From contig CM068831.1 of assembly GCA_028554795.2 (NCBI GenBank), positions 32,476,644 to 32,540,643 of the forward strand: a stretch of 64,000 nt of DNA, given 5' to 3'. Both the position numbers and the translations under genes were made by a program. This DNA is from Sinohyriopsis cumingii (lineage: Eukaryota; Mollusca; Bivalvia; Unionida; Unionidae). Shown piece after piece: positions 1-64,000 of the stretch (its first letter is position 1; every line of letters starts with the position of its first letter). The notes beneath the pieces were generated by a model that saw only the letters and a program-made list of their open reading frames with translations, did not search any database and was not told the DNA's origin.

Positions 1-549
1 GTGATGCAGACGCAAAGAACTTGTACATTTTTTAGTATGAGAAATAGCAGCTCCGACTGGTCACGTGGCTTCACTGACTTGACGGTGAACGAGTTCTCTC
101 AAGATTTTAAAGCACATAAAAAATTCTTCCATGAAAAATAATTACACAGCTATAATGATCCGACTTTACTCTTAAATTTTTCCATACGTAACAGATGTGT
201 ACCAAAAATGTTAAACGGTTAAAATTGCTGTTAAATGCAACATACACTACACTGCTTTAGAGTTAACAGGCAGGCCTATGTGTATGGAGTCAAATAGGTA
301 ACAAGTGTTCTATTTATAGCACACTGCACTGGGTAACTTTGCTACATGTATATCGAAGGGCTACAAAGCCATACACTCTATAAGGTAAGGGTTAATGATG
401 CATATTACTCATGTAAAATGGTGAAAGTCCTACTGTAGGTCATTTTATATTCAAGCATGATGTGCCTGCATTCTTATCTAATGAGCAATAAATACTTAAA
501 ACCCCATGAAATTAATAATTCTATTTTTAATAATTATTCAATGTCATAC
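1..549. other. no gene seen; probable USP8 intron
   Basis: No exon, RNA gene or repeat could be supported here. Because coding exon 2 of the USP8-like gene ends with a GT donor at 549/548 on the minus strand, this stretch is most simply the following intron. The 60-residue plus-strand ORF at 457-639 overlaps the exon on the opposite strand and is a shadow. Confidence 0.5.
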
Positions 550-694
550 CTTTTGTTTCTTGTAATCTGCAGTTTTCTTGATGAAAGAGACAACATTGAA
601 ATACTTCATGTAGAGAACGTAGGCCCGTTCTTCGTCTGACATTCTCTCACTGTGTTCTGCTTCCTTCAACATTTTCTCTGCTGTCTTGACCAGG
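550..694 (-). CDS. USP8: USP8-like deubiquitinase, coding exon 2
   Basis: A 145-bp exon with an AG acceptor (…TGTTCAG) and a GT donor (AAG|GTATGA). It encodes a helical segment with the hallmark DEERAYVLYMKYF, then a Lys-rich end, as in the N-terminal MIT-like/USP8-dimer domain of USP8. USP8 (UBPY) is a cysteine deubiquitinase acting on endosomal cargo and ESCRT-0; this domain mediates endosome/ESCRT-III contact. The exon starts in phase 2 and ends on a codon boundary. Exon 1 supplies the two missing bases, so the two exons give exactly 85 codons. AMSH/STAMBP has a related domain, but the start of exon 1 and this motif fit USP8 better. The catalytic domain would lie left of the window. The exon is intact, unlike every mobile-element gene here. 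Confidence 0.8.
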
Positions 695-3166
695 CTGAAC
701 AGATATAAAATGTTCTGTAACAGACCTGGAACTCTAAAGCTTTAATACAATGGGTTGGGGTATTTTTTCTTCTTATATTTTACCCCAATTATGCCATTAA
801 TTTTAATGTATATACATCACTTAAAGAGTGGAAATTCAACACTATAAAGTGATTGGAAATGCAAAAATTATAACTTACCCTGACACATTTATGTATCTGT
901 TATTGTTATGTGCCGAATGTAATTGCTGATGATGCAGACGACACCAGTAGTTGTGTCAAGTACGATGCTGCTCATCATTAAATCTTCATAAATTGTAACT
1001 TCATATGAATTTTTCATTCAGATATGTTTATCCAACTTAATTTCCCTTCAAAACAAGAATGTGAACAGGACTAAACTGAACAGAGAGTCTCTCTGTCTTC
1101 AGGAGTTGACACAAAACAATGAGTTCTCATGGCTGACGTGAAACTACTGGTTTTACATACTGAATTCATCTGATTTATTATAATGAAATTTCACTTGATT
1201 GCTGTAAATGCTGACCTTCTTTATGCAAGTATGTGTATGTTCTGAATGGTTAAACATTATTGGTCTTTTCTTACTGATACTAGTATCTGATGTTTGATGG
1301 ACAATACATAATGCAGAATCTGCTATACATGTTTTGTTGTATGATGAGCTGGAGTCATGAAGACCAACAAACAATAGTCAAAACATTAGTGTTTCATCAC
1401 ACATAAGGTTTTTTAATAATTTTCATAGTTGCCCATGTTACTTATTTTTGAAACACAGATTACACCCAATTTATTTCCATATGAATGCAAATAGTTCGTC
1501 ATAGGTATTGTGTAAAAAAGTTTACTTTTACGGTTCAGCAAAAGATACAGCATTAACAGGATCTTTGGCTTAAAATTTAAGCAATATCAATGAAATTATC
1601 CAATAGATGCTGTTATTGTCTGACAAAGAGGACACCAAAGAACCAATCTTACATACTTATTATAAGTGTGTGTGATTTGGATTTTTAACATAGCTTTTAA
1701 ATTAACAAGTTTAGTCATATCACTATGATGTCTGCAGCGTGGCAATTTATAGTGATGCTCACACTGGGGCATAATGCTGCCAGTCACATTATCTGGACAC
1801 CAGGCTGACCAATTCCAAACACTAACCTCTTAATGAGCTCCAAGTGAGGCAGCTGCTAGTACCATTTTTACAAATCTTTGCTATGACTTGGCTGCTGTTC
1901 AAACCCTCGACCCTCATAGCTTAGTTACAACAGTCCAGTGATAGGATTGCAGATTTAAAGGGCTTTTTTATTTGTCTACATGCTTGTAGTAATGTTAGGA
2001 ATTGGTTATATTGTACTTGTTTTTTTGTCTTCATAGTTTCACACACACAAAAAAAATGAAGTCAGAAAACAACTTTGACTGTACATCTTCTCCAATTCCA
2101 CAATACAGACTTGTCCCATAAGTTTCTGACCTACATTATTGCATTTTAAAAACATAATATTGAGACTTTGCTTTCTATGAACTGCTTATTTTCTTGAATA
2201 TATCTACCAATGGTTTACAAAAACAGACAATCTAATAAAGTGGTACTTCCCAGACACACTGATGTCTTCCATTATTTGCTCATGACAAGTTCACTTACGA
2301 TTTCAAACAGAGTTTATAAAGAAAATAATGTACTCATGGCAGTTAAAATATTCAGATCACAGATTCTATTCTTAAAACATAAGCTTTTTCTAATATCAAA
2401 GAATAACATGCAGAAATCGGGCAGTGATAGTTGCTATATTACTTGTGAAATGGTTAATGTCAGTCAGCTATTAAAACACATGCTATTTAAAGGGCAAGAG
2501 TTAGTCAGTACAACTGATATCAACAACAGCTATTTGATTGCTTTATGCCTACATATCACTTTGAACTGAAACAAAACACTGGAATTAACCTGGCTAAAGC
2601 ATGGGAGCCTTAAAAAGAAACGTACTCAATGTACTTGTAAAAATATCACAGAGCGAAGTCGTTTTCACTTTCCAAAACAGATGGAGTCAAAGTTTACAAT
2701 TTTTAGGCAACTTAGTTGCCCACTTCACCTGGCTGTGTCACTCGTTAGATGTCCTATTTCAGTTAGTGAATATTTTGTGCTTTAACCTGATAGCATGATG
2801 GCTGCTCAATTTTTCCTGCAATGCATTTACAAATAACAACCCAAGAGCATCTAGCTTGCAATGCAACATCAGTTGCTCATAATCAGTTAAAGCAGACATT
2901 GCTTGCTTAGAACTGTACATGTCTTGCAAAAAGAAAACCCAAAACAATGTAAAATTCTATAAAGATTCTTGACAAGGATTCAACCCAACTTTACAAACGT
3001 CAAAATGTACACTTCAAGACACACTTATGAATCAACGAAACCTAAGGTCCTTGAAACAAGTGTATATTATGCAAAAAAGAAAGGTTACTTCATGCAATGA
3101 AGAAATGGATTATCCATTAGCAAACTCATAAATCACCATATTTCAGGGGCAATATATTCTACTTAC
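695..3166 (-). other. USP8-like intron 1
   Basis: This is the intron between the two recognised USP8-like coding exons, with GT at 3166/3165 and AG at 696/695 on the minus strand. It holds one copy of an interspersed repeat (about 1,674-1,935). Short ORFs at 2,210-2,569 and 2,759-2,947 have no recognisable content or convincing splice borders, so no gene is called for them. Confidence 0.6.
1674..1935 (+). repeat. interspersed repeat family, copy A
   Basis: Starts GATTTGGATTTTTAACATAG and is clearly related to 16,837-17,080 and 50,437-50,535. All three share the order of short blocks: 'cagtcatat', 'atgtctgcag', 'ggcatcat', then (in A and B) 'cagtcacattat', 'caccaggc', 'gaccaattc'. Copy A is the longest and ends near 'caaaccctcgaccctc', which looks like a tRNA-type B box (GGTTCRANNC-like) and suggests a SINE. 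Each copy follows a GT-rich tract. No ORF is present. Confidence 0.55.
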
Positions 3167-3297
3167 ACTTTAGCACTTGTGCTGTTCATTTTTGGAGGCA
3201 GTTCAGACATAGTATTCAACTGACCAAGACTTTTGGCCAGATACAGTTCTTTCCTGCTCTTTTCTGAACTTGGCATTTTGATGGAGGGTTAAATTAT
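3167..3297 (-). CDS. USP8: USP8-like deubiquitinase, first coding exon
   Basis: Acceptor TTTCAG, 21 bases of 5' UTR, then ATG at 3276. The exon codes 36 residues plus two bases and ends at a consensus donor GTAAGT. The peptide begins MPSSEKSRKELYLAKSLGQL, matching the expected 'KELYL..SL..L' opening of USP8 just before its MIT-like domain. The split codon completes in phase with the exon at 550-694, which is strong evidence the two belong together. An acceptor upstream of the ATG shows at least one further 5' UTR exon to the right, not identified with certainty. Confidence 0.78.
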
Positions 3298-5028
3298 CTG
3301 AAATATAGCAAGGAAATTGTTGAAGTAAAAAAAATATAAAATATAAAAAAAACAATTGAAAGTAATACAAAAAAGCCAAATAAACAATTGCTGGTCAATA
3401 CTCTGCATACTAACTGCTGCATCTATTTTAATTTCTCCACAGGACTGAGGGGCTGCCCTTGTTTATTTGTATGTTTCCTTCTTATCATATTTCTTAAGTG
3501 GGTTGGCATTTAATTAAATATAATGTTATGTATATTTAATTTGTATTGTTTATTAGGTTTTTTTTCTCCATTTATTTATTTTATTATATACTGTTGATAA
3601 TGTAACACTGTACATTGGACTTGACCTTATCCATAATCAAGTTAATTTTCTACCTAACCTGAATCATTAATTTTGGTTTTGGAAACAAAATGTTCAACTC
3701 AATGTGATGAGGCTGTACCCACCTTCTGAGCTCTGTAGCATCAAGGTCATGTAAGATATATCAAGGCGGGTGGTATTATAAAAAAGCAGACAGAGGTATC
3801 TCTGTGATGATACGAAATAATCTGGATGTTCTAATTGCATTACAAAATGCAGATTGAAAAACATGTTTTTAAAACCATTTTTTTACACCCAAAATTTGCC
3901 TGTTGACAGAATCAGATTTTGTCTGGATTTTAAACTTTTTGGTCTATGATGTATGGCAGACCAGTCTGAAATAGATATAGACAGGTGAACCTTTGCAAAA
4001 CGTAGGATAAGTTGTGGATTGGGAGTAAGAAGTGGCCAGGAAATGAAAATGATGTGTCCAATAAGCTTCCCCCCCTCCAACTTTTACCATTCTGCACATG
4101 TGCAAGTGAAATAGCCAATGAAAAACAATGTTTCTAGCACAATTAGACATCAGTCTAGGCAATCAAAACTGAAAGCAGATATATTTGGATGTATTCATAA
4201 TTAATCTCCAAAATGTTTATCCTACCCTCATTTCAGGCGAAAATGACAAAAATCTCTGGGGCCAAATGAGTTTATGACTGAATATAACAGGTATTTATGT
4301 ATACATCCGTGTGCTTTTCTACACTGGATTGAAAAGTGTCAAACAGGTCATGTATAAGAAAATAGTTCGAAGTTATATTGCAATTAGTTAGGTATATGTT
4401 AGTGGTGATTTTTTACTGTTCTGGACATGTGCAAGTAAAACAGTCAATGAAAAACAATGTTTTGACTGCAAGAACAAACTTAAAGACCTAACAATGTTTC
4501 CTACCTTAAATATTCTCAGCATGTTTTTTTTTAATGTTTTCTAATTTCATAGTGTTTGTTTTTATAATCATATCATTTAGGTGTTTTTATCTTATTGGTG
4601 TTGTTATTATTTAGTGACCTTCTTTATGTATTTATGACAACCATAATTATGTTGTTGTCTTCATCATAAAATGCTGTTTATGGCCACAATACATGCCTTC
4701 ATACCTCTTTTATGAACTTCTGTCAAGGTTGTTCAGGACTAAATCTATTTTATTTGCATGCAGCATGAGCACATAAAAGTTCATGTTTAATATCTCTAAG
4801 TTTTACTCAAAATCTACTAAGTGCATTATTCAGAAATGACAATGGCATTTCATTTTCACCACACACAGATTCCATATTGCTGTACACTGCTTTAAAGTAT
4901 GTAGACAAAAAATTATGGAACTGTTTTTATTATAAGTTATTCTTACACACACTCACTGCTAAGTGGTGCAGTATATTTAACTGAGAGAAATGAGACATCA
5001 CTATTAACATAATATTTAGGAAGTGTCC
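3298..5028. other. no gene seen; one short duplicated block
   Basis: Probably 5' UTR intron of the USP8-like gene. The only structure noted is a roughly 45-bp block at 4,087-4,133 ('acatgtgcaagt…caatgaaaaacaatgttt') repeated at 4,413-4,463 in direct orientation. No coding signal was found. Confidence 0.4.
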
Positions 5029-5853
5029 ATTCACACGACTGCCATGTGGCTACCTTTGACAAGACTATTCATATGGCCACTTTGTGGGCAGAACAGTAAA
5101 GATTATCTGCATGGTGATAAGTAAGAACATTATGGACAAGTCTGAAATATTTTGATTATTGTTTCCAAATTAAAATAAAACCAGAAAAAACATGTTTGCT
5201 ACGGAGGGAAAGGCCATCCATTTCCAACCCATGAACTTTTTAATAAAAGGCCTCATGTTGCTTTATGTGACAATTACGATGGAAAAATATTATCTAGATT
5301 AGTTGCATAAAATTATGTTCTGAATAATATGATTTAATAGTGTTAAAGGTACTTTCACTTCCAAACCAAATAGCAAAAAATGGTCATACAGACGATTGTA
5401 CTTCATTGCTATTTAAAATGATCATTCCACAAAACCATCAATGTAGGTGTAAGACATAACAATATGGAGAACATATGTTCTGTTGTGCACTTGGCTTTTT
5501 CAACCATCCAGTTAGGATGAATGGGTGTTAACACGTGTTATAGGCAATTTTTCAATATGACATTATAGATCTGATTGGTGACACAAATGATTATGTTATT
5601 GCAGAAGATGCAGTGATAGTGTAATATTGTACCAGCATTGCCTATAGTCATTTGAAAAATAGACCAGATAGATGACAGCTGCTTTAAGTAAATTATGCAA
5701 TGGACGGCCATATGAATATTATTTCTAAGCTCAGGTAAGAGACATTTTGTAAAGTTAACTGTGGCCATGTTAAGTCTTTTTGTAAGTGGCCGCAGGGCAG
5801 TTGTGGGAAGTCTTTTCAAAAGTGGCCACATGGCGGCTGTGCAAATAGCTTCG
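5029..5853. repeat. candidate foldback/MITE-like element
   Basis: The ends are inverted relatives. The left end carries 'ctgccatgtggctacctttgacaagact' style blocks and the right end, reverse complemented, carries 'ccgccatgtggccacttttgaaaagact'. Each arm contains a second '…tggccact…' block. The internal 700 bp shows no transposase, so it would be a non-autonomous element. Boundaries are approximate and no target duplication was resolved. Confidence 0.4.
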
Positions 5854-6334
5854 GTCTAATATTTAGCTATTTCTTCACAGAATATCATCCCCCACCCACC
5901 TGTACTGAATTGAGCATTACTAATACCCCTTAAAGTATTAGAAAGGACGATGGTTATAGTACAAGTCACACAGGTCATATAGGCATCCAACACCAAGTAT
6001 TTCAGTAATGGATGTCATTTTTTAGAATTTGATTTTTCATACCTTTAAGTGGCAAGTATTCACTTCATTTGGGTTCATATACATCTATGTTCCTTTGGAA
6101 GGTCATTATTTTGATGCCCCAATAGGTGCTTATGGCAAAGTCAATGTTAAAGTACATAATCATTTTTGGGTGAAGTTGTGACCCAGTACAATCCGGATTT
6201 AATGTCAGGTGCTGTGATGTCACAATGAAAGGTACACATATTAATAACAAATTCGTACTACCCTCAATTGAGACAATTCTACTGGACACACTCTTATTTT
6301 GACCCATGTTTAGTACATGGCCACCTTTGTTTTA
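5854..6334. other. no gene seen
   Basis: Non-coding sequence between the two foldback elements. The minus-strand ORF at 6,065-6,307 is short and unrecognisable. Confidence 0.4.
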
Positions 6335-6701
6335 GTCCTACATGTAAGACCTCGACGCTGATATTTATATATATATCTTACTGCCTAAATAATGGTGCTG
6401 TGTATTGTTTTTTATGTCGACTAACATCGTAATGAAAGAAACAATTTCAGGACTATCTCACACAACTGGCAGCCAATAATGACGCTTTTTGTACAAAGAA
6501 AAGTCATAATGTTTTAGTCAGAGTTTACTTACTCTGATGTTTTTTCTCTATAAAATTCATATTCTCACAAAAGAAATGGACCTGTTTTCAAGTTTTGTTG
6601 GCCTAAATTTCAGTTGGCTGGAATGCGTCAGAAGCGGGGAATGTCGAAATCAGGTTAAGCTGAAGAATTCATTTCTAATTAAACGAATAAAAATATATTA
6701 A

Positions 6702-9293
6702 CCCTTAAAGTGCTAGTTGCGACATTAGTCATGCTGTTGGTCTAGGTCTCATAGTGCTTGTCGTGACTTAAGTCATTTTCCAGGTAAGCAACAATGTACA
6801 CATCCTATTACTTCAACTTGCCATGACTGCTTGTAAAACTACATTTGATTGGTTCATAGAGGCCCGAAACAAGCATTCTATTGTACTTTACTATGTATTT
6901 AGCAAAGAAGTTTTCTGAGCATGTGGTACCTGGAAAAAATGTAAATGGCTGATGCTGAATATGACAGTGATTTCTTGCAACAAATACTGACTTCTAATAG
7001 TGATGACATCAATGATTTTGAAGGATTTGAGGAGGATGAAATTACTGGAGCCGGTGAAGTGTTGATGAAAATACCCATGAGTGATTTTGAGCCAGGAATT
7101 TATGTGGAACTAGAGTTGGATGTGCATGTTGGCTGGACGAGAAAAGATGGCATGCCTGTCAACCCCCCATTCACTGGTACTTCAAAATTAAATGTTGAGA
7201 TGGTGAATACTGAATCTATTGACTATTTTAGACTTTTGTTTGATGACGAGTTATTGCATCTTATAGTAGATCAAACAAATCGTTAATACAGATCAGAGAG
7301 TTCCTGGGGCAGACTTGAAGGAGAACAATCGCGCAAAGAAATGGCAGCCTGTCACACCTGAGCAGCTAAAACTCTTTTTTCCAGTGATTATAGCAATGGG
7401 TTTGGTACATAAATCTGATCTCGATTCATACTGGGCTACTGATGATGTGATATCAACCCCATACTTCAGCAAAAAAATGAGTAGGGATAGATTTCTAGCC
7501 ATTTTAAGCAATTTACACCTGGCAGATAACGAGAAAATCAAGGTGACGCTTAACACAAGATCCACCCAATGATTGAAAATAACGAAGCATTTGCCGAGGT
7601 TTATTCACCAGATATGAACCTCAGTTTTGATGAGGCTACCTGCCCTTGGAAAGGTCATCTGAAATTTCGAGTTTATAACCCTGCCAAACCTAACAAGTTT
7701 GGCATAAATCTGTTCCAGGTGTGTGAGGCAAGCAGTGGATATCGTATTGGCTACTGCATTTATGCTGGTAAAACATGTGGAAACCTTGACAATTATTGTG
7801 AAGGACTAGAAATAAACACTGATGAGCTGAGTAAAACAACAAAAATTGTGACTGGTTTGCTCTGCAAGTGTAGTCTTTAGAATAAAGGACACAGAGTATG
7901 TATGGATAACTATTATTCATCACCTGAACTTTTTAAGGAACTTGAGTTGCTAAATACCTCTGCATGTGGAACCTTGCGAACTAAAAGAGGAGGTGTTGCA
8001 GAGGCAATGAAGGTAAAACAAAAACTAAACCATGGTAAGTATTTTTTGCAGAAAGGACAATTTGCTACTGGTGAAATATCATGACAAACGAGATGTAAAT
8101 ATGATCTCAAGTTTTCATAAAGCTAAGGTAGCAGTGATCAGTTAAACAAATTTTGCAACAAACACGCCTGTAATGAAACCCATATGTATTGTGGATTATA
8201 TGAGAAACATGAGAGGAGTAGATTTAAGTGACCAATTTAACCAATACAATCCTGTAGTAAGAAAATCCAAGAAATGGTGGAGAAAACTATTTTTTCATCT
8301 GTTGAATGTAGGTATTGTAAATGCCTATCAGTTGTACCTGAAATTCTCACCTATGCAGAAGAAACTAAGTCATCATGATTTATATGTTTCAGTAGTGAAG
8401 TCATTGGTTCAGAAGCAGGAGATGTGTCTGAACCTACTAAGAGAGGAAAAAAATTTGCTTTTGACCAACCCGAATGCCTCATTGGGAGGCATTTCCCTGA
8501 ATTTATTCCAGCTACACCTGGAGCTAAACAAGCACAACCTGCACATGATTGTGTTGCTTGTAATAAGAAAAGAAAGGACCATGAGGGATTCAAAAGAAAG
8601 CAAACATCTTTCAGATGTAAGACATGCCAAGTGGCACTTTGAGTACCTGATTGTTTCAGGTTATTCCACAAACGTGTAAATTACAAACAATATGAATGCA
8701 GTAGTTCAGATGAGTTAGAATAACACCTGAACAGGTAATAAACACAATGGGCGACTCTGTAAGCTCACAAGTTGACATGAGATAATGCAAATATATTAGA
8801 ATAAATAATAAGTTAAAAAAAATTCATGAACATTTACTACTGACTCTGGGGGTCTAAACTTACCTGTCACATTCATGGAGTTGATGTTTACAAAACTGTT
8901 ACCTTTTCTTTACCTGTGATTTTCACAATTTAGATATAACATAACATGTACATGAACATGGTTGAACTACTAAAGAATATAATATTTCTTATATATATTT
9001 GAACTTTTCCATTAAAAAACAAACAAAAATACAGATGAAAAACAATTACAACTTGTCTTTTTACCTGTAGTTGCACCTGTACATGCAAATATGTTAAACT
9101 TACACATGTGCCTTGATGCTAATCTTAAGGTTTAGGCATCCACCATCATTTTTCATAAAGGGGTTGTGTATCTATTGTGTATATTTATTAAAATGCACAT
9201 AATTTAAAAACTGTGCAGTTTTTTTCTTTCTTTTTCTCAAACAATTCAGCACTGAGGGATCTTGTACTGCAAAACAATATAGCACTTAAAGGG
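6702..9293 (+). mobile_element. piggyBac-superfamily transposon
   Basis: Flanked on both sides by TTAA (6,698-6,701 and 9,294-9,297), the piggyBac target. Terminal inverted repeats are CCCTTAAAGTGCTA at the left and CCCTTTAAGTGCTA (reverse complement) at the right, 13 of 14 identical. The 2.6-kb body holds one transposase pseudogene on the plus strand, leaving about 240 bp of left and 570 bp of right non-coding sequence. The insertion is in the centre of the foldback element at 6,335-9,644, so it is younger than that element. Confidence 0.88.
6945..8723 (+). pseudogene. piggyBac transposase, broken
   Basis: An acidic N terminus is followed by the DDE_Tnp_1_7 fold in pieces. A helical region (KKWQPVTPEQLKLFFPVII) comes first; the first catalytic Asp is in NLSFDEATCPWKG; the second in VCMDNYYSSPELF; the third in MRNMRGVDLSDQF followed by KWWRKLFFHLL. 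The C terminus has the cysteine-rich zinc domain (DCVACNKK…FRCKTCQVAL). Breaks: frameshifts near 7,285, 7,568, about 8,065 and 8,410; stops at 7,878, 8,141 and 8,639, where a Cys position of the zinc domain appears to have become TGA. Total length, about 590 codons, is normal for the family. Catalytic Asp residues are all still visible, so the loss is recent to moderate. No activity is possible as it stands. Confidence 0.88.
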
Positions 9294-9646
9294 TTAATAT
9301 TGCAGAAAGTGTTTAGATAGCATTGTTTCGTTCGAGATTCTTATCATTACTTTTAACCGATTTTGGTATTCCCAGCTTCCATCGCAGTCCAGCCAACTGA
9401 AATGCAGACCAACAGAACTTGAAAACATGTCCATCTGCTTGTGTGTGAATTTTAATTTAGTAGGAAAAAGACATCAGAGTAGGTAAAGTCTGACTAAAAC
9501 ATTATAACTTTAATTTTTAGAAAAGCGCTAATATGGGCTGCCAAGAGTGTGACATAAAAACATGCTATACAGCTCCGTTATTTGGGCAGTAAGACTTAGA
9601 CGCCCAAAACATAAATATCAGCGTTGAGGTCTTACATGTAGGACTA

Positions 9647-12600
9647 CCATTACAGAAGTCCATAGCGATAGATAATTTTCGTCTGGAAGTTTCTTGGCGA
9701 TAGTTAAGGTGCAGAGCATTCAATAATCAGGATTGAACAAACTTTGGTTAAAGCAAATTAGTGTAACATTTTAAAAGAATAATTTGTATTTAAAATTAGT
9801 AAATGAGCATACCCATGTGACTTGTACTATAGAATTGAGCAGAGAAGGAAGGGAATATGAAATAGTGAAACTATGACATGCATTATGAAATTCATTTAAA
9901 TATTGATATGGGCTCCTGTTTTTGTTTTCCAGTACGTATTTAAGTATCCTGAAATATATATCGACCTATGTGATAATCGGTGCGCTAATAGTCTCCAAAT
10001 TTAGAATCTTTGACAGATTTAACTACTTCCGCCATGTTTACAAAACACAGCCATCAATAAATGAAGCAATATTTTAACGGAACGAATGACAAGAGAAAAT
10101 ATTTGTTTTGTATAGAGTCCTTTCTAAGATAATTTTATTCTGTTATTTTTTTACAGTAAATATCCTGCATAAAATTGAAAAAGTTAATAATTCTTTTCTT
10201 TTTTTACCATTATAATCACATAAAATATTTCGTTTCCTTGAATTATCATGATATGGCTACAATTGGAGTTGTGTCGGCTATTTGGAATCCGGCTACAATA
10301 GTACTTCCAGTTCAGTACCCTACGAATGTAGTTGTAGTCTATTTTTAGAACATTTTGTCCTCTCTCTCATTTTGGTGGTGATAGGAGAGTTATATTTATG
10401 TATTTTTGGTAGGGATTTAAAAGTAATTGTTTATTCTTGAGAATATGAGTTCATGGTGTGGTTTTCTGTGTGTATTTCGGCGACAGTAATAAGGCCTTGG
10501 CGGTGATCCTGAAGTGAAATCTGTGTTCTGTTTACATGCTGCTTTGTTGACAGTCTAGTCTCCAAAAAATGCAGGTCAGCCTTTGACAAGAGCTTCACCG
10601 TGAAGTCATCTTTGAAGGTATTTTAAATTAACATATGATTTGTATTGATTGTCACACAGTGAAAAGGTCAGTATTGAGAAACAAATATAGTGAACATATG
10701 GTAAAATTAATTGTTCTATGTACATTTCTGCGAGCTGCGAGACGAAAATATGATACGTATGAATATGGCTATTATTGTATTCGAAAAAGTAACTGGAACG
10801 AAAATATGGACATTGCCTACAGTACTGTATAGTTATTGTTGGCTGGATGAAACTGCTTCATTGCTTCGTTGTGTTTTGGGGGGTTATATTTCAGTAACAA
10901 ATGATACTTAATACCTATGAAGTATGAAAAGTGGTTCGAGTGGTATAAAAACAAAAACTCAACCACCAATTATCACTTTGCTCTAGATTTACTAGAAGGG
11001 TCCCAGATCACACAGGTAGTTCACGGAACGAGAGATGACTTTTTAGTATTGTACTAAACAGGACTTGAGATGACTACATAACTGTAGTATACAGAACGTG
11101 AGAGGACTTTGTTGAATTGTAGTACACAGAACTTAATAGGTCTTTGCATAATATTTCCACCATGCTCAAGGTAACTTTTCAGGATTCCTGTTGTTTATAA
11201 ATTTTTATTATTTTATTGACGTACTTCTCAAAATTTTGCTGATTTAGTACATTTTCAAACCTAAACAAATAATGAAGTATCTTAATTCTCTCCTATAGGT
11301 ACATTTGTTTGACTTTAGTATAAGCCATTATGTTAAAGATAACTGACACAATAGTCCCTAAACATGGATTGTGTTTGTACGAGACAATTTCAAAGATTAA
11401 GGATTTCAGGGGTAAGATAAGACATTTAAACAAGCATAATAGTTGTTCATGTAAATATACATAATGATATAAATATTGAGTTTATTCCTTCAAATTGTAT
11501 AAGGCAGTAATTCTAATAATAGTAATAATGATAATAAAAATAATTTTCTACTGTACCCAAAAAACAGTATATAATTTCAAATTAATATACTTTGCTAACT
11601 TCACTTGTACGATTCGTATGTCACGTACACAAATAAGCTTGGCGGCATCTTTTATATTAAACTACGTTCTTGTTTCTTTATATATCTATAATATCATTCA
11701 TCTTTTAAAAATATGTTTTTGGGTTTGTTTGTTTTTTTACTTGCGGGAAGACTACTAAACGGTAAGCGAGCGAGACGCTTGACGAAAATTTACTTGTAGT
11801 CATCGCTCGACCAACAGATTTGGATTTCTCGACATGTAAGGAGAGAGATCAGATAGCTATCATTGAACACATCTCAAATTCTTGGGGGCTGGGTTGGTTA
11901 GTTTGCAGACTGGTGGTCTTTTCAAATCTATATACCCCTCATTACAAATAAAATAAAATAAATACGCACAACTGTGAAACACGTTTAAAGAGCAAGTTAG
12001 GCCGAGAACTACAGCGAAGTCAAAAGAAAGAGATGCAAAACTCATCGTTAACCACGGAAGCTGGCACTAAAAGTAAATCTGATGCAGTAGTAGACGTTGT
12101 GTTTTTTTTTATATGTTACAGGGGAGGCTATTCTAAATTGAAAGAACATGTTCTTACCCCTTTTGTTTTTCTAATATATGAATAACAAAAGGCCTACCCC
12201 TCAAAAAACTCTAAAGAAAAATGAACAAAAATATTTATAAAAGATAAATTCTTCTCGTGCTCGAAATAAATATATTACTGATGCAAATAATTTTGACAGC
12301 CGTTATTATCCATTTTGAGCATTGTGCAATGATCATAATTTGAACGAAACGAGAATGAGTTGCACTTGCTGCACATTTAAGGCAGGATGCCCATTTAGTC
12401 TTGACGGGTATTCAAGTCCAGCTCGTTCAAAGTAAGTTTAGAAAATTAAAGGCCCTGAGAGCTCTCTTATACTCCTTCTTGAGAAGTACAATCTGTTGTT
12501 TTATCATCTGAAAATGGCAAGGACAAAGCAAACAGTTTAGAAGTACTGGGACCCCCAACATGACTACCTATACTGTCTATTACGGACTCAAATCTTAACA

Positions 12601-12657
12601 AGGGTACGAATCAACATATATCAAATGTCAAATATACAAATATAAAGAAAAAATACC
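9647..12657. other. non-coding; possible host promoter region
   Basis: No coding exon could be supported. Around 10,020-10,620 the sequence is less AT-biased. The stretch 10,553-10,618 has a cag| start and a |gtat end and could be a plus-strand exon, but carries no recognisable protein. At 10,985-11,160 three loose copies of a 'cagaac…gagatgactttt…tgtagtaca' unit of about 50 bp occur in tandem. Otherwise nothing was seen. Confidence 0.35.
10020..10040 (-). promoter_or_regulatory. YY1/ETS-like motif, candidate USP8 promoter
   Basis: On the minus strand the sequence reads AAACATGGCGGAAGTAG, combining a YY1-type ATGGCGG with an ETS-type GCGGAAGT. This pairing is common at TATA-less housekeeping promoters. 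It lies upstream of the USP8-like coding exons in the right orientation, and an upstream 5' UTR exon is required. The call rests on motif and position only. Confidence 0.2.
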
Positions 12658-14475
12658 ATGGAAAGTCAAGCAAGCGAAACCAGAGCACGTGAAACACGAG
12701 GCAATATGGCGACTAGGAGAGAAGTGAAACAACTTGAGAAATTCTTTAAACTGAAAAGGATAGATACGCACGAAGGAAGCTACCTGCAATGCACATATAG
12801 AGAAGGTACACAAGAGATAAATATGAAGCACATACAAAGGGAAAAAATACCTAGTATTACTTCGGTAATGATAGCAATGAGGATAGCACATCCAGAATGT
12901 ATAAACAGAGTGTATTCCATAAACCCAAACGGATACAAAGGTTACATCGTAAGACCGAAAGGGAAGACACCGATTTTGCCATATGGAGAGATGTTATTTG
13001 GGAAAGAAAAAGTGACAGTAAAAGAACCAGCACCCCTGCTAAGAGAAATAAGAAAACGAATAGGAGAACTACATGTGACCGACATCCCGCTTGAAATTCC
13101 AATAGACGAAATAGTAAAACGGTTTGAGGAAAAATTTCATATTCCAGTTATCTCAGCACGGAATAGAATTATAGAGACAACAACAATACTAGACGGAAGA
13201 CGAATATTGGAAATCGAAAAAAGTGATATGACGAAGATCAAGAGAGCTTTCTACATGTTCGGGTTCCTAGCCAAGTCTTGGTACAAAGGATGCATATATG
13301 ACCGTACATGCAATAGATGTGGAAAAATAGGTCACACACCATTTAAATGTCCCCGAAATCAAGAAATGACAGCGGAAAGAGTACCAACAACAACAACAAA
13401 CACATCCAGCAGACAAATGGCAACAGAAAAGATGCAGCAACAACACCAACAAATATCACAAGATGGGCTACAGCAACAACAACAACAGTTATAAGTACAG
13501 GAAGCAGTAGAAAATAACCGACAAGATACCAAACAACAAAATGAACGACAACAAAATGAACGACAACAAATACAAGAACAGAAAGTACCGATACAAGCAG
13601 CAAAAAAACAAACAAAGGATAGATTAAATACAATCACAACAACAACAAGGAAATATAGAAACTACAAACACAAAACAAGGGCAGAAAATTCAACAACACC
13701 ACCACCAACAGACTCGAGCCCAGATTCCAGTAGAAAATGGACAACAAGAATATAAACAACAACAACAACAACAACAAATACAGATACAAGCAGGAAATAA
13801 AGACGTACAGACGACAATAGATTCAAGGAAGCAACAACAACAGAAACAACTAGTCCAAATACAAGAAGAAAAAAGTCAACAACAAAAAACACACCAAGCC
13901 AACAAGTTATTGAAACCAGACAACAGCAACAAAGGACAATAAAAGCACAACAGCAACTAGGAAGTAAGAACCAACAACAACAAACTCTACAAAGCCTACA
14001 AGGAAAAGAAATTAGACCAATACAATCACAACAGCAACATGAAACCAAGTCATTACAGCAAGGTGTAGAAATTGCAAAACAACTGCAAGATGAGCACCCT
14101 TATATAAAGAGTCTAAGAGAAGATTCATTACAGGAAGAGATTGCAACCTTCCAATTACAACAAATCCAGAAAACTCAAGTACCCAAATTATCAGATATAA
14201 CAAAAAGCACCAAGTCACGGAAGCAAGGAAACGTAGATCCACACGAACATCCATATATGAGGAGGATAAGAGAGGAAGAAGAAAGGAAACAGAGAGTGAA
14301 ATCGTTACAGATAGAAAATACAAATACAAAACAAATGCAGGAAGAAGCATCACAAATAACAAAAACCAATAAAGATCAGCAACGAAAAACAAGCCCAGAA
14401 GTACGGAAAGCGCTCAGGGAAATGACAAAAACAAAAAGAAAAGAAAAAAGAAGACAACAACAAGAGGAGGAGTAA
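12658..14475 (+). pseudogene. gag/ORF1-like CCHC-knuckle, glutamine-rich protein gene
   Basis: The first 278 residues are intact: a basic N terminus, an unrecognised globular region, then one CCHC zinc knuckle (CNRCGKIGHTPFKC, about residues 222-235). After a TAA at 13,492 the same frame stays open to 13,755. Glutamine-rich coding sequence then continues in other frames to a charged C terminus ending at 14,475, about 605 codons in all. Two related motifs near the end, EHPYIKSLREDS and EHPYMRRIREEEE, look like an internal duplication. A single knuckle resembles gag or LINE ORF1 nucleic-acid chaperones, but no reverse transcriptase follows. AATAAA occurs at about 14,564. It could be an orphaned retroelement ORF1 or a decayed domesticated gene. 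Function unknown. Confidence 0.6.
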
Positions 14476-14950
14476 AAAAGAATGGAAGGAGAAATTTGGT
14501 TTAGCACAGATGAATACATTGAAAAAAATATGAATACATAAAATCCTATAATAAGTATATCATAAATAAAATTAAAAAAATATATTTTTTTTCTTTCTTC
14601 ATAAAACAATAACACAATAGCAAAACACACAAAATAACAATCAAAAACATGTAGGGCAGGAGGGCCTCCCTAAATGGTCTGCGAAGATCAAAAAGGAGAG
14701 AGAACCCTCAAAAAGAAATAAAAGAAATAAGAGCTCTCTTCGTGCCTAGCAAAACAAAACCGAGTAATACATGGCGTAATTTTGAAGCCCCGTACCCGCC
14801 CCCCTCGCCTAACACCCTCTCTCTCTCTCTCATTTTCAATGGACTATACATTCACATAAAAATTTAGGTATTAAAAAGTTTATCAAGCGACCTTATTACC
14901 TTTTGTTTGAGTAATCAGCTTTCCGCAACATAAAACTAGATACATGGAAA

Positions 14951-14986
<36 letters not shown>

Positions 14987-16793
14987 TTTGTCAATTTTAA
15001 TTTGCATTAAAGTGTTGTTGTTTTTTTCTTTCTTCTTCTAAGATTCGACTCAATTAACATTATGTCGCGAACAGTACTTGTACTTCATGGAGGGATATTA
15101 CATATGATTTGAATATAAATAGTATAATTCACAGATTTTTTAATCGCACATTTTCAGAATAATTATTAATTAACCAAGTGAATTATAATAAATCGTCTCA
15201 AATATAATCTATGTTTTGAGAATCTTTGTGATCTAATGTTGAGTCAACGTGTACTATACATGTAATGGCAACTTTACGAGGTACGAGTATCACGCGTAAT
15301 GGTTACCAATGAAGACTGTGGGTATCATTAGGGCTTACTAGCAAATAGAAACTCTCAGTATCATAAAATCATTACCGAAATTCAGGAGAGAAGCCGTAAT
15401 TTCAAATTTTGGTCCTCCCTGCAGATATTCAGAAATGTCCATCCCCAGCATGTAATAAAATTGGGGATTTGAAGTCCGGTTCTTGAATTGGCCGTCTCTC
15501 CATCCCCATTTTCCCTCAGCACTGTAGAGACCGCTGGCCGGTAGTTACGTCCCTGGTTCATCGTTTTTTACATGCGTGATTTTGTCGGTGTGTATCTCAT
15601 TCAACTTTGGGTATTTTATCCACCTATAATTGCAAATATCTTGTGTACTTTCCTTTTTCTAAATGGAGACTATAACCACACACTTTTTTGGGGTTTTAAA
15701 TACCCGATACTTACATGCAAGTAGTATTTCATCCATTTGTTATATTTGATTTTTTCCTAACTTTGTTTTGGCTTAAATTAATCATTTTCATTCAGACTGG
15801 TGATACTGTCTGAACATAAACATTTCGATCCGCGCTCAAATAAAAAAAAAAGAAAAAGCTTTAGCTCGTATCAAATTTCTATATAAGTTTGATAGTGTAT
15901 GTATATTTTATTTAGATTTTGTTAACGTTTTTCCATGTTTATATGTTATGTATAATTAAATTTTGGACTTTAACGTGTCCAAAATTTTGTTCATTGTGTA
16001 CCTGACCAGTAACTTTATTTTGTAAACAAATAATACAAATATGACTAGAACTATTAGGGATTGAATTTTAATTTCTTAAGTTCTTTTCAGACTTCCTCTT
16101 TGTTTTCTAGGGAAATAAATTATTTATTGAATTTTGCAAAGCTCTTGGTTTTCGCTCTTTTCTGTTACTTAGTTCAAGACCACAGAGTCGTAACAACAGC
16201 GTTTATAAAATTTTGGTATGATCCTATGGCTCTATACCTTTATACATGTCGTATTTAATATCATATTTGGAAACAAAATTATTGCTATCCACTAGGACAA
16301 ATAGGTAATGCACATTATGGAATTTTTTTAAAACGGAGATATTTCCTCTAATGAATAATATTACTTCTCACAAAGCATCTGAATTTGTAATTGTATCAAT
16401 ATTAATCCATTTCATATAACTATATTTGCTCTCAAAATTTCTGTGAAATTTTACGGTTACTCGGTATCAGTTTCTAGACAAGAAGACTTGTTTGCTATCC
16501 TGGTGAAAGGTTTGGAAGGCCTTATGTGATGGTCTGTTTTTCATTGACCATTGTCTGGCTTCTGTCTGGCATTTAGCACAAAATTTTGTGGCGACTCCTA
16601 AACTCTTGGGATGATTGTCAAGAAACTTTACAAAAGTAGTATCTATGATTCATTTTTTGGTCTTTACATTTACATGCTTTTCACAGTCATTGGAATAAAT
16701 TGCTTATTATTTCATATAGTAGTATTAAGTTTATGACCCTTTATCAATGTTATCTTATTTTATCATCAAAATCATGTTATTGCTATTTCTCTT
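14476..16793. other. no gene seen
   Basis: AT-rich non-coding sequence. It holds a (GT)n(GA)n tract at 14,951-14,986 and a slightly GC-richer patch at 15,400-15,560 with no ORF. Short ORFs such as 16,061-16,258 have no recognisable content. Confidence 0.4.
14951..14986. repeat. (GT)n(GA)n microsatellite
   Basis: A perfect GT run passes directly into a GA run, 36 bp in total. Confidence 0.95.
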
Positions 16794-16827
<34 letters not shown>

Positions 16828-16836
16828 TGTGTGTGT
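16794..16836. repeat. (TG)n microsatellite
   Basis: TG run with a single TA interruption, immediately 5' of repeat copy B. The same repeat is preceded by GT-rich sequence at its other copies. Confidence 0.95.
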
Positions 16837-17080
16837 GATTTGGATTTTTAACGTAGCTTTAACATTTTTTCAGTCGTATCTCTACGATGTCTGCAGTGTG
16901 GCAGTTTATAGTGATGTCTAGCACTCGAGCATCATGCCGTAGACATGCAGCATGATGTCCCATCCAGTCACATTATCCTGGCACCAGGCCGACCAATTCT
17001 AACACTAACCTCTAAATGCTGTCAGTTCTTTTTAAAAATCTATCTCCACGGTTGCCTCAAAAGTTGCATGCTCAATCCAT
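16837..17080 (+). repeat. interspersed repeat family, copy B
   Basis: Starts GATTTGGATTTTTAACGTAG and shares ordered blocks with copies A and C. It contains an extra 'gtagacatgcagcatgatgtc' type block absent from A. Ends near 'tcaatccattgaccct'. Non-coding and SINE-like. Confidence 0.55.
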
Positions 17081-17189
17081 TGACCCTTGATAAATACCAT
17101 AATTTTGGTGAGTTTAGTCTACGTGTCACTAACATTAACCTTGTACTTGGCAAACCCATACTGTGTACGAGATGTTGGATTATTTTAAT

Positions 17190-17523
17190 CAGTGGCGTCA
17201 CTGGGGGAGTGCGGGGGAGGGGGGGTTGCGGACCGCACCGGGTGACACCATCAGAGGGGGTGACACCCAAATGACTGTCTATACAATTTTCGACTTTTGT
17301 GCAGGAAGTGTTCCATGGGGGTGACATCATGAGTTACTGTACATGACTGTCTATAAAAATTTAGAATTTTTGTGCAGGAAGTGTTTTATGGGGGTGACAC
17401 CATGAGTTACTTACTGTACATGACTGTCTATAAAAATTTAGAATTTTTGTGCAGGAAGGAGGTCCATGGGGGTGACATCATGAGTTACCGTACTGGGTGA
17501 CACCAACCCTAGTGACGCCACTG
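17190..17523. mobile_element. hAT-type MITE with internal tandem units
   Basis: Terminal inverted repeats CAGTGGCGTCACTGGGG and, reverse complemented, CAGTGGCGTCACTAGGG. Perfect 8-bp target duplication ATTTTAAT at 17,182-17,189 and 17,524-17,531. CAGTGGCG-type ends with 8-bp duplications are typical of the hAT superfamily. The 334-bp interior has no transposase and consists mostly of three imperfect copies of a roughly 80-bp unit containing 'ggggtgacatcatgagtta' and 'tgactgtctataaaaattta'. Confidence 0.88.
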
Positions 17524-18314
17524 ATTTTAATATCAGCCAATCTGCTCAGCTTGGAGCCCATTAGTAAGACAAATAGTGACACACTCACTCCCAAGTACAT
17601 GAAATCACAAAAAGATACTTACTTTTCAGCATTGAATAATTAATTTAGCCCATACAGGCTTGAACAATCATTGAGTTTATTGGGCTATTTTCCAAGTCCT
17701 TGAATGTTGTTTTTAAAAATGTTGGTTTTGTGCTTCAGAAAGTTTTGAATTGTTTCAAAAAAGCATTGAACATTCCAAACATTCGTTTATTTATTTAATT
17801 TATCTGAGGAAATAAAACATTTTTAAGATGAATAGATCTATTCGACTTTTAAATTCAGGATTTTTGTCATTTATATATTTTTCAAATATGCAGAAATAAA
17901 TAAAAATCAATGGGATAGAATTGCGTGGAGAAAAGACACACGGCAAATGTCGTTACTAGATTGAGTAGCATACGTTTGCTGTAGTTTTGCAGTTATGCAT
18001 TTTTCAATGTGATTAAAATTAGATCGCCACTGTCTTAAATAGGATAGTGGAAATCTTATTTTAATCAGATGGTATGTTTTTCTTCTACTTATGAGGGGAT
18101 TAAGGAACATATAATTTAGAGAGATGGCGCAATATTCACCATACAAGGCTGGGGCATCTGTCAACTTTGCTTAATGTGGATCAACAGCTTTTGGCTAGTG
18201 AAGATGATGTAATAAACGAAGAATCAATGGTCACTGACACGATTTACATCGGAGAATCCGATGATCTGCTGCCTGTCCTCATCTTAACGTGATCATTTTT
18301 GATTGACGTCAGGT

Positions 18315-18390
18315 TGGTTACTTATTCCTTATTCCCGACTGAATAAGGAATAAGTAACCAGTTACCGATTGAATAAGGAATAAGTAACCA
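18315..18390. repeat. perfect 20-bp palindrome arms plus 30-bp tandem copy
   Basis: 18,315-18,334 and 18,341-18,360 are exact reverse complements separated by a 6-bp loop (CCGACT). The right arm is repeated at 18,371-18,390 after GTTACCGATT, so two 30-bp units stand in tandem. A partial further copy follows in the opposite sense ('gttacttattcccgattc'). Confidence 0.9.
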
Positions 18391-19736
18391 GTTACTTATT
18401 CCCGATTCAACTAGTCATACTTACATTTGGTTACTGATTCCTTATTCCCAGCCAGCTGGGTATTCATTATTTATTTATAGTTCCATAAATAATTGGTTAT
18501 AACTTCTTGAAGATTAAAAGCCCTTCAGGGCGTGCATTTGTGTTATTCTAACCCAGTTAGAGAAATAATAGTGCTTTTTGGTGCCAGCTATATACAGCTG
18601 ACTAGAGACAAATCACGGACTATGTCGAGGAAGGGGTTAGGATATTGATAAGTATACATAATTACTAATTTGAAATAGGATTAATTAGTTGTGTTAGATG
18701 TAAGGGTCGCGTCCTGTTTTGCATGGTGCGAAATATTAGTATTTGTGTTCGAAAGCTTACTAATGGCTCAAGTAAACGTGAAACTACAAAAAAACACACA
18801 AGTGTAAAATTGGAGATTTCTCTTATGTTGTCATAATGTGCTTAGAGAATAATTATTTCAAGTATCTACGGGTTTAGTAAGCCCTCAGTTGATATGGAAT
18901 GTTGTCTTGAAGCCCTGTAACTGGGTAAACAAGCATACGGGTAGGTGTATGAAACACGCTCACTGTGAGGCAAATATAATAATACTTAGTGCGAATTAAA
19001 CCTGTACCTAAACGATTTCGATTGCAACTTCTGATGAACAGTTTCTATTCAGGAATCTTTTCCAACATAAACCAAAGTCATTGAACGAATTTGTTTAACC
19101 GATTTCCAGAAACTGGATCTACATAAAGGGGGTGGGTGGGTACAGCAAATGCGGCAAGTAGACAATATCTTAATTCTAGAAGTGGGCCAATACGTCTCCT
19201 CTTTAAAAAGTTTTGACATGGACTTTTCACCGACATTTTATCTCTAGGTGGTAGTGTCGAGCCACGAAAGAAGTCCTGATGAATATCATTGAGAGGAATC
19301 AGCAAAAAAGGCGACAACCTGTAGGCACCGGGTATGAAAAAGACGCACAATCTGGATCGATTGAAAAATTTTTTATTATTGAACCCCAAACTAGAATATA
19401 TCGATTTCAACGCCTCTTTGAGAATATCTAGTTAGGGATCTCTTCCAGCTGTATGAAAAGTTTAAAGAAAATTCGTCGACCCGATTTCTTGGATCCGGAG
19501 ATGAATATATGATAGTTGTAACAATGTTAAAAGTGGCTGACCTCAGTCGGGCGGAAACTTAGTAACATTGTCCGAGTTGACCTCAACACGCACTAATGTA
19601 GGTAGATATAGAAAAGGCTATGTGAAATGTCTCTAGCCTCAAAAGAGTTTATTGGGACAAACAAAACAGATACATTAACAAACAAGCAAATATATAATAC
19701 ACACGATCCAATATGTTTTTTTTTTTTGTTTGTAGT

Positions 19737-19737
<1 letters not shown>

Positions 19738-19788
<51 letters not shown>
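19738..19788. repeat. (TC)n(AC)n microsatellite
   Basis: A TC run turns directly into an AC run. Confidence 0.95.
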
Positions 19789-19790
<2 letters not shown>

Positions 19791-20726
19791 TCAGACCAAA
19801 CGAGGAAGGGTTAAAAGCAAGCAACATCAAATCGCACAAACGTTCTATCCATTGCACCACAAATATATTATTAAGTACACCATCTATAACAATCAAACAT
19901 CTCATGCACACACAATCCACAACGTCTTGTCTTAGCTTAAGTATAAAAGAAGATGAAATCTTACAAACATACAATCAAATCTCTACACTGTCCATCAACC
20001 CCAAAACACACACTATCCATAACGCCATGGGTTAGTTTCAATGGCGATGGAAAAAGGCACACATATGATATTTTTTTTTCTCGTAACACTGGTATAGTGG
20101 AGAGTCTGTGCAAGTGTCAAAAACTAAAGTCACATAACTTTCTATGGCGTGTAGTCATTTCGACTCTAGAAAATGTCAAGTATCACAAGTCATTATCGCA
20201 AACAGAAGTAGAAAATAGGGGCGTTATAGTTGTTGCTTTGATACATTCAATAAACTTAACAAAGCACCTGCTCCGTCCTGTACTTTGGTCTAAGGAGAGA
20301 TCACGTTTGTAGCTATAGCAACAGGGGTAAGAGAAGTAGGAGACATCGTTGCTGCTGTCGAAGAAGGGCAAGTTCTTTTAACAATGTGTTTACAATTTTA
20401 AAAATATATGAAATGAGGAAACACGGTGGTAAATCAAAGGTGGATACCATCGTATTCAACGACAAAGTAGAAGTGAAAGAGTGAAAGATATCGTTGCCAA
20501 GCAGTGTGGTTTTATGTAGTACGTACTCGTCCTAACAGCACAACATCTTCTCTCTTGATGACGGCAGTGCATTTCTTTCTTGAGACTTTTATCTTTCGTA
20601 GTAGATTTTGAATTGATGAGTCGTCAAGATGCATGAGGTGTTTGAGACGCATAATTCAGCCAGGTTTTTTTTCCTTCTTCGGTTTTCACCTACACTCGGG
20701 AAATATGCCAAGTCATTGTCACAACA

Positions 20727-20728
<2 letters not shown>

Positions 20729-20807
<79 letters not shown>
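20729..20807. repeat. (TA)n microsatellite
   Basis: About 39 uninterrupted TA units just upstream of the Polinton polymerase remnant. Confidence 0.95.
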
Positions 20808-20811
<4 letters not shown>

Positions 20812-20859
20812 CATAGAGAGAGAGAACTTAGTTAAACCATTTCTGAATCAGTAATCGAG

Positions 20860-21810
20860 TTGAAAAGATTGCACGATTTCAGTGAGAAAGTAGACGAAAG
20901 CGATTTTGAAGAAGACATGTATGAGCCTGAATCAACACCTTCCACGTCTGCGCCCCGACCAATACAGTCTACTCCAAGACAAAGTCAACTAGAAAATCCC
21001 GAAATATATTACCGTATTCGAGAGACAGAAAAACGCTCCTCCAGATAATTTAGAACCACGGCTTACATTTACAAGGTGAAGTTTAAAGATTTCAAGACCT
21101 AAGTATCGCTGGAGAAATCGGAACGGTTGATCACTGGTTTGTGGGATTCCTTATTAACCAAACTGAAACAACAATTCCGAGCCAAATAAGACGATCGTTT
21201 AAGACTTCCCATTTATCACAACAGTTTGAAGTTACCAGCCTGGATCGCGTTTAGCAGCCCGGCAGAACCGACACCTTCAAAAGTCATCAACAAGATTTAA
21301 CATGTTCAGCAATCAAACGTTCAGTTTCTCATCACTGATGGAAAAGCTAACACTTTACATGATCCATGTTTCCCATCCCAGTGGGAGCGGACGCAGAAAA
21401 GTGCTATTGGTGAACGAACTTCGCATCACCAAGCGTATCATAGTCCAGATTAACAACACTCAAGACCAGATGTGCTTAGCCCTAGCCATCGTAGTCGGAG
21501 GAACGTATGCCAACAAGAATGACACGACAGAATGGGAAAGAGACTGGTAGAGCATTCCAGACTCAAACCAAACCAAACAACGAAACAAAGAAAAAACCGA
21601 ACTCCTAATACAGCAAGCTGGCCTGTCCGAAGGCACATCCTGTGGCATTCACCGAATGCAAAACCTGCAAGACGTCTGGGCTCCACTCTACACATTGGAA
21701 GTGCATCCTCCAGTGGTGCCCGGGCGGCTGGTATTTTGTGGCAAAGATTTTCCTGGCGGGAAAACATTCACGTCTATTATCGCGAAAAATATTTTGATGG
21801 TTTCCTCAAA

Positions 21811-21862
<52 letters not shown>

Positions 21863-23710
21863 TGTGAGAAACGTGACTATAGGTATGCCAGTCAAGAGCA
21901 ACATATTCAGTGTGTACATATATCGGGATTGTTTAGCCTCTAACCCTGTCTTCAAGAAGGACAAGAACTAATTCATTGCTCTGCTTGTCAGCAAAATTAT
22001 GTCAGCCCTACTTGTTGTCAACAACATCTTATGATGTGAAGTTTACGGCTGAAAAGTGCTTACCAACTACTTTGACAAAGATAGAAATGATGTCATATTT
22101 GTAACCAAATCGTTGGCTTGGAACATGAATGCTACATCCAAAAATACCAGTCTAAATAGGAAGACAAGGAGTTTTCGCCCAAAAGATCTAAGACTCTATC
22201 GAAGAAACGTGGAGTCAAGAGGACATTGTAACGTTACGGAAATGGTGATTGGGTTGTCACCGTGTAGCTCACAATTTCTCGAGACATTATGGATAATTTA
22301 TTCTGACATCTGATACAGAACAAGGCATCGAATGCCCTAAAATCACCATGAATAGAGCCACAATCATCTCCATGCAGTTGGAACAAGTACAGTCTAAAGA
22401 TTCCACGAATTATTTAGCCATGCCTTTGAATCGAATGCCTAAACGATTGTGTTGGAGGAAATGGCCAAAGTATATTTTCTGCACTTTTTCAATCCTGAAT
22501 CCAATCAACATGCCGTCCTGCCACATTTGCCTCACGCCCACTACTACTAGCCCGACAACATTTGCACCAAAGAAAGAGAAGATTTCCACACTTGGTACTG
22601 CTCTCACGTTTCGAACCAATTCGACTTCAGTAAGAAATGGTAAAGTATTGCCCCTTCGACGTGTACATTTTTGCTGTATAAAATTTTGAGAATGGTTCAT
22701 GGAGCACGGAGGGATCAATCCATTGAAGGACGCCTGTACTATGGCCAAATGCGTGCTCCTTAGTGTACCCTAAACGAGGCATGCCCGAGAACAACCTAGT
22801 GGTCATACGCGTTCACATTACGGAGTTCATGGAACGTCGGTACTCGGTCAAAGATCTGAGCTGGCCATATTACTTGTGTGAAAAGGAAGACGAATGGATC
22901 AAACATTCCAGAAACAGAGGGGGCGAAAGGAAAATGGGAATATATTCGGTGGATGGCTGGACTTAGAGGACTCCAAGATCGTATACAAGATTCAGAGTTG
23001 CTTATTTCATGAATGCCCTACCAGTTACCCTCAACCTGACATAACAAATCCATTTTAGAGCATACCCTGGAAGACTTATACGAGGTAACCTGTCAACGAC
23101 GTTTGAAGTTAGAACAAAAAGGATACCTAGTCATTGAAACGTGGAAATATGAGTATGATCGCCGTTTAAAAACTGATCCCGAGTTTAAACGCGTCGTGGA
23201 AAGTTACAACCTGGTGCACCTTCTCGACCCAATGGACAGTTTGTTTGGAGGATAAACGAATGCCACATGCCTGCTGTACCACGTGAACGAGAAGTAAGCA
23301 GTAAAAATAGAATACCTGGACGTGTGTTCCTGCATCCTTGGGTGTTCAGATATCGTCACCTTTCAGCAGGGCACCACAATTACTGACGGAACACTTCGAC
23401 GTGAAAAACATTCTTCAGTACGAAAGATTAATCAAATGTAAAGTCTTACAACTGACTTGTACCATCTTTTCTTACCTTACGTTGCCAAGGAAAACTGATG
23501 TTTCCTTTGTGCCAGTGCAGTGTCCAAACTTGTAGCCAAGACCAAGATTGTTATCACATTCAGGAAAAACGCGCTCTGACAGGGTCGTGGGTTAGCTTGG
23601 AATTGTTTCGCGCTCTAGAACATGGATACCAACCTTTAGTAGTGTACAAAATTTACCACTTTCCCAAGACAGAAATATACCTAAAGCGAAATAGTTGGAC
23701 CATTCCTTGA
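20860..23710 (+). pseudogene. Polinton/Maverick family-B DNA polymerase remnant
   Basis: Pieces in many frames keep the order expected of a classical Polinton PolB. First comes a Ser/Pro-rich N terminus with YRIRET (20,860-21,100). A 'QDQMCLALAIVV' block follows (about 21,460), then a region rich in Cys/His zinc pairs (21,870-22,080). An exonuclease-side region carries 'DFHTWYCSHV' (about 22,590), then 'SCLFHECPTSYPQPD' (about 23,000) and 'TLEDLYEVTCQRRL' (about 23,060). A 'DSLFGG' then 'TNATC' motif (about 23,235) precedes the motif-A approach 'IEYLDVCS' (about 23,310) and 'KRALTGSWVSLELFRALEHG' (about 23,565). Motifs B and C are missing: the copy is truncated at its 3' side next to the LINE. 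A (TTA)n tract interrupts it. At least ten stops or frameshifts make it far older than the element at 28,017. No terminal repeats were found. Confidence 0.72.
21811..21861. repeat. (ATT)n microsatellite inside the polymerase remnant
   Basis: About 17 trinucleotide units, expanded within former coding sequence. Confidence 0.95.
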
Positions 23711-24219
23711 CAACAATTGCACACCCAAGCTGCCAGGACCAAATTTCATATTTGCCATCTGGCTTTTGTATCTTTTTTGTTTAAAGATCTTTATAAATAT
23801 ATTTATTCTTCGGTACTACCCAACGAAACGACGTTTTGTCGAGTATGACATGGAAAGTGTTTCCACTTTTAAAAAAACTTTTTACTTTTCCCACAGCACT
23901 CATATCTTTGAGATATGAGTAAAATACAGAAAAAAATTATTAGCTTGTATTGTTTGATTTATTTCACCAAAACTTAATATATATCATTGTGCATCAGAAA
24001 CGTGTTTAAGTACCATACCGAATTTTATCCACCTTTTGAATGACTTATAACTGTTCAAAGTTACTAGTTAAGAATATCTTGAGACAAATATTCCTGAACA
24101 GTCGATGGTTCATTTTTCCATCAGGATAAAGCATAAATAACTTTGCGCCAAACTATATTTTTAATATTTTTCGATATTTCTTTCAATTTAGCTTTTCCTA
24201 ATTTTAATAACTGTTAACC

Positions 24220-26124
24220 ACCAAATTTTTCGAAAACTTGTTCGGCAACAAGTTTTGGCCATAAACCGTCTTCGTTTTGTAAACCATCTTCATTTTTCTA
24301 ATCCAGAAAAGATTTATATAACACATAAATGAGTGAAAGTGAATCGTATTTAATCCCCCTTCCTTAAAGGGAGTTATAAGTGTATTTCCTTTTTACCCAC
24401 TCGCTTTCGCCACCCCATATAAATCTGAAAAATAATGGAAAAATCAAGGATTTTATCAAGTAACTTTTCCAATAAGGGACAAATTCCTTTTGCTCCACCA
24501 GCCGTGTAATTTCTTTACTTTCTTCAAGTTAGTAAAATAATTAAGTTCAAGCATATCCTAAAAATTCAAAGAGAAATCTACTCATAACACTCTAAAATTG
24601 GCAACTGACCAGTTAATATCAATTTCAGGACATATTTGTTTATTTGAATTTTTTTAATTTCCAATCCAAATTGCTTTTGATTTAAAAACATTGCAGCGCA
24701 GACATGATGCCGAGGCAAAGTCTTTTAAAATCTGCATGGTTATCTTCAAAGACAAAGTAGAATCGTCTAATAATAAAAAAGCTTCACCAGCGTACTGTCC
24801 TAATTTTAACACCATTTAATTATAGAAAATGCCTGTAATATTTGTGTTCTTGTTAGTTCTATTGTAAAATGTTCAATTCCTATTATAAATAAGTAGAGTG
24901 CTAAAGCGTCTCCCTGGTGAAAACCTCTCTCAAACTTGAAACAGGGGATAAATATCCATTATTAATGACACAACGTTTGACTTGTTGCTGAATACTCTAA
25001 ACCACTGACAAATAGATTATCTAAAGTTAAAAGATCTCAGGGCGTTCTCAAGAAAATCCCATTCGACCGAGTCAAAATATTTTTCGAAGTCTATCAGTAA
25101 GAGAAGACCAGATAAAAATTTTCCCCAGGATACTACATCAGGTCAAACAAAATTCTTGTATTTTCACCAATGGATCTCCCTTTCATAAAACCCTTTTTTG
25201 ACTGTCACTAATAATAAGGGGGAGGACAATCTCGACCCTAGAAGCAATTGACGCCAAAGCAATCTTGTAACCTACATTAACTTGTGAAATTGGGTTCCAA
25301 TTTTTAATGAGATTTTGTCATTATCTTCCACTGGAATGCAAGTAATAATTCCCTGAGACTGAAATTCAGAAAGATGTTGAATCTCATATCCAGCTTTTAG
25401 AGACCATAAGAGAAACCCGTCTATATCTTTGCAAACGAATTTGTAGAATTCAACAGTAAATCCATCTGAACCAGGGCTAGTTTCATTTTTCTTAGTTTTC
25501 AGTACTAAACCACATTTCTCAGAGATTAGCTTACCTTCACAAGAGCATCTTCCAAAATCTGAAAGTTTTCTATCATGATTTAAAAATTGATTAAGAGTTT
25601 GCAAATTATTATTGTTTTAGCTTCTGAACAGTTTTTCATAAAAAATCTCTCAGGTGATTTAGTATATCTTTTTGACCCGTTAACCTTGTTCCATCTTCCG
25701 TAATTCAGTCTTTTATTGTTTTGTTTGTGTAATTTCTCTTTTCAAGGTAAGGAAGTATTTAGAATTGTTTTCATCAGACTCATACTACCTTGCTCTTGAT
25801 CTTAACATTACACATTCCGCCCTTTTCCCTTCATTTCTTTATAATCTGCTTGTTGTTTATTCGGTTCTTTTACGATAGTGGGGTAAGTATGTTGATTAAC
25901 TGAAATATGTAGGGCCTGTATTTAAGCTTCGATTTTCGTTAAATTTTATTTCTTTATAATAAAAAATCTACGCAAAAAACACAGCTTTTGTTCGTTCATT
26001 TTCTTCCTTTGCCAAAGGATTTAAAGCCATTATATACGAGATACGAGATGCATGCACTGACACACACGCATACATATATACATACATATATACATAAGTA
26101 TTAATACATACATACATACATACA

Positions 26125-26155
<31 letters not shown>

Positions 26156-27119
26156 TCTTTCATATATGGACATATACATGCACACAGGCATGTATACATC
26201 TGATCAATGTATGAAAAACATAAGTTCTTATGCTTGTTCTTTTCAAGATCAAGCACAAGTAAAGCATAACTCCAAACTAAACTGCAAGGTCATGTGAAAT
26301 TTTTACCCATTACAGTATTTGTCCTGCTATTAAAGCCACTTCTCCTAACTCAGAATATACATAGGCCGGAATTAAAAATATAATCACGTGTTTTGGTATA
26401 AGTTTTACACTTCAATTGTAAGCAAAATCACTTTGAACAATTATTTGAATTGAGATTGATTGTTTTATCAATGTCATCAGAAAAGTTAAATTTGTACCTT
26501 TTACCAGCCTTTGTTTTGGCATACACGCTGCAATTGTAATACCAGGTATATTCAATTGTTGGAAGGGTGGTCTGTCTATTTAAGAGTCCCATAATTTGCC
26601 GAGTGACATCCTCCACTATACACTGTATTTGCTTTTAAAATCTCCTTCTTCCTTGCAATATGAACCTTGGATTCTGCATTATAAAATTTCACAACGATTG
26701 GCTTTGGGAAACCACTTTTGCCAGGTATTATTTGCAAATGTATCCGTCTCATCTAATATTTGGCCTGTTCCATTTTTCACCATCTCTGTAAACGTTGCTC
26801 TAACATGTTCATTCTGTGGTTTAGGGAAGTTGAAAATTTTTATATTAATTTTTCTTGAGTATTGTTCATTATGATTTGCAGTTTTCAGGGCTTCTATAGA
26901 GCGATCTTCATTATTTTCAGTGTCTTCCCTTATACATTTAGAGCTTTCTATCATCTTCTGACACGGTGATTCATAGTTTTTGCTTCGTACATTTTTGTCA
27001 AGTTTGAAAATGAAAAATATAATGAGCTGTAATGATGATATTTGGATGAAACTTTCAGGCATTGACTTGATAAAACGTTCTAGTTTCACAAGGAGAAATT
27101 TCTGGAAACATTCAGTCAT
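24220..27119 (-). pseudogene. L1-like LINE remnant (ORF1 and reverse transcriptase)
   Basis: Reading right to left on the minus strand: 27,119-26,428 holds an ORF1-like protein with 'SRKINIKIFNFPKPQN' followed by a C-terminal block ending 'KTKAGKRYKFNFSDDIDKTI', like L1/CR1-type ORF1 RNA-binding domains. After a gap lacking an endonuclease comes the pre-RT linker and reverse transcriptase: 'NETSPGSDGFTVEFYK' (about 25,460), 'SQGIITCIPVEDND' (about 25,330), and a catalytic box degraded to YAGE where YADD is expected (24,783-24,797). The C-terminal 'WSKRNLSLIGKVT' type region lies near 24,460. Stops and frameshifts are frequent. The missing endonuclease and the CATA repeat at 26,100 mark an internal deletion or replacement. 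The 3' end is uncertain. Confidence 0.7.
26100..26153. repeat. (CATA)n microsatellite
   Basis: About 13 CATA units, with looser ATAC/CATA sequence before them. It lies in the gap between the LINE ORF1 and RT pieces. Confidence 0.95.
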
Positions 27120-28011
27120 ATTTCTCTGATTTAACGACTAATAACAGCAAAAGATGTTCACTTTATGATACGTTTCTCAATTAAAATACATTTGAACATT
27201 TGCAAATCTTTTGCATGGGACGAACCATGATTTTTGTAGCCTGGTTTCGAGCAGAAGTCATCAATAGTTACTTGTAACGTTTTATGAAGTCATAGTAAGG
27301 CTTTTGGTGGACTACTTTTCTATAGAATTCCAAAATTTGACAGACTCTCCATATGCGAATCTATGATTTAAGATCGTTGAGTTTCAAGTAAAAGTCTGAA
27401 ATTTGAAAGAATTAGCAAATCAAAGCTAGGATATTCAGTCTCCAGAAAGAAAGAAGATTCCAAATTAGTATCTAAGTGAAAACAAATGAAATTATAACAT
27501 ATGAACGGAACACTACATTGGAAGCCAATATAACGAAATATGTCTAATGAATTATATCATTACAGTTTTTATTTCCGTTTCACTCTACCCACTAAACGTA
27601 CCCAGTAAACTGAATTCTCAGATTAAATCATTTATCTATGTTCTTCTTTGGCATCATACAGGCATGTGCAAGCATTATTCATGGAGTTAGAAAGCAGATT
27701 TCCAAGATTTGTTAATGAGGGGTCTTGATGAACAGCCCAAGAACATTGCAAATCGAAGAACAGAGTTTGAAATTCCTTATAATGTACAGGATGAGGTTAA
27801 AGTGAGATCTGGCGGTTATCAAAATAAACCAAACGGACAAATATATGTCAGCATAATGCTTTAGTCAGTAAATAATGAACACTTTGCAATGACCCTTCCA
27901 AAATCATGGGATTATTAATCACCAAGTTTTCGAGAGACACCATAACCCTTTCATTTGTAGGCGGGACATCTTATAAACAATTATAAATACCCTTATCTTT
28001 TATGATGTTGC
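27120..28011. other. no gene seen; left flank of the Polinton
   Basis: AT-rich sequence with no ORF, RNA or repeat that could be supported. Its last five bases, CTTTT, pair with CTTTA after the element as an imperfect target duplication. Confidence 0.5.
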
Positions 28012-28016
28012 CTTTT

Positions 28017-28154
28017 AGCAGCAGGGCGGGCGAACCGGCTCTAATTGGTTCACCTGTATTTTCGCAAAATACAACTTCCCGGGGGATCGCAAAAATCGTT
28101 AAAAAAATGCGCGATTAAAAGTGACGAGTTGAGAGTGTCGCCCTCCCTGCTGCT
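28017..28154 (+). repeat. left terminal inverted repeat of the Polinton
   Basis: 138 bp, close to the reverse complement of 44,512-44,651. The repeat has its own inverted ends: AGCAGCAGGGCGGGCG outside and CGCCCTCCCTGCTGCT inside. Internal dyads include GTATTTTCGCAAAATAC (7-bp stem, 3-base loop) and GAACC…GGTTC. No ORF. Confidence 0.92.
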
Positions 28155-28374
28155 ATGAATTAAAATTTTTATCTAACCCGATTCGATACCATGTTCTAGG
28201 ATCAAATAACATAACAGGTTACAACTTTTCACAAGCACATCAAATACAGTAACATGATTATCTAAAAATAGCTGTGTGGATTCATATATGAAATATGGTA
28301 ATAACTAATTGATTATACACTAAAAAGTGAAAATATAGAAACTTCTTGTCGTAATAATTTTTATTTTTATTTTC

Positions 28375-29049
28375 TCAGTCCTCTATTTTCACATTTGAAA
28401 AATTAGTCAATCGTAAACTTGTGATTGTGAGAAAATTTATTGTTATAAATCCGTGTGAGGTTATTTTAGCACGACTAAAGAAATTTCTAAACTTATTTAT
28501 GTCCATATCACCACTACACCAGGTCTGATGAATATTTCGTAACGTGTGAGTATCAACTCCGTTAAAGACAGTAAGAGTATTACAGTTATCCCTGATCACT
28601 TTAGGAATTTGTGTATACCACTGGGTCACATAAATTACATCTGTGTTTTTGTGTCAGCCTCTGGAAAATATCCTAGCTGGATTTGATTGTTTATCCAACA
28701 TTACATCATCGTAAACAACTAAATTCTTAATTGGCCCATCGATATCATCAACATTCGGTGCTTCATTGATGTCAGTTATAAATTCAACAACATCATCTCC
28801 GTTTTCATTTAACGATTTTGCGCTTTCATTAAAGTCTTTTAACACTTCGTAGCAACGCTGATCGTCTACAGATGGAGCTACCAAATACACCGTATCCCAC
28901 TTCATCCACTTCATTATTAAATTAAGTAACAACTGCGTCTTACCACTTCCAGATGGACCAATGATAATCATTCGAATATAATTTGGTAACGCAGCTATAT
29001 GCTTAACTGGTTCTTGTTTTCTAGTAGCAGAAAAGTCAGTGATCTCCAT
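28375..29049 (-). pseudogene. A32-like DNA-packaging ATPase (one stop codon)
   Basis: About 224 codons in one frame, the usual size for the FtsK/HerA-type packaging ATPases of Polintons and nucleocytoplasmic viruses, which drive genome entry into the capsid. Walker A is IGPSGSGKTQ (about residues 30-39) and Walker B is LVVYDDVM (about residue 112). A sensor-like 'VIYVTQWYTQIPKVIRDN' follows the break. The only lesion is an in-frame TGA at about 28,651, in the position of an expected Arg (CGA to TGA is a typical CpG decay). The start ATG at 29,049 lies 20 bp from the divergent PLA2 gene start. It ends 220 bp from the left terminal repeat. Confidence 0.88.
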
Positions 29050-29069
29050 TAGAATAATATAAAACGAAT
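29050..29069. promoter_or_regulatory. 20-bp divergent start region
   Basis: Only 20 bases (AT-rich, with AATATAAAA) separate the ATPase ATG on the minus strand from the zinc-ribbon/PLA2 ATG on the plus strand. Transcription of the two genes must therefore start at or inside one another's 5' ends. Position is seen directly; promoter function is inferred. Confidence 0.35.
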
Positions 29070-29671
29070 ATGGATCTATATTGTGTTAAATGCAGGGCGC
29101 GCACGCCAACAATGATCTAACAACCATTACAACAAAAAAAACAATAGATCTGCGGTTACGGGCAAGTGTGAGCGATGCGGTACAAAGAAATTTAAATTTA
29201 TTTCCACTGACAAGTCAGGTGAAAAACCAAAACGAAAGTCAAAGCTAAAATCAAAACCAAAGTTAAAACCAAAAGCAAAGTCAAAGCCAAAGTCAAGTAC
29301 AAAAAAAGCAACACGGGGGTGACATCGCAGCAAAATTAACAAAACTACCTGGGACTCCGTGGGCTAAATACCCAGGAGAAAAACATCTTCCAGGATATAA
29401 TTACTGCGGCCCTGAAACCAGACTTGATATCAGGCTTGATGACCAAGATCAACCAAAACCAGGTGAGTATCCGATAAACGCTATTGATAAAGCGTGTCAT
29501 GCACATGATGTAGCTTATAAAAGTAAAAATCTACAAGATATGCATCTCGTGGATGTGAAATTAATTCACGCGTTAAATTCCATCACTGATAAATCTCTCA
29601 AGGAAAAATTAGCTAGTTGGTTAATAAAATCCGCAATGAAAGGTAAGTTAGCGTTAGGTGCTGGTAATTAA
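29070..29671 (+). pseudogene. zinc-ribbon and phospholipase A2-like virion protein
   Basis: N terminus: a zinc-ribbon of DUF5679 type, first pair CVKC and second pair CERCG followed by TKKFKF. Middle: a Lys/Ser-rich linker (KPKRKSKLKSK…). C terminus: a PLA2-like domain, with the calcium-loop motif YNYCGPET and the catalytic CHAHD with Tyr three residues on. Parvovirus VP1 and several Polinton-like viruses use such domains to breach the endosome, so a virion entry role is likely. Frameshifts: near 29,095, in an A-run near 29,135, and in a G-run near 29,323. The last lies exactly between linker and PLA2, so these might instead be two overlapping genes. The stop at 29,671 is 5 bp before the integrase ATG. 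Confidence 0.75.
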
Positions 29672-29676
29672 TTATA

Positions 29677-30640
29677 ATGGAGTCGATTTATTATTCCCAA
29701 AAAGGATACTGAGGGGTAGAGCAGGAATTAGTAAACTCGCTGAAGCAGCAAACGTTGCGCGCGATACTGCTAAAAATTGGTTAACCAAAGAGGCAGTATG
29801 CCAAATTTACTAACCACCGCCTAAACAATGTCACTTTGCACATTTTGATGTTAGTGTTCCTAATGTAGCTCATCAAGCTGATATACTATTTCTGCCACAT
29901 GATACTATTAAAATCCGAAGACGTCAAATTACATATAAATACGCGTTAACTGTAGTTGATGTTGCAAGTAGATACAAAGATGCGGAGCCGTTAACGACTA
30001 AAACAGCATCTGAGGTTGCTTCTGCTTTTGAACGAATTTATCAACGAGGACCTCTGCGATGGCCACAGTTGTTACAAGTTGATTCTGGCAAAGAATTTCA
30101 GGGTGCAGTATCATCGCTGATGAAGCAACATAATGTCACCATCAGACGAGGACATACTGCAATTCATCGTGACCAGGCAATTGTTGAGCGATTTAATCGA
30201 ACTCTTGCTGAGCGGTTATTTGGATATCAATACGCGAAGGAATTCATTCAAGACAAGAGATCACGCAAATGGGTCGCAAGTTTACCAAATGTGATAGCTG
30301 CATTAAATAATGAAATTACTCGAACAACCAACATGAAACCTAGAAACGCAATTACCAAAAGACATATACCACAATGACGTGATTTTTCAGCACAACCAAT
30401 ACTGGGCGATGTCACTGTGAGATATTAATATGAACCAGGTGAACTTGAAAAGGTTAAAAAAAAGAGCGACTGATCCTATCTCGAGCATCACTACACACAA
30501 TATATCTAACATAACCAGATCTACTGGTAGACCAGCAATCTCCAGACTGGATTCAGCTGCTCCTCAACGTGGATTCACACGTGAACAATTACAAGTAATT
30601 CCCGAAGACACACAATTACCGCCTAGATCACTTAACCAGC
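29677..30640 (+). pseudogene. retroviral-type integrase (c-integrase), broken
   Basis: The rve core is clear. First Asp in LTVVDVASRYKDAEPL, second in LLQVDSGKEFQG, Glu in QAIVERFNRTLAERL; the DDE triad is intact. Before it is a short helical region (EAANVARDTAKNWL) resembling the N-terminal DNA-binding helices. After it is a basic C terminus from 30,430, like the chromo/SH3-like tail of these enzymes. Breaks: a frameshift near 29,712, TAA at about 29,811, TGA at 30,375 and TAA at 30,425. Polinton integrases insert the linear genome via the terminal repeats, which fits the repeats and short target duplication here. Its end faces the HNH end of the polymerase gene tail to tail. Confidence 0.88.
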
Positions 30641-30649
30641 ACCCCTACG

Positions 30650-30859
30650 TCAGTTGCACTCGAGACAGGTCATCATCACATTCTCTGGTGTATGACCAAG
30701 ACGATTATTGTTTCTATCTACGGTGAATTGTCTTGAATGTTTATCCGAATACTGCCACAATATTATACAATTACAGCTTGCACAGTGATTATTCAGCTGT
30801 TGCTTCACTGTCATGATAAATTCAACATCAATGTCAAATTCTCGATTATTTTTTGTCAC
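30650..30859 (-). pseudogene. HNH nuclease module at the end of the polymerase-helicase gene
   Basis: A 65-70 residue zinc-binding HNH (endonuclease VII-like) domain: HCASCNCIILW, then FTVDRNNNRLGHTPENVMMT, then CLECN. Two Cys pairs and the D-R-x-N-N / G-H / N core are visible. Its frame overlaps the helicase C terminus and joins it through a six-A run (a one-base slip near 30,850), so it was probably the last domain of the same polypeptide. It ends in TGA directly after CLECN where an Arg would be expected (CGA to TGA). Confidence 0.72.
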
Positions 30860-32003
30860 TCTGTTTGTAACCAGTTAATTTTTTTCTTATTATATCACTG
30901 TTGTTTTCATTATTAATTTCATCAGCCATTGACTCATCCAAGACAATCCTTCGCAGTTGAGATATTCTTCTGATTCTGGACACAGCCAAGTAAACTAAGT
31001 TTGACCACTCGATACGATCATCAATAATCCAAACAACTGTATCAGAGATAGTCAGTCCTTGAGAAGAATGAATTGTCATTGCGTATCCTAGCGTCCACGG
31101 GGATTTATCGGCGCGCAGTGCATTTTCAGCAACATTGACATCAACTGCAACAACATCATTCAGCACAAGATTATGCTTCCTCCCTGACTGTCCTGGTATA
31201 TCAACGTCAATATTCTGTAACAGCGAATCAGCTGGTCTATAACACAATAGCACTGGCAGTGTTGGAAATTTTTTTCTTGTGTAATTGAAATAACTGCTGT
31301 TGAAGTGTGTCTCTGACTATCTTTCTACTTGCCACTATCAGATCGTTTGGTCTCCATGTTTTCCAAAAGTCGTTCAAAGAAGTTTCTGAAATCACCTTAC
31401 GTATTTTTTCACATTGAATTTTATTCGGTTGTAGTCTGATTAATGTTTTAAATTCCTTTAATTCTGCATCAAGAGATCTGTGATCATCAGTCACTACTTC
31501 GTAATAATCAACAAAATTATTGAACCAATCGTGTGGGGATGGTCCAGCAAACGGAGGTGGCTGACCGGATCGCCGCAAATAACCACTGCAGTATTTTTTG
31601 TTAATAACCAATCGAGAAATGTTTTTAATGTTTCTAACGGTACCGTACATATTTCATCCCAAATTATAACTTTTGGAATATATTTCTCTCCCATTCGATC
31701 TGGAGTCCACACACCACCGCTGTATTTGAAAAAGCTGTGATAAGTACAATAATTAACTCCTCGTTGTTTCATCTCCCTGGCAAGTCTGTGTGTTGGTGTT
31801 AGTACAATCATATCTGTATTCTGTCGAAATAATTCGATCACTCGAGTTGTCTGACCAGAACCTCCCGGTCCGTTCAAATAAACGGTTTTGTGTCTGGATA
31901 CTGGATCATACACAGATGGTGCATTCGACATTTCTGATAATTCTGATTTACAATAACTATCTTTAACCACAACATCAGCGGATTCACAATAACAATGTAA
32001 CAT
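30846..32003 (-). pseudogene. superfamily-1 (RecD/Pif1-like) DNA helicase module
   Basis: Walker A region LNGPGGSGQTTRVIELF, with Gln in place of the catalytic Lys. Motif Ia LTPTHRLAREM, Walker B VIIWDEI, motif III VICGDP, and the UvrD/RecD C-terminal box GYAMTIHSSQGLTI with LVYLAVSR. Order and spacing are those of a complete SF1 helicase of about 390 residues. Frameshifts near 31,560 and 31,245 split it into three ORFs. The upstream ATG (32,003) follows a TAA that is in frame with the polymerase C terminus. So it is either a separate gene starting at TAA-ATG or, as judged from the continuity, the middle part of a polymerase-helicase-HNH fusion. Confidence 0.78.
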
Positions 32004-34057
32004 TTACTTTTTTATTCTCCAGGAACTCCATGATTCATCATTGCTTGTGAAACGATCCAGTAATTCTGAATATTTTTTATCGATATAAAATGAATCCGTA
32101 GCAACTCTAACTCCAGTGTCAGGAAATCTATTTATCATCGGTAGCAAATTTATAGAAACTTAAGCAAGCATCGAAGATCTTAAATGTGTGTACTGAGGTG
32201 ATTCTCCATTGATGCAACTAACAATTGTTCCCAACCGTGTTCCGTCAGACAAGTAAGCATCTTCCCGATTACAAAGGATATTTCTCGTAGTGGCATCATT
32301 GATTATAATATCTAATTCAACATCATCCATAATCAATAGTGAGTGATGTCGTTTATGATCATATGCACCACCCTGAGTAAATTTACCAATTATTCTTCTA
32401 CCAAGATCTTTTGCGTTTTTTTCGTTGTTGTTGAGTTTAATCTTAAGAATATTATAAGCATCATTAACAATGACATCCGCGGACAGGTCCGGTTGTTCCC
32501 GCGAATATTCTTCGATGACTTCATCGATACTGATACGCTCCGGTGTTGGTAACCAAACCGAAGTCTGCGGCCGATATGATATAATTGCTTCACTGACCGT
32601 CAACGATATCAATATTTTACTGTCAAGTATATATCGTAATAACACTATTGGCGCCCAAAGTTTCTCCAAAAAATGTCTGCCAAACCAAACATAACAAATC
32701 GGATGAAGATTCATAGCGAATTCAAACGACACTACACGAGCAAATCCTGTCAGATCAAAATCGGGTAATGGACCATTAATTGATACTCTTACCATCTCAT
32801 GACAAGGATGACCAAATCTTTAAAAATATCCAGCACACTCGCCATCCCAAGAAAACTTCCGGGATAACACGAGGTCATGTCTACGGAAATCATCTCGCCG
32901 ATATTATACTCGGTGTTCCACAAACCGCCGTGTCCGTATTCGTTACAGCTATCCTGGACATCTTCAAGGAACTCAGCGTGTGTTGGTCTCCATTAATTTC
33001 TCTCTCTCGCGGCGTGGGCAGCAACTGACAGAACTGTAAAACAATTGGTTAATAACTGCTCCGTATTTGCTGAGTATCTCTGTGCGAGTTTTCTCATTTC
33101 TTCGTGGAGAGATTCTGTACGATATAATTCGCCGTTAGGTCTTACAAATTGATCATACTCGCTATTTTCGGAACTTTTAAACAACCACACTGACACAGAG
33201 TCGTTTTTGCTTATCCGGCTGATAGCATCGAACATTCCATCCCAAAAACTCTCTGACGAGTAATATCTCACAACACGATCCCGTGGAAATATTGTTATCG
33301 CGGAGGTATAAGCGTGAGCGTTATGGTCAATAATCTCAGTTGATTTGTATAAAACCTCCCCCATTAACGTTTTTACCATCATTGGAAATTTTAATTTACT
33401 TGATAACTCAGCGACATCGTTTATTGACGCTCCTGTATCCTTAACCGATTAAGCCCATTTGTTTATTTTTTCACGTCGCAGATCAGTTAAACCGTTTCAA
33501 CGCTGCGCATTTTCAAAATATTCCATTACTCGCTCGGCTACACAATTCAGCTTTGTAAATCTCATCGGGGTAAGATCATTAATGTTAGGTCTATCATTTA
33601 GCTGATAGATTCCATAAATGACCGCTGTTACAGGATACGCTCGAGCGTAATATGGTTTATGAATCCCAGTCAACATTCCTGATTTGGAATCTTTACTTAA
33701 CAGAGCGGTTTTTCTATTAGCAAGGACAGGGTCACGTTTGTCACGGATAATCCACGTATTGGAATCTGCTTGCACAATAAACTTTACTCTGAAATGATAT
33801 TTCTGATTGAGGTAATCAATGATTGTTTTCGCTCGTGCATCACTCATTATAGCGTCCTTGAGATCGTCGTCGTGTATAATTTTGAATGTAGACCACACAT
33901 AAGATGCTCCATCATTACGAAATTAGTCTTTGGCATCTCTAATAATATCAAACAGACCAGTCAGGGCTTGCCTCCGCGAATCAGGGGTTAGTCTGTCAAG
34001 ATCAAATCTAGAAGCTTTCCGGGGCTTGATTTTGGATAATCTTTCAAACTCCTCCAT
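32004..34057 (-). pseudogene. family-B DNA polymerase, divergent (Polinton replicase)
   Basis: Start ATG at 34,057 (MEEFERLSKIKPRKASRFDL). N-terminal and exonuclease-side sequence runs in four ORFs to about 32,990. Polymerase motif A reads VDMTSCYPGSF (32,842-32,888), the D-x-x-S-x-Y-P signature. A Lys-containing 'RRIIGKFTQGGAY' (about 32,380) stands where motif B is expected. Motif C reads RVATDSFYID (32,080-32,112), with ATDS in place of DTDS. Breaks: near 33,910, 33,450-33,500, 33,000 and 32,800, plus a TAA at about 32,160. The sequence is unlike the classical Polinton polymerase remnant at 20,860. The frame runs straight into the helicase module through one TAA at about 32,004. Confidence 0.75.
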
Positions 34058-34099
34058 ATTATATTTAAGAAAAACATTTAAATAAGAAATATACATATA
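34058..34099. promoter_or_regulatory. 42-bp divergent start region
   Basis: An A/T-only-rich gap ('atatttaagaaaaacattta') between the polymerase ATG (minus) and the zinc-finger ORF ATG (plus). It is the second such compact divergent start in the element. Promoter function is inferred from position. Confidence 0.3.
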
Positions 34100-34267
34100 A
34101 TGCCTCAAACCAATCAGTGCAAGTTGTTTAAATTGGGATCTGTAACTGTTTGTAACAAATCCTGCAGAAAGGAATTCTGCGGAGAACATTTACAAAGCAT
34201 TCGGAAAGGGGGTTTAGGACCAATACCGTGTCTGCAATGTGGTATTGGAGTCAGGGGCAAAACATAG
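34100..34267 (+). CDS. 55-residue Cys-rich zinc-finger protein
   Basis: An intact ORF. Cysteines and a histidine occur as C-x6-…-C-x3-C-x5-C-x2-H and a final CLQCG pair, ending in a basic GVRGKT tail, consistent with a small zinc-binding protein. It diverges from the polymerase gene with 42 bp between starts. Small Cys-rich proteins of unknown role are common in Polinton-like viruses; this one was not recognised further. The intact frame in an otherwise broken neighbourhood may simply reflect its short length. Confidence 0.5.
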   Translation: MPQTNQCKLFKLGSVTVCNKSCRKEFCGEHLQSIRKGGLGPIPCLQCGIGVRGKT

Positions 34268-34424
34268 TTATGCGCAAGTAGCCGGGGGGGGGGGGGTAAA
34301 GATATGGTGAACTTAAGCGATATTATTACAAAATAATAATAATGATGCGTTGAAATGTGAACGTGATTTATGTAAGTAAGTTCTCAGACAAATATAAATT
34401 AGACAAATAAGATTATTATATAAA

Positions 34425-34837
34425 ATGAATCAGGAATTTGTCCGACACCCCATCATCAGGAATTACGAAGCGAATCGTAAAGGTGATATTAGAAATTGTA
34501 TTTTAAAAAAACAGTTGGTACTGTTAATAATACTTGTTATCTAAAGTTGAGAGTTGGAAATAAAAACTATTATAATCATCGATTTGTATTCGAGATTTTT
34601 TACGGAGAGATCGAAGACGGTCTTGCGATCGATCACGTTGACAAAAATAAACTTAATAACTCTCCTCAAAATTTACAAGCCATCACACAGAGCGAAAATT
34701 CTGCAGGAGGGGGTACTGGTAAATTTAAGAGCGTTACAAGGAAAGTTGTCAGATCTTTCAACATAAGTACCCGTGAAGAGAAAATATTTAAGTCAATGTA
34801 CGCGGCTGGCAAGCATTTCGGTATTCACCCGAGGTAA
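34425..34837 (+). pseudogene. HNH endonuclease with NUMOD-like ends
   Basis: N terminus 'YEANRKGDIRN' resembles a NUMOD4-type segment. The core RFVFEIFYGEI…IDHVDKNKLNNSPQNLQAI is the classic HNH of phage and giant-virus group-I-intron-type nucleases. The C terminus 'MYAAGKHFGIHPR' resembles a NUMOD1 helix. A frameshift in an A-run near 34,505 separates the ATG at 34,425 from the core, and the ORF ends early at TAA 34,837. It is a second, unrelated HNH protein in the same element, so it may be a passenger selfish nuclease rather than part of replication. Confidence 0.72.
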
Positions 34838-35307
34838 ATCCAATTTGTTACAGATAAAATATTCAAATAACTTTTTCATACTAGTTTAATAGCTGGATTT
34901 TATTTATAGATGCAGATAACGGAGATAACTCTGCAGCGGCTGTGCAAATGTCAAATATGCACTTATCCCCTTTGACTCGTCAAGGTCATTACCTGTAAAG
35001 GTAATATGCATTATCCAGCGGCGGGCAGAACTGTATACAGTTTTATTTTTACAGCCAATTGTAACCATCTTATTGTGTACACACTGCGCCGCAGTCTCTT
35101 TTCGCATTAACACATCCGCGTTTGATAAAATCAGCAATTGTCAGTACAGGTAAATGTTATTCAAAAGTAATATTTAAAATCTAGTTCAGAACTTAAAATC
35201 AACAGTTTAAAATCGAGTTCAGAACTTAAATTCAGCAGTTTAGAATCTAGCTCAGAGCTGCAGACTGTCAATAGTTACCTATATGACAATTTTTAAATCC
35301 TGTATCA
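34838..35307. other. no recognised gene; contains an in-frame 33-bp repeat
   Basis: Only the tandem repeat at 35,177-35,275 stands out. The minus-strand ORF at 34,904-35,137 (77 codons) has no recognisable motif and may be chance. Confidence 0.35.
35177..35275 (+). repeat. three 33-bp tandem units, open on the plus strand
   Basis: Three copies of a 33-bp unit translate in one frame as K-S-S-S-E-L-K-x-x-S-L repeats (11 residues each, the last diverged). The period being a multiple of three suggests it was once coding, perhaps a coiled or low-complexity spacer. No start codon is in frame upstream. Confidence 0.6.
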
Positions 35308-35690
35308 TCAGATAAGACCGTGGTGCAGTGCTAAGATCGGCTGACTCTCGTCCCCGACTTTGTCAATGCCAACGGATCGAATCTCAAATGGACATACTGT
35401 CGACGGTGCCAATAAATATGGCTTTTTATAATTGGGGATCGGCAGCCGAAGCCGTTCATGTACATATCTCTCCTTGGTCAAATCGTGGGGGTGACGTTTT
35501 TCACCTCTGGGATTTAATCTGGGGGTGGGGTATGTACATGAAAAGTACACAAACAGCCTTCTGAATACTCTAACTTTTTGCTTAGAGAATTCGCTAGAGG
35601 TATGTTTGTGAATGCGCTCCCCAAAATAATCAGTAACCTTGGATACATAAAACTCTACGTCACATGGGGTCCCACAAAAACATAACATTC
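35308..35690 (+). repeat. candidate tRNA-derived SINE inside the Polinton
   Basis: 35,315-35,385 reads like a degenerate tRNA: an A-box-like TGGTGCAGTGCTAAG, an anticodon-arm-like CTGACTCTCGTCCC and a B-box-like GGATCGAATCTC. A 300-bp unrelated body with no tail follows. The minus strand is open for 126 codons across the same stretch, which can happen by chance in SINEs or could be a real small viral gene. Neither reading is settled. Confidence 0.35.
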
Positions 35691-35777
35691 AGAAAGAATG
35701 CGGCAAAAAAGAAACGGTCACGAGGATTGCCGAGAATCTACAAGAAAAGATCTGTAAGACAAAAGTCTCCGAGATAA
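35664..35777 (+). CDS. 37-residue highly basic protein, core-protein candidate
   Basis: ATG followed by a peptide with about 17 Lys/Arg residues of 37 (…KNAAKKKRSRGLPRIYKKRS…), ending in TAA. Such short Arg/Lys-rich peptides resemble the condensing core proteins of adenovirus and adintoviruses. The frame stays open again after the stop for 22 codons, so the original could have been longer. The assignment rests on composition and context only. Confidence 0.4.
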   Translation: MGSHKNITFRKNAAKKKRSRGLPRIYKKRSVRQKSPR

Positions 35778-35904
35778 AATCTCGAGACAAAAAGTCTGAA
35801 AGGACCTCGTGGAGTACACATAGGCCAGTGCAAGACCCATGATTGATAACCGCACATCAAGGTTACTGTTTTTGTCTTCTTTTAAATATACAATTATATG
35901 AATA

Positions 35905-36301
35905 ATGAATTACGAAAATATAATTGATGTGATTTCTGCTATTAAAAAATTAGAAGAAAACGGAATTAATGTATCTGATGAATTAAATCCTAAAAAAAAT
36001 CATGTCTGATTTTGAAGCACTATATGAGGCTAAATTGGATGGTCGGTATATTTTGCCTGCTTAGTATAAATTTATAAAGAATATCCAGACAGAGTTATAT
36101 AAATCACTAGCTACAATAGAAGAACAGCAACTGGATGAATTTGTCCCTATCTGCCGTGCAATCGAAAAAATTAGATCAGCGATATCTGAAGAATATGAAG
36201 CCAGGAAGGTAATTCATACTTGTGCAAGACAGTTGAGAAAAATTATTTCAGATCATGAGTTAAACCCTCTTGATAAAATCAAGGTGATTACTGGGAAATG
36301 A
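35905..36301 (+). pseudogene. small helical protein, unknown function
   Basis: Begins MNYENIIDVISAIKKLEEN, then a one-base slip in an A-run near 35,998 and a TAA at 36,062. The frame is then open to TGA at 36,301 with amphipathic helices (DEFVPICRAIEKIRSAI). About 131 codons in total. Not recognised. Position and strand are shared with the other small plus-strand genes of the element. Confidence 0.5.
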
Positions 36302-37325
36302 AATCAGGTACGTGGAAATGAAATTGAAAGTAGAATGTCAGTCTGGTTGCACTGACAGTAAAAAAAATATTTTTTACCTGCATCAATCTGATTTTTTTTA
36401 CCTACATCAATCTTACCTGCATCAATCTGATGAGTTATTTTCACTTGTATGACCTGCATCTGATGAGTTAAATAATATTTCCTTAAGTCGGTCAAATTAA
36501 ATGCAGGAATGCGCGTAATTTAAAATCTGATCATTGTCACATGTGATCACACAAATATGTTTTTGCCGCAGTTCATCTAACTGTCCCTGCGTTAATTAAA
36601 AAGTCTTCATTACCGAATACATCAATAACTAAATCAACTGTGCTGACCGGGAACTGCCTAAACACCTCGTTGATGTAGTTTTCAAGTGCTTGTTTGTATA
36701 AAAACTTTCACGTGCTGGTACATATATAATACTCGTTTGATTAATTAGAAATCAGGGTCTGTCAGAAAAAAGTAAAATTCTTTACAGATATATTTTTTTT
36801 ACTGAATTCGCATGATTTTGACTGGTAAACCCCATCAGAATTAGCAAAATCGGACGATTTTCATGATTTTGTCAGGCATATTACCCTTCAGAATTAGCAA
36901 ATCGGACGATTTTCATGATTTTACAGGCATATTACCCTTCAGAATTAACAAATCGGACGATTTTCATGATTTTGACAGGCATATTACCCTTCAGAATTAA
37001 CAAATCGGTCGATGTGCACAAAATATATATAAATAAAATATTTTTACTGTTGCTCGTGCACAAAAATAAAATTATTATACTTGCTTGTGAATATCAGTCG
37101 ATTTTTATGATTTTGTCAGGCATATTACCCTTCTGAATTAGCAAATCGGTCGATTTTTGTGATTTTGACTAGCTAAGTACCCTTCAGAATTGAGAAAGTT
37201 GACAGTTTTTCAGTAAAAAATAAATTCTTATAATTCTGAGCGACAGTAAAAAAAATATCCACGCTGACTGTCAGGAGAATTTCTTTTGATGAGATTCTTA
37301 GGATGAGATCTTTACTTCGAAATCC
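36302..37325. other. non-coding centre of the Polinton
   Basis: The longest gene-free stretch in the element, between the plus-strand early-type genes and the minus-strand structural genes. It contains the 52-bp tandem repeats and T/A-rich patches. It could hold promoters, terminators or replication signals. Confidence 0.45.
36795..37195. repeat. 52-bp tandem repeat array
   Basis: Unit core TCAGAATTAGCAAATCGGAC, then ATTTTCATGATTTTG and CAGGCATATTACCCTT. Successive cores start at 36,836, 36,889, 36,940 and 36,992 (51-53 bp apart). Two or three further degenerate units follow after an AT-rich insertion (37,020-37,090), up to 37,195. No ORF crosses it convincingly. Confidence 0.85.
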
Positions 37326-38740
37326 TCAGGATTTCACAAGTAGATTAATATGTAGTGTTTCATGCCTTAAATCCAGAAGGTGGCCAGATTGGTCTGTTAG
37401 TTTGAAATTTATTCTTGATAACAGTGGATTATAACACTGCAAATAAACCTGATTGATCGGCTCTTGCACAATCAGATATCCAGGTGGGTCTTTCGGGGTG
37501 AATGAATAAAGAACAAATCCTTGCTGGGCTTGATTTGATAATGTTGTGTCCGTGCTGAAGCTGCCATCAATGACATCACACACAAGACTGACCGCGACCA
37601 CAGGGGTTATATTTACGTTTTCCGGGGATACATGTCTTCCTGTCCCTTCTGGGTCATTGTTGTGCCGGAGAATAGTTGCTGGTGGCAGTGTTTTTCTCCA
37701 CGCAGCGAGTATATCAGGAAAATATTCATCAATGAGATCGCTGACTGATTTTTTTTTGTTCGGGGACACTATACTGAGGGAATTTATAATTTGGCAGATC
37801 TGCTTTTGTTAACGAGCGCGTAGTTAAAAACCAGTTCTTAAAATTATCGGGGATATTCTCGAGAGAAATCATTAGCTGAATTACCCAATAGTTGATATAT
37901 TCCATGTCGGATGCAAGCTGATTTAGCATTTCTACGTGTTTAATAATCTTGTCGCGTGAAGTTATATTGGAAAGATGTTCTTGAATAGAGTTTCCGCAGT
38001 TGCTGCAGTTTTCTTTTATGTTCTTGATTAATTTCGCTGAAGTATCTAAACATTTGATTTGGACTAAGTAATTTTCTTTCTGCACCAAATGACCAAAATT
38101 CGGTTTCATCACCCTCATCTCTATACCTAATAGCCATCGCATCTTCACTCAGCGGTGAATTTCTTATTCTAAGTAAAAGATCCTTGTACGATGGTGCCAT
38201 ATCGTGGTACGAAGTCTTATCCGTGACATAATCAGACTTTTTCGGTTCTGGTTGTATCGATGATGTCGGTGGTGGAATTTCAGGCCATCCTAACACTGTT
38301 CTGATCGAACTTTGATATATATCCACAGCGTAGTCTGGAGTGCTTATTTCGATGGCAGAAGACAGGATTGGTTCATGAACAGTTATTTCTATCTTGGATT
38401 CATTTCTTGTGATATTTTTTATTCGACGTTGTAATTCCTCATTGATTTCTTCGATTTGATAAGACCCGGTTGGTAACCCAATGACGTTCCAGTCGGGTGT
38501 GCCATCTGGTCGGTTTTTATTTGCAAACACAAACGAATGATTCGCTGGTAATCCACCAAACGACTTTGATCTGATATTGGGCCAACTGTGATATACTCGT
38601 AATTGTGCTAATGCGATTTCTTTCACGGGAATTGCAGTTGGAAAATTAATACTAAATTCAGGGTTAGTCGAACTTACCATTATCATCGAAGATATTTTGA
38701 GGCTTGTATTTTCGACTATCCGTTGAAGTAATTCCGTCAT
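37326..38740 (-). pseudogene. minor capsid (penton-type) protein candidate
   Basis: Start MTELLQRIVENTSLKISSMI at 38,740. The N-terminal third has the beta-rich 'NPEFSINFPTAIPVKEIALA' / 'LPTGSYQIEEINEEL' style found near the start of Polinton minor capsid proteins. A long acidic/helical middle follows. The C terminus is 'VYLQCYNPLLSRINFKLTDQ' then 'GHLLDLR', a single-jelly-roll-like end. Two frameshifts (about 37,980 and 37,760). Total about 470 codons. The capsid role is inferred from position next to the membrane, fibre and protease genes and from this end pattern; exact homology needs a profile search. Confidence 0.6.
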
Positions 38741-39222
38741 TATTTATCTTTGTTGTTTTTAAATGGCGGGTGCAGTCTTCGTATATCTTAACCATTAACG
38801 CGAATTCGGAATCTGATATTGTTTCGTCGTCGATGCTTGATGATATCAGCGACGATAATTTTGAGTATGCGATTGTTGCTGTGTTTAGTTGTATGATATA
38901 ATCGTGCAGTTTTGTTCTCGTGCACGAGGATAATTTTTCGCGATTATATTAAAAATCCCTGCGATTGCAGTTGATGAAGAGATGCACATCGTTACTGCGA
39001 TTGTTACTGGTGTTAGCGCTGATAATACTACTCCGGTGGATGCAACTAACGCGGATACTGAGTATACTAACTCATTCAGGATGACTGCTCGTCGTTTATA
39101 TTTTTTTACCTTTAGGTTGTATTTGTCGATGAGGGTTTTTAACTCTGATTGCCATTCGCGCACTTGATCATATCTATATTGTTGCGCATCTAATGTTGTT
39201 GTTGATGCTGTCAGGGTTATTT
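38664..39222 (-). pseudogene. membrane protein with central hydrophobic segments
   Basis: The N-terminal third is charged and helical (REWQSELKTLIDKYNLKVKK). A hydrophobic stretch of about 50 residues follows (SALVASTGVVLSALTPVTIA… and …AIAGIFNII), enough for two membrane passes. After a one-base slip near 38,895 comes a Ser/Asp-rich tail with ISSSIDDETISDSEFALMV. No ATG lies at the expected start; an ATA codon stands there, perhaps a decayed ATG. The tail overlaps the start of the minor-capsid gene by about 75 bases in another frame. A virion membrane or fusion-accessory role is possible, but no fusion peptide was recognised. Confidence 0.5.
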
Positions 39223-39228
39223 ATTATT

Positions 39229-40272
39229 TTACGCAGTAACCAGTTGAGGTGTTTCAGCTATGAATTCCAAACACCACCAGTAAGATGCTGCGTTTAATGT
39301 CTTATCGGATGCTTCCAGTATAAACTCTTCTTCGGTTCCGCTATTTATTATTACAGTCACAACCCCGGAAAACTTCTCGGTGGAATGTCGCCAGGGATAT
39401 GTTGTGAAAATCTCAAATTTTTCAACACTGAACACAAACAGTCTATACACACCAGTAACTGTTACGGTATATTTGATAGTTTTATACCATGTTGCAAATC
39501 CAGATAATACCGTGTATATTGTATACACGGTATTATCTGGATTTGCAACATGGTCTAAAATGTTGGTAATATCCCCCGAGTAACTCCAGGTGGTATTTTA
39601 ATCAGATTGGTTTTGTTAACGATATCAGGAATCCCACTTACGATATCTTGCTGTGTTTATTTGATTATGTCAATGTTGGTTTTGATATCAGAAAGTTTTA
39701 TGTCAACGGTGAGCGGATTACCAAAGAATTCCTCTGAGGTTTCATTAATTTTTCTAAAGTTTCTACGAAGATTTCAAAACGCGTTTACGTGAAGGTCATA
39801 CTCAGCCCGCAGCGTGGATAATATATTGTCAGCGTTGTCAACGTATAATTTGTTTGCAGCATCTTTGTCGGATGTTGGATCCGCTAACACCAGTATTTTG
39901 TTTTCATTCATATTGAGTTCGCCTGTCATTGTGTCAACGGTGTTTTTTAGGCGATTAGTCACAATTGCTGAGATTTGATATCTGATGGTTGTAAATGATA
40001 TACTTGAGTCTCTGATTTTTCCGCTGTCAGTAAACACAGGAATGTTGTCCGTGACAGTTCCAAGAACCCTGAGAACTATGTCATTCAATTTGATATTACT
40101 AGTTTTTAGCTTGCCATGTCGGTCTTGAAAAATAACAACCTGATCTGGGTCTATCCCGGATAACGATAAAATATTATAGATTTCATCTTTGGTCGCATAT
40201 TTTGATAAATCTACATCACCGCGTTTTTTTTATCTTTGCTTCGATGAGAGATCTTACGTAAATATCTACCAT
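39229..40272 (-). pseudogene. fibre/tail-fibre-like attachment protein
   Basis: Start ATG at 40,272 (MVDIYVRSLIEAKIKK), a slip in a run of A near 40,220, then the frame resumes. The diagnostic block is TGELNMNENKILVLADPTSD followed by KDAANKLYVDN, the shaft/collar motif of trimeric phage tail fibres and virion spikes. The C-terminal 100 residues (39,528-39,229) are beta-rich, like a receptor-binding head. Further lesions: a stop near 39,665, frameshifts, and a 69-bp perfect palindrome at 39,486-39,554. About 345 codons in total. In adenovirus-like virions the fibre mediates host attachment; that role is inferred here. Confidence 0.6.
39486..39554. repeat. perfect 33-bp inverted repeat with 3-base loop
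   Basis: 39,486-39,518 and 39,522-39,554 are exact reverse complements around TTG. The right part encodes fibre residues on one strand while the left part is the same sequence flipped, breaking the frame. This is the footprint of a template-switch (foldback) mutation. Both arms being identical implies it is recent. Confidence 0.95.
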
Positions 40273-40288
40273 TATTCTTTAAGGATTG

Positions 40289-40729
40289 TTAAAATCGATC
40301 CGCGGTATACTCGTGCACGACTTTGTGAGGCGGTTTGGTTGATTTTGATATCGCGTAAAGAACATTTAATACTTCACGGCCACATATTGGTGGCTCGGTT
40401 AGTGTTTGTGTTGGTAAAGTTGAATACCAGACTGGAATGGGGACTGGAGAACTTCGTGCGTATTTGAGGAATTCAACTGGCGGTGCTAACCCATACGAAT
40501 CGAAATAGACATTTCCACGTGGATCGATCGCGTAAGCAACCCAGTGAGTTCCTGTGCCATCACTGTTATCGAGATTAATAATTCCAGTTTCTGGATTATG
40601 TAGTTGTTGTGGTAATTGATATCGCATAAAAACACCTCTAAATGTTTTTATTTTAAGTTGTTTCGCAGCATCGAGCAAATCAAAATTTGACATCGGTGTG
40701 TGCAATACTTCATATTGTGTTAAAACCAT
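40289..40729 (-). CDS. adenain-like cysteine protease (virion maturation)
   Basis: ATG at 40,729 (MVLTQYEVLHT) is chosen because the ORF's longer form reads through the end of the upstream gene. The frame is intact for 146 residues. Catalytic features in order: His in GTGTHWVAYAI, acidic residue in YFDSYG, Gln in LPTQTL and Cys in ICGREVLNVLY, the H-D/E-Q-C layout of the C5 (adenain) family that cuts capsid precursors. The length is typical of the short Polinton protease. Its first 10 bases overlap the stop of the pVI/pX-like gene. Together with the intact 289-residue gene it is one of the few unbroken frames. Confidence 0.85.
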   Translation of the reverse strand: MVLTQYEVLHTPMSNFDLLDAAKQLKIKTFRGVFMRYQLPQQLHNPETGIINLDNSDGTGTHWVAYAIDPRGNVYFDSYGLAPPVEFLKYARSSPVPIPVWYSTLPTQTLTEPPICGREVLNVLYAISKSTKPPHKVVHEYTADRF

Positions 40730-41132
40730 TTTGGGTACCACGCAGGCGGAGTTCCTGGAAGTCTTAGACCACGTCCTTTTTATATTCTTTTCCAGTTGCT
40801 TTCTTTAATGCCATTCTGGCAGCTGTCTCAACAGCTCCTAACGCGGCTGCTTTTGCGACATCTGGGGCAGCAGCAGCTATCAGCGCTGGTATTGCTGCGA
40901 GAAGTGGAAATATTCCACCGGTTTTAACCATATCCTTGATAGCTTTGAGAGCAAAATCAAGCTGAACTCCGGCTTTCGCTTGCTTTGCTTTATTGAAATG
41001 TTTGAGTTCGGTTTTAGTCAGCGATAACTTATTTGGACCGCCACTAGCAATTTCATCATTTTTTAGTGTTATCGTTGCCCCCCACACACTCGCGTTTTTG
41101 GATTGTAATTTCTTTATCTGACCAGAGGTCAA
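40720..41132 (-). pseudogene. pVI/pX-like amphipathic virion protein
   Basis: Begins near 'TSGQIKKLQSKNASVWGATI' without a clear ATG; the open frame extends upstream past 41,150. The second half has a Gly/Ala-rich hydrophobic segment (GGIFPLLAAIPALIAAAAPD) followed by a helical Ala-rich stretch, as in membrane-active minor proteins of adenovirus and adintoviruses. A one-base slip near 40,770 moves the true C terminus into another frame ending PGTPPAWYPKWF, with the stop at 40,720 overlapping the protease start. A conserved-looking, aromatic C terminus just before the protease suggests it is a protease target or packaging tail. Confidence 0.6.
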
Positions 41133-41205
41133 AGTAACATTAACATGACTATATGAGATTTTATAATTAACGCGGTTGATCTAATTGTCTACATGTTTTT
41201 GACAA

Positions 41206-42610
41206 CTACATGTTTTCCCCTGGTGCATCAATGATTCTCATTCGGCCACTAATACCTTCAAGTAACATTGCCTTATCACTGAGTATAACAGCAATTGCTC
41301 TGCAAGGACCATAAACAATTGGCGGACCATCCGCGACTTTTGGTAATGTACCAACACGAGCTCGGAAATGGATATCAACAACAGACTGTTTGGATAAATC
41401 AAGATGCTCCAGCGAAAAGTAATAAATCGGATACAACTTTGTAAAATCAAGCTGTGATATTTGCGTACCATGATCTATATTTGTGTTACGCGACAAGAAT
41501 GTCAGCCAGCGATGATATGCGCGCGCCACATGATTATTTGTAAAACTTAATGATATATCTTCGGATGGTTCTTGTTGTCCGTTTATTCTCAACGAAACCT
41601 CGGTAACGTCAAGTTTGTCAAAGACCATTCCTGATTATTCACCCGACGAATATCTTGCAACGCAATAAAAATATGTCGTGGCGCAGAAACACCTTGTTGC
41701 GATGCTATATGCCAAGTAAATACATCTCTGACGGAACTTTGGATGGCGTCTGTGGTTACTGTTAACAACGATAGCAATAATTTACCACTTTGATTCATAA
41801 AAGAGTAATCGCGGTTCTTCCGTGACTGATGGAGTTAATACCGGCATCCACAGTGAGAGATTTGTTATTTCTACTTTGCCGACATGGCCAGCTCTTCGCC
41901 AAATCGCATCATTGTCGTCGTTTTTTCTGTAAAGCACAACTGTGTGTTTAGCTCCAAAGATGACGTTTCTAAAGTCCCTGCAAACTCCAAAGATGTGAGT
42001 TAGTGGAATCTTCTCCTGACAACATTGCTCTGCGTGTTGCAAATCCTAAGTTGTAAGTCGCGCTAGCATCTTTTATAATATCAAAATCAGCACCTGGTCT
42101 AACTTCATGTTCAAAGTCAGCTGGTTGTGGTTTGCTTGCAGTATTTTGTGGTGTTCGCAACTTAATATATTGAAGATGATCGGCGTTGTCGGTAATATCT
42201 TTAGCAAACATCATTGATGGACCAGCCGATTTTGTAAAGTCGTCAGAATATCTTGCTAGACCAATTAATGTTGCAGCAACATCGACATCATTCTGAATCG
42301 ACTCGATATTTTTTCCATCAATCATGTAGGTGGCGGTACTAAACAATGCCATGATCCCGTTGTTGACAAACCCAACTCGGTCATTGACACCATAGTTATT
42401 ATTATCCGCCCTTACGAGTTTACCTTCTACTTCAATAAGCGCCTTACAAGGCAGAAAATATCTACTTGTATCATGAACTTGAAGTTCGATAAGCCCTCGT
42501 TGATTTGGTTCTTTTGCATCATAGGAATAAAATTGATAATCACGCACTGTGTAATCTCGCTCGACCGGCTCATCTATGTTAAATGCTGGGTCGGATATGC
42601 GTTTGAACAT
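41206..42610 (-). pseudogene. major capsid protein, double jelly-roll (hexon-like)
   Basis: Start MFKRISDPAFNIDEP at 42,610. About 465 codons, typical for Polinton major capsid proteins. The N-terminal jelly roll is well preserved: RGLIELQVHDTSRYFLPCKA, then VGFVNNGIMALFSTATYMID, then DVDVAATLIGLARYSDDF. The second half continues in three other frames with frameshifts near 42,010, 41,790 and 41,610, ending 'YGPCRAIAVILSDKAMLLEG' and a short tail to TAG at 41,206. It would form the icosahedral shell. Identification comes from the N-terminal pattern, size and position among protease, minor capsid and ATPase genes. Confidence 0.78.
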
Positions 42611-42642
42611 TTTATACCATTGCGTATTTTTTCAAATGGTGA

Positions 42643-42783
42643 TTATCTTCGTCGCACACGAAGTCCACTTCCTGCTATCAAATTTGCTGTTATATTTCTT
42701 TGTGCGTCAGATTCCTGATTTATTAACGCTGCAAGTTTTTGATTTGCAGCTTGATTTATCACCTTACTAACATCCGCGGACAT
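42643..42783 (-). CDS. 46-residue small basic protein upstream of the capsid gene
   Basis: Intact ORF, MSADVSKVINQAANQKLAAL…, ending in a basic LRVRRR. It lies 33 bp before the capsid ATG and 4 bp after the stop of the next upstream gene, fitting the tight minus-strand array. A one-sided amphipathic helix with a basic tail suggests a nucleic-acid or capsid-interior role. Unrecognised. Confidence 0.5.
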   Translation of the reverse strand: MSADVSKVINQAANQKLAALINQESDAQRNITANLIAGSGLRVRRR

Positions 42784-42786
42784 AAT

Positions 42787-42987
42787 TTAGGTACTCGGTA
42801 ATTTCACCGGTGGTTTTCGTCTTATTAATCGCGTTAGTCTTTCTTTGATTGCCGAAAGCGCCTTCCCAGCAGCGCTAACAATGGTACCAGGAGCTTTTTC
42901 TGCAAGCACGTTAATGGCTTTCATCGATAATTGTTTTGCAAGAGGACCACATTTTGGTGCTAACCCTGCAAATAATCTTTGAGTCAT
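42787..42987 (-). CDS. 66-residue basic helical protein, core-protein candidate
   Basis: Intact ORF MTQRLFAGLAPKCGPLAKQL… with an Ala-rich helix and a basic end RLTRLIRRKPPVKLPST. Its position immediately before the small basic ORF and the capsid gene fits a virion core or cement protein. No specific family was recognised. Confidence 0.5.
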   Translation of the reverse strand: MTQRLFAGLAPKCGPLAKQLSMKAINVLAEKAPGTIVSAAGKALSAIKERLTRLIRRKPPVKLPST

Positions 42988-43102
42988 ATCACCAAGTCCG
43001 TCTCCTTAAGTTGCTCTATAGATAGTAATCGGGAATGTACTGCTCTGATCTGCACAGGTGTATGTCTGTTATATATGACCATGATATGCTATTTACTATT
43101 GT

Positions 43103-43972
43103 TTAATCGCTGTAATCATCAACGGGTTCATCAACGAGTTCTCGGTAAATACTAGCATCCATGACACCACCTTGAAACAATCGCCGACAGATGTCAGCTG
43201 CCTCATTATTTATTTCTGGTGAGTTATTCCCAGTGCGTTTTCCTCCTATGAGAACTTCTAACCGCGAAACGTCATTGAAAATACTATCAGGACAAGGAAC
43301 AAAACACTTCCCAAACCACTGCCAGTAGCACCGGGTGTTTTTTTTTGTAGATCGTTGTCGTTTTTCTTCGACCTTTTCCATAAATGATAAGTAATCGGGA
43401 TCGGTTAGGTTAATAGGTGATTCTTGAGCAGTAAAATATACTGCAGTAGGCCAATTCTCAGGCTTTACTTTTTCAAGATATTCAGGTTTTAAATAAGTCT
43501 TAATATGATGTCTCACAGCAATATCGATTAAACGATGCATTGGATGATTTTGAAGATTTTTTTTAGGGGTCTCTTCAAACATCTCTGCAGGATTCAATGG
43601 TAATTCGGACCAAAGCTGAGATTGTTGTCGTTCTATTTGCTGCTGAGGCGAAGGAAGATATAAAAGAAGATCATCTTGGTCTTCTTCAGGTGTAGGAGAA
43701 AGCTCATGGTGCGAAACAACAATAAAAAACTTTTTTCTCTCTTCCTTTTCTTTTTTCTTTTGTTCTCGTATTTCTCGTTGCCGTTCTCGGTTTTGTGCCA
43801 GCGATGTTTGTCGATGTTCTCGTTTATCTTTTACTTCTTTTAGTCTTTGTTCTCTCTCTTCTTCTTGTCGTTCTTTTTGATACCTATTATAATTCGTTAT
43901 CCCCTGCGAATAAATTTTATAATCAGTACTCTCACTGTCTATTTGTTCATCACCTCGATTTATTTTATACAA
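43103..43972 (-). CDS. 289-residue orphan protein, intact
   Basis: The longest uninterrupted frame in the element. N-terminal third: a strongly charged coiled-coil-like Glu/Arg/Lys stretch (residues about 32-85, e.g. KERQEEEREQRLKEVKDKRE). Middle: Pro/Gln-rich linker. C-terminal half: a compact domain with CYWQWFGKCFVPCPDSIF (three Cys) and NNEAADICRRLFQGGVMDAS. It resembles no family known to me. The start is 4 bp after the end of the upstream small gene. It could be a scaffold or terminal-protein-like factor, but that is not supported by any motif. Its intact frame amid broken neighbours is notable. Confidence 0.6.
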   Translation of the reverse strand: MYKINRGDEQIDSESTDYKIYSQGITNYNRYQKERQEEEREQRLKEVKDKREHRQTSLAQNRERQREIREQKKKEKEERKKFFIVVSHHELSPTPEEDQDDLLLYLPSPQQQIERQQSQLWSELPLNPAEMFEETPKKNLQNHPMHRLIDIAVRHHIKTYLKPEYLEKVKPENWPTAVYFTAQESPINLTDPDYLSFMEKVEEKRQRSTKKNTRCYWQWFGKCFVPCPDSIFNDVSRLEVLIGGKRTGNNSPEINNEAADICRRLFQGGVMDASIYRELVDEPVDDYSD

Positions 43973-43976
43973 CTAA

Positions 43977-44217
43977 TCAGTCCAGGATATTTTTACCTAC
44001 TTTAATATGTTCGGGTTTTAAAATATCACCTCTGGAATTAAATCTTTCGACAGCAAACTCACTAAATTTGGCTATATACCGGTGGGTTTTTGTCTTTTTA
44101 CGTTTGAATTTCTTTTAGACCCGCTTCAGTAAATTTCTCCCTAAAATCAACTCCCCTTTTTCACTTTTTGGGGTTTTCACCAACAGCACCTTCAGGCTGA
44201 GGCTGGACCGCAGTCAT
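43977..44217 (-). pseudogene. small protein, unknown, overlapping ATGA start
   Basis: Start MTAVQPQPEGAVGENPKK, a TGA at about 44,161, then KRGVDFREKFTEAGLKEIQT, a one-base slip near 44,102, and an end rich in Lys/Phe to TGA at 43,977 (HRYIAKFSEFAVERF…). About 80 codons. The ATG overlaps the stop of the preceding gene as ATGA, typical of the element's compact array. Confidence 0.5.
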
Positions 44218-44484
44218 TTTTTAGCAGCTTCTTTTAATACCTGAATAAGACTTTCTTGTTTCTTACCTGGTTCCTTTTTAGGTCCCCTAATAGAAGTTAA
44301 AACATCTCCAGTAACCGCGGTAATAGGTTTAAACAACTGTTCCGTTTCCGCTGCGTACTCAGCTTGTGCTTCCTGTGGCGATTGCACATTCTTTTTGAAC
44401 TCCTCTTTTACAGGGATATATTTTTTTAAGTGCTTCTTCTCGCTCTCTAGCTAGTCTAGCTGTGTAAGATTCCGAATGCACCAT
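44214..44484 (-). pseudogene. first gene of the minus-strand array, unknown
   Basis: Start MVHSESYTARLAREREEALK, one extra base in a T/A run near 44,425, then a frame with EFKKNVQSPQEAQAEYAAET and an end LIQVLKEAAKK. About 90 codons, acidic-helical N terminus and Lys-rich tail. It begins 28 bp inside the right terminal repeat, so the promoter must lie in or very near that repeat. Unrecognised. Confidence 0.5.
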
Positions 44485-44511
44485 TATTTGGTATAGCAAT
44501 TTTTAATTCAT

Positions 44512-44651
44512 AGCAACAGGGAGGGCGACGCTCTCAACGCGTCACTGATAATCGCGCATTTTTTTAAAACGATTTTTGCGATCCCTCAGGAGGTCCTATT
44601 TTGCGAACATACAGGTAAACCAATTAGAACCGGTTCGCCCTCCCTGCTGCT
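44512..44651 (-). repeat. right terminal inverted repeat of the Polinton
   Basis: 140 bp, the inverted counterpart of 28,017-28,154, with scattered substitutions and short indels (near 'cgactct' and 'ccccgggaag' of the left copy). Like the left copy it has self-complementary ends: AGCAACAGGGAGGGCG inside and CGCCCTCCCTGCTGCT outside. Confidence 0.92.
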
Positions 44652-44689
44652 CTTTAATAAGATTTTAAACTTAGCATTTTGTGATTTGT

Positions 44690-45180
44690 TAAAAATATTG
44701 TTTTTCCCACTTCTGCTGTTCTTGAAAATGATGTGAGGCGTGTACACCTTTTATAGTTGCTTCGATGTATTTAGACCAGTAGTCTGCAATGAAGATGAGA
44801 TTTCCAGCCATTGCAGTAAGCAAGTGGGTTCAAGGCAAGTAGAATATATAAAGATGGCCCGGGGGCAACTACTTTGAAATGTATCAAACTGTTCAGTGCC
44901 CAATAATTCTAAATATTATCACAAAGGGAAATAGTTTGCACCATGAGTATCACCTGTTGTCAAACTTACCGTCGGACATAAAAAATGCATGTATAAACTA
45001 GAAATTAGGGTGCATAATCTTCTTTTGCTATGAGTTTGGATTAACGTATGAAGTCCAGTGAATGATATTCGTATGCTTTCTTTTACTGTAGCTATCCAAA
45101 AAATGTGGGTGTATTTTATCTTACTGGTATATATTCATTTTTTTAATGACTTTTAGTATTAGGCAGGCTGATGCAGCATC
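44690..45180 (+). repeat. diverged direct repeat, copy 1
   Basis: Shares ordered blocks with 46,990-47,500: 'tgttcttgaaa.tgatgt', 'gtgggttcaaggca', 'gcatcaaact.tt.agt', 'tgtcaaa…atgtgaaaaatgca', 'gggtgcata…cttcttttgct', 'atgctttgttttaatata'. Identity by eye is moderate (about 65-75%). Non-coding. Possibly an interspersed repeat family. Confidence 0.6.
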
Positions 45181-46165
45181 AGATTTGTACATAAATCTGT
45201 CCCTAACACCCAGCTTTTAATCATGTTGTAATTTTATAACAGCGATCAAACACAATCTCTGTGTTAATTCCAAGAGTGATGGCTACATGTAGAACTTTAG
45301 CAACCCAATACACAAAAATTATTCCCAAAACCTCAAAACATTATTTATTCATCACTAAAGACTTTATTAAATGAATTATTTCATGAGATTTTACCTCGCA
45401 CGGGACTTTGGAAAATAAATCGTTTTGTCTCAGCTTACTATCATATGTAACGAGATTTCCATACTCTTAATAGTCATGCGATGACAATTTTATGATCTTT
45501 GAGATATTCATCTTACTTCGACATACATGTAGTGCGACATATACGTACTGATCATCTCAGATTATGTATGAAAAGTATAGTTGTACGAAATGCTACCTCG
45601 CTATTACATTGTTTTCTACACCTGTTAGTTTATTACAATTGAATCAGTACTCTTTAGAGCTAGATTTATGACTGGAAAAATGAGTAAAATTCCAAAATGC
45701 TATACGATATTAGGTTACACTATATTGCTGCTGGTATATGCTATTTTAAATGGCTTTCCTTCATCAAAGAAATTTTGTGTGATTTAGGACCGAATATTGT
45801 ATGGCTAACTCAGTCGTTCCCGTCTGTTGTTTGGGTAAAGGTTAAATATATACCCACATGTCATGATAGTGCATACGTTGTTATAAAGGTAGAACTTATC
45901 TGATTTTTAAAGTTCTCTTACTTTTGAACCGATTTTAAAATATAGCCTACAATAGTAAAAAGTATTATCAAAAAAGCTCCTCTCAATGAATGAAGGGTTT
46001 TCAGGTGAACAAATTGGATATCAATGACAAAACCGAGTTATGTGCCTCACAAGACATAGTTGATGCATTTTTCAATCTCTGTGTGTGTGTGTATGTGTGT
46101 AAAACATGCAAACAAATACAGATTTAGTGAGTTGCTAAAATAATATATAATATATTGCTTATTAG

Positions 46166-46169
<4 letters not shown>

Positions 46170-46248
<79 letters not shown>

Positions 46249-46268
46249 CTGATATTTAAATAATCTTG

Positions 46269-46329
<61 letters not shown>
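46170..46329. repeat. two (TA)n tracts with a duplicated spacer
   Basis: TA runs at 46,170-46,246 and 46,275-46,329. The spacer ACTGATATTTAAATAAT plus 'cttgctctcat' after the first run is repeated after the second as ACTGATATTTAAATAATgttgctctcat. The whole was therefore made by a tandem duplication. Confidence 0.9.
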
Positions 46330-46331
<2 letters not shown>

Positions 46332-46989
46332 CTGATATTTAAATAATGTTGCTCTCATGTAAACTCTAAGTTTGTTTGTAGTAAAAGTGTTTGTATTCTT
46401 TCTCGACGTGTAGAGTTCATTTCCGACCAGATCTGTTGAAGTTTTAAAATGGCTTTTGTTTAAAGGTTTGCAACTTCTTGTGCATTCACATGTGAGAAAT
46501 TGTCAGTTATGTTTGTTTATTCAATGTCTGTGATATCAAGATCTCTCTTGTTTGAACGAAGAAAATTGCCTCGTCTTCCCTTGTTTTTATGCCCCGTCAA
46601 AGTTTCATATTTCACATATCTATACAGATATTTCACATTTATATTCCTACATCGATGACCACCTTTTAATCAGTACTCTTCTGTAACATCTGTAATCTTC
46701 GTACTTTACCTGATATCATTAGGCAGTTAAATTAATGATTATTGATTAATTTGGCATGGCTGGACAGCAATAACGCTATCATTATATATTCCAAGTGTCT
46801 GTTTTTGGATGACTGAAAATTGTTAGAGTTGCTGTTATGTGGATGTATCTGATTACAATAATGATGGAGAAAATGTTTGAATTAACAGAATAGGTATTTG
46901 GGTGGCAGGGTCCAGTTTCGTAAATTGGCCCCTGGCAAATTTCTTAACTTAAGGCCATGGTGTGACTTTTTCAGCTATTATTGTTTAGT

Positions 46990-47500
46990 ATTTATAGATA
47001 TGGATATATTTGTGAACTAGGTGTTTTGGGCTTGTGTTGTTCTTGAAATTGATGTCACCTTCCATAGTTGCTCTGCGGTATATTGATAGTGAGATACCAA
47101 TAGTTGGTTAGGAAGAAGAGCTAGCCTCCCATAGCAGTAGACACGTGGGTTCAAGGCAACTAGAGTATCTCAAAAACGGCTTGGATGACAACTATTCTGA
47201 ATTGCATCAAACTATTTAGTAGACAATGTTTTTCAAAATTTTCATCCAGGGAAAAGGCTTGCGTTTGCACTGTGAGCACCACATGCTGTCAAAAATGGCA
47301 TTTGGATGTGAAAAATGCAGGTATAAAATAGGGGTTGGGGTGCATAAACCTCTTCTGCTGTGAACTGCCATTGACTTCTCTGGTCAAGTGAATACTATTC
47401 TTATGCTTTGTTTTAATATAGGTATCTAAAAATATGGACCTTTTTGACCTCACTTGTGTATTTGATTTTTTATGATTTTTTATACTTGGTCGTTGCTTGC
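46990..47500 (+). repeat. diverged direct repeat, copy 2
   Basis: Counterpart of 44,690-45,180 in the same orientation. Confidence 0.6.
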
Positions 47501-49520
47501 GGCATTAAATTTGTACATAAAAACTGGACCCTGCCCCCTTGGAAAGGTGATAATAAAATAAGTTTTAGCAGCCAGTTCAGTTTGTTTTGAATGGAGTACA
47601 CTTGTCCTAGGACTATATTGGCTTTTTTCGCTCTTAATCAAACGACACAATTGCCAGTAACTTTACGCCCATCTCCGCAAGCAAATGGTAGTCAATCCAC
47701 CTCGTTCCACGTCGATCCGGGGCATGTGTAGCCATCCAAGCGGTACATGGTTGATGGCGCAACCCCACCCCAACTCACCCCCTCACACACATCCACCCCC
47801 CCCCCGCACTTAATTTTCAAGGAATATAGTTGGGAATAATCATAGCAGCCTTGATAGACTACAATCTGTGTCACTTGCGTGGATCCGATCCTGGCATCAT
47901 GGAAATCATCTTATTGGAAACCTAACATGTCAAGTATCAAGTTCTCTGATTAGCAGGCAATGTTGTTGATTATAGGCAGTATATCATTATTCGCAAAGGG
48001 TATTTGTTCCAAACACTATTTTTGCTAGTGCTGTATATAAAAGGTCGATGTAAAGCGGAATGCATCAAACCATTTGTTGGGGATAATCTAGCCGTCATGT
48101 TGTTGAGAAATGCATAGTTTTTTTCTTTCGGTTTGACTCGCTCTATCAAGGCATTTGAGGATTATAGGATAAGAATTCCAGGATTTTGCAGCTAACTTAC
48201 GTGCATACAGGTTTATGAATCCACGGCAAATGTTGAAGACGATGGACTGGTTGGAGTTTAATAATTCAAATGTCACATTTGAGAGATGAACCAATAGCAC
48301 AGCTTTATTCAATATGCATGCCCTCTTAACCTGTTTAAATGAGGTTTTCTCTACTATATGACTCTTTTTCTTCTTTTCGGTTTGCACTGTAATGCGTTGT
48401 GATGGTTCTTATTTCTCCCAAATGCATACTGTAAAATAACCTGAACAACTACAGTTTCCTGAGTGTAGATTCATCTTCTTCCAGTACAATTTCTTCATAA
48501 AATTGCAAAGAATCGAAACAAAGAGTCAAAATTGATGATTGCTTCTTCATGGTGTTGTCATCAACCATTCTAAACTGATTGTTAACAAATAACATATATT
48601 TAAAATTACGCAAGGAAAGACTTATAAGTCGACATCATAAATATTAACATAAAGCAATAAGCCATCTACTTACGGTACGATTGTGCACAGATAATGCATC
48701 GAACATGACTTCCAAATATTGAGTTATACATTGATCTAACCTCTTATAATCTTCCGATAAAACCATCAAAATTTCAAAATGTAGAAATAATTATGTTTTA
48801 ATACAATTTTATTACTTTGTAACTAAAATGTTTTGTCTCCTGCAGTAAGTTTGCATGTCTTATAGAGATACGGATACTTATTCAAGATAATCAGAATTAA
48901 TGTCTTTTGAAGGGTGAACGAAAGAAACACTCAGTAAATGACAGAGGTTTTTTCAATCCGAATTTGATGAATTCGCGATAGTTGAATTACAGCTGGAATA
49001 TTAACAAAGCAAATTTAATTGATATATTTGAAGGCTTTCAGATTTAATGTATACATCTGGATGTTTCCAATGTTCAAATCTAAAGCGCATGAGGGATGGT
49101 AGACCAACTGATAATACATAATAGAACAGATGGATAATTTGTTGCAACTAAGAGAGATTTTATAATTAAAATTCAACTAAGCATAATTTAGTTATGATAT
49201 ACTATGAAAGTTCAAAAGTCTTCTGCAGCATATTTTTAGGCTGACCATGTGCACATGTTTAATTACTGAAATGCAATAATTACCTAAAAATATAATTTAC
49301 ACAATTTCTCTGTTATTGATTTAAGATTATTGTGTGGTTATAGAAAATGAATTTTAACAAAGAAAAGGACCATCATTTGGTGTTAGAATCTGTCTATGAA
49401 ACATGTACATGTTTCTCTTGGTTTTATGTCAAAACGTTTTAAGTATTCTGCAAACTAACAAAAGACCTCTGCATATATATAAATATAGGAACTGCCAATC
49501 TTGGGATGATTCATGATTCA

Positions 49521-49686
49521 TTAACCGGATCCAGCCTTGTCTTGTACATTGTCATGAAGCATCCTTTGGACCGCATCCTGACAGTTATTCGTAAGTAAGT
49601 TCCATCGCGACTTCGGCTCCGCACTTTCATAAAAATCTCTGATGGTCTTACCACTTGATGGTACGAACTCTCTGGTCTTCTTCCAT
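49521..49686 (-). CDS. terminal exon of a 130-residue host protein
   Basis: Acceptor CATTAACAG at 49,687, then 166 coding bases to TAA at 49,521. The split codon GA|A pairs with the donor of the exon at 54,761, and the three exons sum to 393 bases, exactly 131 codons. The peptide is hydrophilic, with WKKTREFVPSSGKTIRDFYE and then WNLLTNNCQDAVQRML. The 'NNCQ' Cys context is reminiscent of papain-fold NC motifs, but no fold can be claimed on one motif. A 75-bp TA tract sits just upstream of the acceptor, in place of a pyrimidine tract. Function unknown. Confidence 0.6.
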
Positions 49687-49697
49687 CTGTTAATGTA

Positions 49698-49701
<4 letters not shown>

Positions 49702-49778
<77 letters not shown>
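49702..49778. repeat. (TA)n microsatellite beside a splice acceptor
   Basis: About 38 TA units starting 16 bp upstream (minus sense) of the terminal exon. Confidence 0.95.
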
Positions 49779-49784
<6 letters not shown>

Positions 49785-50436
49785 AAACATGGCCGCTAGG
49801 CTTAAAAATAGTTTTTTTGTTACGACATAATACCTTGAACTAGTGACCATCAAATTTGTAAAACAAATAGTCCTAGGTCACTGGAAGTCAAATTAGTTAC
49901 TACAACAAAACCTACATAGGCCAGTGATTGATAAAAATGCTCCTCTAACACACAACTGTCACAAAATAGTTGTTGAGACTGCACAGCCAGTCAAACACCA
50001 AAAAGCATGGAATAAAATCCAGCCCCTATCCCCCATTTTGTTTGCTTCAAAATTCATAAAAAATTGAATAAAAATAAATCACTGAGTACGGATTTTAAAC
50101 AAAAAGTTGTTTTCAAATAGCGCACCTTAATTATCACTTTCATCGCATTTAACAGACTCACGTTTTCAAACCATTTCAAGCAAATGATTTGAACTAGATG
50201 AAGATATGTTACACAGAAAATAATTATTTGGAATATAGGCCATTAAAAGGAATTTGGTAATTACGTTTTAAAATATCCTAGTAATCATTAAAAGATTAAG
50301 ATTTTTTTATAGTTTTTTTTGTAAATGATAATAAATTATTGTCTATATCATGCCGATGTTTGGTAGCGATGTGTAACGACACACCAAAGTAGCCGACCTG
50401 GGCTGGGCTCTCAGGGTATTGAGAGTGTATGTTCGT

Positions 50437-50535
50437 GATTTGGATTTTTAACGTAGCTTTAACAATTGTTCAGTCATATCGCTACGATATCTGCAGTGTA
50501 GCAGTTAAAGTGATTTCTAGCACTGGGGCATCACG
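50437..50535 (+). repeat. interspersed repeat family, copy C (5' part only)
   Basis: Starts GATTTGGATTTTTAACGTAG like copies A and B, preserves 'cagtcatat', 'gctacgat', 'tctgcagtgt', 'ggggcatcac', then stops. A truncated copy. Confidence 0.55.
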
Positions 50536-52736
50536 TTCTTAAATTTACAATGCTTAATATTTTGACACTTTTGGATAAAAACATTCAATAAAATACTAGT
50601 TTGCAAAATGATAGGTGCATTATTTTTACATATTGAATTTCTAGCACTCTGTTCATTGTTAATTTATTCGATTTTTAATTATTTACTTTATAGTCTGAAA
50701 CTCAGAAATTCCAGAATTGTTTGAAATCGGTAAACTTGAAGGCGTATTGTAATTTTATATCTAAAATGTTATAGTTATGTATTTCTATATCCGAAATGTG
50801 ATTTTATACGGCATGTACTCTATAATTTCAATAAAAACAGTTTTCCGTTGGACATCATTACGGATAGTTTGCCTTTTCTGCACACTTCAAGCCCAGTAAC
50901 TCTCGCACCCCAACGTTAAAAAAAAATCCTCGCCAGTTGTGACACCTTCGTAAAGGAGGCTAGATCCATTTGTTATCTTTCGATCTAGGAGTGTCCGCCA
51001 ATAAATTGTGCATGATGAAGATAACTCTTGCATCAATCATCATCACATCTTAATTTGCTGAAATTACAGACCAAATTAATATCATAACTAGTTATGAGAA
51101 AAGTATTCTCATGATATATTAAAGAATTGATCGGCACTTGCCTCTGCTACCGTTATAGCTACTACCTACATGATTCAGATATCAGTATGGCTCTTTTAAC
51201 ATAGCTCTACATTATTTCAAGGAAATCTTTTTCGACCTATTAGTAATATTTTCCATCACCAAAACTAGCGCTTATTTGCTTATTTACCTTGTAATGACTA
51301 TACAATAAATAAATGGTTAAAAAATTCACATTGGCAGGTAATTAATACTAAGTTGCATTCTTTGTTTTTAATATCTTTATTCTCTGTTTAGTCCGTAACG
51401 TTGCATTAGATTTCCGCATTCATTGTTTTTTCTGTAGCAAGCATTTCGCCTTTATATTTTTTCTATAGATCTAAGTTCACAACACATATGATATAAAGTT
51501 ATTCACACCAGTTTACATAACGTACAGGGTTTACATCTGACTACATAGTTTTACATGAAATTATTATGAACGTGGAGTGACAGCTTCGCAAGAGCCTTCT
51601 TTAGTCAGTCTGCATTTAATTCTGGTATATATCTAATTTATATTTAATTTATATTGTGTGCTTAATTTTTGTTTATGACTATAGGTTATAAGCAAGACAT
51701 TTACATAGATTACTTTTGTCCATTATTGTAAGTAGTAAACAACATATTTATGAAGCAATAGCCCAAGGTCTTTATTTTTACAGTTCGAGTAGGTTTATTC
51801 CTTTGCAATATTGCACATTCTAATATGATGAAGATCAAGTGGAAATGTGCATAAATAGGGATTGGACGAATAAATAATTCATTTCTCTTTAAAGGTCAAT
51901 TAGAATTCTTTACAGTTGTTTTATTGTCGAGAAGATTTTTAAAAAAATAAGTCATTGGAATTACAAAGTGCACGTTGACTGTGGATTAACACATTATTAT
52001 AATTGATATGTTACATTCTCCTAGACTTAAGTCACTGAATAAACTCTCTCCTTAATATATTCGAACGATAGCCATTATCAACAATATACTTAAAATTTGA
52101 TACCCTGAGTTTCGCATATAGTATATATTTGAACGTTCCGTGGAAATCTGTTTCAAGATACCAAAATACGTTGATCAGATTTGTTGACCGAATGATGTAT
52201 TGACTTCAATTTAAGTTCCTCTAAAAGAGCTTGATGTTCTTGTGTAAAGACTTCCAATAAATCTATCCTTCTTTTTATCAGTGCAAGCGGAACAGTGTTA
52301 GATATCTCCTTTTCCAATCATTCCTTACCTTCTATTATCAAATTCCACGCCTTAATTGAACTGTATGTTTGGTATTTTCTCTCATTACATTCTGATATAA
52401 AAACATCATGTTTACAATCTCTATCTTTTTTTTTACCTAAGTCCATTTTGGAAAGACATATATCACTATAGAAATATATTTGCATTGATGGCTGAATTTG
52501 TTATAGGCTGTCATTGTCAAATTAATCATTTACACCAGTAGCATAAGCCTTTCTATAGTCTTGAATCCTTTTTCTTCTTCTTGTATAATTTTGTAAGTAA
52601 ATTGTTTCATTAACCAAGTTTTAAGTCGATACTATTTTTATTTCCTATGGACCCTACTTTTGCTTCGCTGCCAAGGTTTTATTTTGCCTCAATACTTGAT
52701 TAATTTTCCTAAAGCAGCGAAACAGTTATGCTCTTA

Positions 52737-52737
<1 letters not shown>

Positions 52738-52806
<69 letters not shown>
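52738..52806. repeat. (TA)n microsatellite
   Basis: About 34 uninterrupted TA units. Confidence 0.95.
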
Positions 52807-52809
<3 letters not shown>

Positions 52810-54760
52810 GGTCTTATTTAGTGTATTCTTTGTCTGGTTACGTATGGAGTTATGAACGGTATTAAGCAAATCGATTTATCGAGCAGTCTGTTCTCGTGAA
52901 AAAGTATATTGGATAGTGACAACGTTCGACATAAAAGTCATGTTAAAACCAATATACATAGCTCAAATTATAAATGAAATGACCTTTTCCACAAAATGGA
53001 CTAAATATTCATACTACAAAAATCTTGTTAGAATATGCGTTGAGTCATTTAGACGCTTCGTTTAGATGTAAGAAGACTTGATTTATCGATCTGTGCTAAT
53101 ACATATACCACCATGTCGGCCAATTCTGCGCCTCGAGTAATTCTTCGCAACGATACGTCATTTCTGTAAACATTGGATCTCGTGATATTTTGAGTCAAAA
53201 ATCAATTTTGTCTCAAGAGAGAACGATTGTACTTTAATTAAGAAAAGTGATATTCAAAAAGTCTACAAAAATATTACACATTTCGACTCGAAATTGCATA
53301 TCAAAATGTAATTTGTAGAACATGAACACCCACTCTATGACCTTCTTGAACCTGTAACCCCGAAAATCATATTTACTTTGCATCTTTTAGAATCATACAA
53401 ATAAATATATTATTTAAAAGATGGAAATGTTTACCCTAACAAAATTCTGCATCTTAACCCGAGTTTCCAATTTTACAAGAAGTTGTCCCACATGTACAAA
53501 ATCGTCTGCTACCCAATGTGTCAACTTGCTGCAAGAATGGAATTCTCAAGAAATTTCCCTTACGTATAGTCTGTTTCTGAATTCTTTGGTAATTTTTCCC
53601 ATAAACAAGACGTTATAAACACATTACATCTTATTCATTATTGTTTCTCTTCCGCATAATAGCTTATTTTTTGAAAAATAAAATATTGGATTTTACTAAT
53701 TTTTATTTTAGAAGATCGTTTTGGTTTGCTTAATATTCTTGCCATTTATTGGCATTGTTACGTTAAATTTTGTAAAACTAGCTATAAACCTGACATAATT
53801 ACCCGACTGAATTGCTGACAGAAACAGTACTAAATAATATATTTCATTTCTAGAGCCCTGATGGATAAACATTACATCTTTTCAAAGCTATGCGCAGAAT
53901 AGGCCGACATATCGCCAGTCATGAAAACACGGGGGTGGTATACCGTGCGTGCAAAATTAATATTATTTTGAACAGAATATTGTGGTGAATATTGCCTCTT
54001 TTCAAATGTTAAGCATTGCAGTATTTTATTTTTGTACATCTGTAGAATCCGGAATGCGTTTTGCTTCAGTATTGGAAATGGAGGAAACCTTACGTGCGCA
54101 GAAATGCACGACAGCATTGTAGATGTATACCAGCTACATTTATTAGAAAACAGTAAATATAACTATACTTGTCTGGAGTAATAAATACTATGACACAATT
54201 ATGCACATAGTTTATCTCTTGTTTAGCCTGAACTGAGTTTAAAATGTGCCTCCCTGTTATCAATATAGATGCCAAGTGAATGAAGTAAATGGCTTTTGTC
54301 AATCTGTTTTCTAATTAGATAAAGATATTTAATTAACTACATAAGTATATACAATTATTGTAATAGTATGCATGCGCGTTAATTGATGTTATTTCTCTGA
54401 TCCAATCAACATCCCAGATTTAAAAAATCATTCCTCCTGTAGACCCTAAATTATATTATTCATAAATTACGATGTGAAACAACCGCCTTTAGCGTCAGAC
54501 TCGTAGATGAAAGGTTCCTGGATAAGAAGTCAGGGGTCGCCTATATTGTGGTGCATATATAATAGCAAATAGAGCATTTTTCTTTGTAATAAACATACAA
54601 GAATATAAAGGAACAAAGATTCTAATATGCACCTGGGTTTACCTCTGGACACCTTAAAATCATACTGTAACAATATGAAGCTTTTCATTATCTAGTTTCA
54701 TGACAAAGTACAATATGAGGAAAGATATTATGGAAATTAAACTGTGAAATGTATACTTAC

Positions 54761-54925
54761 TCGTCATTCGAACGAGAAGCATTTGTAATAGAAACATCTG
54801 TATCACGTCCGCTGCTTGGAACTGTCTCTATTATGTACTGCTCTTTCTGAGGCGTTGTAACCCTGATAGCCTGATGGTTAATACTGCTCGAGTTTACACC
54901 TTTATTATCGCCTGAGTGGATAGCT
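54761..54925 (-). CDS. internal exon of a 130-residue host protein
   Basis: A 165-bp exon with acceptor TTATTTCAG and consensus donor GTAAGT. It encodes 54 full codons plus the split codons at both ends: AIHSGDNKGVNSSSINHQ… then EQYIIETVPSSGRDTDVSIT. The sequence is Ser/Thr/Asn-rich and hydrophilic with no membrane segment, like a flexible cytoplasmic region. Both split codons (AG|A before, GA|A after) complete with the neighbouring exons. Not recognised. Confidence 0.7.
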
Positions 54926-57900
54926 CTGAAATAAGTTATTTTCCTTTATACTACAAAATAAAGCAATTGTTGGCATGCCAGGCGTGAATTTCAAAACTGT
55001 TTCACCTTCCTCCAAGCAATATTTGGCTACTGTAATGTTCCATATTCGAGATCTAATTTGAAATGTCATAAAACTTACCTCTACATATTTTCTGTATATC
55101 TGGTTAAAAAAGATGTAAAAAATGCAAACAGTAAATTTATATCAGATGTTTGTAGACATATGCATATACGATGTTGGAAGTATAATTGTCTCGCACATGC
55201 GATCTGATGTTCAGTTTAAGTAAATTCTATTCCATTTTCCACGACAATAATACCTATGACAGTGAAATTTCATCTTGTAGGACTCAGTGATTGATGATAG
55301 GTTAGTGTAATGTTATTTAGTACTTAATTGGATTTGGAACTGCCTTTTTTAAAGAGAACCTAGTTCGAGCATTTAAAGTATACGTCAAAGAATACAACTC
55401 AGTCATCTTCTACAGCGTCATTTTTTAAAAGGAAAAAAAAGTTGCTCATATTGCTGTGTCTCCAAGGTTTTGTGACGTTAGCTCCATTCTGTAGAAAGGA
55501 AATATCAATATTACGTAACATAGTTATTGCTTTGTCTACTTTCTTAGAACAGACTTCAAACAGACTGTATATTTATCAACGTAATACATTCTTTGAATTC
55601 TCGCTTTGAAAAGGTTTAAACTTTCGTAAAGAAATAATATATCAACTGGATTTGTTTATCAGCTAGGAAAATAATATTAAAGTAGTGCTGGTACAGCGAA
55701 AGTGTATATTGTGAGCAAAGTTGCAGCCTGCATTAACGATTTTTTCAATCTGATAACAAGGTGTAACTAAAATGTCTTCTGTGGTGGGTATATGATGCCC
55801 AAATAACCCTTCACGTATTTGTTTCAACGATTTACTTGATGTGTTATCAGGCCTGACATAAACATCTAACGTATGCTATATTTCACGAACTATTTTCTAA
55901 CTTATTATACCCTTTATGACACCAATCTTTCTACTTAAAAGTTTGTGTAGTTGATTTAGATTTGAAAAGAAAATATGATTTCATTGCAGATTTTTTGACA
56001 CCTGCTTGACATTTAATGGTAACTACATCATTTGTATCACTAATTATTAACTTTACATTTTAGTTGCCACTGCATGCATACCAACCTGGCATTTAAAATT
56101 TTTGTGTTCCTCCAAATTACTTTTGGATAGAGATACATAATATATGTTTCTACAGCCTAGCCTTTAATGATTTTACCAAGATTTAAATCACAGAAATGAT
56201 TGCATCATTTTTTTAAATAATATCTATTATTCTGCAGGTTTATTATTGATCGTGTTCCTCAACCCTATTATTTTGAACTTGTTAATTAATATTTGAACCG
56301 GGCATCATACTTTTGAGACTGCGCATATTAGATGTTATCGTACTGTGATGTGCAACCAATGTTACCCAGGCACATTTCACGTCATCTGTTACCATATATA
56401 TATATATATAATTTACTAAAAATACTGTCACATGAATTGTCTTAGTCAAGTTTACCATAGTAACATTTCGATATGCAGCATATTTTGTGCACATAACGGA
56501 CGGGCTGTTTTCACGTAGTACTAAACTCTAAAGGGAAGTAAATTGGCAAGGAGAGAAATTCAAAGCCTGTTCTACTTTATTTATTATTTTTGCTGTTACT
56601 AAGTACAATGACATATGAGCTCTTCTGAAATATTATTCATATTTTCATTTTTCATTTGAAAAATCATATCGACATGTATTTAATATCATACGAGGCTCTT
56701 TTAAGGAGATGAAAACATATGCATTCTTAAACGTTAAGATGCAGAAAATGAACAGCTTAAAGGTAGACACAGCTATACAAAATACTGAGTATGTATTTAT
56801 TTAAAAATTCCAGCAATGTAACATTTTATAAAATGTTTCCAATAATAATACGAGAAACGGTAACATATTCTTATAATATTAAAGCAAAAATTATTGCGAA
56901 GGGACTAAAGTGTAAAACAAGGGCGATGTAAATTATTTTGCTATTTGTTGCTTAGTCTGTTTTAATGTGTCTCATATCCGTCCAAACAATTAAGGATGGG
57001 CTATACTGTCTTTAGCTGTGGCTTCTAGATTGTATTCCAGGCAGGTACAAAAAAAGTATGTGGTCCAAGACATAAATCACGTCCCATTTAGAATGGAAGG
57101 ATAATATATGTTTTGTTATTGGATAGACGTTTTAAATTCTGAACTAGACGCGCAACAATTCGGGGTTTGTTGATCCTCCTGATAAATACGTACATTTAAT
57201 TGAGAGAAGGAACTGTACCCGGACTACTCTTGCAATGTGTAAAGACCGTGTAAGTAGCAGGATGATTATGTCCATGTGTCGGACTGAGGACAGAATATTC
57301 CAGCACAACACAATTATTTCTTATTTCCTGTGTTTCTGTTTTCACTGAATTGAGTATTTTGTTTTAAATGAATGCATCTATCTACCGATTCAAATTAATG
57401 GCAATGACATAAACCAAAATAACAACAAAAATAGGTGCAATTGAAGAAAAAACATGTGCCATTTAAATAGGAGCTATAAAGAAACAAAACATATACATTC
57501 AAATTAAACCCGCTTTTAGCATTTACTGAAATAGCTGATGCAATTCAAACAGAAATGGAGAAACAATCAACTGAAAGAAACACTGATATTAGAGGAAATT
57601 GCATAAAAGGTTAATTGTTTATAATTAAAGATTAAAAAATCATTATACGAGAGTAAATGATCTTACGACAGTGGTGAATGATCAACATAAGATAATATTC
57701 GACAGCGTGTTACGGACATTTATTTCATACATTATTTATTTTACAAAGGTTTGTATTTGTGTCAAAGGGTTTAATTCTTTCTTTCTTTCGCTGACCTGTA
57801 ATATAAGAGAATGTAATTTCTACCTTCATAAATCAAGGTTACTGACAATTAAATGTGATCACAGGAGAACATGTGTATTTTAGAACTGTCATATGTGCCT

Positions 57901-60159
57901 TAGTGGCTGATTGGCTCGATAATAATAAAAGTCAAAGAATGACTGTTAAAGATATTTCGTAATGCAGAATAATATAAACAACTGGAAATTTTACTAATGA
58001 TTGAGAATAGTTTTTTTGATGCGTATATAGTGGTTGTAGAAACGAATTAAATGCGCATAGTTTCATTCTTCAGTTATATTTCAGCCTTTTACGAGTCGTA
58101 GAGAAATTTGATATATTTATCATTTGTTCGTTGGAATTGTAGAGTGAAAGCCAGTATACGAAACAGACAGTACCTTGCTGGATTATTATTAAAACACTCA
58201 AGGACTTTGATATTTATTCATTTTCGTTCATTAGATTACGTGAAAATTCAAGGACATTAGTGACATTCAGTTTACTTGGATCCATCTTGAAAAAAACTTT
58301 TTGGACAGTAGAACAGTATTTCTTCAGTTGTGTTAACACATTCCTACCTAAAACCTTCATTCTTAATACTTTTGGATCACTTACTGATCACTGTAAAATT
58401 GATAGTACACAAAGAAAATAAAATAGTAATTCATACCATAAATTAATTTTTTTTCTTTCACTTTCTTTGATTTTACATTTTAGGGAAATAAATTTACAAT
58501 TTGGAACATTGCATGCTTATTGGGTTTTACCTTTTTTAGTTACATAGTGTACGCCCATAGGACGTAACAAACGAACTACCTGAAAAGATCTTAACAAACT
58601 TATTTTAGTTATTTGCAAGATGGTGTTATTATTGTTGATTAAAAAAATGGACAGTGTGTGTTCTAATTAGATATAAAGAAACGAAAATAAATATCCTTGT
58701 AATTTTGCCATTTTTAAAACAATTTCTTCCAGTTACACGACACCAGAGACAGTAGCTACGACTTATGTTTTTGATTATGGTCCATCAGGTTTTATTGAAT
58801 TCATGTTGCATGCTATGAAGATCCCCAGAGAGAATTATGTTATTAAAAAAAATAAGGTTCATAATAAATTTATAAACATAATAGGCACAAAATGTTGTAT
58901 GTTTTAATGATACAAAATGAGGTCTTTCATATAATGTTGATATTAATGACAAAGTAGAAATATATTTACCTGAAAAAGCTACGCGAATGCAATATTTAAG
59001 AAAAAAAGAATCAAAAACATAATTTGAAATGGAATAAGGTCTGATACGGAAAACATTGAATTTGAAGAAATAAACATCGATTCGACAGTGATATTCACGT
59101 TTGCAATGAGATCTTTCAATGCTCTACATGTCATAATGTTCCTTTACATTTATGTATCACACATTTTTTTGAGTTAGATGTGACCGACGTTATGAGACAA
59201 AGAATGTTAAAAGTAGTTCCGTGATTTACATCTTGTCAGACATTAGGTTTTTTTTTTAACCGAAAATATCTAAACATCGCTTATAAAATCTTTACTAGAT
59301 ATTTATTTTTCATAACTTTTTGGTATTATTGACACTTTTCGGTTTGTATCTCCTTCTTTTACCAGGGTTTCAATAATGAAATGAGAATCGTGTGAGGACA
59401 AATAATTAATAAATGGCGGAATAGATTGGATGAATATATTTAAATATTTATAATTTAAATCACACCGTGTGATCTGAACCTCTCTATCTTTCCTGTTAAG
59501 TGTGATCTACTTTTTATTTAGCTCCCTCAGAACGAACATAAGGCCGTTTTCCACACATATAAGATATATTACTGGAATTAAGCCTTTATTATTAAACACC
59601 AATTCAGGAATTTTTTAGAAGCACTTTATTTAAACTATTACAAATATTCATAAATTTAATCATGAAATCTTCTTTTCGGTATCATATTGCTGTTTAACAT
59701 ACACTCAAAACCCTGGTATATGCTTTGCTCATTTTCTCATTGTCCTTGACGTATTACAAGATAGGACTGCTTCAGAATCGTGTTCTATATGAATTGTCGT
59801 CTCAAAAATACATTTCAACTCATATAAGATAATACATATTTAAAACTATAATAATATTTGTCCTTATATAATTATAAAACCATTTCTTTTATTCCATAAA
59901 TCTCTTTTGTGCGATTAGGAAGATAGCCGTTAAATTAAAAATTGTTTATATTGTAAGATTCTGACTTTCTCACTCTTTTCACATCTAAACTTAAATTTCT
60001 AACTTGAAAACTGGCCCAGCAACAATAACTGCTTGAAAGCAAATAATGCTGCAAAATTAAAAAATTTCGGAACATTTACAGTTTTGGTATCACGTGTCCC
60101 CATTATATAATTTGAAGGTTATGGTGTTGTATATTTTCCTTGCGTATAAGTTTCATATC

Positions 60160-60161
<2 letters not shown>

Positions 60162-60217
<56 letters not shown>
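60162..60217. repeat. (TA)n microsatellite
   Basis: About 28 uninterrupted TA units. Confidence 0.95.
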
Positions 60218-60222
<5 letters not shown>

Positions 60223-60991
60223 GATAAACAGTTTACTAAATTATCATTCCTTCATAATAAACAGTTTCGAAATTAAACGGCAATCGATTAGTTCAGCTTA
60301 CGTGATCATGTATATAAAATCCTAATTGACGGTAATCTGAGTATTTCTTTTCTTTTAATAAAAAAGAAACATGTTTTAACCTTATACGAGCAACCATATG
60401 GTTTATTTTCAACATTACTTTGTTATACATTTTAATGCTGATGCTTCTTCTGGTGACAAAATAAAGCATACGTCCATTATTAAGGATTGTCTACCCTCTT
60501 TGCTATAACTACTACAACCCTTGGGAAATATCGAGAAATAATTCAGGAAATCTAGACTAGAGTAAGGATATCGAATTCTGTTCGTTGACAGAACCTCGGC
60601 AGAAACGTTCTTAAAACAGATTTATGACCCATATATTTAAATGAAAGATTTTCTGAAATAAAAATAGGCAATATATAAGCATTGTTCGGAAAAACAGAAT
60701 TTAAAGTAGGAATAAACATGAAAGTATAGAATAAGTTTGAATGTAAGAGTAGCGATATAAGTGGTATTTCTTTACAATAATACATAAGTCACAAGGTTCC
60801 AGTGTAGATCACATTCTCTAAATACTATCTTCTCCAAGGTTTACCAACCGTTCATTACGCACACATATACACATATACACATATACATCTTGTTGTTTTT
60901 TTCAGTCTTAATTTGCGTGACGGCATCGTGATCGAATCGAACAAAGGAAAATGTATCGTGGAACTAGTAAGAATATCCAGAAAAAGAAGGA

Positions 60992-61141
60992 ATGAATCTG
61001 TCGAACTGGGACACATTTTTCAACGACGATTGGATATACCGATTGGTCAATGATATGTCTGTCTCATCAGCTTGTTTCTTAGTCATTTGTGTGTTTCTGT
61101 TCTTACTTATCACAGTCATATTTATTTATGAATCCTTTTGA
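60992..61141 (+). CDS. candidate 49-residue single-pass membrane micropeptide
   Basis: A plus-strand block that looks like a terminal exon: strong acceptor (T-run then TTTTTTCAG at 60,905), this ORF, and AATAAA at 61,289. The ORF begins MNLSNWDTFFNDDWIYRLVN, with aromatic and acidic residues, and then has a hydrophobic segment of about 20 residues (CFLVICVFLFLLITVIFIY), ending ESF. The architecture resembles sarcolipin/sarcolamban-type micropeptides, but sequence identity is not claimed. A second frame from the acceptor is also open for 48 codons (…IVIESNKGKCIVELVRISRK…), so the true coding frame is undecided. Confidence 0.35.
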   Translation: MNLSNWDTFFNDDWIYRLVNDMSVSSACFLVICVFLFLLITVIFIYESF

Positions 61142-61369
61142 GTCACTCTAGATTAAATATGATTAGTTAACATATTTCCTTTTTTGTTGTTCTTTCAATC
61201 TATTTGGAATGGGTTCATTCCAACTTTATTTATAAAGGGATATTTTAAATAGTAATACTAGTTGTAAATGTTTTAGATTTGCTGCTGAAATAAAATGATT
61301 TATGATTACTGTTCCATGATGCATCTATCTGTTTGTCTAATTTTTATTGCTGTAGTTATTGTCGTTGTT

Positions 61370-61615
61370 ATTGTAGGGTTTAACGCCATGTTTCAGCACA
61401 AGAGAGGCTATAAATGGCGGCTAGTATAAATGGTGGAGGAAGAACCCGGGAAAACCCCGGAAATAACCATCAACCCATGAAAAGTTACTGGCAAGCTTTC
61501 TCACATACTCACATTGACCGAGCCTGAGACTAGAACACATGCAGATAGAAGTGAGATGACAGTAGTCCGTAAAAGCTTTAGACGACTCAGCCACTAGGGA
61601 CCATCTTAATCTATT
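61370..61615. repeat. 'tttaacgcc' interspersed repeat
   Basis: Starts AGGGTTTAACGCCATGTTTC and includes 'aacccgggaaaaccccgg' and 'cactgaccgagcc'-like text. Invertebrate, especially molluscan, genomes carry abundant repeats opening with 'gggtttaacgcc', and this copy fits that style. The closing 'gcttta…gactcagccactag' is also reminiscent of tRNA-like SINE ends. Non-coding. Confidence 0.45.
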
Positions 61616-61855
61616 GTCGCGCATATTTTGATATTAAAGATTTATTATCGATCCTTCTTCGTCATGCACGTAATTGACAGATGTTTCCAAATTTTATTTT
61701 ATTTTTCACTTCAGTAAGTTATTTGGTCCATTGGGTACATGTAGTACATTTCCAAATCCACACTTCTTTATGTTTGAAAATGTCAATTGTGTTACTCGTA
61801 ACTAACAGTCATTACTAGCAAGTTGGTAACTTAAGTGCAAGACAAAACAGTTTAC

Positions 61856-61929
61856 CTTTGGATAACTTCCACTTTTTCAACTGGCTTCTCGAGCAACTTG
61901 TCATCAGTGTCACTCATGGTGTCTATTAT
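61856..61929 (-). CDS. first coding exon of a 130-residue host protein
   Basis: Acceptor TTTATAG at 61,930, 12 bases of 5' UTR, ATG at 61,917, 20 codons plus two bases, donor GTAAAC. The peptide MSDTDDKLLEKPVEKVEVIQ is acidic and lacks a signal peptide, so the protein is probably cytoplasmic or nuclear. An acceptor before the ATG implies a further 5' UTR exon to the right. Its split codon completes with the exon at 54,761-54,925. Confidence 0.65.
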
Positions 61930-64000
61930 CTATAAACAAATGTACAATTCAGCTACTTTAAAAACTGTATGACCTAAGCCAAATTAAATTGAAATGATAT
62001 ACAAGCATGACAGAAACACCATGTCGCGATTCTATAAAATCATAGTTTGCTTAGGTACAACTTTATAAAATTGTAAATTGATATATCCACATTAGTCTAT
62101 AGGGAATTAGAATTAATGTATACAAGTTAGGTCATTCATTATCTCTATCTTGCTAAAACTGGAAATTGGAACACTTTTATTGCAAATGTTTATGCACCGT
62201 AATTTAACAGCATAAAAGGAAACACCCATCGTGATAATTCAGCATTGTAAATACATTCACAGCTAATCACGATAAATATATAACTAAAATAAGCGAATAC
62301 ATTAGCTGTATGGTGGATATTTTCAACAATTTTGTGTTGGTAAACGAAGCTTGTAATTAATGTGGCTCGATATCTGGCGTACAAATACACCTACTACAGA
62401 CTTTGCTCCTTGTCGTTTGCAGGGGATTACAGACTGCTACAAACAAAGCTTGATTATATAATTATTTATTTTAATGTTTTATTGTCCTTCGCATACTGGT
62501 ACAATAAATAGGGCACTCAGGGTTTATTCGGTTTTTCGAATTCCATACTTAACAATTTGTCACTGTGTTGCACAATGTTTAATTTAATTGAAATTGCAAA
62601 TGGAAACCAAATCTTGTACTTGTATATTTATTATTCTAATATATTGTTTCAAATTTGTATTAATTCTGAAGCGTGAGTGTGCAATTTGCGTGAAATCCAG
62701 ATCTTGTAGCACGATCGAACCATGATTGGAAGAATTATCGGTTGTTAATTCTAATATTTCTTGACCAGAGTTTGACTTATGCATTCAGGGTGATACATGG
62801 AGCAATGGTAAATCATTTATCGAGGCTCTTGGATTGCTTGATTGAGAAGATTATACAAACTATTCTCTCTCTGGCAAGAAATTCTGGACTTCACGATTAT
62901 CAGTAGTTTAAATGTCTTTCAAGAATTGGACATTAATTTATAGAACAGTGCGACACTTATTTATGTTCTAAGGAGTACCTATCAAAGGTATGGCATCAAA
63001 TAGTTATGCAATTCGTAAGTTTCTTTGACAAATTCTTATACTCTTTCTATGGTACTTACGAGCAATATATTTATATCAGATCCATGTATAAATATCAAGC
63101 TAACTTTGTTTGGGACGTGGTAATTTCACACTGAAAGAGCATCAACCTTGATAGAGATTTTGATCAAACGGTTTACCATTGATTTTATTTGTTACGAGTT
63201 CAATATTTTGTAATATACTAATATTGAACCAAATTTGGCTCTTTGCAAATGAACTTATGATTGTTTACTTGAAATGTATTCTTACCAGCAAACTGCTGTC
63301 AAAGAAGCCTCATACTGAAATGAAAACGTTTTGCAAACCCTTGCGATTGGATGAATCATTTCTCTCCTATAATATTTCAACGACATTCTACTAAGTACGA
63401 TATATAGTTAGATAACTTGTTCTCATTAGTGAATTCCATTGAGGTACTTGCACTCAAGATGCAGTCATATGCATTTATGTAGCTACAGATAAAGAAAAAA
63501 CTGCTCCATGGAAAGGAAATCACACTGTCATGCCATCAACAACATAATAAGTGGAATACCTGGTGAACATTTTCTTTTGATAATGCAAACACATAGATAT
63601 TGCTACAGGCAATCAAATATGCACGCTAATGAAATAATATCTATTTAGAGCGCATGTGCAATAAAAAGTCAATGGTGAACATCGGCAGTATCAGATTTAA
63701 TCAAATTGACCTTAGTCCAAAATCAAAGTAATGGTCTAGCTGAACGCTGACATTTATTTTGTAAACAACATAAAATATAGCTAAGATTTCTCTATGATTA
63801 TAGATTAAATATTCGGATCATTATCATTAGTAAATATTTTTACATCAGTTTGGTTTAAAAATACAGCCTTGATTCTGAACTTATAAAGTTCCAGAAAAGA
63901 AATTTTCCATTTCGTCGACCTAGCATTTCCAGAAAATGGTAATTGCAACCTAGATCAAAAGAAGGGGTATATAAGCTTGCTTAAGTAAGTATTATTCATT
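61930..64000. other. no gene seen; upstream intron or flank
   Basis: AT-rich sequence holding no ORF or repeat that could be supported. Must include a 5' UTR exon and promoter if the 130-residue gene is real and its start is within the window. Confidence 0.35.

What the first reader, a model, noticed from the sequence alone, without database searches (positions are those of the whole stretch)
30650..34057. Polymerase, SF1 helicase and HNH nuclease apparently joined in one replicase
PolB motif A (DMTSCYP), motif C (ATDS), a full set of SF1 helicase motifs and an HNH domain follow one another on one strand. Polymerase and helicase share a frame broken by a single TAA. Helicase and HNH overlap through a one-base slip in an A-run. 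Textbook Polintons have a stand-alone protein-primed polymerase, so this would be a different replication module.
Basis: partly seen in the sequence, partly recalled or inferred. Interest (0 to 1): 0.92.

Follow-up and report, generated by a model that had tools for sequence, protein, structure and literature searches.

The report
Fused replication enzyme of Polinton-like element
This is a decayed copy of a virus-like mobile element whose DNA polymerase, helicase and nuclease are made as one large protein, a kind of replication enzyme already described from elements of microbes, here present in many copies in a large genome with relatives named from molluscs, a coral and soil fungi.

Summary
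The window carries a decayed 16.6-kb Polinton-like element (terminal repeats 28017-28168 and 44498-44651). Its minus-strand gene at about 30635-34048 is broken by frame changes and stops. Relatives encode it as one protein: P0001 (1176 aa) runs from an OTU-like N-terminal part through a PolB-type palm (motif C ATDS) and a Pif1/RecD-like SF1 helicase to a C-terminal HNH domain. In the same 2.9-Gb genome, other copies read palm plus helicase, and palm plus helicase plus HNH, in single open frames. The TAA between polymerase and helicase is absent from 12 of 12 other copies examined. The A-run between helicase and HNH is a slippage spot, in frame in 21 of 58 copies. The architecture matches the published Tlr1-like helicase (pPolB-S1H fusion, some with C-terminal HNH), so the module is known. 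My searches of open papers found no report of it in animals or fungi. New here: high copy number beside canonical-type pPolB genes, relatives named from molluscs, a coral and Glomeromycotina, and similar purifying selection on palm, helicase and HNH.

The parts
28017..28168 (+). left terminal inverted repeat, starts AGCAGCAGGG
   Evidence: the same end recurs in 40 of 40 scored genome matches, the window's own included (774 first-look candidates), 39 of them over bases 1-90 and one over 1-89 of the query
28657..29085 (-). packaging ATPase (A32-like), N-terminal piece
   Evidence: Pfam Pox_A32 E 5.7e-7, over cut-off
30069..30377 (+). integrase remnant (C-terminal part)
   Evidence: same sequence family as the 260-aa ORF L031:1556-2338, which matches rve at E 2.3e-6, below Pfam's own cut-off; the window piece alone has no rve match
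30635..34048 (-). whole broken replicase gene: N-terminal part, OTU-like part, palm, SF1 helicase, HNH
   Evidence: tblastn of P0001 residues 3-1172 in five pieces
32822..34048 (-). N-terminal region with the conserved Cys/His of the OTU-like part, ending with PolB motif A (32861-32881)
   Evidence: P0001 3-427; Cys and His present
32007..32819 (-). palm: motif B-like IIGKFTQG and motif C ATDS (32091-32102)
32004..32006 (-). TAA between palm and helicase, seen only in this copy
   Evidence: sense codon in 12 of 12 other genome copies examined
30849..32003 (-). SF1 (Pif1/RecD-like) helicase, in three pieces and two frames; Walker A at 31845-31871 has lost its invariant lysine
   Evidence: AAA_19 E 5e-9 over cut-off, UvrD_C_2 E 0.0014 below cut-off
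30849..30854 (-). A-run at the helicase-HNH junction
30635..30874 (-). HNH nuclease domain
   Evidence: PHROG endonuclease phrog_3322 E 5.9e-8; P0001 1100-1172; Pfam HNH only E 0.08 in P0001, below cut-off
34496..34837 (+). separate free-standing HNH_3 endonuclease gene
   Evidence: Pfam HNH_3 E 7e-16, over cut-off
40292..40804 (-). adenain/Ulp1-like protease candidate
   Evidence: weak Pfam Peptidase_C5 E 0.0045, below cut-off
41209..42631 (-). likely double-jelly-roll capsid gene, in pieces
   Evidence: ORF L032:4100-4759, similar to the pieces at 41209-41834, matches DJR-like_dom at E 1.9e-7, over cut-off; window piece 41206-41628 only E 0.1; 41969-42610 has no Pfam match
44498..44651 (-). 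right terminal inverted repeat
   Evidence: 90% identical to the left one over 152 aligned positions

Best explanation
The feature is a decayed copy of a Tlr1-like fused replicase (protein-primed PolB palm joined to an SF1 helicase and a C-terminal HNH nuclease) in an integrase-bearing Polinton-like element that has amplified in a eukaryotic, probably animal, genome. Shown: the order N-terminal part, OTU-like part, palm, SF1 helicase, HNH in one polypeptide in relatives; terminal repeats, 5-bp target duplications, integrase, packaging ATPase and capsid genes in copies of the element. Inferred: the element's linear DNA is copied from its protein-primed ends; the OTU-like part releases the priming part; the palm extends while the fused helicase opens the duplex, a job that the exonuclease-bearing canonical pPolB does without a fused helicase; the HNH cuts or nicks replication intermediates; and the integrase inserts the product.
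For: One polypeptide: P0001 1176 aa; in 24 of 49 hits that I aligned, the motif A Asp, motif C A-x-D-S, Walker Lys and motif II D-E are in 24 of 24 and the HNH ligands in 22 of 24; the other two end early. Same genome: open frames of 1138, 1012, 924, 915 and 752 codons over these domains. Folds: the P0001 model (pLDDT 70.7) matches Pif1 (E 1.3e-11) and phi29 polymerase (E 1.1e-5) in PDB, and mavirus PolB and a densovirus PolB among viral models. Selection: median dN/dS palm 0.23, helicase 0.23, HNH 0.23. Mobility: 5-bp duplications at 4 of 4 other elements examined. Literature: TP-vOTU-palm-S1H with C-terminal HNH or GIY-YIG, and loss of the first Asp of motif C (PMC11071308).
Confidence: 0.85

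Rival explanations
1. Three neighbouring genes (polymerase, helicase, HNH) with their own starts and stops that only look joined.
For: In the window the parts lie in different frames; at the helicase-HNH junction only 21 of 58 other copies are in frame.
Against: Relatives read through both junctions in one ORF (22 of 24 aligned have the HNH; the search favoured long proteins); L012, L015, L021 and L022 read helicase and HNH in one frame; the junction run shifts both ways.
Confidence: 0.04
2. A helicase carrying a dead polymerase relic (the older reading of the Tlr1-like fusion, known to me from the 2016 title and from PMC11071308).
For: Motif C lacks its first Asp: Ala in 24 of 24 proteins of A1; Ala in 14 and Thr in 1 of 15 of A3, which shares 8 rows with A1.
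Against: The palm evolves under the same constraint as the helicase (median dN/dS 0.23 each); motif A and the second Asp of motif C are kept in all rows counted; PMC11071308 lists active polymerases without that Asp.
Confidence: 0.2
3. The HNH is a homing passenger fused by chance, not part of the replicase.
For: PMC11071308 attributes such domains to intein or homing invasions; the element also has a stand-alone HNH_3 gene; in some cryptophyte PLVs an HNH is fused at the other end of a helicase (PMC12220804, passage).
Against: The HNH is at the same C-terminal place in molluscan-type and fungal relatives (A1 22 of 24; A3 11-14 of 15 by residue) and has median dN/dS like the helicase.
Confidence: 0.35
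4. Expression of the HNH is controlled by slippage at the A-run.
For: An uninterrupted run of six or more A at the junction in 46 of 58 copies, several frames common.
Against: Several relatives (for example P0005, P0010) have a different peptide at the junction and are in frame, so a long A-run is unlikely there, though their DNA was not seen; 21 of 58 in frame is about what random drift gives.
Confidence: 0.05

Closest known systems
Tlr1-like helicase (pPolB-S1H fusion) of Tetrahymena Tlr1, polinton-like viruses and transpovirons (PMC11071308; Krupovic, Yutin, Koonin 2016, not held here)
   Same: Order palm then SF1 helicase, no room for an exonuclease, motif C without its first Asp, conserved Cys/His upstream in an OTU-like part, HNH (or GIY-YIG) at the C-terminus; Tlr1 also has an rve integrase.
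   Different: Here in a 2.9-Gb genome with molluscan-type relatives, in large copy number and beside canonical-type pPolB genes; a weak protease candidate is present while Tlr is said to lack the protease (PMC4028283, passage).
Canonical Polinton/Maverick pPolB
   Same: Same kind of element: terminal repeats, rve integrase, A32 ATPase, double-jelly-roll capsid. A pPolB gene in the same genome (L075) has motif A DVCSLYP and motif C YFDTDS.
   Different: That polymerase is stand-alone (1334 codons in L075; frames up to 1363) and is matched by both the exonuclease and polymerase halves of PF03175; no similarity of L075 ORFs to P0001 beyond chance for the polymerase (best E 0.95).
OmPLV SF1-pPolB of Oxyrrhis marina (PMC12721341, passages read)
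   Same: SF1 helicase fused to a pPolB.
   Different: Helicase at the N-terminus and exonuclease kept; the reverse of the present order.

Membership tests
Tlr1-like pPolB-S1H fusion | PolB palm motifs and SF1 helicase in one polypeptide, helicase C-terminal | tested here: met
   P0001 and 23 further proteins of A1; open frames in the same genome
Tlr1-like pPolB-S1H fusion | palm of the protein-primed PolB type | tested here: inconclusive
   whole-protein model matches phi29 polymerase at E 1.1e-5 and mavirus PolB at 1.8e-9; TPR1/TPR2 not examined; no Pfam or PDB sequence match for a polymerase
Tlr1-like pPolB-S1H fusion | first Asp of motif C missing | tested here: met
   Ala in 24 of 24 (A1); Ala in 14 and Thr in 1 of 15 (A3)
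Tlr1-like pPolB-S1H fusion | no exonuclease domain | tested here: met
   no PF03175 match in P0001 at E up to 1; only about 146 residues between His261 and motif A Asp408
Tlr1-like pPolB-S1H fusion | vOTU domain upstream with catalytic Cys and His | tested here: inconclusive
Tlr1-like pPolB-S1H fusion | C-terminal HNH or GIY-YIG in some members | tested here: met
   HNH ligands in 22 of 24
Tlr1-like pPolB-S1H fusion | sequence homology to Tlr1 and transpoviron proteins | not testable with these tools
   no such named sequence was listed; best viral structure match H6WBE3 (E 1.3e-22 over 1123 columns) has no name in the table
Polinton/Maverick | terminal inverted repeats and short target duplication | tested here: met
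   repeats of about 154 bp; 5-bp duplication in 4 of 4 other elements examined, one of them in a GA repeat; 4 of 5 bases match at the window copy
Polinton/Maverick | rve integrase, A32 ATPase, double-jelly-roll capsid | tested here: met
   rve E 2.3e-6 (below Pfam's cut-off), Pox_A32 E 5.7e-7, DJR-like_dom E 1.9e-7; rve and DJR from another copy (L031, L032)
Polinton/Maverick | stand-alone pPolB with exonuclease | tested here: not met
   the replicase of this element is fused and has no PF03175 match; PF03175 genes are elsewhere in the genome
OmPLV SF1-pPolB | helicase N-terminal to a complete pPolB | tested here: not met
   helicase follows the palm

The most novel reading that the evidence does not exclude
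In animals and mycorrhizal fungi a branch of Polinton-like elements replicates with one all-in-one enzyme whose palm is an active polymerase despite its changed motif C, and whose HNH nuclease is a working part of the replication cycle rather than a homing passenger; this branch has amplified beside canonical pPolB Polintons in the same genome, as a second, parallel replication system.
Probability: 0.3. Interest if true: 0.65.

Novelty: new member of a known kind. Interest (0 to 1): 0.5.

Why it matters
It extends a replicase described for protist and giant-virus-associated elements to elements with relatives named from molluscs, a coral and Glomeromycotina fungi, and supplies many natural copies. 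That makes two open questions testable by comparison: whether the palm without the first motif C Asp is active, and whether the C-terminal HNH belongs to the replication machine. Annotators who search with Pfam's PolB model alone are likely to miss this lineage, since that model matched none of the window pieces or the proteins that I scanned.

Full report
Observation. A related intact protein, P0001, aligns to window 34048-30635 over its residues 3-1172, in five pieces that need four frame changes and hold nine in-frame stops, some perhaps in overlaps beyond a frame change. Motif A is at 32861-32881, motif C (ATDS) at 32091-32102, the Walker A-like motif at 31845-31871 and the HNH within 30653-30874. 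The Walker A motif of this copy has lost its invariant lysine. The copy is almost certainly dead.

The element. Inverted repeats of about 154 bp at 28017-28168 and 44498-44651 bound a 16.6-kb element. The same end recurs in the genome: 40 of 40 scored matches, the window's own included, 39 over bases 1-90 and one over 1-89 of the query, from 774 first-look candidates. I fetched both ends of 4 other elements, chosen by hand from that list because both ends lay within 17 kb (13.0-16.2 kb long); 5-bp duplications flank 4 of 4, one of them in a GA repeat that says little. The window copy matches at 4 of 5 flanking bases. The two repeats of one copy are 93.2-97.3% identical in those four and 90.1% in the window, which suggests that the window copy is the oldest of the five. 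Genes: A32-like ATPase (E 5.7e-7) in the window; in another copy (L031, L032) an rve integrase (E 2.3e-6, below Pfam's own cut-off), a phospholipase A2-like plus DUF5679 ORF, a stand-alone HNH_3, a double-jelly-roll domain (E 1.9e-7) and a weak adenain-like protease match.

One polypeptide. A search with the first SF1 piece found 49 proteins among 212 candidates. I aligned 24 of the 49, chosen by hand among the long ones (A1). In these the motif A Asp, motif B Lys, motif C Ala, Asp and Ser, Walker Lys and motif II D-E are in 24 of 24, motif C Thr and motif VI Arg in 23 of 24, and the HNH ligands in 22 of 24; P0002 and P0003 end before the HNH. A wider profile search gave 284 proteins among 7988 scored, of which 120 are listed. 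Names given by sources include Elysia, Sinanodonta, the coral Desmophyllum and the Glomeromycotina Cetraspora, Racocetra, Diversispora and Rhizophagus; one search adds Potamilus. Long fusions occur in the fungal records too: P0082 lacks the N-terminal part and reaches through the HNH, P0083 ends inside the HNH. Candidatus Thiodiazotropha records are symbiont assemblies and probably carry host DNA. These searches favour proteins of a given length range, a bias to keep in mind.

Copies in the same genome. The genome (G000, 2.90 Gb) has at least 150 strong matches to the helicase C-terminal piece, the window's own included; 150 of 18,668 first-look candidates were scored, and all are at E 1.5e-73 or better. 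I fetched 12 copies picked for long open frames, so they are not a random sample. Open frames reach 1138 codons over P0001 3-1100, 1012 codons over 151-1172, 924 over 161-1092, 915 over 160-1100 and 752 over 385-1172. At the place of the window's TAA all 12 have a sense codon. At the A-run between helicase and HNH, 21 of 58 copies are in frame (59 loci given, one not covered); 7 are shifted by -1, 21 by +1, 8 by +2 and 1 by -2. Some of these copies are duplicates of one another, so they are not independent. The spread is close to random drift of a homopolymer in dead copies, so the slip says little about design.

Selection. Among 13 copies (78 pairs), median dN/dS is 0.35 in the N-terminal part, 0.32 in the OTU-like part, 0.23 in the palm and 0.23 in the helicase; for the HNH it is 0.23 over 66 pairs. 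Ranges are wide (HNH 0.08-1.33, OTU-like part 0.18-1.06), decay after insertion pulls values towards 1, the pairs share copies, and frame-shifted stretches add noise. The equality of palm, helicase and HNH argues that all three were used while the elements were mobile.

Comparison. PMC11071308 (a preprint; section 10 read whole, other passages by find) describes Tlr1-like helicases as TP-vOTU-palm-S1H proteins, without exonuclease, lacking the first Asp of motif C, some with C-terminal HNH or GIY-YIG. The present protein agrees on fusion order, motif C, lack of exonuclease and C-terminal HNH; the vOTU and the protein-primed type of palm stay inconclusive, and direct comparison with Tlr1 or transpoviron sequences was not possible. 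PMC12721341 (passages) describes the reverse order in Oxyrrhis. PMC12220804 (passages) reports an SF1 helicase with C-terminal GIY-YIG in Cryptomonas PLVs and N-terminal HNH-helicase fusions in others. [quoted passage not shown] The same genome also encodes canonical-type pPolB: PF03175 gives 150 matches in 75 scored candidates of 21,499, all over the cut-off, in open frames of 648-1363 codons. One of them (L075) has 1334 codons, motif A DVCSLYP and motif C YFDTDS, and no similarity to P0001 (best E 0.95); I did not check its element for ends or integrase.

Tree. In a tree of 32 proteins the P0001 group with Sinanodonta (100/100), the Elysia-Desmophyllum group (92/96) and the Glomeromycotina group (100/100) appear, while the deep forks between them are unsupported (39/45); the Sinanodonta and Desmophyllum rows fill only 38% and 28% of the columns. 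Horizontal transfer is possible but not shown.

Novelty. My paper searches (open-licence papers only, seen as listings) and the passages that I read in PMC12721341, PMC11071308, PMC11071296, PMC3671162, PMC4642659, PMC10328495, PMC12220804, PMC4028283, PMC7805220, PMC10675990 and PMC10120064 did not show this fusion reported from animals or fungi. The 2016 paper that defined the fusion was not held. I therefore rate it a new member of a known kind, with a wider host range and copy number as the new part.

Mechanism. Shown: fused order, element ends, target duplications, neighbour genes. Inferred: protein-primed start at the ends, release of the primer domain by the OTU-like part, polymerisation helped by the fused helicase, a processing cut by the HNH, and insertion by the integrase.

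Noticed in passing
G000, 75 scored candidates; L075: The same genome encodes canonical-type pPolB genes in open frames of up to 1363 codons, most without stops in the matched part, so perhaps a younger Polinton lineage than the fused-replicase one.
   Followed up: partly
window 34496-34837 (+): Stand-alone HNH_3 endonuclease gene beside the replicase; a related ORF is at L031:6512-6967.
   Followed up: partly
L031 917-1549 (+): ORF joining a DUF5679 domain and a phospholipase A2-like domain, next to the integrase.
   Followed up: partly
window 7569-8679 (+): Two pieces matching DDE_Tnp_1_7 (piggyBac-type transposase, name recalled) outside the element.
   Followed up: no
L002: Fused-replicase genes sit in bacterial symbiont and archaeal MAG records (Candidatus Thiodiazotropha, Diapherotrites), probably host or environmental eukaryote DNA binned wrongly.
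   Followed up: no
L042, L051, L052, L053, L060, L069 (and nearly L055): Six copies share the same interrupted run at the helicase-HNH junction and L055 almost so, which suggests duplication of an already broken copy.
   Followed up: no
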